Source of the DNA: Hyphomicrobiales bacterium
GTDB lineage: Bacteria > Pseudomonadota > Alphaproteobacteria > Rhizobiales > Beijerinckiaceae
DNA length: 64,000 nt
NCBI GenBank assembly: GCA_027483945.1
Contig: JAIXTM010000005.1
Span: forward strand, 186,001 to 250,000
Reading direction: 5' to 3'
Shown: one piece after another, positions 1 through 64,000 of the stretch
Layout: each line of letters starts with the position of its first letter
Position numbering within the stretch: position 1 is the stretch's first letter
Translations under genes and position numbers: made by a program
Notes under the pieces: model-generated
Databases searched by the model: none
Told to the model about the DNA's origin: nothing
Seen by the model: only the letters and a program-made list of their open reading frames with translations

Positions 1-652
1 CGATCCCGGCGAAGATGCCCGAGAGCGGGTTGACCTGAAAGGCCCGCGCCGTGCCGATGCCGTGGGAGGCAAGGCCCGCCGCGAAGCCCCGCGCCCGCGG
101 ATCGGCGATGCGCAGGAGGTTCATCAGCGGCGTGACGAGCACGGCGCCGGCGATGCCGGTGGCGATGACGAGCGTCGCGGTGAGCGAGGGCTCGCCGCCG
201 AGCTCCCGCGAGATGCCCATGGCGATGGCGGCCGTCACCGATTTCGGCGCCAGCGCGACGATGACCGGCCAGGGCGCGCCGAACGCGAAGGCGATGGCCA
301 CGGCCGAGACAACGGCGACGACCCCGCCCGCGACGAGCGCCGCCAGGATCGGCAAGGCCGCGCGGCGCACCTCCGGCCAGTGCCGGTAGAGTGGCACGGC
401 GAGGGCGACCGTCGCGGGACCGAGCAGGAAATGCACGAATTGCGCGCCCTCGAAATAGGTCTCGAAGGGCGTGCCGCTGACGGAGAGGAGGGTGGCCACG
501 ACCGCCACCGCGATGAGGACCGGATTGGCCAGCGGATGCCGCCCGAGGGCCGCGCTGAGCCGATCCGCCGCGGCATAGGCGGCAAGCGTCACCGTCAGCC
601 ACAGGAGAGGGCTGGCGGCGAGATAGACCCAGAGCGTTTCGGCCGGGCTCAT
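1..652 (-). CDS. lrgB: LrgB/CidB-family membrane protein (partial, runs off left edge)
   Basis: Reading the minus strand from ATG at 652 gives about 217 residues without a stop before the window edge, so the C-terminus is missing. The protein is almost wholly hydrophobic. Conserved LrgB stretches are visible: TYFEGAQFVHFLLGPATVA, a LAPKSVTAAIAMGIS segment, and ASHGIGTARAF near the visible end. LrgB proteins act with LrgA as holin/antiholin-like or small-metabolite (pyruvate or glycolate type) transport systems in the inner membrane; the substrate here cannot be told from sequence. The start overlaps the lrgA stop as ATGA, so the two are probably translationally coupled. It is last in an apparent operon queF, SGNH-like gene, lrgA, lrgB. 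Confidence 0.88.
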   Translation of the reverse strand, partial: MSPAETLWVYLAASPLLWLTVTLAAYAAADRLSAALGRHPLANPVLIAVAVVATLLSVSGTPFETYFEGAQFVHFLLGPATVALAVPLYRHWPEVRRAALPILAALVAGGVVAVVSAVAIAFAFGAPWPVIVALAPKSVTAAIAMGISRELGGEPSLTATLVIATGIAGAVLVTPLMNLLRIADPRARGFAAGLASHGIGTARAFQVNPLSGIFAGI

Positions 653-1029
653 GGCGCGCCGCCGCGGTCGGTCATGCGGGCGACCGCGCGGAAGACGAGG
701 GCGGAGACGACGAGGGTCAGCGCGGTCGAGACCAGCAGGGCCACGACGAGGCCCGTGCCGTGCTGCATCATCGTGCCGGCATGGCGGACGATGCCGGTGC
801 CGGCCGGGACAAAAAGGAGCGACAGGTTCGCCAGCAGCACGCCCGCCACCGTGCCGAGCGGCGTCGTGTCCACGGGCGCCGCTTCCGGCCGCAGGCGCCC
901 GCGCAGGGCGAGCGCGCCGACCATCAGGACGAGGCCGATCACCGGACCGGGCACGGGCAGGCCCAGGAAGCGGGCCAAGGCCTCCCCGGCGAGCTGGCAG
1001 AGAAGCAGCGCAAGGACCGCGCCGATCAT
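649..1029 (-). CDS. lrgA: LrgA/CidA-family membrane protein
   Basis: 126 residues with about four hydrophobic segments, the usual size for LrgA/CidA proteins. Family motifs are present: LPVPGPVIGL at residues 24-33 and FVPAGTGI at 73-80. The start at 1029 is chosen because it begins with a hydrophobic helix and overlaps the upstream stop as ATGA; the longer reading frame upstream adds only Arg/Pro-rich residues from the previous gene. LrgA works with LrgB, the next gene, as a two-protein inner-membrane system linked to murein hydrolase control or metabolite export. Confidence 0.88.
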   Translation of the reverse strand: MIGAVLALLLCQLAGEALARFLGLPVPGPVIGLVLMVGALALRGRLRPEAAPVDTTPLGTVAGVLLANLSLLFVPAGTGIVRHAGTMMQHGTGLVVALLVSTALTLVVSALVFRAVARMTDRGGAP

Positions 1030-2078
1030 GGCAGGACCCGCCAGTTCGGCCCGCCGCGCGCGCCGGACGCGGCAAGGGCCAGGACGTCCACGACCGAATG
1101 CGCCACCGGCAGGCGCACATGCAGCGGATCCCAATAGTTGGAATCCTCCACCGTCAGCGGCGTGGGGTAGCGGAAATCCACCAGCAGCGCGCCGTGGCTC
1201 CGGGCGATGGCCGCGATGCGCGCCTTGCAGCTGTCCTCGCGGGCCATGTCGGTCTCGCTCGCCTGCGACACGACATGGACCGGCGGTAGGACGAGGATGG
1301 CGCGGGTGATCGGCGGCGCGGCGGCGAGCGTCTCCTCCAGCCAGGCGAGCGCCGGAAAGGCATCGGGCGGCGCGCTGTCCACCGGCGCGGCCGGCGCCCG
1401 CGGGCGCGGCGGCTCGGCGGGACGCCCGGCGGCGCCCCAGATGTGGAACCGCGCGCGGGCGAGGTCGTAGGCCCCCTCCGGCGGCGTGAAGACCTCGAAC
1501 CCGTCGGCGCGCATCCGCTCCGGCAGCAGGCCGACGCGGTGGGCGGCGTGGCGGATCGCGATTTCCACCGTCTGGAAATTGGCGAGGCGGAACCAGTCGG
1601 TGCCGCCCAGCTCGTCATAGAGCCAGGGCGGGAAGGAGCGGAAGGTGATGCGCTTTCCCGGCGCGTCCGCGTCGCGCTCGCACCAGGTGCGGTCGATGCC
1701 GAAGATCAGGGTGCGCGGCCCGGCGATCTCGCGCAGGAAGAGCCCCGCCGCCTGCGTCTGTTCCCACGGCGTCGCCGCGTTCATGGCGAGGTTGGCGAAG
1801 CGCCCGCCGAGAACCCTATCGAGGCGCTCCGGATCCAGCAGCCGCAGCGTCGACGTGCCGAACACGGCGGAATCGTAGATCCGCGAGCGCACGATTTGCG
1901 GATACATGAAGCGCTGGTTCGTATCCATGATCGGGCCCGGCGCCCGGCCCGGCGCCGCCCGCAGGCCATAAGGATCGGCGATGATGGCGACCGCCAGCAG
2001 CAGCAGGAAGGCGAGCGCGCCCGCGCCCACGGCCAGGGCCGAAAAGCGCCACCAGGGCTCGAGCGCGCCTGCCCGCAT
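1026..2078 (-). CDS. membrane-anchored SGNH-like hypothetical protein
   Basis: 350 residues. One N-terminal hydrophobic helix (about residues 12-34) is followed by a soluble, probably periplasmic domain. I recognise no named family, but the layout fits an SGNH/GDSL-type fold: FGTST at 73-77 with Ser76 as possible nucleophile, and a late WDPLH motif with Asp317 and His320 matching the block V Asp-x-x-His dyad. The region around 220-245 is Pro/Ala-rich and probably a linker. Known SGNH proteins of this kind include DltD- and AlgX-like acyltransferases; substrate and activity here are unknown. It lies 6 bases after queF and overlaps lrgA by four bases. Confidence 0.7.
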   Translation of the reverse strand: MRAGALEPWWRFSALAVGAGALAFLLLLAVAIIADPYGLRAAPGRAPGPIMDTNQRFMYPQIVRSRIYDSAVFGTSTLRLLDPERLDRVLGGRFANLAMNAATPWEQTQAAGLFLREIAGPRTLIFGIDRTWCERDADAPGKRITFRSFPPWLYDELGGTDWFRLANFQTVEIAIRHAAHRVGLLPERMRADGFEVFTPPEGAYDLARARFHIWGAAGRPAEPPRPRAPAAPVDSAPPDAFPALAWLEETLAAAPPITRAILVLPPVHVVSQASETDMAREDSCKARIAAIARSHGALLVDFRYPTPLTVEDSNYWDPLHVRLPVAHSVVDVLALAASGARGGPNWRVLP

Positions 2079-2084
2079 CGGGCG

Positions 2085-2537
2085 TCAGCGTCCGCGATAG
2101 GGCGCGACGCCCTGGTCGGGCAGCCAGAGGTTCTTCGGAGGCTCGCCCGTCTGCCAGAACACGTCGATGGGGATGCCGCCGCGCGGATACCAATAGCCGC
2201 CAATGCGCAGCCAGCGCGGCTCCAGCAGCCCCGCGAGCCGCTTGCCGATGCCCACGGTGCAATCCTCGTGGAAGGCGCCGTGGTTGCGGAACGCGCCGAG
2301 ATAGAGCTTCAGCGACTTCGATTCCACGAGCCATTGGCCGGGCACGTAGTCGATGACGAGGATGCCGAAATCGGGCTGCGCCGTGACCGGGCAGATCGAC
2401 GTGAATTCGGGGCAGGTGAAGCGCGCCACGTAATCCGCGTCGGGATGCGGATTGGGCACGCGGTCGAGGACGGCCTCGTCCGGCGAGGCGGGGAGGGCGG
2501 CCGTGCGGCCGAGCTGAAGTTCGTCAGGATGGGTCAT
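2085..2537 (-). CDS. queF: NADPH-dependent 7-cyano-7-deazaguanine reductase
   Basis: 150 residues, the short single-domain (YkvM-like) QueF type. It reduces preQ0 to preQ1 in queuosine biosynthesis in the cytoplasm. Visible family signatures: [18 protein letters not shown] at about 41-58, with Cys49 as the thioimide-forming nucleophile and Asp56 as its partner; [16 protein letters not shown] at 72-87; and FHEDC at 89-93. The start at 2537 gives the conserved length; the upstream extension in frame is low-complexity and overlaps the promoter region. It is divergent from eno and heads the minus-strand operon. No preQ1 riboswitch-like structure was evident upstream. Confidence 0.93.
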
Positions 2538-2539
2538 GA

Positions 2540-3979
<1,440 letters not shown>

Positions 3980-3982
3980 AGC

Positions 3983-5014
3983 CTATCCGTCCTGCCTGAC
4001 CGTCGGCGGGCACGCCTCGTCGTCCAGCGTGACGACGAGGCTGCCGCGCTTGCGCCCCGTATCCGCGCGGGCGTGGGCGGCGGGCAGCGCCTCGAACGGA
4101 TAGACCGCCTCCACGGGCGGCCGGACAAGGCCGCGCGCGGCGAGATGGGCGAGCGCCGCCAGATCCTCGGGCCTCTCCGCCGCGGGGCCCGCGATGCAGC
4201 GCCGCCCCGCGCGGCGGCGGACCAGGAGGTCGCCGAGGCCGCTGGCGATGGCGAGGTACCGGCCGCCGTCCCTGAGCATGGGGCAGGCGGTCCTGAACGA
4301 CAGCGCGCCGACAGCGTCGGCGACGATGTCCCACCGTTCCCGCCCGGCTTTCATGTCCTCGGCGGCATAGTCGATGGTCGCGGCGGCGCCGAGCTGCCGC
4401 GCCATGTCCGCGTTGGCGGCCGAGGTCACCGCCGTCACGCTGGCGCCGCCGAGCTGCGCGAGACGGACGAGGGCGGCGCCCACGGTGCCGGACGCCCCGA
4501 CGACCAGAACCTCTTCGCCCGGACGCAGGCCGGCCCGCCGCAGATAGTCCATGGCCGTCAGCCCGCCGAAGCCGAGGGCCGCGGCATCGGCGATGCCCAG
4601 AGCCGGCGGCCTTGGCACGATGGCGGCCCGCTCGGAGACCAGGGCATAGGCGCCGTGCGCGCCCTGCCTCAACCCGGTGAAGGCGATGACCGGCTCGCCT
4701 GGCCGGAAGCGGGTGACGCCGGCGCCGACCGCCGCGACGATACCCGTGAATTCGGTCCCCAGGATGGGCTGGCGGGGGCGGCTCCAGCCGAGGGCGAGCC
4801 GGCCGAGGGTCGTCATGCCCGGCGGCAGGTCGAGGCTGCGGATGCGCCGGTCGCCGGACGAGACGGTGGTCGCCTGGACCCTGACGAGGACATCGCCCTT
4901 GCCGGGTCGCGGCACCGGCACGTCCCGGAGCGCCAGCACCTCCGGGCCGCCATAGCGCGTGACGTGCCAGGCCTGGATGATCGTCGGGACGTGAGCGTCG
5001 GCCATGGGTTCCAA
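3983..5014 (-). CDS. zinc-independent MDR-family NAD(P)-dependent oxidoreductase (quinone oxidoreductase-like)
   Basis: 343 residues (339 if the second ATG at 5002 is used). It belongs to the medium-chain dehydrogenase/reductase superfamily: N-terminal GroES-like part with GGPEVLALRDVPVPRPGKGDVLV, then a Rossmann region with VVGASGTVGAALVRLAQLGGA as the nucleotide-binding glycine motif. The cysteine cluster and catalytic zinc ligands of true alcohol dehydrogenases are missing, pointing to a quinone oxidoreductase or enoyl reductase type. The substrate cannot be assigned. The gene is an insertion on the opposite strand between eno and ftsB, which are adjacent in many relatives. Confidence 0.85.
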   Translation of the reverse strand: MEPMADAHVPTIIQAWHVTRYGGPEVLALRDVPVPRPGKGDVLVRVQATTVSSGDRRIRSLDLPPGMTTLGRLALGWSRPRQPILGTEFTGIVAAVGAGVTRFRPGEPVIAFTGLRQGAHGAYALVSERAAIVPRPPALGIADAAALGFGGLTAMDYLRRAGLRPGEEVLVVGASGTVGAALVRLAQLGGASVTAVTSAANADMARQLGAAATIDYAAEDMKAGRERWDIVADAVGALSFRTACPMLRDGGRYLAIASGLGDLLVRRRAGRRCIAGPAAERPEDLAALAHLAARGLVRPPVEAVYPFEALPAAHARADTGRKRGSLVVTLDDEACPPTVRQDG

Positions 5015-5083
5015 CGGAAGCGGGACGGTGGCGGGACTGCACGGTTAACAGAATCGAAAGCGGCGCGCGTCCATGTTTGCGCC

Positions 5084-5416
5084 ATGGTCGTCCGCTCCCG
5101 TCTCCGCTCCATCGCGATCCCGCTGGCGCTCTACGCCATCGCGGCGGCGCTCGTCGGCTTCTTCGTCGTCCAGGCGCATCAGGGCGAGCGCGGTCTTGAA
5201 GCCAAGCTGGCGCTCAAGCGCCAGATCCTGGAGCTGAACGAGGAGGTCTCGGCGCTCAAGGAGACGCGGACCGAATGGGAGCGGCGCATCGCCCTCCTGC
5301 AGGCCGACGAGATCGACCGCGACCTGCTCGACGAGTTCAGCCGTGCAACCCTAGGGCGTGTGCACCGCAACGATGTCGTCGTGATGTTTCCCGCACCGCA
5401 ACAACCGGCGCGCTGA
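5084..5416 (+). CDS. ftsB: septum formation initiator FtsB/DivIC-like
   Basis: 110 residues: short basic cytoplasmic N-terminus, one transmembrane helix (about residues 10-28), then a coiled coil (about 32-80) with heptad Leu residues, and a short tail containing NDVVVMFP. This is the bitopic architecture of FtsB, part of the FtsQ-FtsB-FtsL divisome complex. The start at 5084 places a basic stretch directly before the transmembrane helix; the open frame upstream is antisense to the oxidoreductase. Position between eno and pdhA is typical for alphaproteobacteria and supports the call. Confidence 0.88.
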   Translation: MVVRSRLRSIAIPLALYAIAAALVGFFVVQAHQGERGLEAKLALKRQILELNEEVSALKETRTEWERRIALLQADEIDRDLLDEFSRATLGRVHRNDVVVMFPAPQQPAR

Positions 5417-5430
5417 GCTCCCAAACCGCG

Positions 5431-5449
5431 TTAACTCGAATCGGGTTAA
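5431..5449. promoter_or_regulatory. inverted repeat upstream of pdhA, possible operator
   Basis: TTAACTCGA followed by ATCGGGTTAA forms an imperfect inverted repeat about 120 bases before the pdhA ATG. It contains two TTAA boxes 11 bases apart, so it does not match the 7-base spacing of a full CtrA site. Which regulator, if any, binds here is unknown. Confidence 0.3.
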
Positions 5450-5567
5450 GTGCTGGAAACCGTGCGTTTTCAGGCACTTCGGTTTGTGGCGAAACGCTTT
5501 TCACCCCCTCGCTTTCCGCATTCGACTAGGCTAAGACTTTCGTCGAGGAAATTGCCCGGAGAGTGCC

Positions 5568-6632
5568 ATGGCCGTTGCCGCCCGTAAGCCCGCGCGCACA
5601 ACCGCTGCGCCCAAAAGCGCGCAGAAACCCGCATCGAAATCAGCCGGCAAAAACGGCAAGGGCGAAGCCCGCGCCTGGACGAAGGACGAGGAGGTCCGCG
5701 CCTATCGCGAGATGCTCCTGATCCGCCGGTTCGAGGAGAAGGCGGGCCAGATGTACGGCATGGGCCTGATCGGCGGCTTCTGCCACCTCTATATCGGCCA
5801 GGAGGCCGTCGTCGTCGGCATGCAGATGGCGACGAAGGAAGGCGACCAGGTCATCACCGGCTACCGCGACCACGGCCACATGCTGGCCTGCGGGATGGAC
5901 GCCAAGGGCGTTATGGCCGAGCTGACGGGCCGGCGCGGGGGGTATTCCCGCGGCAAGGGCGGCTCGATGCACATGTTCTCCAAGGAGAAGCATTTCTACG
6001 GCGGCCACGGCATCGTCGGCGCCCAGGTGTCGCTGGGAACGGGCCTCGCCTTCGCCAACAGCTACCGCGAGAACGGCAACGTCTCGCTGACCTATTTCGG
6101 CGACGGCGCCGCCAACCAGGGCCAGGTCTACGAGAGCTTCAACATGGCGGAGCTGTGGAAGCTCCCCGTGGTCTACATCATCGAGAACAACAAGTACGCG
6201 ATGGGCACGTCGGTGAACCGCGCCTCGGCGCAGACCGACTTCTCCAAGCGCGGCGTGTCCTTCAATATTCCCGGCGAGCAGGTGGACGGGATGGACGTCC
6301 GCGCCGTGCGCGAGGCGGGCGAGCGCGCCATCGCCTGGGCCCGCTCCGGCAAGGGCCCCTACATCCTGGAGATGCAGACCTACCGCTATCGCGGCCATTC
6401 CATGTCCGACCCGGCCAAGTACCGGACGAAGGACGAGGTGACGCGGATGCGCGAGGAGCGCGATCCGATCGAGCAGGTGCGCCGCCGCCTGCTGGAACAG
6501 TGGAAGATGAAGGAGGAGGAGCTCAAGGCGATCGACGCCGAGGTGCGCGAGATCGTCAACGAGTCCGCCGAGTTCGCGACCCACGATCCGGAGCCGGATC
6601 CGTCGGAGCTCTACACCGACATCGTGCTCTGA
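5568..6632 (+). CDS. pdhA: pyruvate dehydrogenase E1 component, alpha subunit
   Basis: 354 residues, two-subunit (alpha2beta2) E1 type. It decarboxylates pyruvate using thiamine diphosphate and, with E1-beta, acetylates the lipoyl group of E2. Visible: an unusual Ala/Lys-rich leader (residues 1-35), YIGQEAVVVG, the thiamine diphosphate/Mg motif GDGAANQGQ (178-186) to ENN (206-208), and the phosphorylation-loop homologue YRYRGHSMSDP (272-282). The ATG has GGAGAG about 6 bases before it. First gene of the pdhA-pdhB-pdhC-(orphan)-lpd operon, with 58 bases to pdhB. Confidence 0.97.
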   Translation: MAVAARKPARTTAAPKSAQKPASKSAGKNGKGEARAWTKDEEVRAYREMLLIRRFEEKAGQMYGMGLIGGFCHLYIGQEAVVVGMQMATKEGDQVITGYRDHGHMLACGMDAKGVMAELTGRRGGYSRGKGGSMHMFSKEKHFYGGHGIVGAQVSLGTGLAFANSYRENGNVSLTYFGDGAANQGQVYESFNMAELWKLPVVYIIENNKYAMGTSVNRASAQTDFSKRGVSFNIPGEQVDGMDVRAVREAGERAIAWARSGKGPYILEMQTYRYRGHSMSDPAKYRTKDEVTRMREERDPIEQVRRRLLEQWKMKEEELKAIDAEVREIVNESAEFATHDPEPDPSELYTDIVL

Positions 6633-6690
6633 CCAGGGCGCCAGCACCCCTTATCGCGCGTAACGCGTCTCACATCCCCCGAGTGATCCG

Positions 6691-8118
6691 ATGCCGATCG
6701 ATGTTCTGATGCCGGCCCTGTCGCCCACCATGGAGCAGGGCAAACTCGCCAAATGGCTCAAGAAGGAGGGCGACACGGTCAAGTCCGGCGACGTCCTCGC
6801 CGAGATCGAGACCGACAAGGCGACCATGGAGGTCGAGGCGGTGGACGAGGGCGTCCTCGCCAAGATCCTGGTGGCCGAGGGCACCGACGAGGTGAAGGTC
6901 AACACCCCCATCGCCGTTATCGCCGGCGAGGGCGAGGACGCCAGCGCTGCGCAGGCGTCCTCGAAGGCCTCCTCCGGGCCCGAGACGTCCAAGGACGCCA
7001 AGGTCGCCGAATCGATGCCGCCCGTCGTGACCGGCGAGGCGCCCAAGGTCGCCGCGGCGCCGAAATCGGACTCGGCGGTCGCGAACCCGCCGCAGCCGGA
7101 CGTGGAGCCCGAGCCCGAAGTGCCGGCCGGCACCGAGTTCGTCACGATGACGGTACGCGAGGCGCTCCGCGACGCCATGGCCGAGGAAATGCGCCGCAGC
7201 GGCGACGTCTTCGTCATGGGCGAGGAGGTCGCCGAGTACCAAGGCGCCTACAAGGTGACGCAGGGCCTGCTGCAGGAATTCGGCGCCAAGCGCGTCATCG
7301 ACACGCCGATCACGGAGCACGGCTTCGCCGGCGTCGCCACCGGCGCCGCCTTCACGGGCCTCAGGCCCGTCGTGGAGTTCATGACCTTCAACTTCGCGAT
7401 GCAGGCCATCGACCACATCATCAATTCGGCCGCCAAGACGCTCTACATGTCCGGCGGTCAGCTCGGCTGCCCCATCGTGTTCCGCGGCCCCAACGGCGCC
7501 GCCGCCCGCGTCGGCGCGCAGCACAGCCAGGACTACACGGCCTGGTATTCCTCGATCCCGGGCCTCAAGGTCATCGCGCCCTACACGGCGGCGGATGCCA
7601 AGGGCCTGCTCAAGGCCGCGATCCGCGATCCCAACCCGGTCGTGTTCCTGGAGAACGAGATCCTCTACGGCCAGTCCTTCCAGGTGCCGAAGCTCGACGA
7701 TTTCGTCCTGCCCATCGGCAAGGCGCGCGTCGCCCGGGCCGGCAAGGACGTGACCATCGTCTCGTTCTCCATCGGCATGTCCTATGCGCTGAAGGCCGCG
7801 GACGAACTCGCCAAGGAAGGCATCGAGGCGGAGGTCATCGACCTGCGCACGATCCGCCCGCTGGATATCGACACGATCATCAGGTCCGTCGCCAAGACGC
7901 ACCGGATCGTCACGGTGGAGGAGGGCTGGGCCCAGTCCGGCATCGGCGCCGAGATCGGCGCGCGGCTGATGGAGAAGGCGTTCGACCATCTGGACGCGCC
8001 GGTCCTGCGCGTGTCCGGCAAGGACGTGCCGATGCCCTACGCCGCAAACCTCGAAAAGCTCGCGCTGCCTTCGGTGGCCGAGGTGATCGAGGCGGCCAAG
8101 GCCGTGATGTATCGCTGA
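6691..8118 (+). CDS. pdhB: pyruvate dehydrogenase E1 component, beta subunit with N-terminal lipoyl domain
   Basis: 475 residues against roughly 330 for a plain E1-beta. The extra part is an N-terminal lipoyl (biotinyl-lipoyl) domain (about 1-80) with the lipoylation motif [11 protein letters not shown] and target Lys43. An acidic Ala/Pro linker (about 85-145) follows, then the E1-beta catalytic and C-terminal transketolase-like domains, from [17 protein letters not shown] onward. Lipoylated E1-beta is a known alphaproteobacterial form. Its lipoyl domain is nearly identical to that of pdhC, the next gene (71 of the first 83 residues). 16 bases separate pdhB from pdhC. Confidence 0.97.
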
Positions 8119-8134
8119 TCCGAGGGAGCGTCCG

Positions 8135-9496
8135 ATGCCCATCAACGTGCTGATGCCCGCTCTCTCTCCCACGATGGAGAAGGGCAACCTCGCCAAGTGG
8201 CTGAAGAAGGAAGGCGACACCATCAAGTCCGGCGACGTGCTGGCCGAGATCGAGACCGACAAGGCGACGATGGAGGTCGAGGCGGTCGACGAGGGCGTGC
8301 TCGCCAAGATCGTCGTGCCGGAAGGCACGGCCGACGTGCCGGTGAACGACCTGATCGCGATCATCGCCGGGGAGGGCGAGGACGTGAAGGCGGCCGCGTC
8401 CGGCGGCGGCGCCACCGCGCCCGCGCCCAAGGCCGCCGCTGCCGAGGCTCCCAAGGAGGCCAAGGCCGAGGCCGCCGCGGCCGAGAAGGGCTACGGCGTG
8501 AATCCGGGCGCCGCGCCGGCTCCCGCCGCCTCCGCGCCGGCATCCTCCGGCGGCCGCATCGCCGCGTCGCCCCTGGCCAGGCGCCTGGCGAAGGAGGCGG
8601 GGCTCGACCTCGCCGCGATCCAGGGCTCGGGCCCGCACGGGCGCATCGTCGAGCGCGACGTCCTCGCCGCGAAGTCCGGAGGAGCGCCGAAGGCCGCTGC
8701 CGCGCCGCAGGCCGCCGCCGCCGCGCCCAAGGCCGCTGCCGCCCCGGCCCCGTCCATGTCGGACGACCAGGTCAAGAAGCTCTTCGCGGAAGGCTCCTAC
8801 GAGGAAGTGCCGCATGACGGCATGCGCAAGACGATCGCGAAGCGCCTGCTGGAAGCCAAGCAGACGATCCCGCATTTCTACCTGACGATCGACTGCCAGC
8901 TCGACGCGCTGCTGGCCCTGCGCGAGCAGATCAACGCGGCGGCGCCCGTCACCGACGGCAAGCCCGCCTACAAGCTCTCGGTCAACGATTTCGTCATCAA
9001 GGCGCATGCGCTGGCCCTGAAGCGTGTGCCGGAGGCCAACGTCTCCTGGACGGACGGCGCCATGCTCAAGCACAAGCATGCGGATGTGGGCGTCGCGGTC
9101 TCGATCCCGGGCGGGCTCATCACGCCGATCATCCGGGACGCGTGCCACAAGAGCCTGTCCGCCATCTCCAACGAGATGAAGGACTATGCGGCGCGCGCCA
9201 AGGCGCGGAAGCTGAAGCCCGAGGAATACCAGGGCGGCACCACCGCCGTGTCCAATCTCGGCATGTTCGGCGTCAAGGACTTCGCGGCCATCGTGAACCC
9301 GCCGCACGCGACGATCCTGGCGGTCGGCGCGGGCGAGAAGCGCCCGGTGGTGAAGGCCGACGGGACGCTGGGCGTCGCGACGGTGATGTCGGTGACGCTG
9401 TCGACCGATCACCGCGCCGTGGACGGCGCGCTCGGCGCCGAGCTGATGGCGGCGTTCAAGCAGCTCATCGAGAACCCGATGGGGATGCTGGTGTGA
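8135..9496 (+). CDS. pdhC: dihydrolipoamide acetyltransferase (E2 of pyruvate dehydrogenase)
   Basis: 453 residues. Order of parts: one lipoyl domain (about 1-80, Lys43 in ETDKATM), an Ala/Pro-rich flexible linker, the peripheral subunit-binding domain ([16 protein letters not shown] to [11 protein letters not shown], about 145-180), a second Ala-rich linker, and the catalytic acetyltransferase core. The core ends with the active-site motif DHRAVDG (425-431, His426). It transfers the acetyl group from lipoate to CoA and forms the core of the complex. The last codons overlap the following orphan gene (GTGA). That orphan separates pdhC from lpd. Confidence 0.97.
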
Positions 9497-10161
9497 GATT
9501 GGACTACCCCACCGCTAAGCGTGAGGGCGTAGGAGGCGAACTCGACTGGCTATTCGACTTATGTGAGGCTTGGAATTTACGTATTGGCGAGTACACACAA
9601 ACAGTACATCCGTCTGAGCTCTGCCAATATCGCGAATATATGCTCGCGCAAGCTTTCACGCTTGCTCTTAGTTTGGAGCCTTTGGTTGACGGTGGGCACG
9701 CGCTTGCCGCGAAGGTTCTTGCTAGATCTATATTCGAGCGTGTGGGTGGTTTTAACTGCCTCCAGAAATATCCGGATGAATATATCTCGGAATGGAATTT
9801 AGGATGGCGGTATGGAAAACGCCCAAACCTCAGAAAGTGCTTGGCAGAAATCCCTGTGCTTTCGGTAGGTTCTAATTCAGCTCTGATTGGCTTTTTGTAC
9901 ACACGGTGCAACGAGCTTGTTCACGGCGGTAAGGATGCGGTACTAGATCTCTATGTTGATGATGGCGACGACCGCGCGTTGCTTATTTCCGGACCACAGC
10001 TTGGGGACGAAAGAGCAATGGCTAGCTGTCGGAGCTTGGTTGGGCTGGCCGTTATGGCTGTGCTCGACGCTAGTCTTGCGGCATACCCAGAAGTTTTCGA
10101 GAGCGAGCTGCAGAAGTTGAAAGAAGCCTCCCCGCAAGGGGGAGGGGAAGCACGAGGCTGA
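9493..10161 (+). CDS. AT-rich orphan protein with possible HEPN-type R-x5-H motif
   Basis: 222 codons, starting at a GTG that overlaps the pdhC stop (GTGA) with GGGGAT about 7 bases before it; the next in-frame ATG is only at 9640. Two 60-base lines inside the gene are about 45 percent GC, far below the very GC-rich flanks, and codon use is correspondingly unlike the neighbours, which suggests horizontal acquisition. I do not recognise the whole protein. It looks soluble and alpha-helical. Residues 137-146 ([10 protein letters not shown]) match the HEPN nuclease/nucleotide-binding motif, Arg138-x5-His144 with a polar residue close after Arg. HEPN domains occur in toxins and defence RNases but also in inactive proteins, so function is open. 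The last 14 codons are GC-rich and form a repeat hairpin. Confidence 0.72.
10127..10146. repeat. GC-rich hairpin at the 3' end of the orphan gene
   Basis: CCTCCCC, loop GCAA, then GGGGGAGG. The same arms and loop, followed by GGGAAGC, occur again at about 26555-26576 between hflX and mazG, so this is a dispersed repeat. It forms the last codons of the orphan gene and sits 20 bases before lpd. Confidence 0.7.
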
Positions 10162-10166
10162 CCATC

Positions 10167-11606
<1,440 letters not shown>

Positions 11607-11642
11607 GGACCGGGGGCGGGCGAACGGTCCAACCCGCGTTCT

Positions 11643-11757
11643 GATCCCTCCCCGCCAGGGGAGGGTGGCCGGCGCGGTAGCGCCGGACGGGTGGGCCCTT
11701 GTTTGGTTCAGAGCCCACCCGGCGCTTCGCGCCACCCTCCCATGAATGGGAGGGATC
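11643..11757. repeat. class A long palindromic repeat
   Basis: Imperfect inverted repeat opening with GATCCCTCCCC and closing with GGGAGGGATC; its inner arms are a GGGTGGC/GCCACCC pair and a GACGGGTGGGC/GCCCACCC pair. Other copies are at 35991-36118 and 36837-36964. It follows lpd and may act as a transcription barrier, although the primary role of such repeats is unknown. Confidence 0.8.
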
Positions 11758-11775
11758 GAGCTGTGGCCGGCATGG

Positions 11776-11900
11776 TGCGTGCTTCGAGGCTCGCCGATCC
11801 GGCGAGCGCCTCAGCATGAGGACCGTTGGGGAACTCGCCGCCTCCTGAGCCTCATCCTGAGGCGCCGCGAAGCGGCCTCGAAGGACGAGGCGTCATCCTC
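11776..11900. repeat. class B palindromic repeat
   Basis: Begins GTGCGTGCTTCGAGGC, includes GCCTCAGCATGAGGACC, and ends with CCTCATCCTGAGG plus GAAGGACGAGGC. Arms around TTCGAGGC and GCCTCGAAG are complementary. Related copies lie at 35851-35975 and 36697-36822, in the opposite orientation. Confidence 0.7.
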
Positions 11901-11903
11901 AAC

Positions 11904-11984
11904 CGTCATTGCGAGGGGCGGAGCGACGGAGCAATCCAGCGGTGCGGCCGGGTGCTGGATTGCTTCGCTGCGCTCGCAATGACG
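11904..11984. repeat. class C palindromic repeat (CGTCATTGCGAG type)
   Basis: About 80 bases running from CGTCATTGCGAGG to CTCGCAATGACG, with an inner GCAATCCAGC/GCTGGATTGC pair. Related copies are at 14447-14528, 26466-26546 and 35762-35840. Sequences of this kind are common intergenic repeats in alphaproteobacterial genomes. This copy is part of a cluster of all four repeat classes between lpd and the small membrane-protein gene. Confidence 0.8.
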
Positions 11985-11993
11985 ACCCTCCGT

Positions 11994-12108
11994 GTCATCC
12001 CCGGCGAGCGGAGCGAGGGAAGGGGATCCAGTCAACGGTGGCCAGCGCGCGCCGTATCCGGCGCTTTTCTGAATGCCCTTCCCGGTGCCGCGCACCGCCG
12101 GGGATGAC
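11994..12108. repeat. class D palindromic repeat (GTCATCCCCGGC type)
   Basis: Runs from GTCATCCCCGGCGAGCGG to CCGCCGGGGATGAC, with an inner GGGAAGGGGAT arm opposite CCCTTCCC. Other copies are at 14539-14662 and 36993-37117. With classes A to C it fills the 586-base gap between lpd and the next gene, in which I see no open reading frame worth calling. Confidence 0.8.
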
Positions 12109-12192
12109 ATGGTGGCTGCATAAGCCTTTGGAACTCCCGCTTCGCTTTCGCGTTAGGCTGGCGAGCCTCATGCGGCAGAGAAGGAGAATTCC

Positions 12193-12447
12193 ATGCAGGG
12201 CGTCGGCTGGTTCATGGCGATCATCATCGGCATCCTTGCCGGGTGGATCGCGGAGCGGGTGACGGGCCGGGATCACGGCCTCATCACCAATCTCATCGTC
12301 GGTCTGGTCGGCGCGCTGATCGGCCCGATCATCCTCAACGTCTTCAACCTGATGCCGGCGCAGGGCGGGTTCTGGCCGAGCCTGGTCGTCTCGACGATCG
12401 GCGCCATCGTCCTGCTGCTGATCGTCGGCCTGATCCGCCGGCGCTGA
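12193..12447 (+). CDS. GlsB/YeaQ/YmgE family small membrane protein
   Basis: 84 residues, three predicted transmembrane helices. The glycine-rich pattern GILAGWIAERVTGRDHG and LIVGLVGALIGPIILNVF matches the transglycosylase-associated (YeaQ/YmgE, Pfam Transgly_assoc) family of stress-linked inner-membrane proteins, whose biochemical role is not established. GGAGAATTCC directly precedes the ATG. It stands alone between the repeat cluster and a convergent small secreted protein. Confidence 0.85.
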   Translation: MQGVGWFMAIIIGILAGWIAERVTGRDHGLITNLIVGLVGALIGPIILNVFNLMPAQGGFWPSLVVSTIGAIVLLLIVGLIRRR

Positions 12448-12495
12448 ACGACACCGTCCCGGCCGCCTCGGCGGCGGCCGGGCTTTCGCGTCCCG

Positions 12496-12771
12496 TCACA
12501 GATCGTCCCAGCTGCAGCGGCCGTCCGCGATCTTGAACGAAGGCGGGTCGCAGGGATTGAGATCGGCGGAGCACCATTTGCGGCAGACGCGCACCGGCCG
12601 CTGGGCGCGCCGCTGGGGCTTGGCGCGGTCGCGGCGCGCCACCGCGATGATCTCGCCGGAATGGGTCGTGATGGCCCGGTCCTGGCCCGCCGGCGGACCC
12701 GCCCGGCCGATGGACGGTGCCGCGAGCGCCATGGAAGCGGTTGCGGCACCGACGATGAGAAGCGTCCTCAT
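12496..12771 (-). CDS. small secreted Cys-rich hypothetical protein
   Basis: 91 residues from the ATG at 12771, which has GGGAGATCAAGG before it. A signal peptide is clear (about residues 1-24, [17 protein letters not shown]). After a basic linker ([13 protein letters not shown]) comes a short domain with Cys63, Cys67, Cys74 and Cys86, probably two disulfides in the periplasm. I do not recognise the family. The gene is convergent with the YeaQ-like gene and divergent from lipA. Confidence 0.65.
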
Positions 12772-12977
12772 CCTTGATCTCCCGTCATCTGGAACATGTC
12801 CTGCCAATCCGCGGCCGATCCCGGAGTTCCCGTCGGTCGGTGGCCGGCCGCGCGCGGCGCATGCCAGCCCTGCCGCGCGGCGGTCCGCCGCGCCTTGTGA
12901 GGCCGGGCGCGGGCTTATATGGATGGGGCCAGTCCAAGGGTCCCCAACCGGCGGGTCCCCAACAGACCGGGAAACGC

Positions 12978-13955
12978 ATGGCCGTCGTACTCGATCTCCT
13001 GAACAAGGATATCCGCAAGGCGGGCGAGGGCACCGGCCCGCGCCATCCGGAGAAGGCGCGCCGCCCGGATAACGAGGTCCTGCGCAAGCCCGACTGGATC
13101 CGCGTCAAGGCGCCCGGCTCTCCCAAATGGGCCGAGACGAACCGGATCGTGAAGGAGAACAAGCTCGTCACGGTGTGCGAGGAAGCCGGCTGCCCCAATA
13201 TCGGCGAGTGCTGGGAGAAGAAGCACGCCACCTTCATGATCATGGGCGACACGTGCACGCGCGCCTGCGCCTTTTGCAACGTGAAGACCGGCCTGCCGGA
13301 CGCGCTGGACCGGGACGAGCCGGTGAAGGTCGCGGAGGCGGTGGCCAAGCTCGGCCTGTCCCACGTCGTCATCACCTCGGTGGACCGGGACGACCTCGCC
13401 GATGGCGGCGCCGCGCATTTCGCGGAGGTCATCCGCGCCATCCGGCAGCGCTCGCCCGGCACCACGATCGAGATCCTGACGCCCGACTTCCTGCGCAAGG
13501 ACGGCGCGCTCGAAGTGGTCGTCGCGGCCAAGCCCGACGTCTTTAACCACAATCTGGAGACCGTGCCGTCGAAGTACCTGACGGTGCGCCCCGGCGCCCG
13601 CTACTTCCATTCCATCCGGCTGCTGCAGCGGGTGAAGGAGCTCGATCCCACCATCTTCACCAAGTCCGGCATCATGGTCGGCCTCGGCGAGGAGCGGAAC
13701 GAGGTTCTGCAGCTCATGGACGACCTGCGCTCGGCGGAGGTCGATTTCATGACGATCGGCCAGTACCTGGCGCCTACCAAGAAGCACCATCCGGTCATCC
13801 GCTTCGTCACGCCCGACGAGTTCAAGGCCTACGAGACGACGGCCTATGCCAAGGGCTTCCTCACGGTGTCGTCCAGCCCGCTGACGCGCTCGTCGCACCA
13901 CGCGGGCGAGGACTTCGCGCGGCTCCAGGCGGCGCGGAACGCCCGCGCGCGCTGA
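12978..13955 (+). CDS. lipA: lipoyl synthase
   Basis: 325 residues. Radical SAM enzyme that inserts sulfur at C6 and C8 of protein-bound octanoate, providing lipoate for the pdhB and pdhC domains encoded upstream. Both iron-sulfur sites are visible: the auxiliary cluster Cys67, Cys72, Cys78 ([12 protein letters not shown]) and the SAM cluster Cys93, Cys97, Cys100 (CTRACAFC). The C-terminal Arg-Ser-Ser motif appears as [10 protein letters not shown]. The start at 12978 is chosen because MAVVLDLL matches the usual alphaproteobacterial N-terminus; the frame is open upstream but low-complexity. Confidence 0.96.
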
Positions 13956-13962
13956 GCCGCCC

Positions 13963-14415
13963 GTGCCGAGCTTCCGCAACACCCGCCGCGTGCGGCATTC
14001 GCCCGGCGACATGTTCAACCTCGTCGCGGACGTGGAGCGCTATCCGGAATTCCTGCCGCTCTGCGAGAGCCTGCGGGTGCTGCGGCGCGCCCAGAGTGGG
14101 GAGGGCGTCGAGATCCTCACCGCCAATATGGGCGTCGGCTACAAGGCCATCCGCGAGACCTTCGTCAGCCGCGTGACGCTGGACCGCCCGAACCTGAAAA
14201 TCCTGGTCGAGTATGTGGACGGGCCGTTCCGTCACCTGGAGAACCGCTGGACGTTCCGGCCGGCGCCAGAGGGCTGCGAGGTCGATTTCTACATCACCTA
14301 CGAGTTCAAGAGCTTCGCCCTGGGCCTGCTCATGGGCACGATGTTCGACCGCGCCTTCCGCAAGTTCGCCGAAGCCTTCGAGGCGCGGGCGGATGAGGTT
14401 TACGGGGTCGCCTAG
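13963..14415 (+). CDS. COQ10/RatA-type START-like protein
   Basis: 150 residues from a GTG start, 7 bases after lipA. It is a polyketide cyclase/START-like fold: HSPGDMFNLVADVERYPEFLPLCESLRVL at the N-terminus, with the helix-grip pattern continuing to FDRAFRKFAEAFEARADEVYG. Homologues include mitochondrial Coq10, a ubiquinone-binding protein needed for respiration, and bacterial RatA. The lipA-coq10 pair is common in alphaproteobacteria, so a ubiquinone-related role is the more likely one. Confidence 0.85.
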   Translation: MPSFRNTRRVRHSPGDMFNLVADVERYPEFLPLCESLRVLRRAQSGEGVEILTANMGVGYKAIRETFVSRVTLDRPNLKILVEYVDGPFRHLENRWTFRPAPEGCEVDFYITYEFKSFALGLLMGTMFDRAFRKFAEAFEARADEVYGVA

Positions 14416-14446
14416 GCGGCTGTGAAGCACGAAACGTCAGCTAGGC

Positions 14447-14528
14447 CGTCATTGCGAGGAGCAAAGCGACGAAGCAATCCATCGGTCGGACCGGGGTGAT
14501 GGATTGCTTCGCTGCGCTCGCAATGACG
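14447..14528. repeat. class C palindromic repeat
   Basis: CGTCATTGCGAGGAGCAAAG to GCTCGCAATGACG, with inner GCAATCCATC and GATGGATTGC arms. It lies between the convergent genes coq10 and pncC. Confidence 0.8.
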
Positions 14529-14538
14529 ACCTCCCGCT

Positions 14539-14662
14539 GTCATCCCCGGCGAGCGAAGCGAGGGAAGGGGATTGAGAGAATACCGGGCGTCGAGCGCAAT
14601 GGCTGCCTTCGCTCTCGATTGCCTTCCCCTGCGCCGCTGGCGCGGCTCCGGCCGGGGATGAC
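14539..14662. repeat. class D palindromic repeat
   Basis: GTCATCCCCGGCGAGCG to CCGGCCGGGGATGAC, with inner GAAGGGGATTGAGAG and TCTCGATTGCCTTCCCC arms. With the class C copy it fills the 285-base gap between coq10 and pncC. Confidence 0.8.
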
Positions 14663-14700
14663 ATGCGCAGGCCGGTCCATCCGCTCGCGATTTCGGGAGG

Positions 14701-15201
14701 CTATTCCTCCAGCGCGGCTTCGAGCAGGGCCAGCGCGTCGGCGACGGCCGCCAGGCGGATGGCGTCGCGGCCGGGGTTGCCGTAGCGGCGCTCGATATGG
14801 GTGGTCACTCCGCCGCGCCGGGCGGCCGCGAGGTGGACAAGGCCCACGGGCTTGGCGCCGCTCCCGCCGCCCGGACCGGCAATGCCCGTGATCGCGACCG
14901 CGATGTCCGCGGCCGAGCGGACGATGCCGCCCTCGGCCATGGCGCGCGCCACCTCCTCGCTCACCGCGCCGTGGGCGGCGATCAGCGTTTCCGGCACGCC
15001 GACGAGGTCCGTCTTGGCGGCGTTGGAATAGGTGACGAAGCCGCGGTCGACGACGGCGGAGGAGCCGGCGATCTCGGTGAGGAGCGCCGCGACCAGCCCG
15101 CCGGTGCAGGATTCTACCGTGGCGACGATCAGACCCTGCGTCGCGGCGCGCGCGACGAAACGCTGCGCGCGGGCTGTCAGCTCGGCGGGAAAGCGGCTCA
15201 C
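14701..15201 (-). CDS. pncC: CinA C-terminal domain protein / nicotinamide-nucleotide amidase
   Basis: 166 residues, only the CinA_C (PncC) domain, without the N-terminal MoCF-like part of full CinA. PncC deamidates NMN to nicotinate mononucleotide in NAD salvage. Motifs: [13 protein letters not shown] with the probable catalytic Ser31, [13 protein letters not shown], and [25 protein letters not shown]. The start is GTG, overlapping the ispDF stop as GTGA, so coupling is likely. The upstream frame is open but belongs to ispDF in another frame. Confidence 0.9.
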
Positions 15202-16400
15202 GGCAGGCGGATCGTCGCGATGGCCTGGGCCGACAGGCCCTCGCGGCGGCCGACGAAGCCGAGGCGCTCGGAGGTCGTCGCCTTCACCGACACCGCGTCC
15301 GGCTCGACGCCGGCGATCTCGGCGATGCGCTGGCGGATCGCCTCCCGGTGCGGGCCGACCTTGGGCGCCTCGCAGACGATGGCGACGTCGAGGTGATCGA
15401 CGATTCCGCCGCGCCGGGCGACCTTCTCGATGGCATAGGCCAGGAACTGGTCGGACGACGCATCCTTCCAGCGCGGGTCGCTGGGCGGGAAATGGACGCC
15501 GATATCGCCATCGGCAAGGGCGCCGAGCACCGCGTCGGTCAGGGCGTGGAGGGCGACGTCGCCGTCCGAATGCGCGACGACGCCGGCCTCGTGGGGGATG
15601 CGCACGCCGCCGAGCCAGACGTGATCGCCGGGCCCGAAGGCGTGCACGTCGTAGCCGAGGCCGGTGCGGGTGCGGAGATGGGCGCCGTGGGCGAGGCGCA
15701 GGTCCGCATGGGTGACGTCGTCCGCGGTGGTGAGCTTCATGTTGCCGGGATCCCCGTCGAAGACATGGACAGCGAGGCCGGCCCATTCGGCCAGCGCCCC
15801 GTCGTCGGTGAAGTCGTGGCGCCCGCCGGCATGGGCGCGGGCATGGGCCTCGTAGAGCTCGGCGAAGTGGAAGGCCTGCGGCGTCTGCACGGCGCGCAGG
15901 GCGTCGCGCTGGGGCGTGCCCGTGACCTTCCCGTCGCCGTCCACCGCCTTGATCGTGTCGGTCACGCGGATGCCGGGAATGGCGGCGCCGCGCGCCAGGG
16001 CCGCGACATGGGCCGCCTCGATCAATGCGTCGGTGACGAAGGGGCGGGCGGCGTCGTGGATCATGACATGGCCGGGCATGCGCCCCGCCGCGAGGGCTTC
16101 GAGCCCGCGAAAGACCGAGACCTGCCGCGTCGCGCCGCCCGCCACCGGCGGCAGAAGCCGGTCGCGCAGGCGTGCGGGCAGCCGGGCGACGACGGTGTCG
16201 TAATGGTCGCGGTCGTCCGGGTGGATGACGACGACGACGTCGGATATGGCGGGGTGGTCGAGGAAGCGTTCCAGCGTCCAGCCGAGCACGGGGCGGCCGC
16301 CGAGGAAAAGGTACTGCTTGGGCACCGCATGGCCGGTGCGGGTGCCGCGGCCCGCTGCCACGATCACCGCCGCCGAGCGGGCCCCTCTATCGTCGAACAT
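15198..16400 (-). CDS. ispDF: bifunctional IspD/IspF of the MEP isoprenoid pathway
   Basis: 400 residues. N-terminal half is IspD (MEP cytidylyltransferase) with [22 protein letters not shown] and HDAARPF. C-terminal half (from about residue 243) is IspF (MEcPP synthase) with GLGYDVHAF metal ligands, [23 protein letters not shown] and the closing [19 protein letters not shown]. The two enzymes catalyse steps 3 and 5 of the pathway that dxr, also in this window, begins. The fusion is usual in alphaproteobacteria. The gene is divergent from dusB, with 93 bases between starts. Confidence 0.96.
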
Positions 16401-16493
16401 GAACCACCTCGATGAACGGGCCAGCGATTACGCGCTCTTGATCGCAGGCGCAAATAGCGCGGCTTCGCGACGCTTGCATTTCGGCTCGATTTG

Positions 16494-17531
16494 ATGAATT
16501 TGTGCGCAATCGTGGCCAGTGACCAGAAAATAATCTTCTCCGCGCAACGGCGCGTGGAGGTGGACCTGCCAGCGCTGCTCGCGCCGATGTCGGGCGTCAC
16601 GGATGTGGCGTTCCGGCGGATCGCGCGGCGCTTCGGCGCCGGCCTCGTCGTCTCCGAAATGGTCGCCGCCGACGGGCTCGCCCGGGGCGAGGCGGAATCG
16701 GCCCTGCGGGCCGAAGGCGCGGGGATCGCGCCGCATGTCGTGCAGATCGCGGGCTGCGACGCCCATTGGATGGCGGAAGGCGCGCGCATCGCCGAAGCGA
16801 CCGGCGCCGCGGCCATCGACATCAATATGGGCTGCCCGGCGAAGCGGGTGACCGGCGGCTGGTCGGGCTCGGCGCTGATGCGCGACCTCGACCATGCGAC
16901 GGCCCTGATCGCGGCGACCGTCGCCGCGGTCTCGATTCCGGTCTCGGTGAAGATGCGGCTCGGCTGGGACCACCAGAGCCTCAACGCGCCGGCGCTCGCC
17001 GCCCGGGCACGGGATCTCGGCGTCGGCATGGTCACCGTCCACGGCCGCACGCGCCAGCAATTCTACAAGGGCCAGGCCGACTGGCGCGCCGTCGCCGCCG
17101 TGCGCGAGGCATTCGACGGCTACCTCGTCGTCAACGGCGATATCCATCGCGAAGCCGACGCCAGGCAGGCCCTGGACCAGTCTGGCGCGGATGCCGTCAT
17201 GGTCGGCCGCGCCGCCGTCGGGCGGCCCTGGCTGGTCGGCGAGATCGGCTACGCGCTGGCGGGACATGCTGCGCCGGCCGTGCCAGACGACGCCAAGAAC
17301 GAAGCGGCTTCAGAGCATTACGACGCACTCCTCACGCTCTATGGGCGCGAGGTCGGCCTGCGTCACGCGCGCAAGCACCTCGCGGCCTATGCCGACGAGG
17401 CGGCGCGGCTCGGCTCGGCCTATGCCGCCGCCAGCCGCCAGCGCCTCGTCACCTCGACCGATTGCGCCGAGGTCGCGGGGCTGCTGTCGCGCCTGTTCCG
17501 TTCGGACGTGCCGGAAAGGGCCGCCGCATGA
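16494..17531 (+). CDS. dusB: tRNA-dihydrouridine synthase DusB (NifR3)
   Basis: 345 residues from the ATG at 16494 (a TTG one codon earlier is also possible). FMN enzyme that reduces uridine in the tRNA D-loop. Signatures: [43 protein letters not shown], and [20 protein letters not shown] with the catalytic Cys114. This is the nifR3 locus, first gene of the nifR3-ntrB-ntrC run, known from rhizobia and Rhodobacter. Its stop overlaps the ntrB start as ATGA. Confidence 0.95.
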
Positions 17532-18652
17532 CGCTGATGCAGATGGAAAGCACCGGGGCGATGATCGAGACGCTCGAGACCCAGGTCCTCAACGTGCTGC
17601 CGATCCCCATCGTGGTGGTCGGCGAGGACGACCGCATCTCGGACGCCAACTCGGCGGCGGAAGCCTTCTTCGAGACCTCGGTCGCGGTAATGCGCCGCTC
17701 GACGCTGGCGGACCTCGTCCCCTTCGGCTCGCCGGTCATCGCGCTCGTGGACGACGTGCGCCGGCGCGGCGCCAGCATCAGCGAATACAAGATCGACCTC
17801 GCCACGCCCCGCTCGGCCGGGGAGCGGATCGTGGACGTCTTCGCCTCGCCTTTGTCCGAGGGCAGCTGGGACGTCGTCCTGATGCTGCAGGAACGGACAA
17901 TTGCCGAAAAAATGGACAGGCAGCTCACCCATCGCGGCGCCGCCCGGTCCATCAGCGCGCTCGGCTCGATGCTCGCCCACGAGATCAAGAACCCGCTCTC
18001 CGGCATTCGCGGCGCGGCGCAGCTCCTGGAGCAGCAGGCGAGCGACGACGACCGCCTGCTCACGCGGCTGATCTGCGACGAGGCGGACCGGATCGTGAAG
18101 CTGGTCGAGCGGATGGAGCATTTCGGCGACGAGAGGCCGTCCGAGCGCGGCCCGGTCAACATCCACGGCGTGCTGGACCACGTGAAGCGGCTCGCCCAGT
18201 CGGGCTTTGCCAGCCACATCCGGTTCGTGGAGACCTACGATCCCTCGCTGCCGCCGGTCTACGGCAACCGCGACCAGCTCATCCAGGTCTTCCTGAACCT
18301 GGTGAAGAACGCGACCGAGGCGATCGGCAACAATTTCGAGGGGGAGATCGTGCTGTCGACGGCCTACCGGCCCGGCATGCGGGTCGTGGCGGCCGCCTCC
18401 GGCGAGCGGGTCAGCCTGCCCCTGGAATTCTGCGTGCGCGACAACGGCCCCGGCGTGCCCTCCGACATCCTGCCGCTGCTCTTCGATCCCTTCGTCACGA
18501 CGAAGGCGCAGGGCAGTGGCCTGGGGCTTGCTTTGGTCGCCAAGATCATCGGCGACCATGGCGGGATCGTCGAGTGCGACGGTACCCCCCGCCGCACGAC
18601 CTTCCGCGTGCTGATGCCGATGTTCGCGTCCCGTGACGGACGCGTGGCCTGA
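17528..18652 (+). CDS. ntrB: nitrogen regulation sensor histidine kinase NtrB (GlnL)
   Basis: 374 residues, cytoplasmic, no transmembrane helices. An N-terminal PAS-like domain (about 18-130) precedes the dimerisation/phosphoacceptor helix with [21 protein letters not shown], His151 being the phosphorylated residue. The ATPase domain shows the N box ([13 protein letters not shown]), DNGPGVP and [13 protein letters not shown]. NtrB phosphorylates NtrC under nitrogen limitation and is controlled by PII. Coupled to dusB by ATGA overlap; ntrC starts 14 bases later. Confidence 0.96.
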
Positions 18653-18666
18653 CTGGACGGGAATTC

Positions 18667-20112
18667 ATGGCGAGCGGACATATCCTGGTAGCCGACGACG
18701 ACGCAGCGATCCGCACCGTGCTGAACCAGGCGCTCGCCCGCGCCGGTTACGAGGTGCGGTCCACCGGCAATGCCGCGACGCTCTGGCGTTGGGTTCAGCA
18801 GGGGGAAGGCGACCTCGTCATCACCGACGTGGTGATGCCGGACGAGAACGCTTTCGACCTCCTGCCGCGGATCAAGAAGCTGCGGCCCGAACTGCCCATC
18901 ATCGTCATGAGCGCGCAGAACACGTTCATGACGGCGATCCGCGCCTCCGAGCGCGGCGCCTACGAATACCTGCCCAAGCCCTTCGACCTGAAGGAACTGG
19001 TCTCCATCGTCGGCCGGGCGCTGTCCCGGCCCCGGGACAATGCGCTGGGCGCGCAGGCGGGGGAGGGCGAGGACATCCCGCTCGTCGGCCGCTCGCCGGC
19101 GATGCAGGAGATCTACCGCACGCTGGCGCGCCTGATGCCGACCGACCTCACCGTGATGATCACGGGCGAGTCCGGCACGGGCAAGGAGCTGATCGCCCGC
19201 GCGCTCCACGATTACGGCAAGCGCCGCAACGGGCCCTTCGTCGCCATCAACATGGCGGCGATCCCGAAGGACCTGATCGAATCGGAACTGTTCGGCCATG
19301 AGAAGGGCGCCTTCACCGGCGCCGCCCAGCGCAGCGCCGGCCGGTTCGAGCAGGCGGAGGGCGGCACGCTGTTCCTGGACGAGATCGGCGACATGCCGAT
19401 GGAGGCGCAGACCCGCCTGCTGCGCGTCCTCCAGCAGGGCGAATACACGACGGTGGGCGGGCGCACGCCGATCAAGGCCAATGTCCGCATCGTGGCCGCG
19501 ACCAACAAGGACCTGCGCATCTCGATCCAGCAGGGCCTGTTCCGCGAGGACCTGTTCTTCCGCCTGAACGTCGTGCCCCTGCGCCTGCCGCCATTGCGCG
19601 AGCGCAGCGAGGACGTGCCGGATCTCGTGCGCCACTTCTTCTCGCTGGTGGAGAAGGAGGGCCTGCCGCGCAAGCAGATCGACGCGGACGCGATGGAAAA
19701 GCTCAAGCGCTATCGCTGGCCCGGCAACGTGCGCGAGCTGGAGAACCTGGTGCGGCGCCTGGCGGCGCTCTATCCGCAGGACACGATCACCGGCCCGATC
19801 ATCGACGTCGAGATCGGTCCCGCCGTGCCTGCGGGCTCCGGCGGGGTCGGCGTGCCGGATGCCGACGAGACGCTGTTCGAATCGGTGGAGCGGCATCTCG
19901 CCGCCTATTTCGCCGGGTTCCGCGACGCCCTGCCGCCGCCCGGCCTCTACCACCGCATCCTGCGCGACGTGGAGGCGCCGCTCATCGCGGCGGCGCTGGC
20001 GGCGACCCGCGGCAACCAGATCCGTGCCGCGGAATTGCTGGGCCTCAACCGCAACACGCTGCGCAAGAAGATCCGGGACCTCGACGTCCACGTCATCCGC
20101 ACGGGGCGCTAG
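18667..20112 (+). CDS. ntrC: nitrogen response regulator NtrC, sigma-54 activator
   Basis: 481 residues. Receiver domain with Asp54 ([12 protein letters not shown]), sigma-54 interacting AAA+ domain with Walker A GESGTGKE (167-174), intact GAFTGA loop (214-219) and Walker [14 protein letters not shown], then a Fis-type helix-turn-helix ([20 protein letters not shown]). It activates nitrogen-scavenging genes with RNA polymerase carrying sigma-54. It forms the second half of the NtrB/NtrC pair. Confidence 0.97.
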
Positions 20113-20228
20113 CCGCTTCGCTCGGCACTGGCCTGCGCCGCAACATTGTCGTAATCCGGTCACAGTGTGATGCCCTTGCATCATACCTGCCCGGCTTTCC
20201 CCGCCGGGCCGATCAGGGCGGGATCTCT

Positions 20229-22454
20229 TTGGCTGTAGCGGACACGAATGCGGCTGCCGGCGGACCGGCCACGCGCTCCGGGCGCGTGTCGGGCTGGATC
20301 GGCGCGGGCGCCGTCATCGGCGCCCTGTCCTCGGCGCTGGTGACCTTCCTCGTCCTCGCGGGCATGACGCCGGTCCTGCCGACCCATGCGGTCGTCCTGT
20401 GGCTGCTCATCGCCAACGGGCTCCTGGTCGCGCTGCTCGTCGGCGTCATCGTCTGGGAGACGTCGGCCGTCTTCCGCGCCCAGCGCCAGGGCGCCGCCGC
20501 CGCGGGTCTCCATGTCCGCGTCGTGTCCTTCTTCGGCTTCATGGCGGCGATGCCGGCGATCCTCGTCGCCATCGTCGCCTCGCTGACGCTGGAGCGCGGT
20601 CTGGACCCCTGGTTCACGGCTTCGATCAAGGCGCTCGTGTCCAACACGGTGGACATCGCCCAGGCCTATCGGGAGACCCAATGCCGGACCATGACGCGCG
20701 AGGCGCGGCTGATGGCGGCGGATCTCGACCGGGCGCGGCGGCTGTTCGAGGCCGACCGCAAGCTGTTCCAGGATTTCATGCGCTCTCGCGCCGTGTTCCT
20801 CGGCTTTCCCGTCGCCATCCTCGCCGACAAGGACGCCAAGATCATGGAGCGGATCGAGGTGCGCCCCGTGCCCAACCTCATCCTGCCGACCGAGCGCGAC
20901 GTCACGGAAGCGACGACCACCGACGCCCTTTGCCTGATCCCGAATGTCGGCAACGTCGTGCGCGCCGTGGTGAAGCTGGAATCCTTCGAGGGCGCGATCC
21001 TCTACCTCGCCCGCCCGGTGGATGTGCGCGCGCTGGAATTCCTCCCGGCCGCGGAGGCGGGTGTCGCCTATTACCAGGCGCTGGAGCAGAAGAAGGCGGG
21101 CATCCAGATCGCCTTCGCCTCGATGTTCACGCTGGTCGCCCTCATCGTGCTCCTGTCGGCGGTCTGGATCGGGCTGAACTTCGCCAACGGGCTCGTCGCG
21201 CCGATCCGGCGGCTGATCCACGCCACCGACCAGGTGGCGACGGGCAATTTCTACGTTCAGGTTCCCGTCCGGAAGGCGGAGGGCGATCTCGCCCATCTGG
21301 GCGAGACCTTCAACAAGATGACCTCCGAGCTGCGCCGGCAGCATGACGGGCTGATCGCGGCGAGCGACGTGCTGGACCAGCGGCGGCGCTTCACCGAAGC
21401 GGTGCTGTCCGGCGTCTCGGCCGGGGTCATCGGCCTCGACCGCGACGACAGGGTCACGCTGGTCAATCCCTCGGCGGAAGCCATGCTGGGCGAGCGGGGT
21501 GAGGCCTGCACCGGCAAGGCGATCGCCGAGGTCTGCCCGCCGCTGGCGCCCCTCATCGAAGAGGTGAGGGCCGGGCGTATGCGCCTCACCCAGGGGCAGA
21601 TCGGCGTGCGCCGCGGCACATCGGACCGGACGCTCAACGTGCGAGTGACCAGGGAGCTCGCCCGGGGCGAGGACGAGGGGCTCGTGGTCACGCTCGACGA
21701 CATCACGGATCTGGTCTCGGCCCAGCGTACCTCCGCCTGGGCCGATGTGGCACGCCGCATCGCCCACGAGATCAAGAACCCGCTGACGCCGATCCAGCTC
21801 TCCGCCGAGCGCATCCGCCGCAAATACGGCAAGGTCATCACCGAGGACCGGGAGGTCTTCGACCAGTGCACCGACACGATCGTGCGCCAGGTCGACGACA
21901 TCAAACGCATGGTGGACGAGTTCTCGTCCTTCGCCCGGATGCCGAAGCCGCTTCTGGATCAGGCGGACCTCGCCGAGACGGTGAAGCAGGTCGTCTTCCT
22001 CATGCGGGTCGGCAATCCGGACATCCGCTTCGACGAGACCATCCCGGCGGAGGCCGTCTCCGGCCGGTTCGACCGCCGGCTCATCTCGCAGGCTTTGACC
22101 AACATCGTGAAGAACGCGACCGAGGCGGTGCAGGCCGTGCCCTCGGACGTGCGGGGCGAGGGCGCCATCGCCGTGTCGCTGATCCAGCGGCCGGACGGCG
22201 TCGCCCAGATCGACGTGATGGACAACGGCAAGGGCTTTCCGGCCGAGAACCGCCAGCGGCTGCTGGAGCCCTACATGACGACGCGCGAGGGCGGGACGGG
22301 CCTTGGCCTCGCCATCGTCGGCAAGATTTTCGAGGACCATGGCGGCGGCATCGAGTTGCTGGACCGGCCGGACGGCGCGCGGGGCGCCTGCGTCCGGCTC
22401 TGGTTCCCGCTCTCGGGCGGGGCGGCCGACACCGACAGGACGATAGGGACTTAA
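20229..22454 (+). CDS. ntrY: sensor histidine kinase NtrY
   Basis: 741 residues. The start is probably TTG at 20229, preceded by a purine-rich AGGGCGGGA; no earlier start in frame is available. N-terminal membrane part with two or three helices (about 20-110), a periplasmic segment, a further helix near 295-315, HAMP region (FANGLVAPIRRLIHATDQVATG), PAS domain, and kinase core with [21 protein letters not shown], His513. NtrY pairs with NtrX and in other alphaproteobacteria responds to nitrogen and redox/oxygen state. The 116 bases between ntrC and this gene may hold a separate promoter. Confidence 0.95.
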   Translation: MAVADTNAAAGGPATRSGRVSGWIGAGAVIGALSSALVTFLVLAGMTPVLPTHAVVLWLLIANGLLVALLVGVIVWETSAVFRAQRQGAAAAGLHVRVVSFFGFMAAMPAILVAIVASLTLERGLDPWFTASIKALVSNTVDIAQAYRETQCRTMTREARLMAADLDRARRLFEADRKLFQDFMRSRAVFLGFPVAILADKDAKIMERIEVRPVPNLILPTERDVTEATTTDALCLIPNVGNVVRAVVKLESFEGAILYLARPVDVRALEFLPAAEAGVAYYQALEQKKAGIQIAFASMFTLVALIVLLSAVWIGLNFANGLVAPIRRLIHATDQVATGNFYVQVPVRKAEGDLAHLGETFNKMTSELRRQHDGLIAASDVLDQRRRFTEAVLSGVSAGVIGLDRDDRVTLVNPSAEAMLGERGEACTGKAIAEVCPPLAPLIEEVRAGRMRLTQGQIGVRRGTSDRTLNVRVTRELARGEDEGLVVTLDDITDLVSAQRTSAWADVARRIAHEIKNPLTPIQLSAERIRRKYGKVITEDREVFDQCTDTIVRQVDDIKRMVDEFSSFARMPKPLLDQADLAETVKQVVFLMRVGNPDIRFDETIPAEAVSGRFDRRLISQALTNIVKNATEAVQAVPSDVRGEGAIAVSLIQRPDGVAQIDVMDNGKGFPAENRQRLLEPYMTTREGGTGLGLAIVGKIFEDHGGGIELLDRPDGARGACVRLWFPLSGGAADTDRTIGT

Positions 22455-22457
22455 AGC

Positions 22458-23828
22458 ATGAGCGCCGACATTCTGATCGTCGACGACGAGACCGACATCC
22501 GCGAGCTGGTCGCCGGCATCCTGGAGGACGAGGGCCACCGGGCGCGCAAGGCCGGCAATTCCGACGAGGCGCTCGCGGCGATCGAAGCCCGGCGGCCGCA
22601 CCTCGTCTTCCTCGACATCTGGCTCCAGGGCAGCCGGCTCGACGGCCTCCAGGTGCTGGACGTCATCAAGGAGCACAATCCCGACCTGCCGGTCGTGATG
22701 ATCTCCGGCCACGGCAATATCGAGACCGCCGTCTCCGCCATCAAGCGCGGCGCCTACGACTTCATCGAGAAGCCGTTCAAGGCAGACCGGCTCGTCCTCG
22801 TCGCCGAGCGGGCGCTGGAGGCTTCGCGCCTGAAGCGGGAGGTGCGCGACCTGCGCTCCCAGTCGGTGCAGGCGAGCCGGATCGTCGGCTCCTCCACCGC
22901 CGCCAACCAGCTGCGCCAGACGGTGGAGCGCGTGGCGCCGACCAATGCGCGCGTGCTGATCACCGGCTCGCCCGGCTCGGGCAAGGAGCTCGTCGCCCGC
23001 ACGATCCATGCGGTGTCCAGCCGCTCGTCCGGGCCCTTCGTCGTCATCAACGCGGCGACCATCACGCCGGAGACGATGGAAAGCGAATTGTTCGGCATCG
23101 AGGCCGCCGACGGGCGCGCCAGGCGCATCGGCGCGCTGGAGGAGGCCCATGGCGGCATCCTCTATATCGACGAGATCGCCGACATGCCCCGGGAGACGCA
23201 GAACCGCATCCTGCGCGTGCTCGTGGACCAGAACTTCCAGCGCGTCGGCGGCTCGACCCGCGTCCATGTGGATGTCCGGATCATCTCCTCCTCCAGCCGC
23301 GACCTGCCGTCCGAGATCGCGGCCGGGCGGTTCCGGGAGGACCTGTTCCATCGCCTCAGCGTGGTGCCGATCCGCGTGCCGGCCCTGGCCGAGCGCCGCG
23401 AGGACGTGCCCGAGCTGATCTCCTTCTTCATGGACCAGATCGCGGCGGCGACGGGCCTGCCCAAACGACGCATCGCGGCGGACGCGCTGGCTGTCCTGCA
23501 GGCCCATGACTGGCCGGGCAACGTCCGGCAGCTGCGCAACAATGTCGAGCGGCTGATGATCCTCGCCAAGGGCGATCCGGACGCGGAGATGAGCGCGGAC
23601 ATGCTGCCCTCCGAGCTCGGCACCCTGGTTCCGACCACGCCGAGCGGGGCAGGGGGCGAGAAGCTGATGGGGCTTCCCCTCCGCGAGGCCCGTGAGATAT
23701 TCGAGCGCGAATATCTGATCGCGCAGATCAACCGATTCTCGGGGAATATCTCGCGGACGGCCGAATTCATCGGGATGGAGCGCTCCGCCCTCCATCGCAA
23801 GCTGAAGTCCCTTGGAGTGAACGGATGA
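22458..23828 (+). CDS. ntrX: response regulator NtrX, AAA+ domain lacking GAFTGA
   Basis: 456 residues, 3 bases after ntrY. Receiver with Asp53, AAA+ domain with Walker A SPGSGKE (171-177) and Walker B ILYIDEIADMP, and a C-terminal Fis-type helix-turn-helix (NISRTAEFIGMERSALHRKLKSL). The segment where NtrC has GAFTGA reads ELFGIEAADGRARRIGALEE here, so the sigma-54 contact loop is absent. This is a recognised NtrX trait; such proteins regulate without acting as classical sigma-54 activators. The stop overlaps the dat start as ATGA. Confidence 0.95.
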   Translation: MSADILIVDDETDIRELVAGILEDEGHRARKAGNSDEALAAIEARRPHLVFLDIWLQGSRLDGLQVLDVIKEHNPDLPVVMISGHGNIETAVSAIKRGAYDFIEKPFKADRLVLVAERALEASRLKREVRDLRSQSVQASRIVGSSTAANQLRQTVERVAPTNARVLITGSPGSGKELVARTIHAVSSRSSGPFVVINAATITPETMESELFGIEAADGRARRIGALEEAHGGILYIDEIADMPRETQNRILRVLVDQNFQRVGGSTRVHVDVRIISSSSRDLPSEIAAGRFREDLFHRLSVVPIRVPALAERREDVPELISFFMDQIAAATGLPKRRIAADALAVLQAHDWPGNVRQLRNNVERLMILAKGDPDAEMSADMLPSELGTLVPTTPSGAGGEKLMGLPLREAREIFEREYLIAQINRFSGNISRTAEFIGMERSALHRKLKSLGVNG

Positions 23829-24682
23829 GCCGCGTCGCCTATGTCAACGGCCGCTACGTGCCCCACCGCGAGGCGGTGGTCCATGTGGAGGACCGGGGCT
23901 ACCAGTTCGCCGACGGCGTCTACGAGGTCTGCGAGGTGCTGGGCGGGCGCCTGGTCGATGAGACCGGGCACATGGACCGGCTGGAGCGGTCGCTGCGGGA
24001 ACTCAGGATCGACATGCCGATCGGCCGCGCCGCCTTCGGCGTCGTGCTGCGCCAGGTCGTCCGCCGCAACCGCGTGCGCGACGGCCTCGTCTATTTCCAG
24101 GTCTCGCGCGGCGTCGCCCGCCGCGACCACGTCTTCCCGACGTCGGGCACCCGGCCCGCCCTGGTCGTGACCGCGCGCTCGTCCAACCGCGACGCCGCCG
24201 AGGCCACGGCCGCCCGCGGCATCAGGGTCATCACGCTGCCCGACAATCGCTGGGAGCGGGTGGACATCAAGTCCGTCGGCCTCCTGCCCAACGTGCTCGC
24301 CCGGCAGGCGGCCAAGGAGGCGGACGCGCGCGAGGCCTGGTTCGTCGACCAGGACGGCTTCGTCACGGAAGGGGCGGCGACCAATGCCTGGATCGTCACC
24401 AGGGACGGCGAGCTCGTGACGCGCCAGGCCGATAGCGGGATCCTGAAGGGGATCACGCGCACCACCGTGGTCAAGCTTCTCGCCAAGCGCGGCCTGAAGC
24501 TGGTGGAGCGTCCGTTCACGGTGAAGGAGGCGCAGGCCGCCCGCGAGGCCTTCACCACGGCGGCGACCATGGTCGTGATGCCGGTGATCCAGATCGACGA
24601 CATGCCCGTCGGCAACGGCCACCCGGGAAGCCTGACCGGAGAATTGCGCGCCGCCTTCCATAGTGTCGCCGAGATCGCGTGA
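23825..24682 (+). CDS. dat: D-amino acid aminotransferase (class IV PLP enzyme)
   Basis: 285 residues, fold-type IV transaminase. Motifs: YVNGRYVPHREAVVHVEDRG with the conserved GYQFADGVYEV, the PLP lysine in RVDIKSVGLLPN (Lys149), and EGAATNAWIV. The family includes D-alanine aminotransferase and branched-chain aminotransferase; the DRGYQFADGVYE sequence and context after ntrX favour the D-amino acid type, which would make D-glutamate or D-alanine for peptidoglycan. Substrate not proven by sequence. Confidence 0.9.
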   Translation: MSRVAYVNGRYVPHREAVVHVEDRGYQFADGVYEVCEVLGGRLVDETGHMDRLERSLRELRIDMPIGRAAFGVVLRQVVRRNRVRDGLVYFQVSRGVARRDHVFPTSGTRPALVVTARSSNRDAAEATAARGIRVITLPDNRWERVDIKSVGLLPNVLARQAAKEADAREAWFVDQDGFVTEGAATNAWIVTRDGELVTRQADSGILKGITRTTVVKLLAKRGLKLVERPFTVKEAQAAREAFTTAATMVVMPVIQIDDMPVGNGHPGSLTGELRAAFHSVAEIA

Positions 24683-24803
24683 CACGGCCCTTGCGTAAGG
24701 GCGCGCTAACCCGTGTAATGGCGGGGCCGGTCCCGCATTCCTGCGGACAAGAATCATCTCCGAATGGCCAAGGCCGGCGGCCGCGGGCTCCATGGGACTA
24801 CAC

Positions 24804-25055
24804 ATGGCTGGCGAGCGCGCACAAAACTTGCAGGACACGTTCCTCAATCACGTCCGCAAGAACAAGGTCCCTCTCACGATCTTCCTCGTGAACGGTGTCA
24901 AGCTTCAGGGCGTGGTGACCTGGTTCGACAATTTCTGCGTCCTGCTGCGGCGGGACGGGCTATCCCAGCTCGTCTACAAGCACGCAATCTCGACGATCAT
25001 GCCTGGTCAGCCGATCCAGCTCTTCGAGCCGGCGGACGAGGCCGAAAAGGGTTGA
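24804..25055 (+). CDS. hfq: RNA chaperone Hfq
   Basis: 83 residues. Sm fold: [20 protein letters not shown] (Sm1 start), [17 protein letters not shown], and the Sm2 motif YKHAISTI. It forms a hexamer that pairs small RNAs with mRNAs. The start at 24804 (MAGERAQ) fits the family; an in-frame ATG four codons upstream is less likely. The C-terminus is short, as in other alphaproteobacteria. About 120 bases separate it from dat, enough for its own promoter. hflX follows after one base. Confidence 0.95.
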
Positions 25056-25056
25056 T

Positions 25057-26445
25057 TTGACGGACGAACGCGGCAGCGGGCCGCAAGGCGGCCCTCACAA
25101 GCCGTTCGAGCCCGAGAAGATCATCGCGTCCCACACGCGCTCACTCGTCGTCGGTCCCTACCTGGTAGGCCGTCGGGGGCAGGGGACGCATGCGCCGGTC
25201 AACGACCGCGACATCGCGGCCCGGATCGAGGAGGCGGCGGGCCTCGCGCTCGCCATCGACCTTAACGTCGTGGACCGCATCGTGGCGCCGCTGCAGGCGC
25301 CGCGCCCCGCCACCTATCTCGGCAAGGGCAAGGTGGACGAGATCGCCGTGCGCATCGCCGCCGAGGAGATCGGCCTCGTCGTGATGGACTGCGCGCTGAC
25401 CCCGGTGCAGCAGCGCAACCTGGAACGGGCCTTCAAGGCCAAGGTCATCGACCGCACGGGCCTGATCCTGGAGATCTTCGGCCGGCGCGCCCGCACCAAG
25501 GAGGGCGCGCTGCAGGTCGAGCTCGCGCACCTGACCTACCAGAAGAGCCGGCTCGTCCGGTCCTGGACCCACCTTGAGCGCCAGCGCGGCGGCTTCGGCT
25601 TCCTCGGCGGCCCCGGCGAGACGCAGATCGAGGCCGACCGGCGCATCATCCAGGAGCGCATGACGCGCATCGAGCGCGACCTGGAGAACGTCGTGCGCAC
25701 GCGCTCGCTGCACCGGGCGAGCCGCCGCCGCGTGCCGTATCCGATCGTCTCGCTCGTCGGCTACACCAATGCGGGCAAGTCGACGCTGTTCAACCGGCTG
25801 ACGAGCGCCCGGGTCCTGGCCGAAGACATGCTGTTCGCCACGCTGGACCCGACCGCGCGCGCGATTTCGCTGCCCCATGGGGGCAAGGTGATCCTGTCCG
25901 ACACGGTGGGCTTCATCTCCGACCTGCCGACCATGCTGGTCGCGGCCTTCCGCGCCACGCTGGAGGACGTGCTGGAATCGGACGTCATCCTCCATGTCCG
26001 CGACGTCTCGCATGTGGACAGCGAGGCGCAGGCCAAGGACGTGGAGGCGATCCTGCGGGATCTCGGCATCGCGCCGGGCGACAAGCGCGTCATCGAGGTC
26101 TGGAACAAGGCCGACCTCCTCGACGCCGATACGCGCGCCATGATGCTGAATCGGACGGACCTGGCCGAGGCCGGCCGCGAGCCGGTCCTGATCTCGGCGC
26201 TGACCGGGGAGGGCGTCGACCGCCTGGTGAAGCGGGTGGAGGGCGCGCTGGCCGCCGGCCGCCACGTCTTCCAGGTCGAGCTCCAGGCGGAGGAGGGCAA
26301 GGCCCTCAACTGGCTCTACGAGGAGGCCGAGGTGCTGGAGCGCCGGGAGGGCGAGGACGGCCGCATCTCCCTCGCCATCCGCATCGCGCCGGAAAAGGAA
26401 CCCCGCTTCCTCCAGCGCCATCCCAGGGCGCGGCAGATTAGGTAG
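25057..26445 (+). CDS. hflX: ribosome-associated GTPase HflX
   Basis: 462 residues from a TTG start one base after the hfq stop, implying coupling. N-terminal HflX domain ([51 protein letters not shown]), a helical linker with [12 protein letters not shown], then the G domain with G1 GYTNAGKST (235-243), G3 DTVGFI and G4 NKAD. HflX splits stalled or heat-damaged ribosomes. The hfq-hflX pair is conserved across proteobacteria. Confidence 0.95.
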
Positions 26446-26465
26446 GACCGCTTACGTTCGCTCGC

Positions 26466-26546
26466 CGTCATTGCGAGGCGCGAAGCGACGAAGCAATCCA
26501 GCGGCCCGACCAGGTTCTGGATTGCGTCGCTTCGCTCGCAATGACG
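26466..26546. repeat. class C palindromic repeat
   Basis: CGTCATTGCGAGGCGCGAAG to GCTCGCAATGACG with GCAATCCAG/CTGGATTGC arms, between the convergent genes hflX and mazG. Confidence 0.8.
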
Positions 26547-26554
26547 GCACGGTT

Positions 26555-26576
26555 TCCCTCCCCGCAAGGAGGGGAA
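26555..26576. repeat. small GC-rich hairpin, second copy
   Basis: TCCCTCCCC, loop GCAA, GGAGGGGA. It matches the hairpin closing the AT-rich orphan gene at 10127-10146, including the following GAAGC. Confidence 0.65.
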
Positions 26577-26592
26577 GCGGAAAGGCCCAAGC

Positions 26593-27426
<834 letters not shown>

Positions 27427-27517
27427 GGTCGGTCCGGTGCTGGATGGCGCCGCCATTCTAGCCATCGCGCGTCGATGCCGACAGCGAGGAGGCAACGTCA
27501 CGCACAGCCGGTTCCAC

Positions 27518-27545
27518 GATTCGCATAAGACATATTATGGAACTT
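27518..27545. other. dif: candidate dif site (XerC/XerD chromosome dimer resolution)
   Basis: 28 bases with the dif layout: left arm GATTCGCATAA, 6-base spacer GACATA, right arm TTATGGAACTT. Compared with Escherichia coli dif, 9 of 11 left-arm and 7 of 11 right-arm positions are identical, including the core CGCATAA and TTATG. It lies in the 188-base gap between mazG and the metallo-hydrolase gene, in otherwise GC-rich DNA. GGGNAGGG motifs and gene orientation change polarity around it, as expected at a terminus. No xer gene is in the window. Confidence 0.75.
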
Positions 27546-27614
27546 AAGTGGATGCGGTTTTGGCGTCGATCAAGATGAAATCACGAGACCGGTCAATTGG
27601 TTGGACGGCTCTGC

Positions 27615-28412
27615 TCAATCGAGCGCGATGCGCATCCCGTCATAGGCCGGCTCGATATGGTCCGGCAGTTCCTGGCGCAGGTTGTCGTAGTCCAGATCGG
27701 TATGGAGGTTGGTCAGCACCGCGCGGCGCGGCGAAACCTGCGCGATGAAGGCCAGCGCCTCGGCCAGGCTGAAATGCGTCGGATGCGGCGCGTAGCGCAG
27801 CGCGTCGACGATGAGCACGTCGAGGTCCTGCAGCATCGCCGCCGATTCCGGCGGCATGGCGCTGACGTCGCTCGCATAGGCTAGCCGGCCGAACCGGAAC
27901 CCCAAGGCGTGGATGTCGCCGTGGATCATGTCGAACGGCGTCGCCGCGATCGGCCCGCCGGGACCGTCGACGACGATGTCGCGGCCGAGCTCGATGCGGT
28001 GCTCGTCCAGGATCGGCGGATAGGCGCTGCCGGGCGGCGTCGCGAAGCAATAGCCGAAGCGCTCGTGCATGAGGCGCGCCGTGCCGGCTTCCATATGGAC
28101 CGGCACGCGCCGGCGCATATGGATCGCCAGCGGCCGCAGGTCGTCGATGCCGTGGGTGTGGTCGGCATGCTCGTGGGTCAGCAGCACGGCGTCGAGCCGG
28201 GTGACGCCGGCATCCAGCAATTGCTCGCGCAGGTCCGGCGAGCAATCGACGAGGACGCTCGTGGTGCCGGCCGGGCCGTCGCGCTCCACCAGCATGGAGC
28301 AGCGGCGGCGGCGGTTCCTCGGGTTGGCGGGATCGCAGGCGCCCCAGCCCGAACCCACCCGGGGCACGCCGCCGGAGGAGCCGCAGCCCAGGATGGTGGC
28401 GCGCAGCGTCAT
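27615..28412 (-). CDS. metallo-beta-lactamase fold hydrolase, PhnP-like
   Basis: 265 residues. Metal-binding motif LLTHEHADHTHGIDDLR with His80, His82, Asp84 and His85, further ligands in MIHGD and DVSAMPP, and an N-terminal ILGCGSSGGVPRVGSGWGAC loop like that of PhnP (cyclic phosphodiesterase) and related RNase Z-fold proteins. No phn genes are near. The order mazG, this gene, tatD, metG is common in Hyphomicrobiales, which suggests a housekeeping nucleotide or phosphodiester role, not proven. The start overlaps the tatD stop as ATGA. Confidence 0.85.
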   Translation of the reverse strand: MTLRATILGCGSSGGVPRVGSGWGACDPANPRNRRRRCSMLVERDGPAGTTSVLVDCSPDLREQLLDAGVTRLDAVLLTHEHADHTHGIDDLRPLAIHMRRRVPVHMEAGTARLMHERFGYCFATPPGSAYPPILDEHRIELGRDIVVDGPGGPIAATPFDMIHGDIHALGFRFGRLAYASDVSAMPPESAAMLQDLDVLIVDALRYAPHPTHFSLAEALAFIAQVSPRRAVLTNLHTDLDYDNLRQELPDHIEPAYDGMRIALD

Positions 28413-29215
28413 GCGGCGCCCGCCTCCGCGCGGCCGTCGCAGGCAGCCGCCTTGGCGAAGAGCCGGTAGAAATTCGCCGTCGTCGCCTCCGCGATTTCGG
28501 CGAGGCCGATGCCCTTCGTCTCGGCCAGGACGGCCGCGGTCAGTGCGGTATAGGCCGGCTCGCAGCGCTTGCCGCGATGGGGCGGCGGCGCGAGATAGGG
28601 CGCGTCGGTCTCCACCAGCAGCCGGTCGAGCGGCAGCGCCCGCGCGATCTCGCGGATGGCCTCCGACGTCTTGAAGGTCAGGATGCCCGAGAACGACACG
28701 TAGAGGCCGAGCTCGACGCCGAGACGCGCCAGCGCCTCGCCGGACGAGAAACAATGGAGGACCGCCTTGAAGGCACCCTTCCCCATCTCCTCGGTCAGGA
28801 TCGCGGCCATGTCCTCGTCCGCCGCGCGGGCATGGATGACGAGCGGGAGCCCGGTCTCGCGGGCGGCGGCGATATGGGTGCGGAACACCCTCGCCTGCAC
28901 GTCGCGCGGGCTCTTGTCGTAGAAATAGTCGAGACCCGCCTCGCCGATGCCGATGCAACGGGGATGGGCGCTGAGTTCCACCAGCCGCTCCGCCGGCACG
29001 TCCGGCTCCTGCCCCGCATTATGCGGATGGGTGCCCACCGTGAAGAACACGGATGGGAAGCGCTCGGCGAGCGCGCGATAGCGCTCGAAGCGGGACACGA
29101 AGGTCGAGATCGTGACCATGCGCCCGACGCCGGCGGCCTCGGCCCGCGCGATCACGGCGTCGAGTTCCTCGGCGAAATCCGGGAAGTCGAGATGGCAATG
29201 GCTGTCGACGATCAT
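28409..29215 (-). CDS. tatD: TatD-family metal-dependent DNase/hydrolase
   Basis: 268 residues, amidohydrolase-like TIM barrel. Metal ligands: N-terminal [11 protein letters not shown] (His6, His8), GEAGLDYFYD, VIHARAADED, and CFSSGEALARLG, then ETDAPYLAPPPHRGKRCEP near the C-terminus. Relatives have 3'-5' exonuclease or D-aminoacyl-tRNA deacylase activity. Stop and start overlap neighbours: TGATG with metG before it, ATGA with the metallo-hydrolase after it. Confidence 0.92.
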   Translation of the reverse strand: MIVDSHCHLDFPDFAEELDAVIARAEAAGVGRMVTISTFVSRFERYRALAERFPSVFFTVGTHPHNAGQEPDVPAERLVELSAHPRCIGIGEAGLDYFYDKSPRDVQARVFRTHIAAARETGLPLVIHARAADEDMAAILTEEMGKGAFKAVLHCFSSGEALARLGVELGLYVSFSGILTFKTSEAIREIARALPLDRLLVETDAPYLAPPPHRGKRCEPAYTALTAAVLAETKGIGLAEIAEATTANFYRLFAKAAACDGRAEAGAA

Positions 29216-30771
29216 CAGCCGGTGCCTTCTTCCGGCTCCACGAAGCGCGGGAAGATCGGCGCCGGCGCCGGCAGGACCGTGCCGCCCGCCAGCATCGGCC
29301 CCGCGATGGCCGAAAAGTCGCGTGCGCCGTCGTCCACCGCCAGCAGGTCGAGGAGCTTGCCCGCCGCGCCGGGCACGAAGGGCTGGATGAGGATGCCGAG
29401 GATGCGCAGCGCCTCGGCCGTCACGTAGAGCACGGTCGCCATCCGCTCAGGGTTAGTCTTGCGCAGCGTCCAGGGCTCCTGGCCGGCGAAATAGCGGTTC
29501 GCCTCGGCGACCACCGCCCAGGTCTCTGCGAGGACCTGATGCAGGGCGAAGTTCTCCATCGCCGCGCGGGCCTTCGGCAGCACGCCGCGGGCGGCCGCCA
29601 GCAGCGCCTCGTCCTCGGCGGTCAGCGCGCCGGGCTCCGGCACCCTGCCCTCGCAGTTCTTCGCGATCATCGAGAGCGAGCGCTGCGCCAGGTTGCCGAT
29701 GTCGTTGGCGAGATCGGCATTGATGCGCGCGACGATGGCCTCGTGCGAATAATTGCCGTCCTGGCCGAACGGCACCTCGCGCATGAAGAAGTAGCGCAAC
29801 TGGTCGACGCCATAGGCGGCCGCGAGCGCGTGCGGGTCGATCACGTTGCCGACCGACTTCGACATCTTCTCCCCGCGGTTGAACAGGAAGCCGTGGCCGA
29901 AGACGCGCCGGGGCACCGGAATGCCGGCGGACATGAGGAAGGCGGGCCAGTACACGGCGTGGAAGCGCACGATGTCCTTGCCGATGATGTGGACGTCCGC
30001 GGGCCAGTAGCGCCAGTCCGGCGCGCCCTCGTCGGGGAAGCCGAGGCCGGTGATGTAGTTCGTCAGGGCATCGACCCAGACATACATGACATGGCCCGGC
30101 GCATCCGGGACCGGCACGCCCCAGGTCAGCGTGGTGCGCGAGATCGAGAGGTCCTGCAGGCCGCCCTTCACGAAGCTGACGACCTCGTTGCGGCGCGTGT
30201 CCGGGCCGATGAAGCCGGGATTCGCCTCGTAGAAGGCGAGCAGCCGGTCCTGATAGGCGGAGAGACGGAAGAAGTAGGTCTTCTCCTCGGTCCATTCCAC
30301 CGGCGTGCCCTGCGGCCCGAGGCGCACGCCGTTCGACACGGTCGTCTCGCTCTCGTCGTAGAAGGCCTCGTCGCGGACCGAGTACCAGCCGGAATAGGTG
30401 CCGAGATAGATGTCGCCGGCGGCTTCCATGCGCTTCCACAGGGCCTGCGAGGCGGCATAATGCGCCGGCTCGGTCGTGCGGATGAAGCGGTCGTAGGAGA
30501 CCGACAGCGCGTCGCACATGGCCTTGAACAAGGGCACGTTGCGGTTGGACAGGTCGGCCGCGGAGATGCCCTCCTTCGCCGCCGTCTGCGTCATCTTCAT
30601 GCCGTGCTCGTCGACGCCGGTCATGAACCGCACGTCGTAGCCGTCCAGGCGCTTGAAGCGCGCGATCGCATCGGAGGCGACCGCCTCGTAGGCGTGGCCG
30701 ATATGGGGCGCGCCGTTGGGATACGAGATCGCGGTGGTGATGTAGAATGCGGGCTTCGCGCTGGCGGCCAT
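29215..30771 (-). CDS. metG: methionyl-tRNA synthetase
   Basis: 518 residues, class I synthetase. HIGH motif at 23-26 ([10 protein letters not shown]) and KMSKS near residue 300 ([10 protein letters not shown]). The connective peptide has no four-cysteine zinc knuckle (the [10 protein letters not shown] region), and there is no C-terminal tRNA-binding extension, so it is the short zinc-free form. It charges initiator and elongator tRNA-Met. It precedes tatD with a one-base overlap and follows holB by 25 bases. Confidence 0.96.
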
Positions 30772-30796
30772 CGGCGGGCACTTCCAAATGGGCGTG

Positions 30797-31873
30797 TCAC
30801 GCGGCCCGGCGAGAGCGTCGCATCGCCTCCGACAGGTCGCGGATCATGGACAGGATCAGCGGGCGGCGATCGAGATTGTAGGCCTCGGCGTCGCGGACCG
30901 CTTGCGCGATCTTCTCCCATACCTCCACGAGGGGAGCAAGGCGCGCCGCGCCCTCGCCGGCCCTGCCGCCGATCTCGCCCGACACGAACCGGCGGATCGT
31001 CTCCAGGGCCAGGGCGAAATCGCGCTCGCCGGCGCGGCCCGCCAGCGTGTCGGCGAGGCCCAGCACGGCGACGGGATCGTAGTCCGGGAGGCGGCGCAGC
31101 AGCGCCTCCACGGAATCGACGAGGGCGAGCGTCTCGGGCGTGGCCAGCATCATCGCCTCGCGGGCCGATCCGTCCGCGCGGGCAGCGGCGGCGGCGATCG
31201 TCGCGTCGTCGAGATCCGACCAGGGCGGGCCGACATCGCGCATGATCGCGGCGATGTCCGGCTGCGAGAGCGGCTCGAGCGCAAGCCGGCGGCAGCGGGA
31301 GCGGATCGTCGGAAGGAGCCGGCCGGGCCGGTGGGCGATGAAGAAGAACGCCGTCCGCGGCGGCGGCTCCTCGATCAGCTTCAGGAGCGCGTTGGCGCTG
31401 GACGCGTTGAGGTCCTCGGCGCTGTCGACGATGCCGACGCGCCAGCCGTCCAGCCCCGCCGTGTTGCCGAAGCGCTGGAGCGCGGTGCGCACGTCGTCCA
31501 CCTTGATCTCGGTGGCCGCCTGCTTCTTCTCCGCGGCCGGCGCCCGGCGGATGACGACGAGGTCCGGATGGGACTGGGCGGCGACCTGCCGGAACACCGG
31601 ATGGTCCGGCCCAAGCGCAAGGCCGTTTCCGGAAGCCGGGCCCCTGCCCTGCGGCGCGCCGGCGAGGAGATAGCGGGCGGCGCGGTAGGCGAAGGTCGCC
31701 TTGCCGATGCCCTCCCGCCCGGTGAGCAGCCAGGCATGGTGCAGACGGCCGGAGGCGGCGGCGTCGAGGAAGGCCCGTTCCGCCGCCTCCTGCCCGATCA
31801 GCCGGATGCGCTCGCGGGGATGCGGCGCGCCGGGCAGCCGGTCCGCCTCGCCGGTCTCCGGATCATGCGCCAT
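30797..31873 (-). CDS. holB: DNA polymerase III delta-prime subunit
   Basis: 358 residues, from the ATG at 31873 which overlaps tmk by 11 bases. Clamp-loader AAA+ subunit: Walker A-like GREGIGKA (52-59), [27 protein letters not shown], and the SRC sensor in [14 protein letters not shown]. It helps load the sliding clamp during replication. The tmk-holB-metG-tatD order is broadly conserved. The further upstream open frame is antisense-like Arg/Pro sequence inside tmk. Confidence 0.92.
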
Positions 31874-32528
31874 GGGCGGCTCCCAGGCGGCGCGGGGCGA
31901 GGCCGAGCCGTTCGCTGGCGGCGCGCCAGACGGCGTCCTCGATCTGGTCCGCGTTGCGGTCGGCATCGATGACGACGCAGCGCCGCGGCTCGCGGCGGGC
32001 GATGTCGAGGAACGCCTTGCGCAGCGCGCGGTGGAAGGTCAGCCCCTCGCCTTCATAGCGATCGGTGCCGGCCTCGCCGCGCCGGGCCGCCGCCCGGCCG
32101 AGGCCGACCTCGGGCGCGAGGTCCAGGATGATCGTGAGGTCGGGCCGGGTCTCGCCGACCACGACGCGCTCCAGCCCGGCGATGATCTCCGCCGGGACGC
32201 GGCCCGCCGCGCCCTGATAGGCCCGCGTGGAATCGGCGAAGCGGTCGCAGACGACCCATTCGCCCCGCGCCAGGGCCGGACGGATCACCCCGGCCAGGTG
32301 ATCGTCCCGCGCGGCGGAGAACAGGATCGCCTCGGCGACCGGGCCGAAGGGCTTGGCGGCGCCGGCGAGGATCAGGCTGCGCAATTCCTCGGCGCGCGGC
32401 GACCCGCCGGGCTCGCGGGTGGTCAGGACGGTCAGGCCGAGGTTCTGGAGCCGGCGCGCCAGCCGGGCGACCTGCGTGGATTTCCCCGCGCCCTCCCCGC
32501 CTTCGAACGTGATGAAGCGTCCGGTCAC
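31863..32528 (-). CDS. tmk: thymidylate kinase
   Basis: 221 residues. P-loop GGEGAGKS (10-17), DRF motif in VCDRFADSTRAYQGAAG, and a LID region rich in Arg. It phosphorylates dTMP to dTDP for DNA synthesis. It overlaps the upstream carboxypeptidase gene by four bases and holB downstream, so the three are probably translated together. Confidence 0.95.
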   Translation of the reverse strand: MTGRFITFEGGEGAGKSTQVARLARRLQNLGLTVLTTREPGGSPRAEELRSLILAGAAKPFGPVAEAILFSAARDDHLAGVIRPALARGEWVVCDRFADSTRAYQGAAGRVPAEIIAGLERVVVGETRPDLTIILDLAPEVGLGRAAARRGEAGTDRYEGEGLTFHRALRKAFLDIARREPRRCVVIDADRNADQIEDAVWRAASERLGLAPRRLGAAHGA

Positions 32529-33727
32529 CGGCTGCGCTCGGTCACCTTGGCGAAGCCCTGGCGTACCCAGCTGCCGCCGAGCTCGAGCGCCGCGTCCCAG
32601 GCCCGGCGCGTCAGCGGCCCGACGGCGACGTCCTCCCGGGCATAGAGCGGCACGTCGAGCGCCCGCACATCCCCGCGCACGACGGTGAGGCGGCCGATCT
32701 CGGTGCCGGCGGCGACCGGCGCCCGGACCGGGCCCGTATAGACGACGCGGGCCGTCACCCGCTCGCCCGAGCCGCGCGGCACGAGGAGGCGCACCGGCCC
32801 CTTGGCCACGAGCTCCACCGTCGAGCGCTCGCCGCCGAAGGTGCGCGCCTCGCCGATCGTCTCGCCGTCGCGGAAGAGGTTGCGGGTCTCGAAGGAGCGG
32901 AAGCCCCAGTCCAGCAGCTTGCGGGCCTCGATGCCGCGGTCGCGCGCGTTCTTCAGCCCGTGGACGGCCACGATGAGCCGCTGGCCCTCGATGACGGCCG
33001 AGCCGACGAGCCCGTAGCCGGACTCGTCCACATTGCCGGTCTTGAGCCCGTCCGCGCCGATCTCCATCGTCAGGAGCGGGTTGCGGTTCTGCTGGCGGAT
33101 CTTGTTCCAGGTGAATTCGCGCTGGCCGAAGACCCTGTACTGGTCCGGATAGGTGCGGATGACATGGGCGGCGAGCAGCGCCAGCTCCCGCACGCTCGTC
33201 TTCTGCTCCGGGTCTGCGATGCCGCTCGCGTTGCGGAATTCCGAACGCGGCATGCGCAGCTCCCGCGCGCGCTCCGTCATCCGCCGGGCGAAGGTGAACT
33301 CGTTGCCGGCGATGCCCTCGGCCAGCACAATGGCGGCATCGTTGCCGGAATGGACGATGAGGCCCTGAATCAGGTCGGAGACCTTGATCGTGCTCTTCAG
33401 CGCCGCAAACATGGTGGAGCCGCCGGACGGCGCGCCGCCGCGGCGCCAGGCGTTCTCCGACACGACGAACTCGGTGTCCGGGCTGAGCTTGCCCTGCGCC
33501 ATCTCGCGGAAGACGAGCTCGGCGGTCATGATCTTGGCCATGCTGGCGGGCGGCACGAGGTCGTCGGCGCCCTTCTCGAACAAAACCGCGCCCGTCTCGT
33601 AATCGACGAGGATCGCCTGGGGCGCCGCCGTCTGGAACGTCTGCGCGGACGCAGCCGTCGCCGCAGCCATGCCGATCAAGGCCGCGGCCGCCAGCCGGCG
33701 CACCGAACGGGTCAAAACCATCGTCAC
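32525..33727 (-). CDS. dac: D-alanyl-D-alanine carboxypeptidase (penicillin-binding protein 5/6 family)
   Basis: 400 residues from GTG at 33727; GGAGAG sits 6 bases before it, better spaced than for the ATG two codons later. Signal peptide (about 1-28, ending ATAASAQT). SxxK motif SMAK (62-65), SGN (127-129) and KTG (229-231) mark the serine peptidase S11 domain; a C-terminal beta domain and an amphipathic tail (AWDAALELGGSWVRQGF) for membrane attachment follow. It trims the terminal D-Ala of peptidoglycan pentapeptides in the periplasm. Confidence 0.93.
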   Translation of the reverse strand: MTMVLTRSVRRLAAAALIGMAAATAASAQTFQTAAPQAILVDYETGAVLFEKGADDLVPPASMAKIMTAELVFREMAQGKLSPDTEFVVSENAWRRGGAPSGGSTMFAALKSTIKVSDLIQGLIVHSGNDAAIVLAEGIAGNEFTFARRMTERARELRMPRSEFRNASGIADPEQKTSVRELALLAAHVIRTYPDQYRVFGQREFTWNKIRQQNRNPLLTMEIGADGLKTGNVDESGYGLVGSAVIEGQRLIVAVHGLKNARDRGIEARKLLDWGFRSFETRNLFRDGETIGEARTFGGERSTVELVAKGPVRLLVPRGSGERVTARVVYTGPVRAPVAAGTEIGRLTVVRGDVRALDVPLYAREDVAVGPLTRRAWDAALELGGSWVRQGFAKVTERSR

Positions 33728-33814
33728 GAAAATCTCTCCGCCCCCTGGGGGACTTTGCGACGGAGGACGTGCGAAATCAACGCCGCGTCGGCCGCCGTAC
33801 GGAGGGAAAAGCCC

Positions 33815-34873
33815 CTATCGCGCGGGAACGAGGCCGGCGAAGGGCGCGCGCCGGGCAAAGCGCGCGGTCGGCGTCTCGGCAGGCGCGTAGAACAGCCCGG
33901 CGACCTGCGAGCGGCCCTCGGCGAAGGCCGGGACGGCCCGCGCGGTGGGAACCCCGGCATGGGGGATCGTGATCAGGTCGAAGGCGCCTTCCGCGGGAAG
34001 CGGCGCCGCCGGGGCGACGAGCGGCGCGTCCGTGCCGGCATAGGCGAGCGTCGTGCGCGGGGCGCCCGACGGCGCGATCGGCGACAGGCTCGGCGCCGCC
34101 GGGCGGGCCGTCACGGCGGCGGAGAGGATCGGCAGCGGCTCGCCCCGGCGCAGCGGGCGCTGCGGCGCGGCCTGGACCGGAGCCGGCTCGCGGATCGGCT
34201 CGTTGCTCGCGACCATCGTCGCGGCGGTGCCGGGGAAGCTGGCCGGGCGGCCGTCGATGGTCAGCGTGGCCAGCAGCTTCTGGTCGTCGCTGCCCTTGGT
34301 CGAGGCGCGGCCCATATACTCGACCTTCACCCGCGCGACGCCGATCTGCTTGAATTCCAGCGCCTCGGCGGCGCGCTCGGAGAGGTCGATCAGGCGCCCG
34401 CCATGGAAGGGTCCGCGGTCGTTCACGCGCACGATCATCGAGCGCTTGTTGCGCAGGTTCGTGACCCGCACATAGCTCGGCAGCGGCATCGTCGGATGGG
34501 CGGCGGCGATGGAGCGGCGGTCGAAGACCTCGCCGTTCGCGGTCAGGCGCCCGTGGAAGGCCGGGCCGTACCAGGAGGCGATGCCCTCGCCGACATAATT
34601 GGGGTTCTCGCGCGGCGTGTAGCGCTTGCCGGCGACCGTATAGGGCTTGCCGACATGGGCGCGCCCGCCGCCCTTGGGAACCGGATCGCCGTCCTCGACC
34701 ACCTTCGGGCTCGCGGCGACGCCGTATTTGGGATCGATGCCGCCGGCGCTACGGGTGCCGGACTGGCTGCAATTGGCGAGGATCAGCGCGGAGGCGATGA
34801 CGAAAGCGGGACGGGCGGCGCGCGCCAGCGTCGACGCGGCGGCAACGCCGCCGGAAACCTTCGCATCCGTCAT
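33815..34873 (-). CDS. rlpA: RlpA-like septal ring lytic transglycosylase lipoprotein
   Basis: 352 residues. N-terminal hydrophobic stretch ends in a lipobox-like ILANC (Cys35), so it is probably an outer-membrane lipoprotein. The double-psi beta-barrel domain is clear: GIASWYGPAFHGRLTANGE, VRVTNLRNKRSMIVRVNDRGPF and GRLIDLSERAAEALEF. The remaining 150 residues are Pro/Ala-rich with no SPOR domain recognisable. RlpA proteins cleave denuded glycan strands at the septum or poles. A CtrA-type box lies 112 bases upstream, fitting cell-cycle control. Confidence 0.9.
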   Translation of the reverse strand: MTDAKVSGGVAAASTLARAARPAFVIASALILANCSQSGTRSAGGIDPKYGVAASPKVVEDGDPVPKGGGRAHVGKPYTVAGKRYTPRENPNYVGEGIASWYGPAFHGRLTANGEVFDRRSIAAAHPTMPLPSYVRVTNLRNKRSMIVRVNDRGPFHGGRLIDLSERAAEALEFKQIGVARVKVEYMGRASTKGSDDQKLLATLTIDGRPASFPGTAATMVASNEPIREPAPVQAAPQRPLRRGEPLPILSAAVTARPAAPSLSPIAPSGAPRTTLAYAGTDAPLVAPAAPLPAEGAFDLITIPHAGVPTARAVPAFAEGRSQVAGLFYAPAETPTARFARRAPFAGLVPAR

Positions 34874-34984
34874 GTACAGCTCTCGCCCCAGGACAAGTCG
34901 AAGCGGCGCCGAAGCACCGCTGCGAGACAGGACACCATACCGAGCCCGACTTCAAGGCCGATGTCTCAGTAAGCGACCATTCCG

Positions 34985-35000
34985 TTAAGCACCCGTTAAC
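34985..35000 (-). promoter_or_regulatory. CtrA-type binding site upstream of rlpA
   Basis: TTAA at 34985-34988, seven bases, then TTAAC at 34996-35000, a full match to the alphaproteobacterial CtrA consensus TTAA-N7-TTAA. It lies in the gap between rlpA and the upstream secreted-protein gene, 112 bases before the rlpA ATG. Confidence 0.6.
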
Positions 35001-35088
35001 CGAAGCGCGGCTGCCGTTCCGGAACGGGCCTGCGATGCGGTGGGAATAAGGCAAAGTTGCGGCGGAGCGGCCGGAGCCGCCCTCGCCC

Positions 35089-35496
35089 TTATCGGCCGAC
35101 GCGCGCCAGGCCGCTCTCGCCGTTGTCGCGGCGCCAGCTCACCTTGTTCTCGCCGGCACGGCTCAGGGTGAAGCACATGCGCTCGCCGTCGTACCAGCTC
35201 TGCCATTGCTGGCAGAGGCGGTTCTGCTCCACCCACCAGCGCCCGGAATCCTTGGGCTTGAGCCAGCGGCCGAGGCCGACCGCCTCGCCCGACCCGTCGA
35301 CGCGGCCGTCGGGCCGGTAGAAGAGCGGGATCTCGCCGCCGAGCGGCGTCGCCAGATAGATGCGGCGGCCGGTGACGAGCTCGCGGATCTCGTCGGTGCG
35401 CAGCTGGCCCTCATTGGCGAGGGCCACCGGGACGGCGGACAGGGCGGTCGCCAGAAGGGCGGACGCCATCAGGGCGCGGCGGGCGAATGCGGACAT
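35089..35496 (-). CDS. secreted hypothetical protein, DUF995-like
   Basis: 135 residues from ATG 35496, preceded by GGAGGGACC. Signal peptide (about 1-28, MSAFARRALMASALLATALS). The mature part, with IRELVTGRRIYLATPLGGEIPLFYR-type start and a later WWVEQNRLCQQWQSWYDGERMCF segment holding two cysteines, resembles the rhizobial DUF995 family of unknown function (recognition moderate). Probably periplasmic. The frame stays open upstream through the antisense of tRNA-Ser, which is not coding. Confidence 0.75.
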   Translation of the reverse strand: MSAFARRALMASALLATALSAVPVALANEGQLRTDEIRELVTGRRIYLATPLGGEIPLFYRPDGRVDGSGEAVGLGRWLKPKDSGRWWVEQNRLCQQWQSWYDGERMCFTLSRAGENKVSWRRDNGESGLARVGR

Positions 35497-35601
35497 GGTC
35501 CCTCCGAAACGTCGCTGAAACCGGAATGTTGCAGGCCCATGGCGCACGTCCTGCGGCCCGCTTGTCAAAACTACGCCGGATCGGCATGAACGGATCACAG
35601 C

Positions 35602-35691
35602 GGACAGGTGGCCGAGTGGTTTAAGGCAGCGGTCTTGAAAACCGCCGTGGGGGCAACTCCACCGTGGGTTCGAATCCCACCCTGTCCGCCA
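35602..35691 (+). tRNA. tRNA-Ser (anticodon UGA)
   Basis: 90 bases including an encoded CCA end (35689-35691). Acceptor stem GGACAGG pairs with CCTGTCC; anticodon stem GCGGT/ACCGC with loop CTTGAAA gives anticodon TGA at 35636-35638. A long variable arm (CGTGGGGGCAACTCCACCG) and T-arm TGGGTTCGAATCCCA confirm the serine class. It reads UCN codons, mainly UCA. It stands alone, divergent from the DUF995-like gene. Confidence 0.97.
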
Positions 35692-35761
35692 GTCCTCCCT
35701 CGAGCCAGTTCGCTTCGCTCGCCGGTCCGTCGGCGAACCGATCCCGCGGCGCATCGGCGCT

Positions 35762-35840
35762 GTCATTGCGAGCATAGCCAAACCATCCATCGCCCGTCCG
35801 GACCATGGATTGCTTCGTCGCTTTCGCTCCTCGCAATGAC
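35762..35840. repeat. class C palindromic repeat
   Basis: Degenerate copy: GTCATTGCGAG to CTCGCAATGAC, inner CCATCCATC and CATGGATTG arms less well paired. It directly follows tRNA-Ser. Confidence 0.7.
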
Positions 35841-35850
35841 GGTTGAGCGT

Positions 35851-36129
35851 GACGCCTCGTCCTTCGAGGCCGCTTCGCGGCGCCTCAGGATGAGGCTTCG
35901 GTTGGCGGCGCGCCCTCTACAAGGGTCCTCATGCTGAGGCGCTCGCCGGAACGGCGAGCCTCGAAGCACGCAGGATGCCCGTGAGCGGCTGATCCCTCCC
36001 CGCCAGGGGAGGGTGGCGCGAAGCGCCGGGTGGGGTCGCCGAGACAGCATGGATGGTAAGCGGAGCCCACCCGTCCGGCGTTCTCGCGCCGGCCACCCTC
36101 CCCTCGCAGGGAGGGATCAAGCGCGCGGC
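35851..36129. repeat. composite B+A repeat, copy 1 of a near-identical direct pair
   Basis: 279 bases made of a class B palindrome (35851-35975) and a class A palindrome (35991-36118). Copy 2 at 36697-36975 has the same length and orientation, differing at scattered positions. Long identical runs include the stretch GGCTGATCCCTCCCCGCCAG and the segment with CGAGACAGCATGGATGGTAA. Together with the adjacent class C copy it fills the 520-base gap between tRNA-Ser and the secreted-protein gene. Confidence 0.85.
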
Positions 36130-36211
36130 GACGCCAGGACGCGTGCCTTTGCCGGCGTTGCCGACCATGAGCATCCGTCCTAGCTTCGCGTCGCATCCCA
36201 CGGGGCGAGCG

Positions 36212-36658
36212 ATGACCAGGCATCTGCTGACAGCAGCGATCGGCGGCCTTCTCGTGTCGGCCACCCTTCCCGCCTTCGCCATGCCGCCGAAATCCTGCGC
36301 GGCGAAGTTCGTCGGGACGTGGTCCTATTCGGGCGGCACGACGGTGGTGAACGCGGACGGGACGGCCAATCCGCAATGCTTCCTGTGCGTGCCGGTCCAG
36401 ACATGGACCTGCAACGGCAACACCTACATCATCACCGGCCCGACGACCTACCAGGCGACGCTGACGCCGGACGGGCGGCAGATGGTGGGCTCGGCCGGGG
36501 TGGCGACGCGCGTCTCCGGCGGCGAGCGTCCGGCCGCGAGGCCCGCCGCCCAGCCCCGGCCCCGGCCTGCCCGCCCGCAGCCGAGCGCGCCCGTGGAGGC
36601 GGGCGCCCCGGCGCGGCCGGGCGACGCCGTTCCCATGCGCCAGAGCGGCGGCAACTGA
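36212..36658 (+). CDS. small secreted Cys-containing protein with Pro/Ala-rich tail
   Basis: 148 residues from ATG 36212; an ATG at 36167 is possible but would bury the signal peptide. Signal peptide about 1-23 (MTRHLLTAAIGGLLVSATLP). The core has Cys29, Cys56, Cys59 and Cys67 in a beta-rich region (FVGTWSYSGGTTVVNADGT, WTCNGNTYIITGPTTYQATL) that recalls secreted domains binding small ligands. The last 45 residues are low-complexity Pro/Ala/Arg. Family not recognised. The gene is flanked on both sides by the near-identical 279-base repeats. Confidence 0.68.
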   Translation: MTRHLLTAAIGGLLVSATLPAFAMPPKSCAAKFVGTWSYSGGTTVVNADGTANPQCFLCVPVQTWTCNGNTYIITGPTTYQATLTPDGRQMVGSAGVATRVSGGERPAARPAAQPRPRPARPQPSAPVEAGAPARPGDAVPMRQSGGN

Positions 36659-36696
36659 CGCCTGCGCTGCCGTTTCCCGTGATCCGGCCTGAGGAT

Positions 36697-36975
36697 GACG
36701 GCTCGCCCTTCGAGGCCGCCGCTGCGCGGCGTCACCTCAGGACGAGGCTTCGGTTGGCGGCGCGCCCTCCACAAAGGTCCTCATGCTGAGGCGCTCGCGG
36801 AGCGAGCCTCGAAGCACGCAGAGTGCCTGACCGGCTGATCCCTCCCCGCCAGGGGAGGGTGGCGCGAAGCGCCGGGTGGGGTCGCCGAGACAGCATGGAT
36901 GGTAACCGGAGCCCACCCGTCCGGCGCTCTCGCGCCGGCCACCCTCCCCTGGCGGGGAGGGATCAAAGCGCGCGG
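36697..36975. repeat. composite B+A repeat, copy 2 of a near-identical direct pair
   Basis: Class B part 36697-36822 and class A part 36837-36964, in the same order and orientation as copy 1 at 35851-36129. The pair encloses the gene at 36212-36658. Confidence 0.85.
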
Positions 36976-36992
36976 CTGTTCTCCACGCTGAT

Positions 36993-37117
36993 GTCATCCC
37001 CGGCCGGAGCGCCACAGGCGCGCAGGGGAAGGGGATCCAGAGGAGTGCCAAGCACCGCGCTGGGTGGTCGGCCTTCTCTGGATCCCCTTCCCGGTGCTGC
37101 GCACCGCCGGGGATGAC
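36993..37117. repeat. class D palindromic repeat
   Basis: GTCATCCCCGGCCGG to CCGCCGGGGATGAC, inner GGGGAAGGGGATCCAGAG opposite CTCTGGATCCCCTTCCC, the best-paired class D copy in the window. With copy 2 of the composite repeat it fills the 605-base gap between the two small secreted-protein genes; the remaining 146 bases (37118-37263) show nothing I can name. Confidence 0.8.
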
Positions 37118-37263
37118 AGCGCTTGCGGTCGCCGTTGCGCGTACGCGAGCAATCGCGCAGACGGAAAACGGGGCGGCAGTCTCCTGCCACCCCGCTCGAG
37201 TCGTTGTCGTCGACCCACGTCCCAAGCTGGCCGGCTTTGAGGCCGGCCGCCTTGGGCGGTGCC

Positions 37264-37710
37264 TTACTGGCAGCGGCCGTCGCGCCAGGTCTGGCCGGCC
37301 ACGCAGGGCACGCGGGTGTCGTTACGCTGATTGACCGTGCCGGTCGCATCCACGCCGCCGGGGGCGTTGTTGCTCGGCGCCGTGCCCGTGCCGCCGACGC
37401 CGAGGCCCGCGCTGCCGGTGCCGTTGCCGACCGTGCCGGACGGGTTGGCCGTGCCGGCGCCGCCGACCGTGCTGCCCGTCGTGCTGTTGGTGCCGACCGA
37501 GCCGTTGGCGCCGACAGCGCCCGCGCCGACCGAGCCGCTGCCGGAGGCGCCGACGCCGGCGCCGGCCGAGCCCGTGCCGGCCGAGCCGCCCGCCGAACCG
37601 CCGGCGGAACCGCCCGCCGACCCGCCGGAGGACTGGGCGACCGCGAAGGCCGTGCCGCCCGCGATGATGATGGCCGCCAGGGTTGAGGTCTTGATGATCG
37701 AATAGCGCAT
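37264..37710 (-). CDS. Gly/Ser/Ala-rich secreted protein with GGSA repeats
   Basis: 148 residues from ATG 37710, with GAGGAGA upstream. Signal peptide (about 1-26, ending TAFAVAQ). The mature protein is nearly all Gly, Ala, Ser, Thr, Asn and Val, starting with four tandem GGSA units. It closes with a short conserved-looking tail RVPCVAGQTWRDGRCQ carrying two cysteines. Tail-plus-linker layout suggests an exported surface or cell-envelope protein, but no family was recognised. Real coding is supported by the signal peptide, ribosome site and ordered tail. Confidence 0.65.
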   Translation of the reverse strand: MRYSIIKTSTLAAIIIAGGTAFAVAQSSGGSAGGSAGGSAGGSAGTGSAGAGVGASGSGSVGAGAVGANGSVGTNSTTGSTVGGAGTANPSGTVGNGTGSAGLGVGGTGTAPSNNAPGGVDATGTVNQRNDTRVPCVAGQTWRDGRCQ

Positions 37711-37852
37711 GCGCGTCTCCTCGGGGTTTTGCATCCAAGGCGCCGGCGCTGAAGCCGGTCACCCGTGACAATGCAATCGACGGGCGCGCGTGATCGTTCC
37801 TAAGCGAGGCGCTAAATGCCTGTGCGGGCTCGCGTTTCGCTAATCGTCCGCC

Positions 37853-38092
37853 TCAGTAGCAGCGGCGGACGGGCAAGAGCTGGAACACGTAGAAGCCGTT
37901 GATGCGCGAGGCCGTTTCGGCGGCGCGCGCGCCGAAGCCGCCGGGCGCGTCGCCGGCCCCCGTCACCTTGCCGGAGAAGCTCCAGCGGTCCCCGCCCAGG
38001 AAGCCCGGCAGCGGCCGGTCCTCGGGGATGGCGCAGTGGAGGTCGTCCTCGCCGGCGCGGCGGAAGACGTTGTAGGCGATCTCGTAATGCAT
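37853..38092 (-). CDS. small hypothetical protein
   Basis: 79 residues from ATG 38092, with GGGGAGAGG a few bases before it. Sequence begins MHYEIAYNVFRRAGEDDLHC and contains GFLGGDRWSFSGKVTGAGDAP and a C-terminal INGFYVFQLLPVRRCY. No signal peptide or transmembrane helix. Not recognised. It is divergent from rimO and stands alone. Confidence 0.55.
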   Translation of the reverse strand: MHYEIAYNVFRRAGEDDLHCAIPEDRPLPGFLGGDRWSFSGKVTGAGDAPGGFGARAAETASRINGFYVFQLLPVRRCY

Positions 38093-38254
38093 CGGCCTCT
38101 CCCCACGAATCACGCTGATGACCTCCCCTACCGCCGGAGCGTGTCAGTTGTGTGATCGTCCGGTGCCGGACAGTCCGCATGACGTGCCGCATTGCGCCGC
38201 CGGGCCGATCGTGGCAATCGGGCCGCCTGATCCCTTCCGGACCCCTGGAAAAGC

Positions 38255-39595
38255 ATGGCTTCCGCATCCGATTCCCCGGCGAGCGGCGTCGCCCCGAAGA
38301 TCTCGTTCGTGTCGCTGGGCTGCCCGAAGGCGCTCGTCGACAGCGAGCGCATCATCACGCGGCTGCGGGCCGAGGGCTACGAGCTGGCCAAGGGCCATGC
38401 CGGCGCGGACCTCGTCATCGTCAACACGTGCGGGTTCCTGGATTCGGCGAAGGCGGAATCGCTCGACGCCATCGGCGAGGCGATGAGCAGCAACGGGCGC
38501 GTGATCGTCACCGGCTGCATGGGCGCCGAGCCGCAGCAGATCCGCGAGCGCTTCCCCAACGTGCTCGCGATCACGGGGCCGCAGGCCTATGAGAGCGTGA
38601 TGGGCGCGGTGCACGAGGCGGCGCCGCCGGCGCACGACCCGTTCCTCGACCTGGTGCCGGAACAGGGCATCAAGCTCACCCCGCGGCACTACGCTTACCT
38701 CAAGATTTCAGAGGGTTGCAACAATCGCTGCACCTTCTGCATCATCCCCAAGCTGCGCGGCGACCTCGTCAGCCGGCCCGCCGGGGACGTGCTGCGCGAG
38801 GCCGAGAAGCTGGCAAAGGCGGGGGTCAAGGAACTCCTCGTCATCTCCCAGGACACAAGCGCCTACGGCGTCGACCTGAAATACGCCGCCAGCCCCTGGC
38901 GGGACCGGGAGGTCCGGGCGCGCTTCTACGACCTGGCGGACGCGCTCTCCGAACTCGGGATCTGGGTGCGGATGCACTATGTCTACCCCTACCCCCATGT
39001 CGACGAGGTCGTCGGGCTGATGGCGGAGGGGAAGATCCTTCCCTATATCGACATCCCCTTCCAGCACGCCTCCCCTTCCGTCCTGAAGGCGATGCGCCGG
39101 CCCGCGCACCAGGAAAAGACCGCCGACCGGATCCGCCGCTGGCGGGAGATCTGCCCGGACCTGGCCGTGCGCTCCACCTTCATCGTCGGCTTCCCCGGCG
39201 AGACGGAGGAGGATTTCGCGTTCCTGCTCGACTGGCTGCGCGAGGTGAGGCTCGACCGGGTCGGCTGCTTCCGCTTCGAGCCCGTCGCCGGCGCGCCGGC
39301 CAACGAACTTCCCGGCGCGGTGCCGCAGGAGGTCAAGGACGAGCGCTGGCACCGCTTCATGCAGGTGCAGCAGGAGATCAGCGCGGCGCGGCAGAAGTCC
39401 CGGGTCGGCCGGCGCATCCCCGTCATCATCGACGAGCCGGGCCCGACCGTGTCGAAGGGGCGCTCCAAGTGGGACGCTCCGGAGATCGACGGCAACGTCT
39501 ATGTCGCCTCCCGGCGGCCGCTGCGGGTCGGCGACATCGTCAGCGTGAAGGTCGAGAGGTCGGACGCGTACGACCTTCACGGCGTCGCCGTGTGA
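38255..39595 (+). CDS. rimO: ribosomal protein S12 methylthiotransferase
   Basis: 446 residues. Three-domain methylthiotransferase: UPF0004 domain with Cys23, Cys59 and Cys88 ([24 protein letters not shown]), radical SAM core with CNNRCTFC (Cys155, Cys159, Cys162) in [18 protein letters not shown], and a C-terminal TRAM domain. The [11 protein letters not shown] start and [10 protein letters not shown] distinguish RimO from MiaB. It methylthiolates Asp88 of S12. The start is the ATG after CTGGAAAAGC. Confidence 0.96.
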
Positions 39596-39611
39596 GGCAC
39601 CTCCAAAACGG

Positions 39612-39639
39612 ACAGGGGCGCCCTGGTGGACACCCCTGT
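39612..39639. terminator. hairpin between rimO and the convergent TadG-like gene
   Basis: ACAGGGG and CCCCTGT form a 7-bp stem with a 14-base loop in the 75-base gap between convergent stops. There is no clear T-run, so terminator function is only likely. Confidence 0.45.
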
Positions 39640-39670
39640 TCGCAGGCGTTCCGTGGAACGTTCCGCTGGC

Positions 39671-41641
39671 CTATTTCATCAGGCGCAGCTGGGCGATGAC
39701 GCCGCCGATATCCTCGAACGCGCGCTCCAGCTCGGCCGGATTATCGGCCATATACATGTCCTCGGGCCGGGAGGCGCAGGCGCGCATCAGGTCCTTGGCA
39801 TAGTTGCTGTTCTCGCGGAACAGGACGGTGAAGACGCGGATGCCGGTCTTCTTCGCGTTTTCGCAGGCCAGAGCGGCACGCTTGTCGAGATAATCCTCCG
39901 CAACCGCGAAGTCTTCCTTCGGGAAACGGCCGCCCTTGAGGTAACCATAGGCGCTGTAATCCGACATGGTCACGCCGTTACGCTGGTTCAGCTCGATGGT
40001 CTGGGCACCATCCGACATGACGACCATGTACTTCTTGACCTTGGCGCCGGTGCGGCCGTCGCTGAACGGCGCCTTCGGCGACAGGGTGCGCCAGCCCCAC
40101 ATCACGCCTTCGCTGATGATCGTGCCGCCGCCGAACCAGTGCTTGAGCGTGTCGATCCGCTCGTAGAGCGCCTTGGTGTTGGAGGTCAGGCGGACCAGCT
40201 CGTCCGGACAGGCGGCATTGGGGCCGCTCGTCGTCGGGCCGGCTTCCTCGATGCGGGCCGGATTGAGGCCGTTATATTTGAAAAGATTGTAGAAATTCTG
40301 CCATTCGCCCGACGGCGCGCGCCAGCCGATCGGCATCGTCCCGGTGTCGGAGAGATACGAGTTGACGTATTTCTTGCCGTTGTTCGTGATGTCGCCGGGC
40401 TCGTCCGGCCAGAAATACGGCACGAACAGCGTGTTCGGCGTGCCGGCGACCGGCGGGTCGTCGGTGACGTCGTAAGGCTCTGGACGCGCCTCGACGCAGC
40501 CCTTCCACTTCGTGCCCGGAATGCGGCCGAACAGGTCGTAATGGCTGATAACCTTGGGGTTTTTCAGCGCGCAGGGCGACCCGAACTGGAAGCCGTCCGG
40601 CAGCTGCGCCGAGAAGGGCAGGTAATCGGACGGCGTGCTCACCATCGTGCCCGAGAAAGGCGGACGGGTGTTCGGGGTGACGTCGGCATGGGCAGCCTTC
40701 ACACCGAAGAGCTCCTGCGCGATGGCTGCGAAGAGGCCCAGCGCCGATGCGGCGTCGGCGCGGTCCGAACCGCGCGGCCCGGCCGGCGGCTTGGGCGCGG
40801 GCGCCGGCGGGTTGACGACGGGCGTCGGCTGCGGCTGGTTGCCGTTGCCGTTCCCGTTGTTTCCATTGCCGTTTCCGTTGTTGCCGCTATTGCCGTTGCC
40901 GTTGTTCCCGTTACCCGGATTGGCGGCGACCGGCGGGGTCGGCTTCTTGGTGCAATCGGTGAATTGCGAGATCTGCTGGTTCCGGAACCGGCGCATGTGC
41001 CAGTAGGACTCGCCGCGCGTGTCCACCATCGGCAGCGGCAGGTTCTGGACGCCGACATTGACCGACGCGTTGAACGGCACGATCGACATGCGGACCGTGT
41101 CGTTGTTGCTGCCGAAGCGGAAGACGATGTCCACGAACTTGCGGGCCGCCTTCTTCAGGTTGCCCATGTCGTTCTTCATCGAGCCGGTATTGTCGAGAAC
41201 GAGCGCGATCTCGACCTCGGAATCGTTGATGCCGACATCGGCGCCGACCGCGACCTTGCTCGTGTTGAGGCCCAGAATGCCGGCAACGAGGTTCCGCTGG
41301 TCGGCTTCCGCGGTCACCCGGATGACGCCGGACCGCTCGGTGATCGACAGCCTGATATTGTTGACGTTCGGGTATCCCGCCATGTGGGCGTCGAAGACCT
41401 TGCGCGCCAGCTCGTCCCGCTTGGCCGGCCCCTGGGCGTTTTCCCGGCCCGCCGTCAGGGCGGCCGCGTCGACTGCCGCGATCATGTGGGAGCGGAGCGC
41501 CGCGCCCCGCGAGTAATCGACGGCGGCACCGGCAAGGCCCAGAACGGGCACCAGCGCCAGCGCGAACATCACGGCTGACGCGCCATTGCGATCCTGCGCG
41601 AAGCGCACGGAAACGGTCTTCAGATTGCTCACGACACCCAC
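39671..41641 (-). CDS. TadG-like pilus-assembly protein with VWA domain and Asn-Gly insert
   Basis: 656 residues from a GTG start, with GAAGGA 4 bases upstream. The N-terminus matches the TadE/TadG prefix (FAQDRNGASAVMFALALVPVLGLAGAAVDYSRG), with one transmembrane helix (about 24-42). A von Willebrand A domain follows, starting EIALVLDNTGSMKND with an MIDAS-type D-x-T-G-S at 150-154 and resuming with KKYMVVMSDGAQT. The domain is interrupted by a low-complexity run of Asn-Gly repeats (about 241-268) and a Pro/Ala stretch. Tad proteins build Flp pili; here no tad genes are near, so it is an orphan. Confidence 0.85.
   Translation of the reverse strand: MGVVSNLKTVSVRFAQDRNGASAVMFALALVPVLGLAGAAVDYSRGAALRSHMIAAVDAAALTAGRENAQGPAKRDELARKVFDAHMAGYPNVNNIRLSITERSGVIRVTAEADQRNLVAGILGLNTSKVAVGADVGINDSEVEIALVLDNTGSMKNDMGNLKKAARKFVDIVFRFGSNNDTVRMSIVPFNASVNVGVQNLPLPMVDTRGESYWHMRRFRNQQISQFTDCTKKPTPPVAANPGNGNNGNGNSGNNGNGNGNNGNGNGNQPQPTPVVNPPAPAPKPPAGPRGSDRADAASALGLFAAIAQELFGVKAAHADVTPNTRPPFSGTMVSTPSDYLPFSAQLPDGFQFGSPCALKNPKVISHYDLFGRIPGTKWKGCVEARPEPYDVTDDPPVAGTPNTLFVPYFWPDEPGDITNNGKKYVNSYLSDTGTMPIGWRAPSGEWQNFYNLFKYNGLNPARIEEAGPTTSGPNAACPDELVRLTSNTKALYERIDTLKHWFGGGTIISEGVMWGWRTLSPKAPFSDGRTGAKVKKYMVVMSDGAQTIELNQRNGVTMSDYSAYGYLKGGRFPKEDFAVAEDYLDKRAALACENAKKTGIRVFTVLFRENSNYAKDLMRACASRPEDMYMADNPAELERAFEDIGGVIAQLRLMK
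40835..40915. repeat. Asn-Gly codon repeat inside the TadG-like gene
   Basis: About 80 bases of short GT(T/C)GCC(G/A)TT-type units, encoding about 27 residues of alternating Gly and Asn. A slippage-prone low-complexity tract, probably variable between strains. Confidence 0.7.
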
Positions 41642-41829
41642 CTAATCCTTCAAGGATCCGGGGTGACCTTACGCGACACCGATTGCGGGACCTTTAAAGG
41701 GCCCGGCAAATTTTCCTCAAATCGACGCAAGAGCGGATTAACGCTTCCGGGCCGCGTCATGAAAGCCGCTTCCCTTGACCTGAAAGGCGCGATCGGGGCA
41801 AATCCCCTCGCCCGCGCAACGGAACCGCC

Positions 41830-42432
41830 ATGGCCCGCGTCCTGCTCATCGACAACTACGATTCCTTCACCTGGAATCTCGTCCACCTCGTGGGCGGGCT
41901 GGGTGTGGACGTCGAGGTCCGTCGCAACGACGCCATCACGGTCGACGAGGTGATAGCCGCCGCGCCCGACGCGATCCTGCTGTCGCCCGGGCCGTGCACG
42001 CCCAATGAGGCCGGCATCTGCCTCGACCTCGTGCGCCGCGCCGGACCGACGATCCCGACCTTCGGCGTGTGCCTGGGCCTGCAGACGATCGGCCAGAGCT
42101 ATGGCGGAGACGTGGTGCGGGCCCCGCTGCCCATGCACGGCAAGGTCTCGCAGGTCGGCCATAATGGCCGCGGCCTGTTCCGGGGCGTCAATGGACCGTT
42201 CGCGGCGACGCGCTACCACTCGCTGGTCATCGACCGCAAATCCTGTCCGCCGCTTCTGGAGATCTCGGCCGAGACCGATGACGGCCTCATCATGGCGGCC
42301 TCGCATCGGGAGCATCCGGTCCACGGCGTGCAGTTCCACCCCGAGAGCATCAAGTCCGAGCACGGAGCGACGATCCTGCGCAATTTCCTCGACATGGCCG
42401 GGGAATGGAACGCCCGCCGGGCGGCAGCCTGA
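41830..42432 (+). CDS. trpG: anthranilate synthase component II (glutamine amidotransferase)
   Basis: 200 residues, class I amidotransferase that supplies ammonia to Trp[14 protein letters not shown], the oxyanion/nucleophile region [12 protein letters not shown] with Cys81, and GVQFHPESI with His170 and Glu172 are present. Some TrpG proteins also serve p-aminobenzoate synthase. trpE is not adjacent; upstream is the TadG-like gene on the other strand. trpD follows after 11 bases. Confidence 0.95.
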
Positions 42433-42443
42433 GCCATCGCGGG

Positions 42444-43457
42444 ATGGACGCGTTCAAGCCCTTCCTGGTCACGCTCTCCTCGGGCGCGGCGCTGAGCCGC
42501 GAGCAGGCCCGCGAGGCGTTCGATACGTTGCTCTCGGGCGAGGTCACCCCGGCCCAGGCGGGCGCGTTCCTCATGGGACTGCGCGTGCGCGGCGAGACGA
42601 TCGAGGAGATCTCCGGCGCCATCGACGCCCTCCGGGCGCGGATGCTGCGCGTGGAGGCCCCCGAGGGTGCCGTCGATATCGTCGGCACTGGCGGCGACCA
42701 TTCCGGTTCCTACAACGTCTCGACGCTCGCTGGCATCCTGACGGCGGCCTGCGGGGTTCCCGTCGCGAAGCACGGTAACCGCGCGGCGACGTCCCTGTCC
42801 GGCGCAGCGGATGTGCTGACCGCGCTCGGCGTCAAGGTTGGCATTGCCCCCGAGACGATCTCGGCCTGCATCCGCGAGGCGGGCATCGGCTTCATGTTCG
42901 CGCCCGCCCATCACGCCTCCATGCGGCACGTGGCGCCGGTCCGGGTGGAGATCGGCACGCGCACGATCTTCAACATGATCGGCCCGCTGACCAACCCCGC
43001 CGGCGTGCGCCGACAGGTCGTCGGCCTGTTCTCGGCGCAGTGGATCGATCCCGTCGCCGAGGTGCTGAAGGCCCTCGGCAGCGCCCGGGCCTGGGTCGTC
43101 CACGGTGCGGACGGCCTGGACGAATTGTCCACCACCGGCCCGAGCCAGGTGGCGGAACTGCGCGACGGCACGATCCGCCGCTTCACGGTGGAACCCGCGG
43201 AAGCCGGTCTCCCGACGGCGACGCTCGCCGACATCAAGGGCGGCGATGCGGTACATAATGCGGGCGCCCTGCGCACCGTTCTCGGCGGCGCGCACACCGC
43301 CTATCGTGACATCGCGGTCCTCAATGCGGCGGCCGCCCTGGTCGTCGCCGACCGGGCGGGCAGCCTCAAGGACGGCGCCGAGCAGGCGCAAGCCGCCATT
43401 GCCGACGGGCGGGCTGCAGCCGTGCTGGATCGGCTGATCGCCGTCTCGAACCGATGA
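42444..43457 (+). CDS. trpD: anthranilate phosphoribosyltransferase
   Basis: 337 residues. It joins phosphoribose to anthranilate in tryptophan synthesis. [14 protein letters not shown] (PRPP binding) and [21 protein letters not shown] are visible, as is the Mg-binding region [14 protein letters not shown]. The start at 42444 (MDAFKPFL) leaves an 11-base gap after trpG; the longer frame overlaps trpG. Confidence 0.95.
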
Positions 43458-43467
43458 GGAGCCGCCT

Positions 43468-44274
43468 GTGAGCGATATCCTGACCCGCATCGGCGAGTAC
43501 AAGAGGCGCGAGATCGCGGCCGCCAAGGCGGCCGTTCCGCAGGCCGAAATCGCGCGGCGCGCCGCCGCCCAGCCGGCGCCGCGAGGCTTTCTGGCCGCTA
43601 TCGAGCGCAAGCTTGTCGCCGGCGAGACGGCACTCATCGCGGAGATCAAGAAAGCCAGTCCGTCCAAGGGGCTGATCAGGGCCGACTTCGATCCGCCTGC
43701 CCTCGCCAGAGCCTATGAGGCCGGCGGCGCTGCCTGCTTGTCGGTCCTGACCGATACGCCGTCGTTCCAGGGGCGGCCGGAATTCCTGGCGGCGGCGCGA
43801 GATGCCTGCGCGCTGCCGGCCTTGCGCAAGGATTTCCTCTACGATCCGTATCAGGTGTTCGAAGCCAGAGCCTGGGGCGCCGATTGCATCCTGATCATCA
43901 TGGCGTCCGTCACCGACGACGAGGCCAAGGCGCTGGACGCCGCGGCGCGCGACCTCGGCATGGACGTCCTCGTCGAAGTGCACGACGAGGTCGAGCTGGA
44001 CCGGGCGCTGGTCCTGCCCTCCCGGCTCATCGGGATCAACAACCGGGACCTCAAGACCTTCGAGGTGTCGCTCTCCGTTTCGGAGCGGCTGGCACCGCGC
44101 ATTCCGGCGGACCGGATCGTCGTGGGCGAGAGCGGCATCTTCACGCCTGCGGATGTCGGCCGCCTTGCCGGCTGCAACATCCGCACGCTGCTGGTGGGTG
44201 AAAGCCTGATGCGTCAGGCGGACGTCACCGCTGCGACCCGCGCGCTGCTCGCCCGCCGGCGTTCCGCGGCCTGA
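43468..44274 (+). CDS. trpC: indole-3-glycerol phosphate synthase
   Basis: 268 residues, TIM-barrel enzyme without the TrpF fusion seen in enterobacteria. GTG start with AGGAG 6 bases before it. Motifs: [49 protein letters not shown] and [16 protein letters not shown]. Its stop overlaps the moaC start as TGATG. Confidence 0.96.
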
Positions 44275-44753
44275 TGGCGAAGCTCACCCATATCGACGCC
44301 AGCGGCGCGGCCGACATGGTGGATGTCGGCGACAAGGCGATCACGGATCGGCTGGCGGTGGCGCAGGGCCAGGTGGTAATGGCGGCGCAGACGCTGCGCC
44401 TCATTCGTGCCGGCGACGCCAAGAAGGGCGACGTGATCGGCACGGCGCGCCTTGCCGGCATCATGGCCGCCAAGCGGACGGCCGACCTTATCCCGCTCTG
44501 CCATCCGCTTCCGCTCTCGAGCGTGAAGATCGAGGCCGAGCTGGATGACGATCTGCCGGGGGTGCGCTTCACGGCGCGGGTCCGCGTCACCGGCCGCACG
44601 GGCGTCGAGATGGAGGCGCTGACGGCGGTGAGCGTGGCGTGCCTGACTGTCTACGACATGGTGAAGGCGGCGGACCGGGCGATGCGGATCGAAGCCATCC
44701 GCCTGCTGGAAAAGAGTGGCGGCGCCTCGGGCGACTGGCGGGCGGACCCGTGA
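44274..44753 (+). CDS. moaC: cyclic pyranopterin monophosphate synthase accessory protein MoaC
   Basis: 159 residues. It acts with MoaA to form the first molybdopterin intermediate. [36 protein letters not shown] and [23 protein letters not shown] are the family blocks. TGATG overlap with trpC and GTGA overlap with moeA. The trpC-moaC-moeA-lexA order is a Hyphomicrobiales hallmark. Confidence 0.96.
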
Positions 44754-45979
44754 GCGCGCCGTCCTCGGCGGGGCTCCTGTCCGTCGCGGATGCGCTCAAG
44801 GCGGTCCTGGCGGCAGGGCGGCGGACCGGGCAGGAGACGGTGTCGCTGGACGCGGCTTTCGGGCGGACGCTGTCCGCGGACCTGACGGCGCTGCGCACGC
44901 AGCCGCCCTTCCCTGCCTCCGCGATGGACGGCTACGCCGTTGTCTCGGACGACACGCAGGACCCTTCGCGGGTGCTCGTGGTGATCGGCGAGAGCGCCGC
45001 CGGCCGCCGTTTTGCCGGCGCGGTGAGGCCTGGACAGGCCGTCCGCATCTTCACCGGCGCGCCGGTGCCCGACGGGGCGGATGCCATCCTCATCCAGGAA
45101 AACGCCGTACGAGAGGGCGACACGGTTCGCGCGACCGTTCCCGTGGCGGCCGGCTGGTCGATCCGTCGGGCAGGACTGGATTTCGCGGCAGGCCAGGTGC
45201 TGCTGCCTGCCGGCCGGCGCCTCGACGGGTTCGATCTCGCGCTCGCGGGTGCCATGGGCCACGCTGCGGTGTCGGTCGCCCGCGCACCCCTCGTCGCAAT
45301 CCTGGCTACCGGCGACGAACTCGTGCCGCCTGGCACTGCACCCGGTCCTGACCAGATCGTCGCGTCCAACTCGATCCTGGTCGCGGGTGTGGCGCGGGAT
45401 GCGGGGGCGCGGGTGCTCGACCTCGGCATCGCGGCCGACCATGCCCCCACAATCGCGCAGCGCATGCGGCAGGCGCGGGACGCCGGCGCCGACGTGATCG
45501 TCACGCTCGGCGGTGCTTCGGTCGGCGATCACGACCTCGTCAGGGACGCGCTGAACGCTCTGGGTTTCGAACTGGGCTTCTGGCGGATCGCGATGCGGCC
45601 GGGCAAGCCGCTCATTCACGGACGCTGGGGCGGCATCGCGGTGCTCGGCCTGCCCGGCAATCCGGTCTCCTCGGCGGTCTGTGCGCTGCTGTTCCTGGCC
45701 CCGCTCCTGCGCGCCATGCAGGGCGATCCCGATGCCGGTGCCGACCGGAGCGAGGAGGCAGAACTCGGCGCCGACCTCCCCGCGAACGGCGACCGCGAGG
45801 ACTTCGTTCGCGCCGCGCTGACCCTGAGCCGGACGGGCCTGCCGGTCGCGACGCCGCATCCCGTACAGGACAGCGCGATGCTGTCCACGCTGTCAGCCTC
45901 CCGCGCCCTGATCGTGCGCCCGGCGGGCGAAGCGGCGCGCAGGGCGGGAGAAACCTGCCGGATCCTGCGCATTCGCTGA
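44750..45979 (+). CDS. moeA: molybdopterin molybdenumtransferase MoeA
   Basis: 409 residues from GTG overlapping the moaC stop. It inserts molybdate into adenylated molybdopterin. Motifs: [49 protein letters not shown] and [17 protein letters not shown], then [27 protein letters not shown]. All four MoeA domains seem present. A 76-base gap with an SOS box separates it from lexA. Confidence 0.95.
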
Positions 45980-45990
45980 AATCCGTTGCG

Positions 45991-46005
45991 GAACGCAACG
46001 CGAAC
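45991..46005. promoter_or_regulatory. LexA (SOS) box upstream of lexA
   Basis: GAAC at 45991-45994, seven bases, GAAC at 46002-46005: the direct-repeat operator typical of alphaproteobacterial LexA (the complement reads GTTC-N7-GTTC). It ends 50 bases before the lexA ATG, so lexA is autoregulated. Confidence 0.85.
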
Positions 46006-46055
46006 AGATAGCGTGTTCGTGGTTTGTTTCAGATTCGGGCGGAGGGCCCCCATTC

Positions 46056-46763
46056 ATGCTGACGCGCAAGCAGCACGAGCTTCTGCGGTTCATCAATGAC
46101 CGCCTGGCGCAGACGGGCGTGCCGCCGTCCTTCGACGAGATGAAGGACGCGCTCGACCTCAGGTCCAAGTCCGGGATTCACCGGCTGATCATGGCGCTGG
46201 AGGAGCGCGGCTTCATCCGTCGTCTGCCCAACAGGGCGCGGGCCATCGAGGTCATCCGGGTGCCGGAGCTCGCGCCAAAACCTCAGCCGCAGCGGGGCCG
46301 TTTCAGCCCGAGTGTCGTCGAGGGAGGGCTTGCGGGCCGCGCAGTGCAGCCGCCGGCCGCCGTGGCGCGCGACGATCGCGGCACCATCGCCATTCCTGTC
46401 ATGGGGCGGATCGCGGCCGGTACGCCGATTTCGGCTATCCAGGACGTGAGCCATACCGTCACCATGCCGGCGGACATGCTCGTGGGCGGCGAGCATTACG
46501 CGTTGGAGGTCCGCGGCGACTCGATGGTGGAAGCGGGTATCCTGGATGGCGATACGGTCGTCATCCGCCGGCAGGACGTGGCCAATACCGGCGACATCAT
46601 CGTCGCCCTGATCGACGAGGAGGAGGCGACGCTGAAGCGGTTGCGCAAGCGCGGCTCGTCCATCGCGCTCGAAGCGGCCAATCCAGCCTATGAGACGCGG
46701 GTTCTCGGCCCCGATCGGGTCAAGATTCAGGGACGGCTCGTGGGGCTCGTGCGACGTTATTGA
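46056..46763 (+). CDS. lexA: LexA repressor
   Basis: 235 residues. N-terminal winged helix ([20 protein letters not shown] to [20 protein letters not shown]), a linker, then the S24 self-cleavage domain: Ala121-Gly122 cleavage bond in [10 protein letters not shown], Ser156 in RGDSMVEAG, and Lys194 in [10 protein letters not shown]. It represses SOS genes until RecA filaments trigger cleavage. A matching operator lies just upstream. The 3' end overlaps comEC convergently by 7 bases. Confidence 0.97.
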
Positions 46764-49015
46764 GGGTCTGGCTCGGCCGCGTCGGTCTCCGGATCGGCGG
46801 GCAGGCGGCGCGATGCGCGTGAGGTGGGCTGCGCTGCCGGCGCCTCGGGCGCGCGACGTGCCCATGGACGGGCGGCGCTGTTGTCCCTGGCGCCTTCAAG
46901 CCGGAACCGACCCGCTGCTTCGTGGACGGCGACAGCCCCCGTGCGGGCAAGGCTGTCTCTCGTAATCAGCAAGGCCTGCGGGCAGGTACCCGGCGCCCTG
47001 CCCCGCACGACAATGATGGCGGCACGCCCGCAATCGTCCTGGAGCGCCCCCGGATCTGTCAGGAAAGACGCCGCCCGGCCGTCGGGCAGGCGCACGACGC
47101 AGCCTTTGGGATCGCATCGCGCGGCGGACGTCAGGCTGTCGTCGTCGGCCAGCCGCTCGTCTCCGTCCGCGGCCAGCCATTGCGCTTTCACGAAAGCCGA
47201 CGGCCGGCCGACCATGACGAGCCTTCCGTCGATCCCGCGGATCGCGGCGCCGGCCGCGTCGCGGTCGACCAGGACCAGCGGCCTTTCGGGACGCGCGGCC
47301 GCGCCCAGGCCGAGGGCGAGCGGCAGGATCGCAAGCCATCTCAGCCGCGTGGTCAGCAGCGTTGCGATGAGCAGCGCCAAGGCCAGCAGGGCCAGCGCAC
47401 CGGCCCCGAAGGCAGGGATGACGGCCCTCGCGCCGGGCCAGCCCTCGATCGCGCCCGCGATCGACAGGACGATCGCCACGCCCTGCCCCATCAGCCACCA
47501 GACAGGCGTATCCAGACCGAGCGGATGGAGGAGCGTGCCCGCGACGGCGCAGGGCATGACGATGAGAGACACGAAGGGAAGCGCCAGCGCATTTCCTGCC
47601 AGCCCGAACGGATTGACCGTCTGGAAGTGGAACAGCCCGAACGGCGCCGTGGCGACAGTGGCAAGGATCGTGGTGACGATGAGCGCAGCAGCGCCAGCCT
47701 TCAGGCTGCGCCAGGCGCGCCCGACAATTCCGAACGAGGGCGGGCCGTCGGCCTCGCGGGCCTGGAGATAGGCCGAGCCGAAGGCCACGAGGGCCGCGAC
47801 CGCTCCGAACGACATCTGGAAGCTCGGACCGAGCACGGTCTCCGGCTCGCGCGCCATCACGACAAGCGCCGCGAGGGCCAGGTTGCGCATCGAAAGCGCC
47901 GGCCGGTCCACGAGGATGGCGCCCAGCATGACGAGCGTCATGATCAGTGATCGTTCGGTCGCGACGTCACTGCCGGAAAAAATGCAATAGGCCGTGGCGG
48001 CCGCCATGGCGCCGAGTGCCGCGATCTTCTTGACGGGCCAGGCGAGCGCCAGCGTCGCGGACAGCGCGAGAAGCGCCCGCAGGGTCCAGAACACGGCGCC
48101 TGCGGCCAGCACCATATGCAGACCGGAAATCGACACGATGTGATAGATGCCGGCCGCCCGCAGGGCGTCGTTGGTGTCTTCGTCGATGAGGCCCCGTTTG
48201 CCGGTGACCAAGGCTGCCGCGACGGCACCCGCCTGGCCGCCGAACGTCCCGGCAATGCGATCAGTCAGGGCATTGCGGCCCCGGTCGATCGCCGCCGCGA
48301 GCGCGAGGCTGGCCGGAATCGGGCGCGGCGGGTCCAGCGTCTCGATGCGTCCGGACACGGACCCGACCGCGCCGATACCGCGGAAATAGGACTCGCGTGC
48401 GAAGTCGTATCCGCCCGGCCGAGCCGGCTCCGGCGGCGGCAGGAGCCGGGCGGTCATGCGAACGAACTGCCCAGGAGCCGCCGCGACGTCGCGCGTCGTC
48501 ACCCTAATGCGGATCGGACGCTTATCCGCCGGAAGATCGGCCATGGTCTCCACCGCGAGAAGCAGCCGCTGGCCCTCGCCGCGCCGTTCGACAGCTTCGA
48601 CGAAGCCCGTGACCGGAACGATGCGAAGCCGGTCGAGGGTCGGCGCCGCGACGTCGGCCGTGCGGACCGCCGCGGCGGTGAAGCCGGCGAACAGGGCCGC
48701 TGAACCCGCCAGGACCGCGAAGCGCCATGGGCCATGCCGCGCAAGGAAAGCCAGTCCAGCGAAGAGGATGGCAAGCATCGCGGCATAGGCCGCGGATGGC
48801 TCCGTATCCGCGGCGAAATAGGCGCAGATGCCGATGCCGAAGGCGACCGGGAGCCAGAGGAACGGCGTCCGCCGCTCGATCTCCCGCAGGGCATCCGCCG
48901 CGATGGCGGCACGAAACGCTCGCAGGGCTTCCGCCACGCCGAGGGGCGCCGCCCGCCCGCCCGGCGCCGGCCAGACGGCGGCCATGACCCGGCCCCGAAG
49001 CCCCCCATGCGACAT
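46757..49015 (-). CDS. comEC: ComEC/Rec2-family competence membrane protein without a recognisable nuclease domain
   Basis: 752 residues. An N-terminal pair of helices, DUF4131-like OB part (about 110-240), then the Competence transmembrane domain with [33 protein letters not shown] and about ten helices. Such proteins form the channel for single-stranded DNA uptake. The C-terminal 170 residues show none of the HxHxDH metal motif of the metallo-beta-lactamase domain of full ComEC and end in a Pro/Ala-rich tail. Whether competence is functional cannot be judged; no other com genes are in the window. Confidence 0.88.
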
Positions 49016-49122
49016 GCGCGTCGCCGCCTTCTATTTCCCCGCCGGACCATGCTACAGAGCCGCTCCCCGGATTGGAAAGCGGCCATTCCGGCGCCCGTTG
49101 CCTCCCGCCAGCACCGAATGCC

Positions 49123-50547
49123 ATGAGCCGTCCCGTCGTCACCCGTTTCGCGCCCTCGCCCACCGGCTTCCTGCATATCGGGGGCGGGCGCACGGCTTTG
49201 TTCAACTGGCTCTATGCGCGGCGCCAGGGCGGCACGATGCTGCTGCGGATCGAGGACACCGACCGCGAGCGCTCCACGGAGCCGGCCATCCAGGCGATCC
49301 TGGACGGCCTGCGCTGGCTCGGCCTCGATTGGGACGGCGACGTCGTCTACCAGTTCGCCCGCGCCGAGCGGCACCGCGAGATCGCCGAAAGCCTCCTGAA
49401 GACCGGCGGCGCCTATCACTGCTACGCGACGCCTCAGGAGCTGGAAGAGATGCGCGAGACGGCCCGCAAGGAGGGCCGGCCGCTGCGCTATGACGGCCGC
49501 TGGCGCGACCGCGACCCGTCGGAGGCCCCCGAGGGCGTCAAGCCCGTCATCCGTCTGCGCGCGCCGCAGGAGGGAGAGACCGTGGTCGAGGACCACGTCC
49601 AGGGCCGTGTCGTCTGGCAGAACAAGGACCTGGACGACCTCGTCCTCCTGCGCTCGGACGGCACGCCGACCTACATGCTGGCCGTCGTCGTCGACGATCA
49701 CGATATGGGCGTCACCCACGTCATCCGCGGCGACGACCATCTGACCAACGCGGCGCGGCAGACGCAGATCTATCGCGCGCTCGGTTGGGACGTGCCCGAA
49801 TGGGCGCATCTTCCGCTGATCCACGGTCCGGACGGGGCGAAGCTGTCGAAGCGGCACGGGGCGCTCGGCGTCGATGCCTACAGGACGATGGGCTACCTGC
49901 CGCTCGCCCTGCGCAACTATCTCGTGCGCCTGGGCTGGAGCCATGGTGACCAAGAAATCTTCTCCACCGACGAGATGATCGCCGCCTTCGGGCTGGAAAG
50001 CATCGGTCGGTCCCCTGCCCGGTTCGACTTCGCGAAGCTGGAGAACCTCAACGGGCATTACATGCGCGGATCCTCCACGGCCGAGATCATGGCGGCCTTG
50101 GACGAGGTTCTTCCCGAGCTCGGACCGCCGCGCGGCCTTGCCGTGCCGATGCCGGCGGATGTCCGCGCCCGGCTCGAGGCGGCCATGCCGGGCCTGCAGG
50201 AGCGGGCCAAGACCCTCGTGGAGCTCCTGGACAGCGCCTATTACCTATACGCCTCGCGTCCGCTGGCGCTCGACGAGAAGGCGACCGCGCTTGTCGGCGG
50301 CGACGCGGCGGACAAGCTGCGGGCCGCGCGGGCCGCTCTGGAGAGCCTCTCCGACTGGACCGCCGAGGCGGCGGAAGGCGCCATCCGGGCGGCTGCCGAA
50401 GCCGCCGGCGTCAAGCTCGGGCAGATGGCCCAGCCGCTGCGAGCGGCGCTGACCGGGCGGGCGACGTCACCGCCGATCTTCGATGTGATGGCGGTCCTCG
50501 GACGCGCGGAAACGCTGGCGCGGATCGACGACCGGATCGCCCGCTGA
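49123..50547 (+). CDS. gltX: glutamyl-tRNA synthetase
   Basis: 474 residues, class [25 protein letters not shown] contains the HIGH equivalent HIGG; KLSKRHG is the KMSKS equivalent. The C-terminal helical anticodon-binding part is intact. Start at 49123 (MSRPVVTRF) fits the family. Many alphaproteobacteria carry two gltX copies, one charging tRNA-Gln; which one this is cannot be decided here. Divergent from comEC. Confidence 0.96.
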
Positions 50548-50722
50548 TCCCGCCCTTCGTAGGGGCGTTCGCCATGCGCTGTCGTCTTGCCGGACCCCGG
50601 GGAATGGGCTAGGCAAGCGCGACACGTCTAACCGAGATCTGACGCCGTTTTTCCGCCCCGCGCCTGCGCCTCGGCGGACCGTCGGGCATCGTCGATCTCC
50701 AGCCAAAAAAAGGGATCGGGTC

Positions 50723-52027
<1,305 letters not shown>

Positions 52028-52052
52028 TCGGCCATCGCGCCGCGGACATGAC

Positions 52053-52082
52053 AAAGGGGGCCCCGCGGCCCCCTTTTCTTTT
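52053..52082 (+). terminator. Rho-independent terminator of gltA
   Basis: AAAGGGGGCC and GGCCCCCTTT form a 10-bp stem around loop CCGC, followed by a T-rich run TCTTTT. It ends 6 bases before the lpxB stop, so it may also serve the convergent lpx operon. Confidence 0.9.
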
Positions 52083-52088
52083 GCCGAG

Positions 52089-53279
52089 CTAGTCCTCCTG
52101 CGGTCTCGACCGCAGGGAGGCCGTCTCGATCACGATCCGCGCCGCTCGCGCGCTCGGGGTATCGTCCGGGATCGTCATCACCTCGTCGAGGCGTCGAAAG
52201 GTTGCCAGCTGTGCCGCGCGCTCAGGCGTCTCGCGCAGGAGCGGCAGCAGTGCTTCGGCGAGCTTCTCCGGTGTGCAATCCCATTGCAGACGCTCGGGTA
52301 TCGCCTTCTCTCCAAGGATGAGGTTCGGCAGCACGACGGTGTCCACTGTAATGAGGTGGCGCAGCTGCTCCTCGAGCTTGGAAACCTTGTATGCCACCAC
52401 CATCGGGACGGCGGACAGGGCAAGTTCCAGCGTGACTGTGCCTGATGCCGCGAGCGCCGCATGGGCGTGCCGGAACGCCTGCAACTTGGCCGCCTCGCCC
52501 TCAACGATGGTGGCCGGCACCGGCCAGGTTGCCACGGCCTTCTCGATCATCGGGACCAGATGAGGCACCGCCGGAACCAAGACCTCGACCTGGCCCGGCA
52601 GCGCCCTTTCGATCAGTTCGAGCGTCTGGCCGAACGGCTCCAGCAGGCGGCCAGCTTCGGAGCGGCGGCTGCCCGGCAACACGAGGAGGCGAAGCGGTCC
52701 CTCTCCCAGGGCCGGTCGCTCGCCGGCACGCGGGCGCAGTTCGTCCAGCCGTTCGATCAGGGGATGACCGACATAGGTGCAGGCAGGGCCACCGAGGCGC
52801 CGGTGAGCCTCCGGCTCGAAGGGCAGCAGGGCGAGGACATGGTCGATATAGGCCGCCATCTTGCGGGCCCGGCCCGGACGCCAGGCCCAGACGGAGGGGC
52901 TGACATAATCGACGACCGGGAGCCATGGCAGGAACGCCCGTGTTCGCTTCGCCACCTGGTGCGTGAAGTCCGGGCTGTCGATGATGACGAGGACGTCGGG
53001 GCGCGCCGCCACGACGGCGTCGACGGTGCGCCAGACTCGATTGACGATGGTTGGCAGGCGCGCCAGCACGGGCAGCACGCCCATGACGGCAATATCGTCG
53101 AGCGGGAAGATGCTGGCGAGGCCCTGCTCCGCCATGCGCCGGCCGCCCAGCCCCTCGACCACCAGCCTGTCGCCGAGCCGCGTGCGCAAGGCTGCCAGCA
53201 GCTTGCCGCCGAGCTGGTCGCCTGATTCCTCGCCGGCGACGACGAAGACCTTGAGGGTGCCCTGTTGCTGCGCGGTCAT
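52089..53279 (-). CDS. lpxB: lipid-A-disaccharide synthase
   Basis: 396 residues, GT19 glycosyltransferase. It joins UDP-2,3-diacylglucosamine and lipid X. VFVVAGEESGDQLGGKLLAAL, VIIDSPDFTHQVAKRTR, YVSPSVWAWRPGRARKMA and VVAYKVSKLEEQLRHLI are typical. Start at 53279 overlaps the lpxI stop as ATGA. Last gene of the long minus-strand envelope operon. Confidence 0.95.
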   Translation of the reverse strand: MTAQQQGTLKVFVVAGEESGDQLGGKLLAALRTRLGDRLVVEGLGGRRMAEQGLASIFPLDDIAVMGVLPVLARLPTIVNRVWRTVDAVVAARPDVLVIIDSPDFTHQVAKRTRAFLPWLPVVDYVSPSVWAWRPGRARKMAAYIDHVLALLPFEPEAHRRLGGPACTYVGHPLIERLDELRPRAGERPALGEGPLRLLVLPGSRRSEAGRLLEPFGQTLELIERALPGQVEVLVPAVPHLVPMIEKAVATWPVPATIVEGEAAKLQAFRHAHAALAASGTVTLELALSAVPMVVAYKVSKLEEQLRHLITVDTVVLPNLILGEKAIPERLQWDCTPEKLAEALLPLLRETPERAAQLATFRRLDEVMTIPDDTPSARAARIVIETASLRSRPQED

Positions 53280-54151
53280 GGCGGGGTGACCGTCCAAGGC
53301 GCGACGCCGACCAGGAAGATGCCCGCCTTGTCGGCGGCCGTGATGGTGGCACGCCTGTCGAGGACAAGCGTCTGTCCGGCGGCAACCGCGATGCCCGACA
53401 GGCCCGCCGAGGCGGCCATGGCAACGGTGCGCGGCCCTATGGCGGGCAGGTCCAGGCGCAGGTCCTGGCCGATCTTGGGCATCTTGACGAGGACGCCGCC
53501 CCGCTCCGGCTGGCGGAAGAGCGAGCGGCGGCCGATGGAACGCACCCGCTTCAGCATGCGGTCCGTGCCCTCCGGACCTTCGACGGCGATGACGCGGCGA
53601 CCGCGCACGACCACCGCCTGGCCGACGTCGAAGGGCGACAGGGCCGCGAGCGTCCGCCGTCCGGTCTCGATGGCGTCGGCGGCGTCGCGGCCGATTTCGA
53701 CCGCACCGATGCGGCCCGGCGTGGCGCAGAGCTGCGGCGCCAGCTCCGCCGAGCCGAGGACCGCATAGCCCTTGCCTTCAAGATAGGCCGTCACGCCGCG
53801 CAGCAGCCCGTCGTCGCCCTGCTCCAGTAGCGGCTTGAGCACGACGGCAAGTTCCGCGCGGTTGCGCAGGGCGGCGAACACGCCAAGCGCCACCGTGCCC
53901 GAAGGGCGGCTGACGGTGCCCGCCAGGACCACGGCCGTGCATTGCAGCCGGTCCAGCGCATCGAGCAGGCCCTTGACGTCCACGATGTCGATGATTGCCG
54001 ACGCGGCGGCGCGGGTCGGGCGGTCGGCGAAGCCACGGATGGCGATGATCGCCGTTTCGCGCCCCCCCTGCCTCACCGCTTCGGCCAGTTCCAGCGGCAG
54101 GGTGCCGCCGCCGGCGAGAATAGCCAGTCGGCCGGCCGCCGCCGAATCCAT
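53276..54151 (-). CDS. lpxI: UDP-2,3-diacylglucosamine pyrophosphatase LpxI
   Basis: 291 residues, DUF1009 family. LpxI replaces LpxH in alphaproteobacteria, giving lipid X and UMP. LAILAGGGTLPLELAEAVR at the start, VVLAGTVSRPS, and RVIAVEGPEGTDRMLKRV and VKMPKIGQDLRLDLPAIGPRT in the C-terminal domain match the family. Between lpxA (3 bases) and lpxB (4-base overlap), exactly where LpxI is expected. Confidence 0.93.
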   Translation of the reverse strand: MDSAAAGRLAILAGGGTLPLELAEAVRQGGRETAIIAIRGFADRPTRAAASAIIDIVDVKGLLDALDRLQCTAVVLAGTVSRPSGTVALGVFAALRNRAELAVVLKPLLEQGDDGLLRGVTAYLEGKGYAVLGSAELAPQLCATPGRIGAVEIGRDAADAIETGRRTLAALSPFDVGQAVVVRGRRVIAVEGPEGTDRMLKRVRSIGRRSLFRQPERGGVLVKMPKIGQDLRLDLPAIGPRTVAMAASAGLSGIAVAAGQTLVLDRRATITAADKAGIFLVGVAPWTVTPP

Positions 54152-54154
54152 GGA

Positions 54155-54958
54155 TCAGGCCTCGCGGGAATCGCGCGGCGTACAGATGGCGCGGTCGCCG
54201 CCGGCGCGGATGAAGTCCAAGATCTCGTGGACGATGGGCACGGAAGCAAATTCCGACGCTACGTCCTCGACGCGTTCCTTCAGCGTGCCCTCCTCGGCAA
54301 ATAGCAGCCGATAGGCGCGGCGCAGCGTATGGATATCCTCGCGGGAGAAGCCGCGCCGGCGCAGGCCGATAATGTTGAGGCCGGCCAGATGCGCACGGTT
54401 GCCCAGCGCCATCCCGTAGGGGATGAGATCGTTCTCCAGTCCGGACATTCCGCCGACGAAGGCGTGCGATCCGACGCGGGCAAACTGGATGACGGCCGCG
54501 CCGCCACCGACGATGACATGGTCTCCCATGGTCACGTGTCCGGCGATCATCGCGTTGTTCGACAGGATGATGCCGCTGCCCAGCCGGCTGTCGTGCCCGA
54601 CATGGGAATTGGCGAGGAAAGCGCAACGGTCGCCGATGACCGTCTCCATGCCCCCGCCCTCGGTGCCGGGGTTGATCGTGACGCCTTCACGGAAGGTGCA
54701 GTCGGAGCCGATCGTCAGGGTCGACGGCTCGCCATGATATTTCAGGTCCTGTGGCTGGTGGCCGATCGACGCGAACGGAAAGATGCGGGTACGGGCGCCG
54801 ATCGTGGTTCGGCCAGCCACCACGGCATGGCTGACGAGCTCGCAGCCATCGCCCAGCGTCACCTGCGAGCCGACGATGCAATACGGACCGATGCGGACGC
54901 CTTCGCCGAGCGTGGCGCCGTCTTCGATGATGGCAGTGGGGTGGACGAGGCCGGCCAT
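54155..54958 (-). CDS. lpxA: UDP-N-acetylglucosamine acyltransferase
   Basis: 267 residues, left-handed beta-helix of hexapeptide repeats (IGPYCIVG, VTLGDG, IGARTRI, VGHDSRLGSG) with NNAMIAGHVTMGDHVIVGG and a C-terminal helical part. First acylation of lipid A. The ATG at 54958 overlaps the fabZ stop as TGATG; the long upstream open frame is fabZ in another frame. Confidence 0.96.
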   Translation of the reverse strand: MAGLVHPTAIIEDGATLGEGVRIGPYCIVGSQVTLGDGCELVSHAVVAGRTTIGARTRIFPFASIGHQPQDLKYHGEPSTLTIGSDCTFREGVTINPGTEGGGMETVIGDRCAFLANSHVGHDSRLGSGIILSNNAMIAGHVTMGDHVIVGGGAAVIQFARVGSHAFVGGMSGLENDLIPYGMALGNRAHLAGLNIIGLRRRGFSREDIHTLRRAYRLLFAEEGTLKERVEDVASEFASVPIVHEILDFIRAGGDRAICTPRDSREA

Positions 54959-55425
54959 CAGTCTTCGACCACGAGCATGGCGCTGACTTCGGCCTCGGCG
55001 ACGAGCGTCCCGTTCACCTTGGCCTCGCCCTTGAACCACCACATGGTGCGGCGCTGGGCGATCTTCGTCATGTGATATTCGACCGTATCGCCCGGCACGA
55101 CCGGCTTGCGGAACTTCGCCTTGTCGATGGTCATGAAATAGACCTCCTTGGGCCGCTTGCGGTCGGCCAGCTTGGAGGCGACGCAGATGGCGCCTGCGGT
55201 CTGTGCCATGCCCTCGATGATCAAGACCCCCGGAAAGAGCGGGCGCGTGGGGAAATGGCCCGTGAATTGCGGCTCGTTGATCGTGACGTTCTTGATGCCG
55301 ATGCAGGACTCGTCGCCGCGGATGTCCACGATCTTGTCGATGAGAAGGAACGGATATCTGTGAGGCAGATAGTCCATGATCTTCATGATATCGGCCGTTT
55401 CCAGCCGCACGGTCTCGCCGCTCAT
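54958..55425 (-). CDS. fabZ: (3R)-hydroxyacyl-ACP dehydratase FabZ
   Basis: 155 residues, hot-dog fold. [16 protein letters not shown] and the catalytic segment [20 protein letters not shown] with His57 and Glu71 are clear. Supplies elongating acyl chains and competes with LpxA for hydroxyacyl-ACP. ATGA overlap with lpxD, TGATG with lpxA. Confidence 0.96.
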
Positions 55426-56501
55426 TCGCCCTCTCCCCGTTCCTTCGCGCGCCCCTCTGCGGAGGCGTCGTCCCGCGCCGCCAGCCGGGACAACGTCATC
55501 AGTTCGCGGAACCATTCGCGCACCGGCTTGGCCGGCGATCCGCCCCAGCGCGCCCCGGCCGGAACATCGCCCGCGATATTGCTCGTGGCCGCGATCTGAG
55601 CCCCCGCGCCGACGGTGAGGTGGCCCGCCGATCCGACCTTGCCGCCCAGCGCGACGAAGTCCTCCAATGTCGTGCTTCCGGCGAGCCCGACCTGCGAGAC
55701 GATCACGCAATGGCGCCCGATGACCACGTTGTGGCCGATCTGCACCTGGTTGTCGATCTTGGTCCCCTCGCCGATCACCGTATCGCGGCTCGCGCCCCGG
55801 TCGATCGTGGTATTCGCGCCGATTTCCACGTCGTCCTGGATGATGACGCGGCCGATTTGAGGGACCTTGAGGTGACCACGCGGGCTCATCGCGAAGCCGA
55901 ACCCGTCCTGGCCGATCTGGACGCCGGGATGGATGATCACGCGGTTCCCGATCAGGGCGCATTGGATCGTGGCATTTGGCGCCACCGAACAGTCCCGCCC
56001 GATCCGGACATGGGGGCCTATCACCGCATTGGCCCCGATGATCGTTCCCGAGCCGATTTCAGCATGGGGCCCGATCACCGCGCCCGGGTCGACAGTCACG
56101 CCCTGCTCGAGGCGGGCCGTTGGATGGATCGTCGAGCCGGGAGCGATGCCCTGGCTGCCGAAGACGGGACCTGGGCGCATCGCGCCGGGATGCAGGACAG
56201 CCAGGACCTGCGCGAAGACGCGATAAGGCTCGTTGCACACAAGGGCATGGACGCTGGCCGGCACCTTGGCCGCGAAGCGCCGCGACACGAGGCACGCCCG
56301 GGCCTGCGTCAGGCCAAGCGCTTCCCCGTATTTGGGGTTGTCCATGTAAGCCAGATCATCCGGCCCAGCCAGCTCGAGAGACGCGACCCCGCGGATTGGC
56401 TCGTCGCCCGAAGCACCGTCTGGCACCGGAATGCCAGCGAGCGCGCAGACGCGTTCAAGCGTCAGCGCGCCCGACGAGGGAAAGAAGACCGGATCGCTCA
56501 T
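55422..56501 (-). CDS. lpxD: UDP-3-O-acylglucosamine N-acyltransferase
   Basis: 359 residues. N-terminal uridine-binding domain ([19 protein letters not shown]), left-handed beta-helix hexapeptide repeats, and [20 protein letters not shown] with the [12 protein letters not shown] stretch carrying the catalytic His. Third acyl step of lipid A. It follows bamA after 47 bases, a conserved arrangement. Confidence 0.96.
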
Positions 56502-56548
56502 GACCAGCGGACCGTGCCGGGTGCGGCGGACGGGCCGCGCCCGGTGCC

Positions 56549-58981
56549 TTAGAACCGGGTGCCGCCGGAGAAGCGGAACGCCTGCGTGCGGTCGCCATCA
56601 CCCTTCGACAGCGCGATCGCGTAGTCGAAGCGGATCGGGCCGAGCGGCGAGGACCAGAGCAGCGAAGCGCCGACCGAAGAACGGATCGACCGGTCGTCGC
56701 GGACGACGACGCATTCGGGCTGGACCGTTGGCCGGGCGCAATCGAACACGCCGTTCCGGTTCACGTCGAAGGCACGCTGGCCCTCGAAGCCGAAGAGCGT
56801 GCCGGCGTCGGCGAAGACCGCCGCCTTCATGCCCAGTTCCTTCGGCAGGCCGAAGATCGGGAACTGGACCTCGAGCGAGCCGCCGAAATAGGTCGTACCG
56901 CCTAGGGCGTTGGAGCTCGGATCCGCACTGATGTCGCGCGGGCCGATGCCGGACGGCGCGAAGCCGCGGACCAGCGACGGGCCGAGGAAGAAGTGGTCCA
57001 CGATCTTCAGGTCGTTGCCGCCGAACCCGACGACGTGACCGCCCTGGATGCGCGCGATACCCACGAAGTCCTCGAAGAACTCGCGGAAGTAACGCACGTC
57101 ACCGGTGACGCGCAGGTAGCGGGAATCGCCGCCCAGGCCCGCGACGTCGGGCTTCAGTTCGGCGTACCAGCCGTTGCGCGGCTCCACGTTGGAGTCGAGC
57201 GTGTTGTAGGTGAAGGTCAGGCCGACGAGCGAGGTGATCGTCTTGCCGGCTGCTTCCTTCAGCGCCACCGAAGCTTCGCCGTCATAGGCGCAGTTCGGAT
57301 AGAGCGCCGTGCCGTCGGCGTTCAGGGCCGTATAGCCCGGCAGCGGCAGAGAGCAGTCATTATACGGCTTCTTGTAGTCGTTCGGGATCTTGAGGTCCTG
57401 CTGGAACAGCGAGTACCGGCCCGTGACCGAGAATTCCTCGGTGATCGGCAGCGTCGCGCGAATGGTGCCGCCGGTCTGCCGGTTCTCATACCGGGAATAC
57501 TTGGTGTTGTCGGTGTACTTCGAGAAGATATCGAAGCCCGCCGCGATGCGCTGGCCCAGGAAGTACGGCTCGGTGAACGAGAATTCCACGCCGCGCGAAC
57601 GCTGGCCGGTCGAACCGGCGAGACGCACGAACTGACCACGGCCGAGGAAGTTGCTTTCCGAGACCGCCACTTCGCCGATGAAGCCGTCGGCGGTCGAATA
57701 GCCGCCGGCGATGGAGAACTGGCCGGTCGACTGATCCTCGACATCCACGTTGAGGACGACGCGGTCCGGCGCGGAGCCCGGCTCGGTCGTCATGCGGACC
57801 GTCTTGAAGAAGCGGGTGTTGTTCAGGCGCCGCTCGGCACGGTCCAGCAGCACCTTGTTGTAGGGGTCGCCTTCGCCGAGATCGAGCTCGCGGCGGATGA
57901 CGTAGTCGCGCGTGCGGGTGTTGCCGCGGACGTTGATCCGCTCGATGTAGACGCGCGGGCCCTCTTCCACCACGTAGGTGATGCCGATCACGCGGCCGGC
58001 CGGATCGCGCTGACCGACGGGGCGGACCTGTGCGAAGGCATAGCCGCGGCGGGCGACCTCGGTCGTGATGCCGACCAGCGACTTCTCAACCGCCTCGGCG
58101 TTATAGACGTCGCCGGAATCGCTGACGACGCGGCGCTGGAGCGCGGCATTATCGACATCGCGGATGCGCGATTCCACCGAGACCGGGCCGACCCGATACT
58201 GCTGGCCCTCGTCGACCGTAATCGTGATGATGTAGCCGCCCTGGGCGCTGTCGAAGACCGCTTCGTTGCTGACGATGCGGAAATCGGCATAGCCGTTCTT
58301 GAGGTAATAGCGGCGGATCAGCTCCAGGTCGGACGCGATGCGATCCGGATCGTAGATATCGGAATTCTTCAGCCAGCTGAGGAAGTTCGACTCCGTCGTC
58401 GTCATCAGGCGGCGGAGCCGATAGCCCGAAACCGCCTCGTTGCCGACGAAGTTGATCGACTTCACGCCCGTCTTGTCGCCTTCCACAATGGTGAAGACGA
58501 CGTCGATCGTGCCGTTCGGCAGGTCGACGACGCGGTGGGTGACCTGGGCGTTGCCGCGGCCGGACCGGCGATAGAGCTCGAGGATGCGCTGGGCGTCCTG
58601 CTGCGCGATGGCGGGGCTGTAGGGCCCGCGCGCCTTCGTCTGCAACTCCGGAAGCAGCGTGTCCTTGTTGACCTTCTTGTTGCCCTCGACCGCGACCCGG
58701 TTGATGACGTTGTTCTCGACAACGTTGACGACCACGCTGCCGCCCTGGCGGGCGACGCGCACGGAGGAGAACAGGCCGGTGGCCATCAGGTCGCGGCGGG
58801 CCTGCTCAAGATTGCCGTCCGCGACATAGGCGCGGATCGTGGCGGCCTCGACGCGACGGTTGCCCTGCACGACGACCGACTGGGCCATGGCCGCGTAGCT
58901 GCCCGACAGGAGCAATGCGGCCGCCAGAGCCATCTTCGGAGTGGACGCAGACACGCTCGGGCCTTTGGTCACAAACTTCAT
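56549..58981 (-). CDS. bamA: outer membrane protein assembly factor BamA
   Basis: 810 residues. Signal peptide (about 1-34, ending SYAAMAQ), five POTRA domains (about 35-430; the repeated GNxxV patterns such as [17 protein letters not shown] and [20 protein letters not shown]), and a C-terminal Omp85 barrel ending in a final Phe (FRFSGGTRF). It folds and inserts beta-barrel proteins in the outer membrane. The barrel motif [17 protein letters not shown] is the VRGF loop. A 233-base gap separates it from rseP, enough for its own promoter. Confidence 0.97.
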
Positions 58982-59214
58982 CTCGGGTCGCCTGCTTCTT
59001 CTTTTTTGGAGCCGTCCCTCTCTGCACGATCCGATCGACCGGGGTCGTTCGGCCCGTGAGCGAGGGCGGAAGCAGCCTCTGGAGGCGGCCTTACGCTTCT
59101 ACAAAGTTTCGGCTCGTTAGCAACCACCGAGGCGGGCCACATCCTGATTTTTTCGGGGCCCGTTGCCTTCAGGTCACGTCAAATCAAGGCTTTATTTACC
59201 CTAACGAATTATGC

Positions 59215-60384
59215 TCAGCCCCGCATTCCGAGCAGCGCGCCGAAATGGAGCACGTCGTTCCAGGTGGCGACGAGCATGAGCGTCACGACGAAGGCTAATC
59301 CGATCCGGAAGCCGAATTCCTGGGCCCGCTCGCTCAGGGGACGTCCCCTCGCCGCCTCGATGCCGTAGAAGAGCAGGTGACCGCCGTCCAGCAGCGGAAT
59401 CGGCACGAGGTTGATGAGCCCGATCGACACCGACAGCAGCGCCGTCAGCGACAGCAGCGACTTGAAGCCGAAGCTCGCCATGTAGCCTGCCGCCTGGGCG
59501 ATGCGCGGCACGCCGGATATCTGGTCGATCGATTCGCGGCCCGTGACGAGCTTGCCGAAATAGGCTCCGGTCCGCTCCACGATGAACCAGGTCTCGGCGA
59601 CTCCGATGCGCAGCGACTGCAGCAGGCTGTACTCTTCGTGCCGCAGGGCCGCGGGATCCGTGGACGCCCGGATGCCCAGTTGCCCGATGCGCTGCACGCC
59701 GAGCTTCGTGGGAATTTCCTTGAGGTCCGGCACAGCTTCGACGCTGAGGTCCTGATCGGCCCGGCGGATGCGGAGCGTCAGGCGCTCGCCCGCATGGCTC
59801 ATGACGGCGCGCTGGATGTCCGTGAAGGTGCGGGTCTCGGCCCCGTTGACTGCCAGGATCACGTCGCCGGCCTGAAGCCCGGCCCGCGAAGCGGCGCTGT
59901 TCTCCACGACCGCCTCGACGCGCGGGGCATGGACATAATAGCCGTAGAAATAGGCGGTGCCCGTGAAGATCGCGATGGCCAGCAGGAAGTTCGCGATCGG
60001 GCCCGCCGCCACGATCGCCGCGCGGCGAGCGACCGACTTCTCGTGGAAACTCTCGGCCTTCTCGTCCGGCGACATACGCCGGAGCTGGTCGACGTCCGGC
60101 ACGCTCGCGCTGTTGAGATCGCCGGCGAACTTCACATAGCCGCCGAGCGGGATGGCGCTCAGGCGCCAGCGGGTGCCGTTCTTGGCTGTGTAGCCGAGTA
60201 TCTCAGGCCCAAATCCAATGGAAAAGGACTTCACACCGACGCCGCAGAGGCGGCCGACAAGGTAGTGGCCCAGTTCGTGGATGAACACGACCACGGTCAG
60301 CACGAACAGGAACGGAATGAGGTAGTTCAGTCCGGAGCCCCAGAGCGCCGACAGGAAGCCTTCGAACACGCGCGATATCTCCAC
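59215..60384 (-). CDS. rseP: RIP metalloprotease RseP (site-2 protease)
   Basis: 389 residues. Four membrane segments with the zinc motif VFIHELGHYLVGRL (His36, Glu37, His40) in the first, a PDZ domain (VVENSAASRAGLQAGDVILAVNG), and NLVPIPLLDGGHLLFYGIEA in a later helix with the third metal ligand Asp. It cleaves anti-sigma factors or signal peptides in the membrane. It follows dxr by 12 bases. Confidence 0.95.
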   Translation of the reverse strand: MEISRVFEGFLSALWGSGLNYLIPFLFVLTVVVFIHELGHYLVGRLCGVGVKSFSIGFGPEILGYTAKNGTRWRLSAIPLGGYVKFAGDLNSASVPDVDQLRRMSPDEKAESFHEKSVARRAAIVAAGPIANFLLAIAIFTGTAYFYGYYVHAPRVEAVVENSAASRAGLQAGDVILAVNGAETRTFTDIQRAVMSHAGERLTLRIRRADQDLSVEAVPDLKEIPTKLGVQRIGQLGIRASTDPAALRHEEYSLLQSLRIGVAETWFIVERTGAYFGKLVTGRESIDQISGVPRIAQAAGYMASFGFKSLLSLTALLSVSIGLINLVPIPLLDGGHLLFYGIEAARGRPLSERAQEFGFRIGLAFVVTLMLVATWNDVLHFGALLGMRG

Positions 60385-60396
60385 CGTTCCCGTCCC

Positions 60397-61569
60397 TTAA
60401 GTGGCAGTTGGGCCCGGCGGAAGCAAGGCACGCGTCGCCGCACGCGCCGCGGCATCCACCACCAGGGCCTCCTCGACGCCGGCCGGCGTGCCGTGACGGC
60501 CGGCCATCTGCTCGAGCGTCCGGGCGACGAGAGCCGGGATATCGCCGAACGGAATCGCCTTTGCAAGGAAAGCGGCGACGGCGACCTCGTTGGCTGCGTT
60601 GAGGATCGTCGGGGCCGCCCCGCCGGCCCGCAAGGCGTCGCGGGCCAATGCAAGGCATGGGAAACGCTCCGGATCGGGAGCCTCGAAGGTCAGCGTGCCG
60701 GCAGCGGCGAGATCCAGCCGCCGGTTGCCCGCGCTCGGCAGCCGGTCCGGCCAGGCGAGGCAGTGAAGCGTCGGAACGCGCATGTCCGGAGCCGCCAGCC
60801 CGGCTGCGACGGAACCGTCCGTGAAACAGACGAGGCCGTGAACGATGGACTGAGGATGGACAACGGCCTCCAGCCTGTCGGCGCCAAGCCCGAAAAGATG
60901 ATGAGCCTCAATCAGTTCGAGACCCTTGTTCATCAGCGACGCCGAATCGGTGCTGATCTTCGCGCCCATGGACCAGGTCGGATGATTCAGGGCGTCCGCC
61001 GGGGTCGCCGCAGCGATGCGCCCCGCGTCCCACGTCCGGAACGGGCCGCCCGAGGCGGTCAGGATCATCTTCTCGACACTGTCGGCCGGCGCATCGCCAA
61101 GGGCCTGGAATAGGGCGTTGTGCTCGGAATCCAGCGGCAGGATCGTCGCGCCGACGGCGCGGGCGCGGGCCATGAAGGCTTCGCCGGCGCAGACGAGGCA
61201 TTCCTTGTTCGCGAGCGCGATGTGCCGGCCCCGCTTCAGCGCGGCATAGGTCGGCGCCAGGCCTGCCGCCCCCGCGATTCCCGCCACGACGATGTCTGCC
61301 GGCTCCTCCACCGCGTCGAGCACGGCCGCCGGCCCGCCGCCGGTGCGGATGCCTGTGCCGGACAGGGCGATGGCGAGGTCCTGCGCGGCCGAGGCATCGG
61401 CGACCACCGCGAAGGAGGCGTTGAGCTCCCGGGCGATGCGGGCCAGCCCGGCGGCGTCGCGGTGCGCCACGACGCTGCCGACACGGAAATGCCGGCTCTG
61501 CTCCTTCAGCACCGCGCAGGCGGCCGATCCGACCGATCCCGTGGCACCCAGGACCGTAACGGTGCGCAT
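60397..61569 (-). CDS. dxr: 1-deoxy-D-xylulose-5-phosphate reductoisomerase
   Basis: 390 residues. VLGATGSVGSAACAVLKEQ NADPH motif, LANKECLVCAGEAFM, and LPLDSEHNALFQALG metal site, then TASGGPFRTW and HPTWSMGAKISTDSASLMNKGLELIEAH. First committed step of the MEP pathway, complementing ispDF at 15.2-16.4 kb. Start 61569 (MRTVTVLGATG) leaves one base after cdsA. Confidence 0.96.
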   Translation of the reverse strand: MRTVTVLGATGSVGSAACAVLKEQSRHFRVGSVVAHRDAAGLARIARELNASFAVVADASAAQDLAIALSGTGIRTGGGPAAVLDAVEEPADIVVAGIAGAAGLAPTYAALKRGRHIALANKECLVCAGEAFMARARAVGATILPLDSEHNALFQALGDAPADSVEKMILTASGGPFRTWDAGRIAAATPADALNHPTWSMGAKISTDSASLMNKGLELIEAHHLFGLGADRLEAVVHPQSIVHGLVCFTDGSVAAGLAAPDMRVPTLHCLAWPDRLPSAGNRRLDLAAAGTLTFEAPDPERFPCLALARDALRAGGAAPTILNAANEVAVAAFLAKAIPFGDIPALVARTLEQMAGRHGTPAGVEEALVVDAAARAATRALLPPGPTAT

Positions 61570-61570
61570 G

Positions 61571-62383
61571 TCAGCCGGCCAGGCCATGCCGGAGCGCCAG
61601 CGCCGCCAGCACGATGAAGGCGACGGCACAGAAGGCGTCGAGGCGGTCCATGATGCCGCCATGGCCCGGGATGGTGGACCCGGAATCCTTGACGCCTGCC
61701 CGGCGCTTCAGCGCCGATTCGGCGAGGTCACCCGCCTGTCCGGCGATGGAGGCGGCGGCGGACAGGATCGCGAGCGCCGCCAGCGGCATCGGCTGCTGGC
61801 CGTAGCGTGCCGCGGCCCAGCCTACCGCGATGCCGGCGATCGTCGCCGCAATGAGCCCGCCGATGAAGCCGGACCAGGTCTTCTTCGGACTGACAGACGG
61901 CATGAGCTTGGGGCCGCCCAGCGCTCTGCCCGTGAAGAAGGCGGCGATGTCGGAAGTCCAGACGACGGCGAACATCCAGGCGATTCCGGCCATGCCGAGC
62001 GCCGGATCGTTGCGCACGATGATCACGGCCACCACGACGACGCCCGCATAGATGAGGCCGAGGACGCCCCAGCCGCGCTCGGCTCGCGGCCCCGGCAGGA
62101 CGAGCTGTGCCAGGATGGCGGCCGCGCCGGCGATGACGGTCCAGCCGGGTGCGAACAGCAGGGCCGCGGCCACGGCCAGGATGCCCGCGATACCAGCGAG
62201 CATCCGGACCCGGCGGGCCGGCGCCGTCGTCATGGCGAGCCATTCCACCCAGATCCAGGCAGCGGCGGCCGCCCAGAACGCGGCGAAGACGAGTCCTCCG
62301 ATCCAGAGCGTCGCGAGCGCGGCAGCAGCCATCACGAGCGCCGAGAGGACGCGCTTGGTGAGTTCAGACGGCTGGCGGCTCAT
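61571..62383 (-). CDS. cdsA: phosphatidate cytidylyltransferase
   Basis: 270 residues, about eight transmembrane helices. CTP:phosphatidate transfer gives CDP-diacylglycerol, the precursor of membrane phospholipids. The family signature is visible as [18 protein letters not shown] followed by [20 protein letters not shown] and [14 protein letters not shown] overlap with uppS. Confidence 0.95.
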
Positions 62384-63153
62384 GCGCCGGCACTCGCGGC
62401 GCCAAGGCCGCCATAGCGCCGCTCGCGATTACGGAAAGTCGCGATGGCTTCGGCGAGGGCGGCGCCGTCGAAGTCCGGCCAGAGGATCGGCATGAACAGG
62501 AATTCGGCGTAGGCCGCCTGCCAGAGCAGGAAATTCGACAGCCGCTCCTCGCCGGAGGTGCGGATGATGAGATCCGGGTCGGGGATGCCGGCGGTGCCGA
62601 GGCGGTCCGCCAGCGCATCCTCATCGATCGACGCCGGATCGAGCCGGCCGGCCGCGGCTTCCTGCGCCAGGGCACGGGCGGCGGCGGCGATCTCCGCACG
62701 CGCGCCGTAATTGAAGGCGACGACCAGCGTCAGCCCGAGATTGGCCGCAGTGCGGCTCTCCGCCTCGTCGAGCAGGTCGCGGATGTCCTGACTGAGGCCC
62801 TCGCGCTCCCCAATGATGCGCACGCGCACGCCCTGCTCTGAAAGGCTTGCGAGGTCGTTCCGCACGAACCGGCGCAGCAGGGAGAACAGCTCGGTGATCT
62901 CCGATTGCGGCCGCCGCCAGTTCTCGGACGAGAAGCTGTAGATCGTCAGGAAACGGACGCCCTGTTCGGCGGCGGCGCGGACGGTGCGCCGCAACGCCTC
63001 GACGCCGCGGCGATGGCCTTCCGCGCGGGGCAACCCGCGGCGCGCAGCCCATCGACCGTTGCCGTCCATGATGATGGCCACATGGACGGGGCCGGTCCCG
63101 CCCCCCAGCCCGGCTGCGGTTTCTTCCCTGATGCCGGGCGTGGCTGCGCTCAC
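62380..63153 (-). CDS. uppS: undecaprenyl diphosphate synthase
   Basis: 257 residues from GTG at 63153, with GAGGA 7 bases before it. cis-Prenyltransferase: [20 protein letters not shown] with catalytic Asp30, [13 protein letters not shown], and [19 protein letters not shown]. It makes the C55 lipid carrier for peptidoglycan and LPS. The frame continues open upstream into frr, but those residues are out of family. Confidence 0.95.
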
Positions 63154-63163
63154 GGATGTGTCC

Positions 63164-63721
63164 TCAGACGTGCAGGATTTCTTTTTCCTTGGACGCCAGG
63201 TTCTGATCGATCTCGGCCACGTATTGGTCCGTCGCCTTCTGGACCTGATCGGCCAGGCGGGTCTGATCATCCTGGCTGATCTCGCCGTCCTTTTCCGCCT
63301 TCTTCAAGGCGTCGAGGCCATCGCGGCGCACATGGCGGACGGCGACACGCGCCTCTTCCGCGTATTTGTGCGCGACCTTGACCATCTCCTTGCGGCGCTG
63401 CTCGTTCATCTCGGGGATGCGCAGGCGGATGACCTGGCCTTCCGTCTGCGGATTGAGGCCGAGATCGGATTCACGGATCGCCTTCTCGACGGCCGCCGTC
63501 ATGCCGCGGTCCCAGACCTGCACGGAGACGAGGCGCGGCTCGGGCACGGAGACGGTCGCCACCTGGTTGATCGGCATCAGCGCGCCGTAGGCATCGACCT
63601 GGATCGGGTCGAGCAGGTTTGCCGAGGCACGGCCAGTGCGCAGGCTCGCCAGGTCGTTCTTGAAGGAATTGACCGCGCCCTGCATGCGGCGCTTGACGTC
63701 GTTGAGGTCGGTGGCGCTCAT
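63164..63721 (-). CDS. frr: ribosome recycling factor
   Basis: 185 residues, normal RRF length. [39 protein letters not shown] and [18 protein letters not shown] are the family blocks. It releases ribosomes from mRNA with EF-G. It follows pyrH by 63 bases, and uppS starts 10 bases after its stop. Confidence 0.97.
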
Positions 63722-63784
63722 GAACTGCCCCCTTGGATGGTTCTGTCTTGCTGGACAACCGCTTAAGCGCCCGGCGGCGCGGCA

Positions 63785-64000
63785 TCAAGGCCTGACGAGC
63801 GTGGACCGCGCCGTGCCGGCCAGGATCGCGGCCACCGAGCTCGGCGCATGGACCGATCCGACGATGATGGGAAGGCGGCTTTCGCGGGCCAGGGCGAAGG
63901 CGGCAGTGTCCATCACCTTGAGGTCGCGTGCCAGGGCCTCGTCGTGGGTCAGCGTATCGAAGCGGTTCGCGGAGGGATTGCCCTTGGGGTCGGAATCGTA
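63785..64000 (-). CDS. pyrH: UMP kinase, C-terminal part (window ends inside the gene)
   Basis: Only the last 71 codons are visible, ending at the TGA at 63785-63787. The translated part starts YDSDPKGNPSANRFDTLTHD and continues LKVMDTAAFALARE and LPIIVGSIHAP, matching the C-terminus of bacterial UMP kinase, which phosphorylates UMP to UDP. The pyrH-frr-uppS order is very widely conserved. Confidence 0.93.
   Translation of the reverse strand, partial: YDSDPKGNPSANRFDTLTHDEALARDLKVMDTAAFALARESRLPIIVGSVHAPSSVAAILAGTARSTLVRP

Follow-up and report, generated by a model that had tools for sequence, protein, structure and literature searches.

The arms of published Rhizobiales dif sites contain TCGCATAA and TTATGGAA (Carnoy and Roten 2009, PMC2731167), and both motifs were also found in the element analyzed here. 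Table 1 of that survey places the dif sites of Agrobacterium, Bradyrhizobium, and Mesorhizobium in intergenic DNA, at distances of approximately 7, 103, and 96 kb, respectively, from the extreme of the cumulative skew. The dif of Agrobacterium tumefaciens was identical to our element at 25 of 28 bases and shared 20 of the 22 arm bases, and those of Bradyrhizobium japonicum and Mesorhizobium loti were each identical at 24 of 28 bases. The differences from the Rhizobiales sites were limited to a few outer-arm and spacer bases, and to the terminus being visible here in KOPS polarity and not in local GC skew. In contrast, only 11 of 28 bases were shared with the dif of Caulobacter crescentus listed in the same table (PMC2731167 Table 1); thus, not every member of the class has this form of dif.

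The locus has the 11-6-11 layout, the inner arm bases, an FtsK-gamma domain, and the GGGNAGGG polarity in common with the dif/XerCD/FtsK system of Escherichia coli. The end of the XerD arm reads GGAACTT here, whereas it reads GTTAAAT in E. coli dif, and the E. coli site presumably does not stand beside mazG. In Azorhizobium caulinodans, the same GGGNAGGG motif is reported to be biased towards dif (PMC2443382); its commonest form at our locus was GGGCAGGG.

Sequence and uniqueness of the dif element

The window, meaning the whole stretch of 64,000 nucleotides that was analyzed, covers bases 186001–250000 of contig C5 (284,893 bases) in a draft genome of 22 contigs, 3,125,813 bases, and 95.66% completeness. 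The candidate dif is a 28-mer on the forward strand at 27518–27545 (C5:213518), with the sequence GATTCGCATAA-GACATA-TTATGGAACTT. Two 11-bp Xer arms, the XerC-side arm GATTCGCATAA (27518–27528) and the XerD-side arm TTATGGAACTT (27535–27545), were assigned on the forward strand by comparison with published dif sites (PMC2731167 section 5, Table 1), and they enclose the 6-bp central spacer GACATA (27529–27534, forward strand), read directly from the sequence. The inner arm bases were conserved, and the spacer was more variable among relatives than the inner arms.

The first-pass annotation had described this element as an AT-rich match to the E. coli site at 16 of 22 arm positions, core bases included. 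Recounting against PMC2731167 Table 1 gave the same 16 of 22 (19 of 28 overall), and the inner arm bases were conserved as in E. coli dif. The base composition also agreed, with 9 of 28 G+C in the 28-mer versus 107 of 188 in the whole gap between mazG and the metallo-hydrolase gene. Windows of contig C5 had 62–72% G+C, and the 28-mer was intergenic and poorer in G+C.

The element had further been called the only one of its kind, and the draft genome bore this out. The 28-mer occurred once in the 22 contigs at up to 3 mismatches, the reversed control did not occur, and other places were far weaker. A relaxed pattern (up to 3 mismatches) matched 3 times on the forward and 3 times on the reverse strand, compared with 2 and 1 times for its control, and the candidate was the best of these matches in the draft with 1 mismatch. 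A dif profile was then used, built from 83 distinct sites at loci of other genomes that were collected with a pattern requiring the inner arms. The element scored 54.28 bits of a maximum of 58.23, and the runner-up among the 675,347 bases scanned (C5, C11, and part of C6) reached 4.15 bits.

When two mismatches were allowed, 56 of the 59 related genomes compared, drawn from the genus, family, and order, had a dif-like match. Many of these matches, having the core TCGCATAA-N6-TTATGGAA, were clear dif sites; some are fortuitous, because the reversed control matched in 19 of 60 genomes. Core and spacer were identical in the congener G001, whereas much of the flank had diverged. The identical 28-mer was found in at least six loci of other genomes, at least three of which belong to Bosea or Boseaceae. 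A scan of the genome collection with TTCGCATAA-N6-TTATGGAAC returned at least 119 stretches, and the 80 titled matches listed were mostly from Methylobacterium, Bosea, Microvirga, Devosia, and other Hyphomicrobiales.

The explanation that this AT-rich gap resembles dif by chance could draw on the shortness of the matching core and on the relaxed patterns that match elsewhere and in reversed controls. The margin of approximately 50 bits that separates the element from all other places in the scanned 675 kb, the core and spacer retained in G001 despite the divergence of its flank, and the KOPS convergence described below make this explanation extremely improbable.

Several genomes (G016, G020, G026, G003, and G014) carried more than one dif-like site, with differing spacers and on different contigs, which would be expected of genomes whose large replicons each carry a dif of their own. 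One such site lay within 10 kb of mazG in G016, G020, G014, and G026. Two inverted dif-like copies, 63 bp apart from start to start, were seen at G258:C37:25201-25288.

KOPS polarity around the element

The KOPS motif GGGNAGGG converged at the element on contig C5, with 52 forward and 8 reverse copies on the left of dif and 6 forward and 27 reverse copies on the right (Fisher p = 6e-11). This agrees with the first-pass suggestion that the window spans the replication terminus. GGGCAGGG alone was found 26 times forward and 2 times reverse on the left, and 0 times forward and 12 times reverse on the right. It ranked first for a strand switch at dif among the tested 8-mers, which were those that occurred 15 or more times and were polar on both sides, and it was the commonest and most polar of the four KOPS forms around the site.

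Within the window, 12 of 15 GGGNAGGG copies to the left of dif pointed rightward and 15 of 19 to the right pointed leftward. By motif scan, the last rightward KOPS before dif was a GGGCAGGG at 26962–26969 on the forward strand, and the first leftward KOPS past dif was at 28776–28783 on the reverse strand. The best change point by likelihood was C5:212206-212556, approximately 1.0–1.3 kb to the left of dif, followed by the interval C5:212962-214776, which brackets dif. These two intervals are indistinguishable, because they are only 0.33 log units apart. The KOPS convergence at dif is located within approximately 1.3 kb and not to the base.

The same arrangement was observed in relatives. The congener G001 had 66 forward and 8 reverse KOPS to the left of its site and 6 forward and 63 reverse to the right, and the bracketing interval was second to the best change point by 0.30. 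Another family member, G009, had 92 forward and 22 reverse copies on the left and 19 forward and 56 reverse on the right, and its best change point bracketed the element. Two single-contig relatives were each sampled with twenty 20-kb samples around the site. KOPS counts there were 15 forward and 2 reverse before dif and 1 forward and 10 reverse after it in G010, and 35 forward and 14 reverse before and 12 forward and 36 reverse after in G021.

KOPS in our genome were counted over the whole of contigs C5 and C11 and over a portion of the other contigs. GGGCAGGG had 339 places genome-wide, of which the count covered the earliest, on contigs C1–C6. The nearest dif-like decoy, at C11:183237, was rejected, since it showed no KOPS switch (34/7 and 16/8, p = 0.22). 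On contig C6, a short run of forward motifs followed by reverse motifs formed a weak second convergence.

The KOPS convergence is the strongest evidence for dif. Together with the single copy, the conservation, and the FtsK, XerC-like, and XerD-like genes described below, it supports the reading that the 28-mer is almost certainly the chromosomal dif at the terminus of FtsK translocation, with recombination proposed from the E. coli system. The element is very probably an ordinary dif of the known kind.

Mobile elements carry dif-like sites, and the element could instead be the Xer site of a plasmid or integrative element that uses host XerCD. About a quarter of the surveyed proteobacterial dif sites adjoin mobility genes (PMC2731167 section 8). 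At our locus, however, the immediate flanks look like ordinary cellular genes, relatives have dif at the same place, the KOPS of the contig converge at the element, and no second copy was found in the draft genome. A mobile-element site is accordingly very improbable.

GC skew at the terminus

GC skew on contig C5 was weakly positive on both sides of dif, +0.0098 on the left and +0.0201 on the right. The first-pass annotation had proposed skew as a check, and a skew placing the locus far from the terminus as a refutation. This check failed on C5; the skew did not change sign at dif and would have misled. Since skew does not mark the site here, the proposed rule for refutation is unusable on this genome, and GC skew was rejected as a terminus test.

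Skew values in relatives varied. They were -0.022 on the left and -0.0153 on the right of the site in G001, -0.004 and +0.0172 in G009, and near zero in both arms in G021. Only G010 among these relatives showed the expected change, from +0.0138 before its site to -0.013 after it. The change in G009 was opposite in sense to those in G010 and in G235, a genome from outside the class that is described below. KOPS polarity is the better terminus test here, and in this unordered draft the terminus is marked by the site and not by GC skew.

Xer and FtsK genes

The genome contains one FtsK-gamma domain, on contig C18, and 10 matches to tyrosine recombinases, three of which were scanned with family models. 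The gene at C14:25952 scored higher with the XerD model (317 bits) than with the XerC model (262 bits) and passed the broader PRK00283 model (358 vs 279). The gene at C14:136571 scored higher with the XerC model (299 bits) than with the XerD model (220 bits). The names XerC and XerD are only probable, because both genes score below the NCBIfam equivalog cut-offs (XerC-like, 299 vs 335 bits; XerD-like, 317 vs 330 bits).

By analogy with E. coli, an odd number of crossovers would join sister chromosomes into a dimer. FtsK at the septum would load on the polar KOPS and pump the DNA of both arms towards dif, where it would activate the XerD bound to the right arm, XerC being on the left arm. The two copies of dif would then undergo recombination across the 6-bp spacer, yielding two monomers.

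Adjoining tyrosine-recombinase genes in one direction were also observed at C11:227832-230237 (L052, L054, and L057). We take this set to resemble a recombinase-in-trio element.

Genes flanking the element

The first-pass annotation had placed the element between mazG and a metallo-hydrolase gene. The mazG assignment stood, as the gene on the reverse strand at 26593–27426, encoding a nucleoside triphosphate pyrophosphohydrolase, exceeded the cut-offs of both NCBIfam PRK09562 and TIGR00444. The probable ATG of mazG ends at 27426, leaving 91 bp between it and the upstream dif; the longest mazG ORF begins at a GTG at 27501. The other neighbor, on the reverse strand at 27615–28412, looks like an MBL-fold metallo-hydrolase, and to that extent its assignment was upheld; its best NCBIfam match, NF038231, was below the equivalog cut-off (241 vs 360 bits). 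The dif lies 69 bp beyond the stop of this gene at 27615. The conserved outer neighbor hflX (25057–26445, forward strand; NCBIfam TIGR03156 over cut-off) served as the comparison gene for synteny.

Position of dif beside mazG in other genomes

The comparison with dif at mazG in related genomes, another of the proposed checks, was performed on an even draw of 144 genomes from the class, our own included. A dif-like match was lacking in 43 of the 144 and a MazG match in another count of 43 of 144, and the reversed dif control matched in 25. Seven of the 101 MazG-matching genomes were omitted for a short or weak match (G063, G064, G098, G109, G164, G173, and G188), leaving 94 with a usable MazG, 76 of which also had a dif-like site. 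Both were on one contig in 57 of the 76 and on different contigs in 19.

The gap between dif and mazG was measured to the protein match and not to the start codon. Of the 57 genomes, 23 had a gap no longer than 250 bp, 41 no longer than 3 kb, 48 no longer than 10 kb, and 53 no longer than 50 kb. Each of the 53 sites within 50 kb was on the 5′ side of mazG, in one shared orientation. The remaining 4 of 57 were farther away, and some of these four look like chance matches. A random place would be expected within 10 kb in approximately 0.6% of genomes, a figure from which no probability can be read because the genomes are not independent.

A second set contained 60 genomes of the order, our own included, of which 56 had a usable MazG, 53 also had a dif-like site, and 45 had both on one contig. 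One genome with a weak MazG match (G043, E = 3e-4), reverse-strand readings of near-palindromic sites, and extra matches in G038, which has no MazG, were left out. The gap was at most 3 kb in 36 and 10 kb in 39 of the 45. The dif was on the 5′ side of mazG in all 45, in one orientation in 40 and in the other in 5. The five cases with flipped arms (G013, G045, G047, G057, and G024) were still 5′ of mazG, perhaps by a flip of the site with its place kept.

In the at least 119 listed stretches from the collection scan (up to 8 kb each), MazG was present in 47, the MBL gene in 66, and at least one of them in 78, and in every case their sides and strands matched those of the window. In G009 (L029), dif was 134 kb from mazG and yet approximately 1.1 kb from a match to the MBL gene, so the two flanks of dif are separable.

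The retention of dif beside mazG was compared with that of a gene pair. hflX was within 10 kb of mazG in 62 of the 88 class genomes with both, and dif was within 10 kb of mazG in 48 of the 76 with both. Thus, dif and mazG are kept together like a normal conserved gene pair and not better, and this comparison does not support a tie tighter than that of ordinary neighbors.

Outside the class, a phylum set was assembled with alphaproteobacteria excluded and one of the two G258 dif matches dropped. In one proteobacterial family (f152), 15 of the 16 genomes with both had dif 53–182 bp before the match to mazG, in the orientation opposite to the alphaproteobacterial one. By eye, dif stood approximately 13–31 bp from the likely mazG start codon in 9 of 10 f152 loci (L278–L287), and farther away in L281. 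The one f152 genome examined for polarity (G235) had 13 forward and 0 reverse KOPS on the left and 1 forward and 12 reverse on the right, and its GC skew switched too. In the other non-alphaproteobacterial genomes, dif and mazG were more than 100 kb apart in all 6 with both on one contig, and 26 genomes had them on different contigs.

These distances bear on whether the element serves mazG or the MBL gene as an AT-rich promoter or operator. Its place 91 bp before mazG and the short upstream distances in f152 would suit a regulatory element. Against this, mazG can be as near to the site as 28 bp or as far away as tens of kb in alphaproteobacteria, the conserved part is laid out 11-6-11 like a Xer site, and a search of 27350–27700 for promoters of the sigma-70-like type found none. 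We regard this role as highly improbable and retain the reading of the element as dif.

The proteobacterial dif sites of the 2009 survey sit in different genetic environments (PMC2731167 section 5), and the pairing with mazG is still notable for that reason. In open-licence full texts, we found no literature pairing dif with mazG and the terminus, or dif with mazG and XerD, and mazG was absent from the 15 papers listed out of 74 that a broader search matched. A word search found no mazG in the main texts of PMC2731167 and PMC3025954, whose supplements may hold the flanking genes. The new point is how long dif seems to have kept mazG as a neighbor.

The place beside mazG was most likely inherited from an early alphaproteobacterial ancestor. 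It would have been kept since rearrangements near the terminus would disturb KOPS polarity. Inverted DNA is reported to be lacking near the terminus, alphaproteobacteria included (PMC5993296), and passive inheritance fits such a scarcity of inversions. We regard gene order inherited at a terminus averse to rearrangement as the likeliest cause of the pairing.

A functional tie beyond inherited order, for example through late replication or an effect of XerCD binding on mazG, would also hold dif at mazG. The f152 pairing speaks for such a tie, as dif is just upstream of mazG in flipped orientation outside the class and the pairing could have arisen twice; it could also be a single old event. With retention no better than that of hflX and the wide separation in the other non-alphaproteobacterial genomes, we consider a functional tie unlikely. 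Inherited order remains our preferred explanation, and the f152 pairing may be either a second origin or an old relic. The broader proposition, that the alphaproteobacterial terminus has been fixed 5′ of mazG since early in the class and, with the flipped f152 pairing, reflects either a functional tie or a "frozen" point that changes in gene order rarely cross, appears to us evenly balanced.

For many alphaproteobacteria, looking upstream of mazG offers a quick rule for finding dif. The pair is also a case in which the idea of KOPS polarity freezing the order of genes at the terminus can be measured.

Other features of the window

An imperfect inverted repeat with arms GCGAGGCGCGAAGC... and ...GCTTCGCTCGCAATGACGG was seen by eye between hflX and mazG, at 26470–26550, and was not reported by the automated repeat search. 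We take it to resemble a kind of dispersed intergenic repeat in alphaproteobacteria.

To the right of dif, a patch at 35994–37085 contained KOPS-like motifs of mixed orientation (4 forward and 6 reverse), against the general polarity of that side. It holds three KOPS-like pairs 12 bp apart and is perhaps a repetitive coding stretch. A tRNA-Ser gene (anticodon TGA) at 35602–35691 was the sole tRNA identified by ARAGORN in the window.
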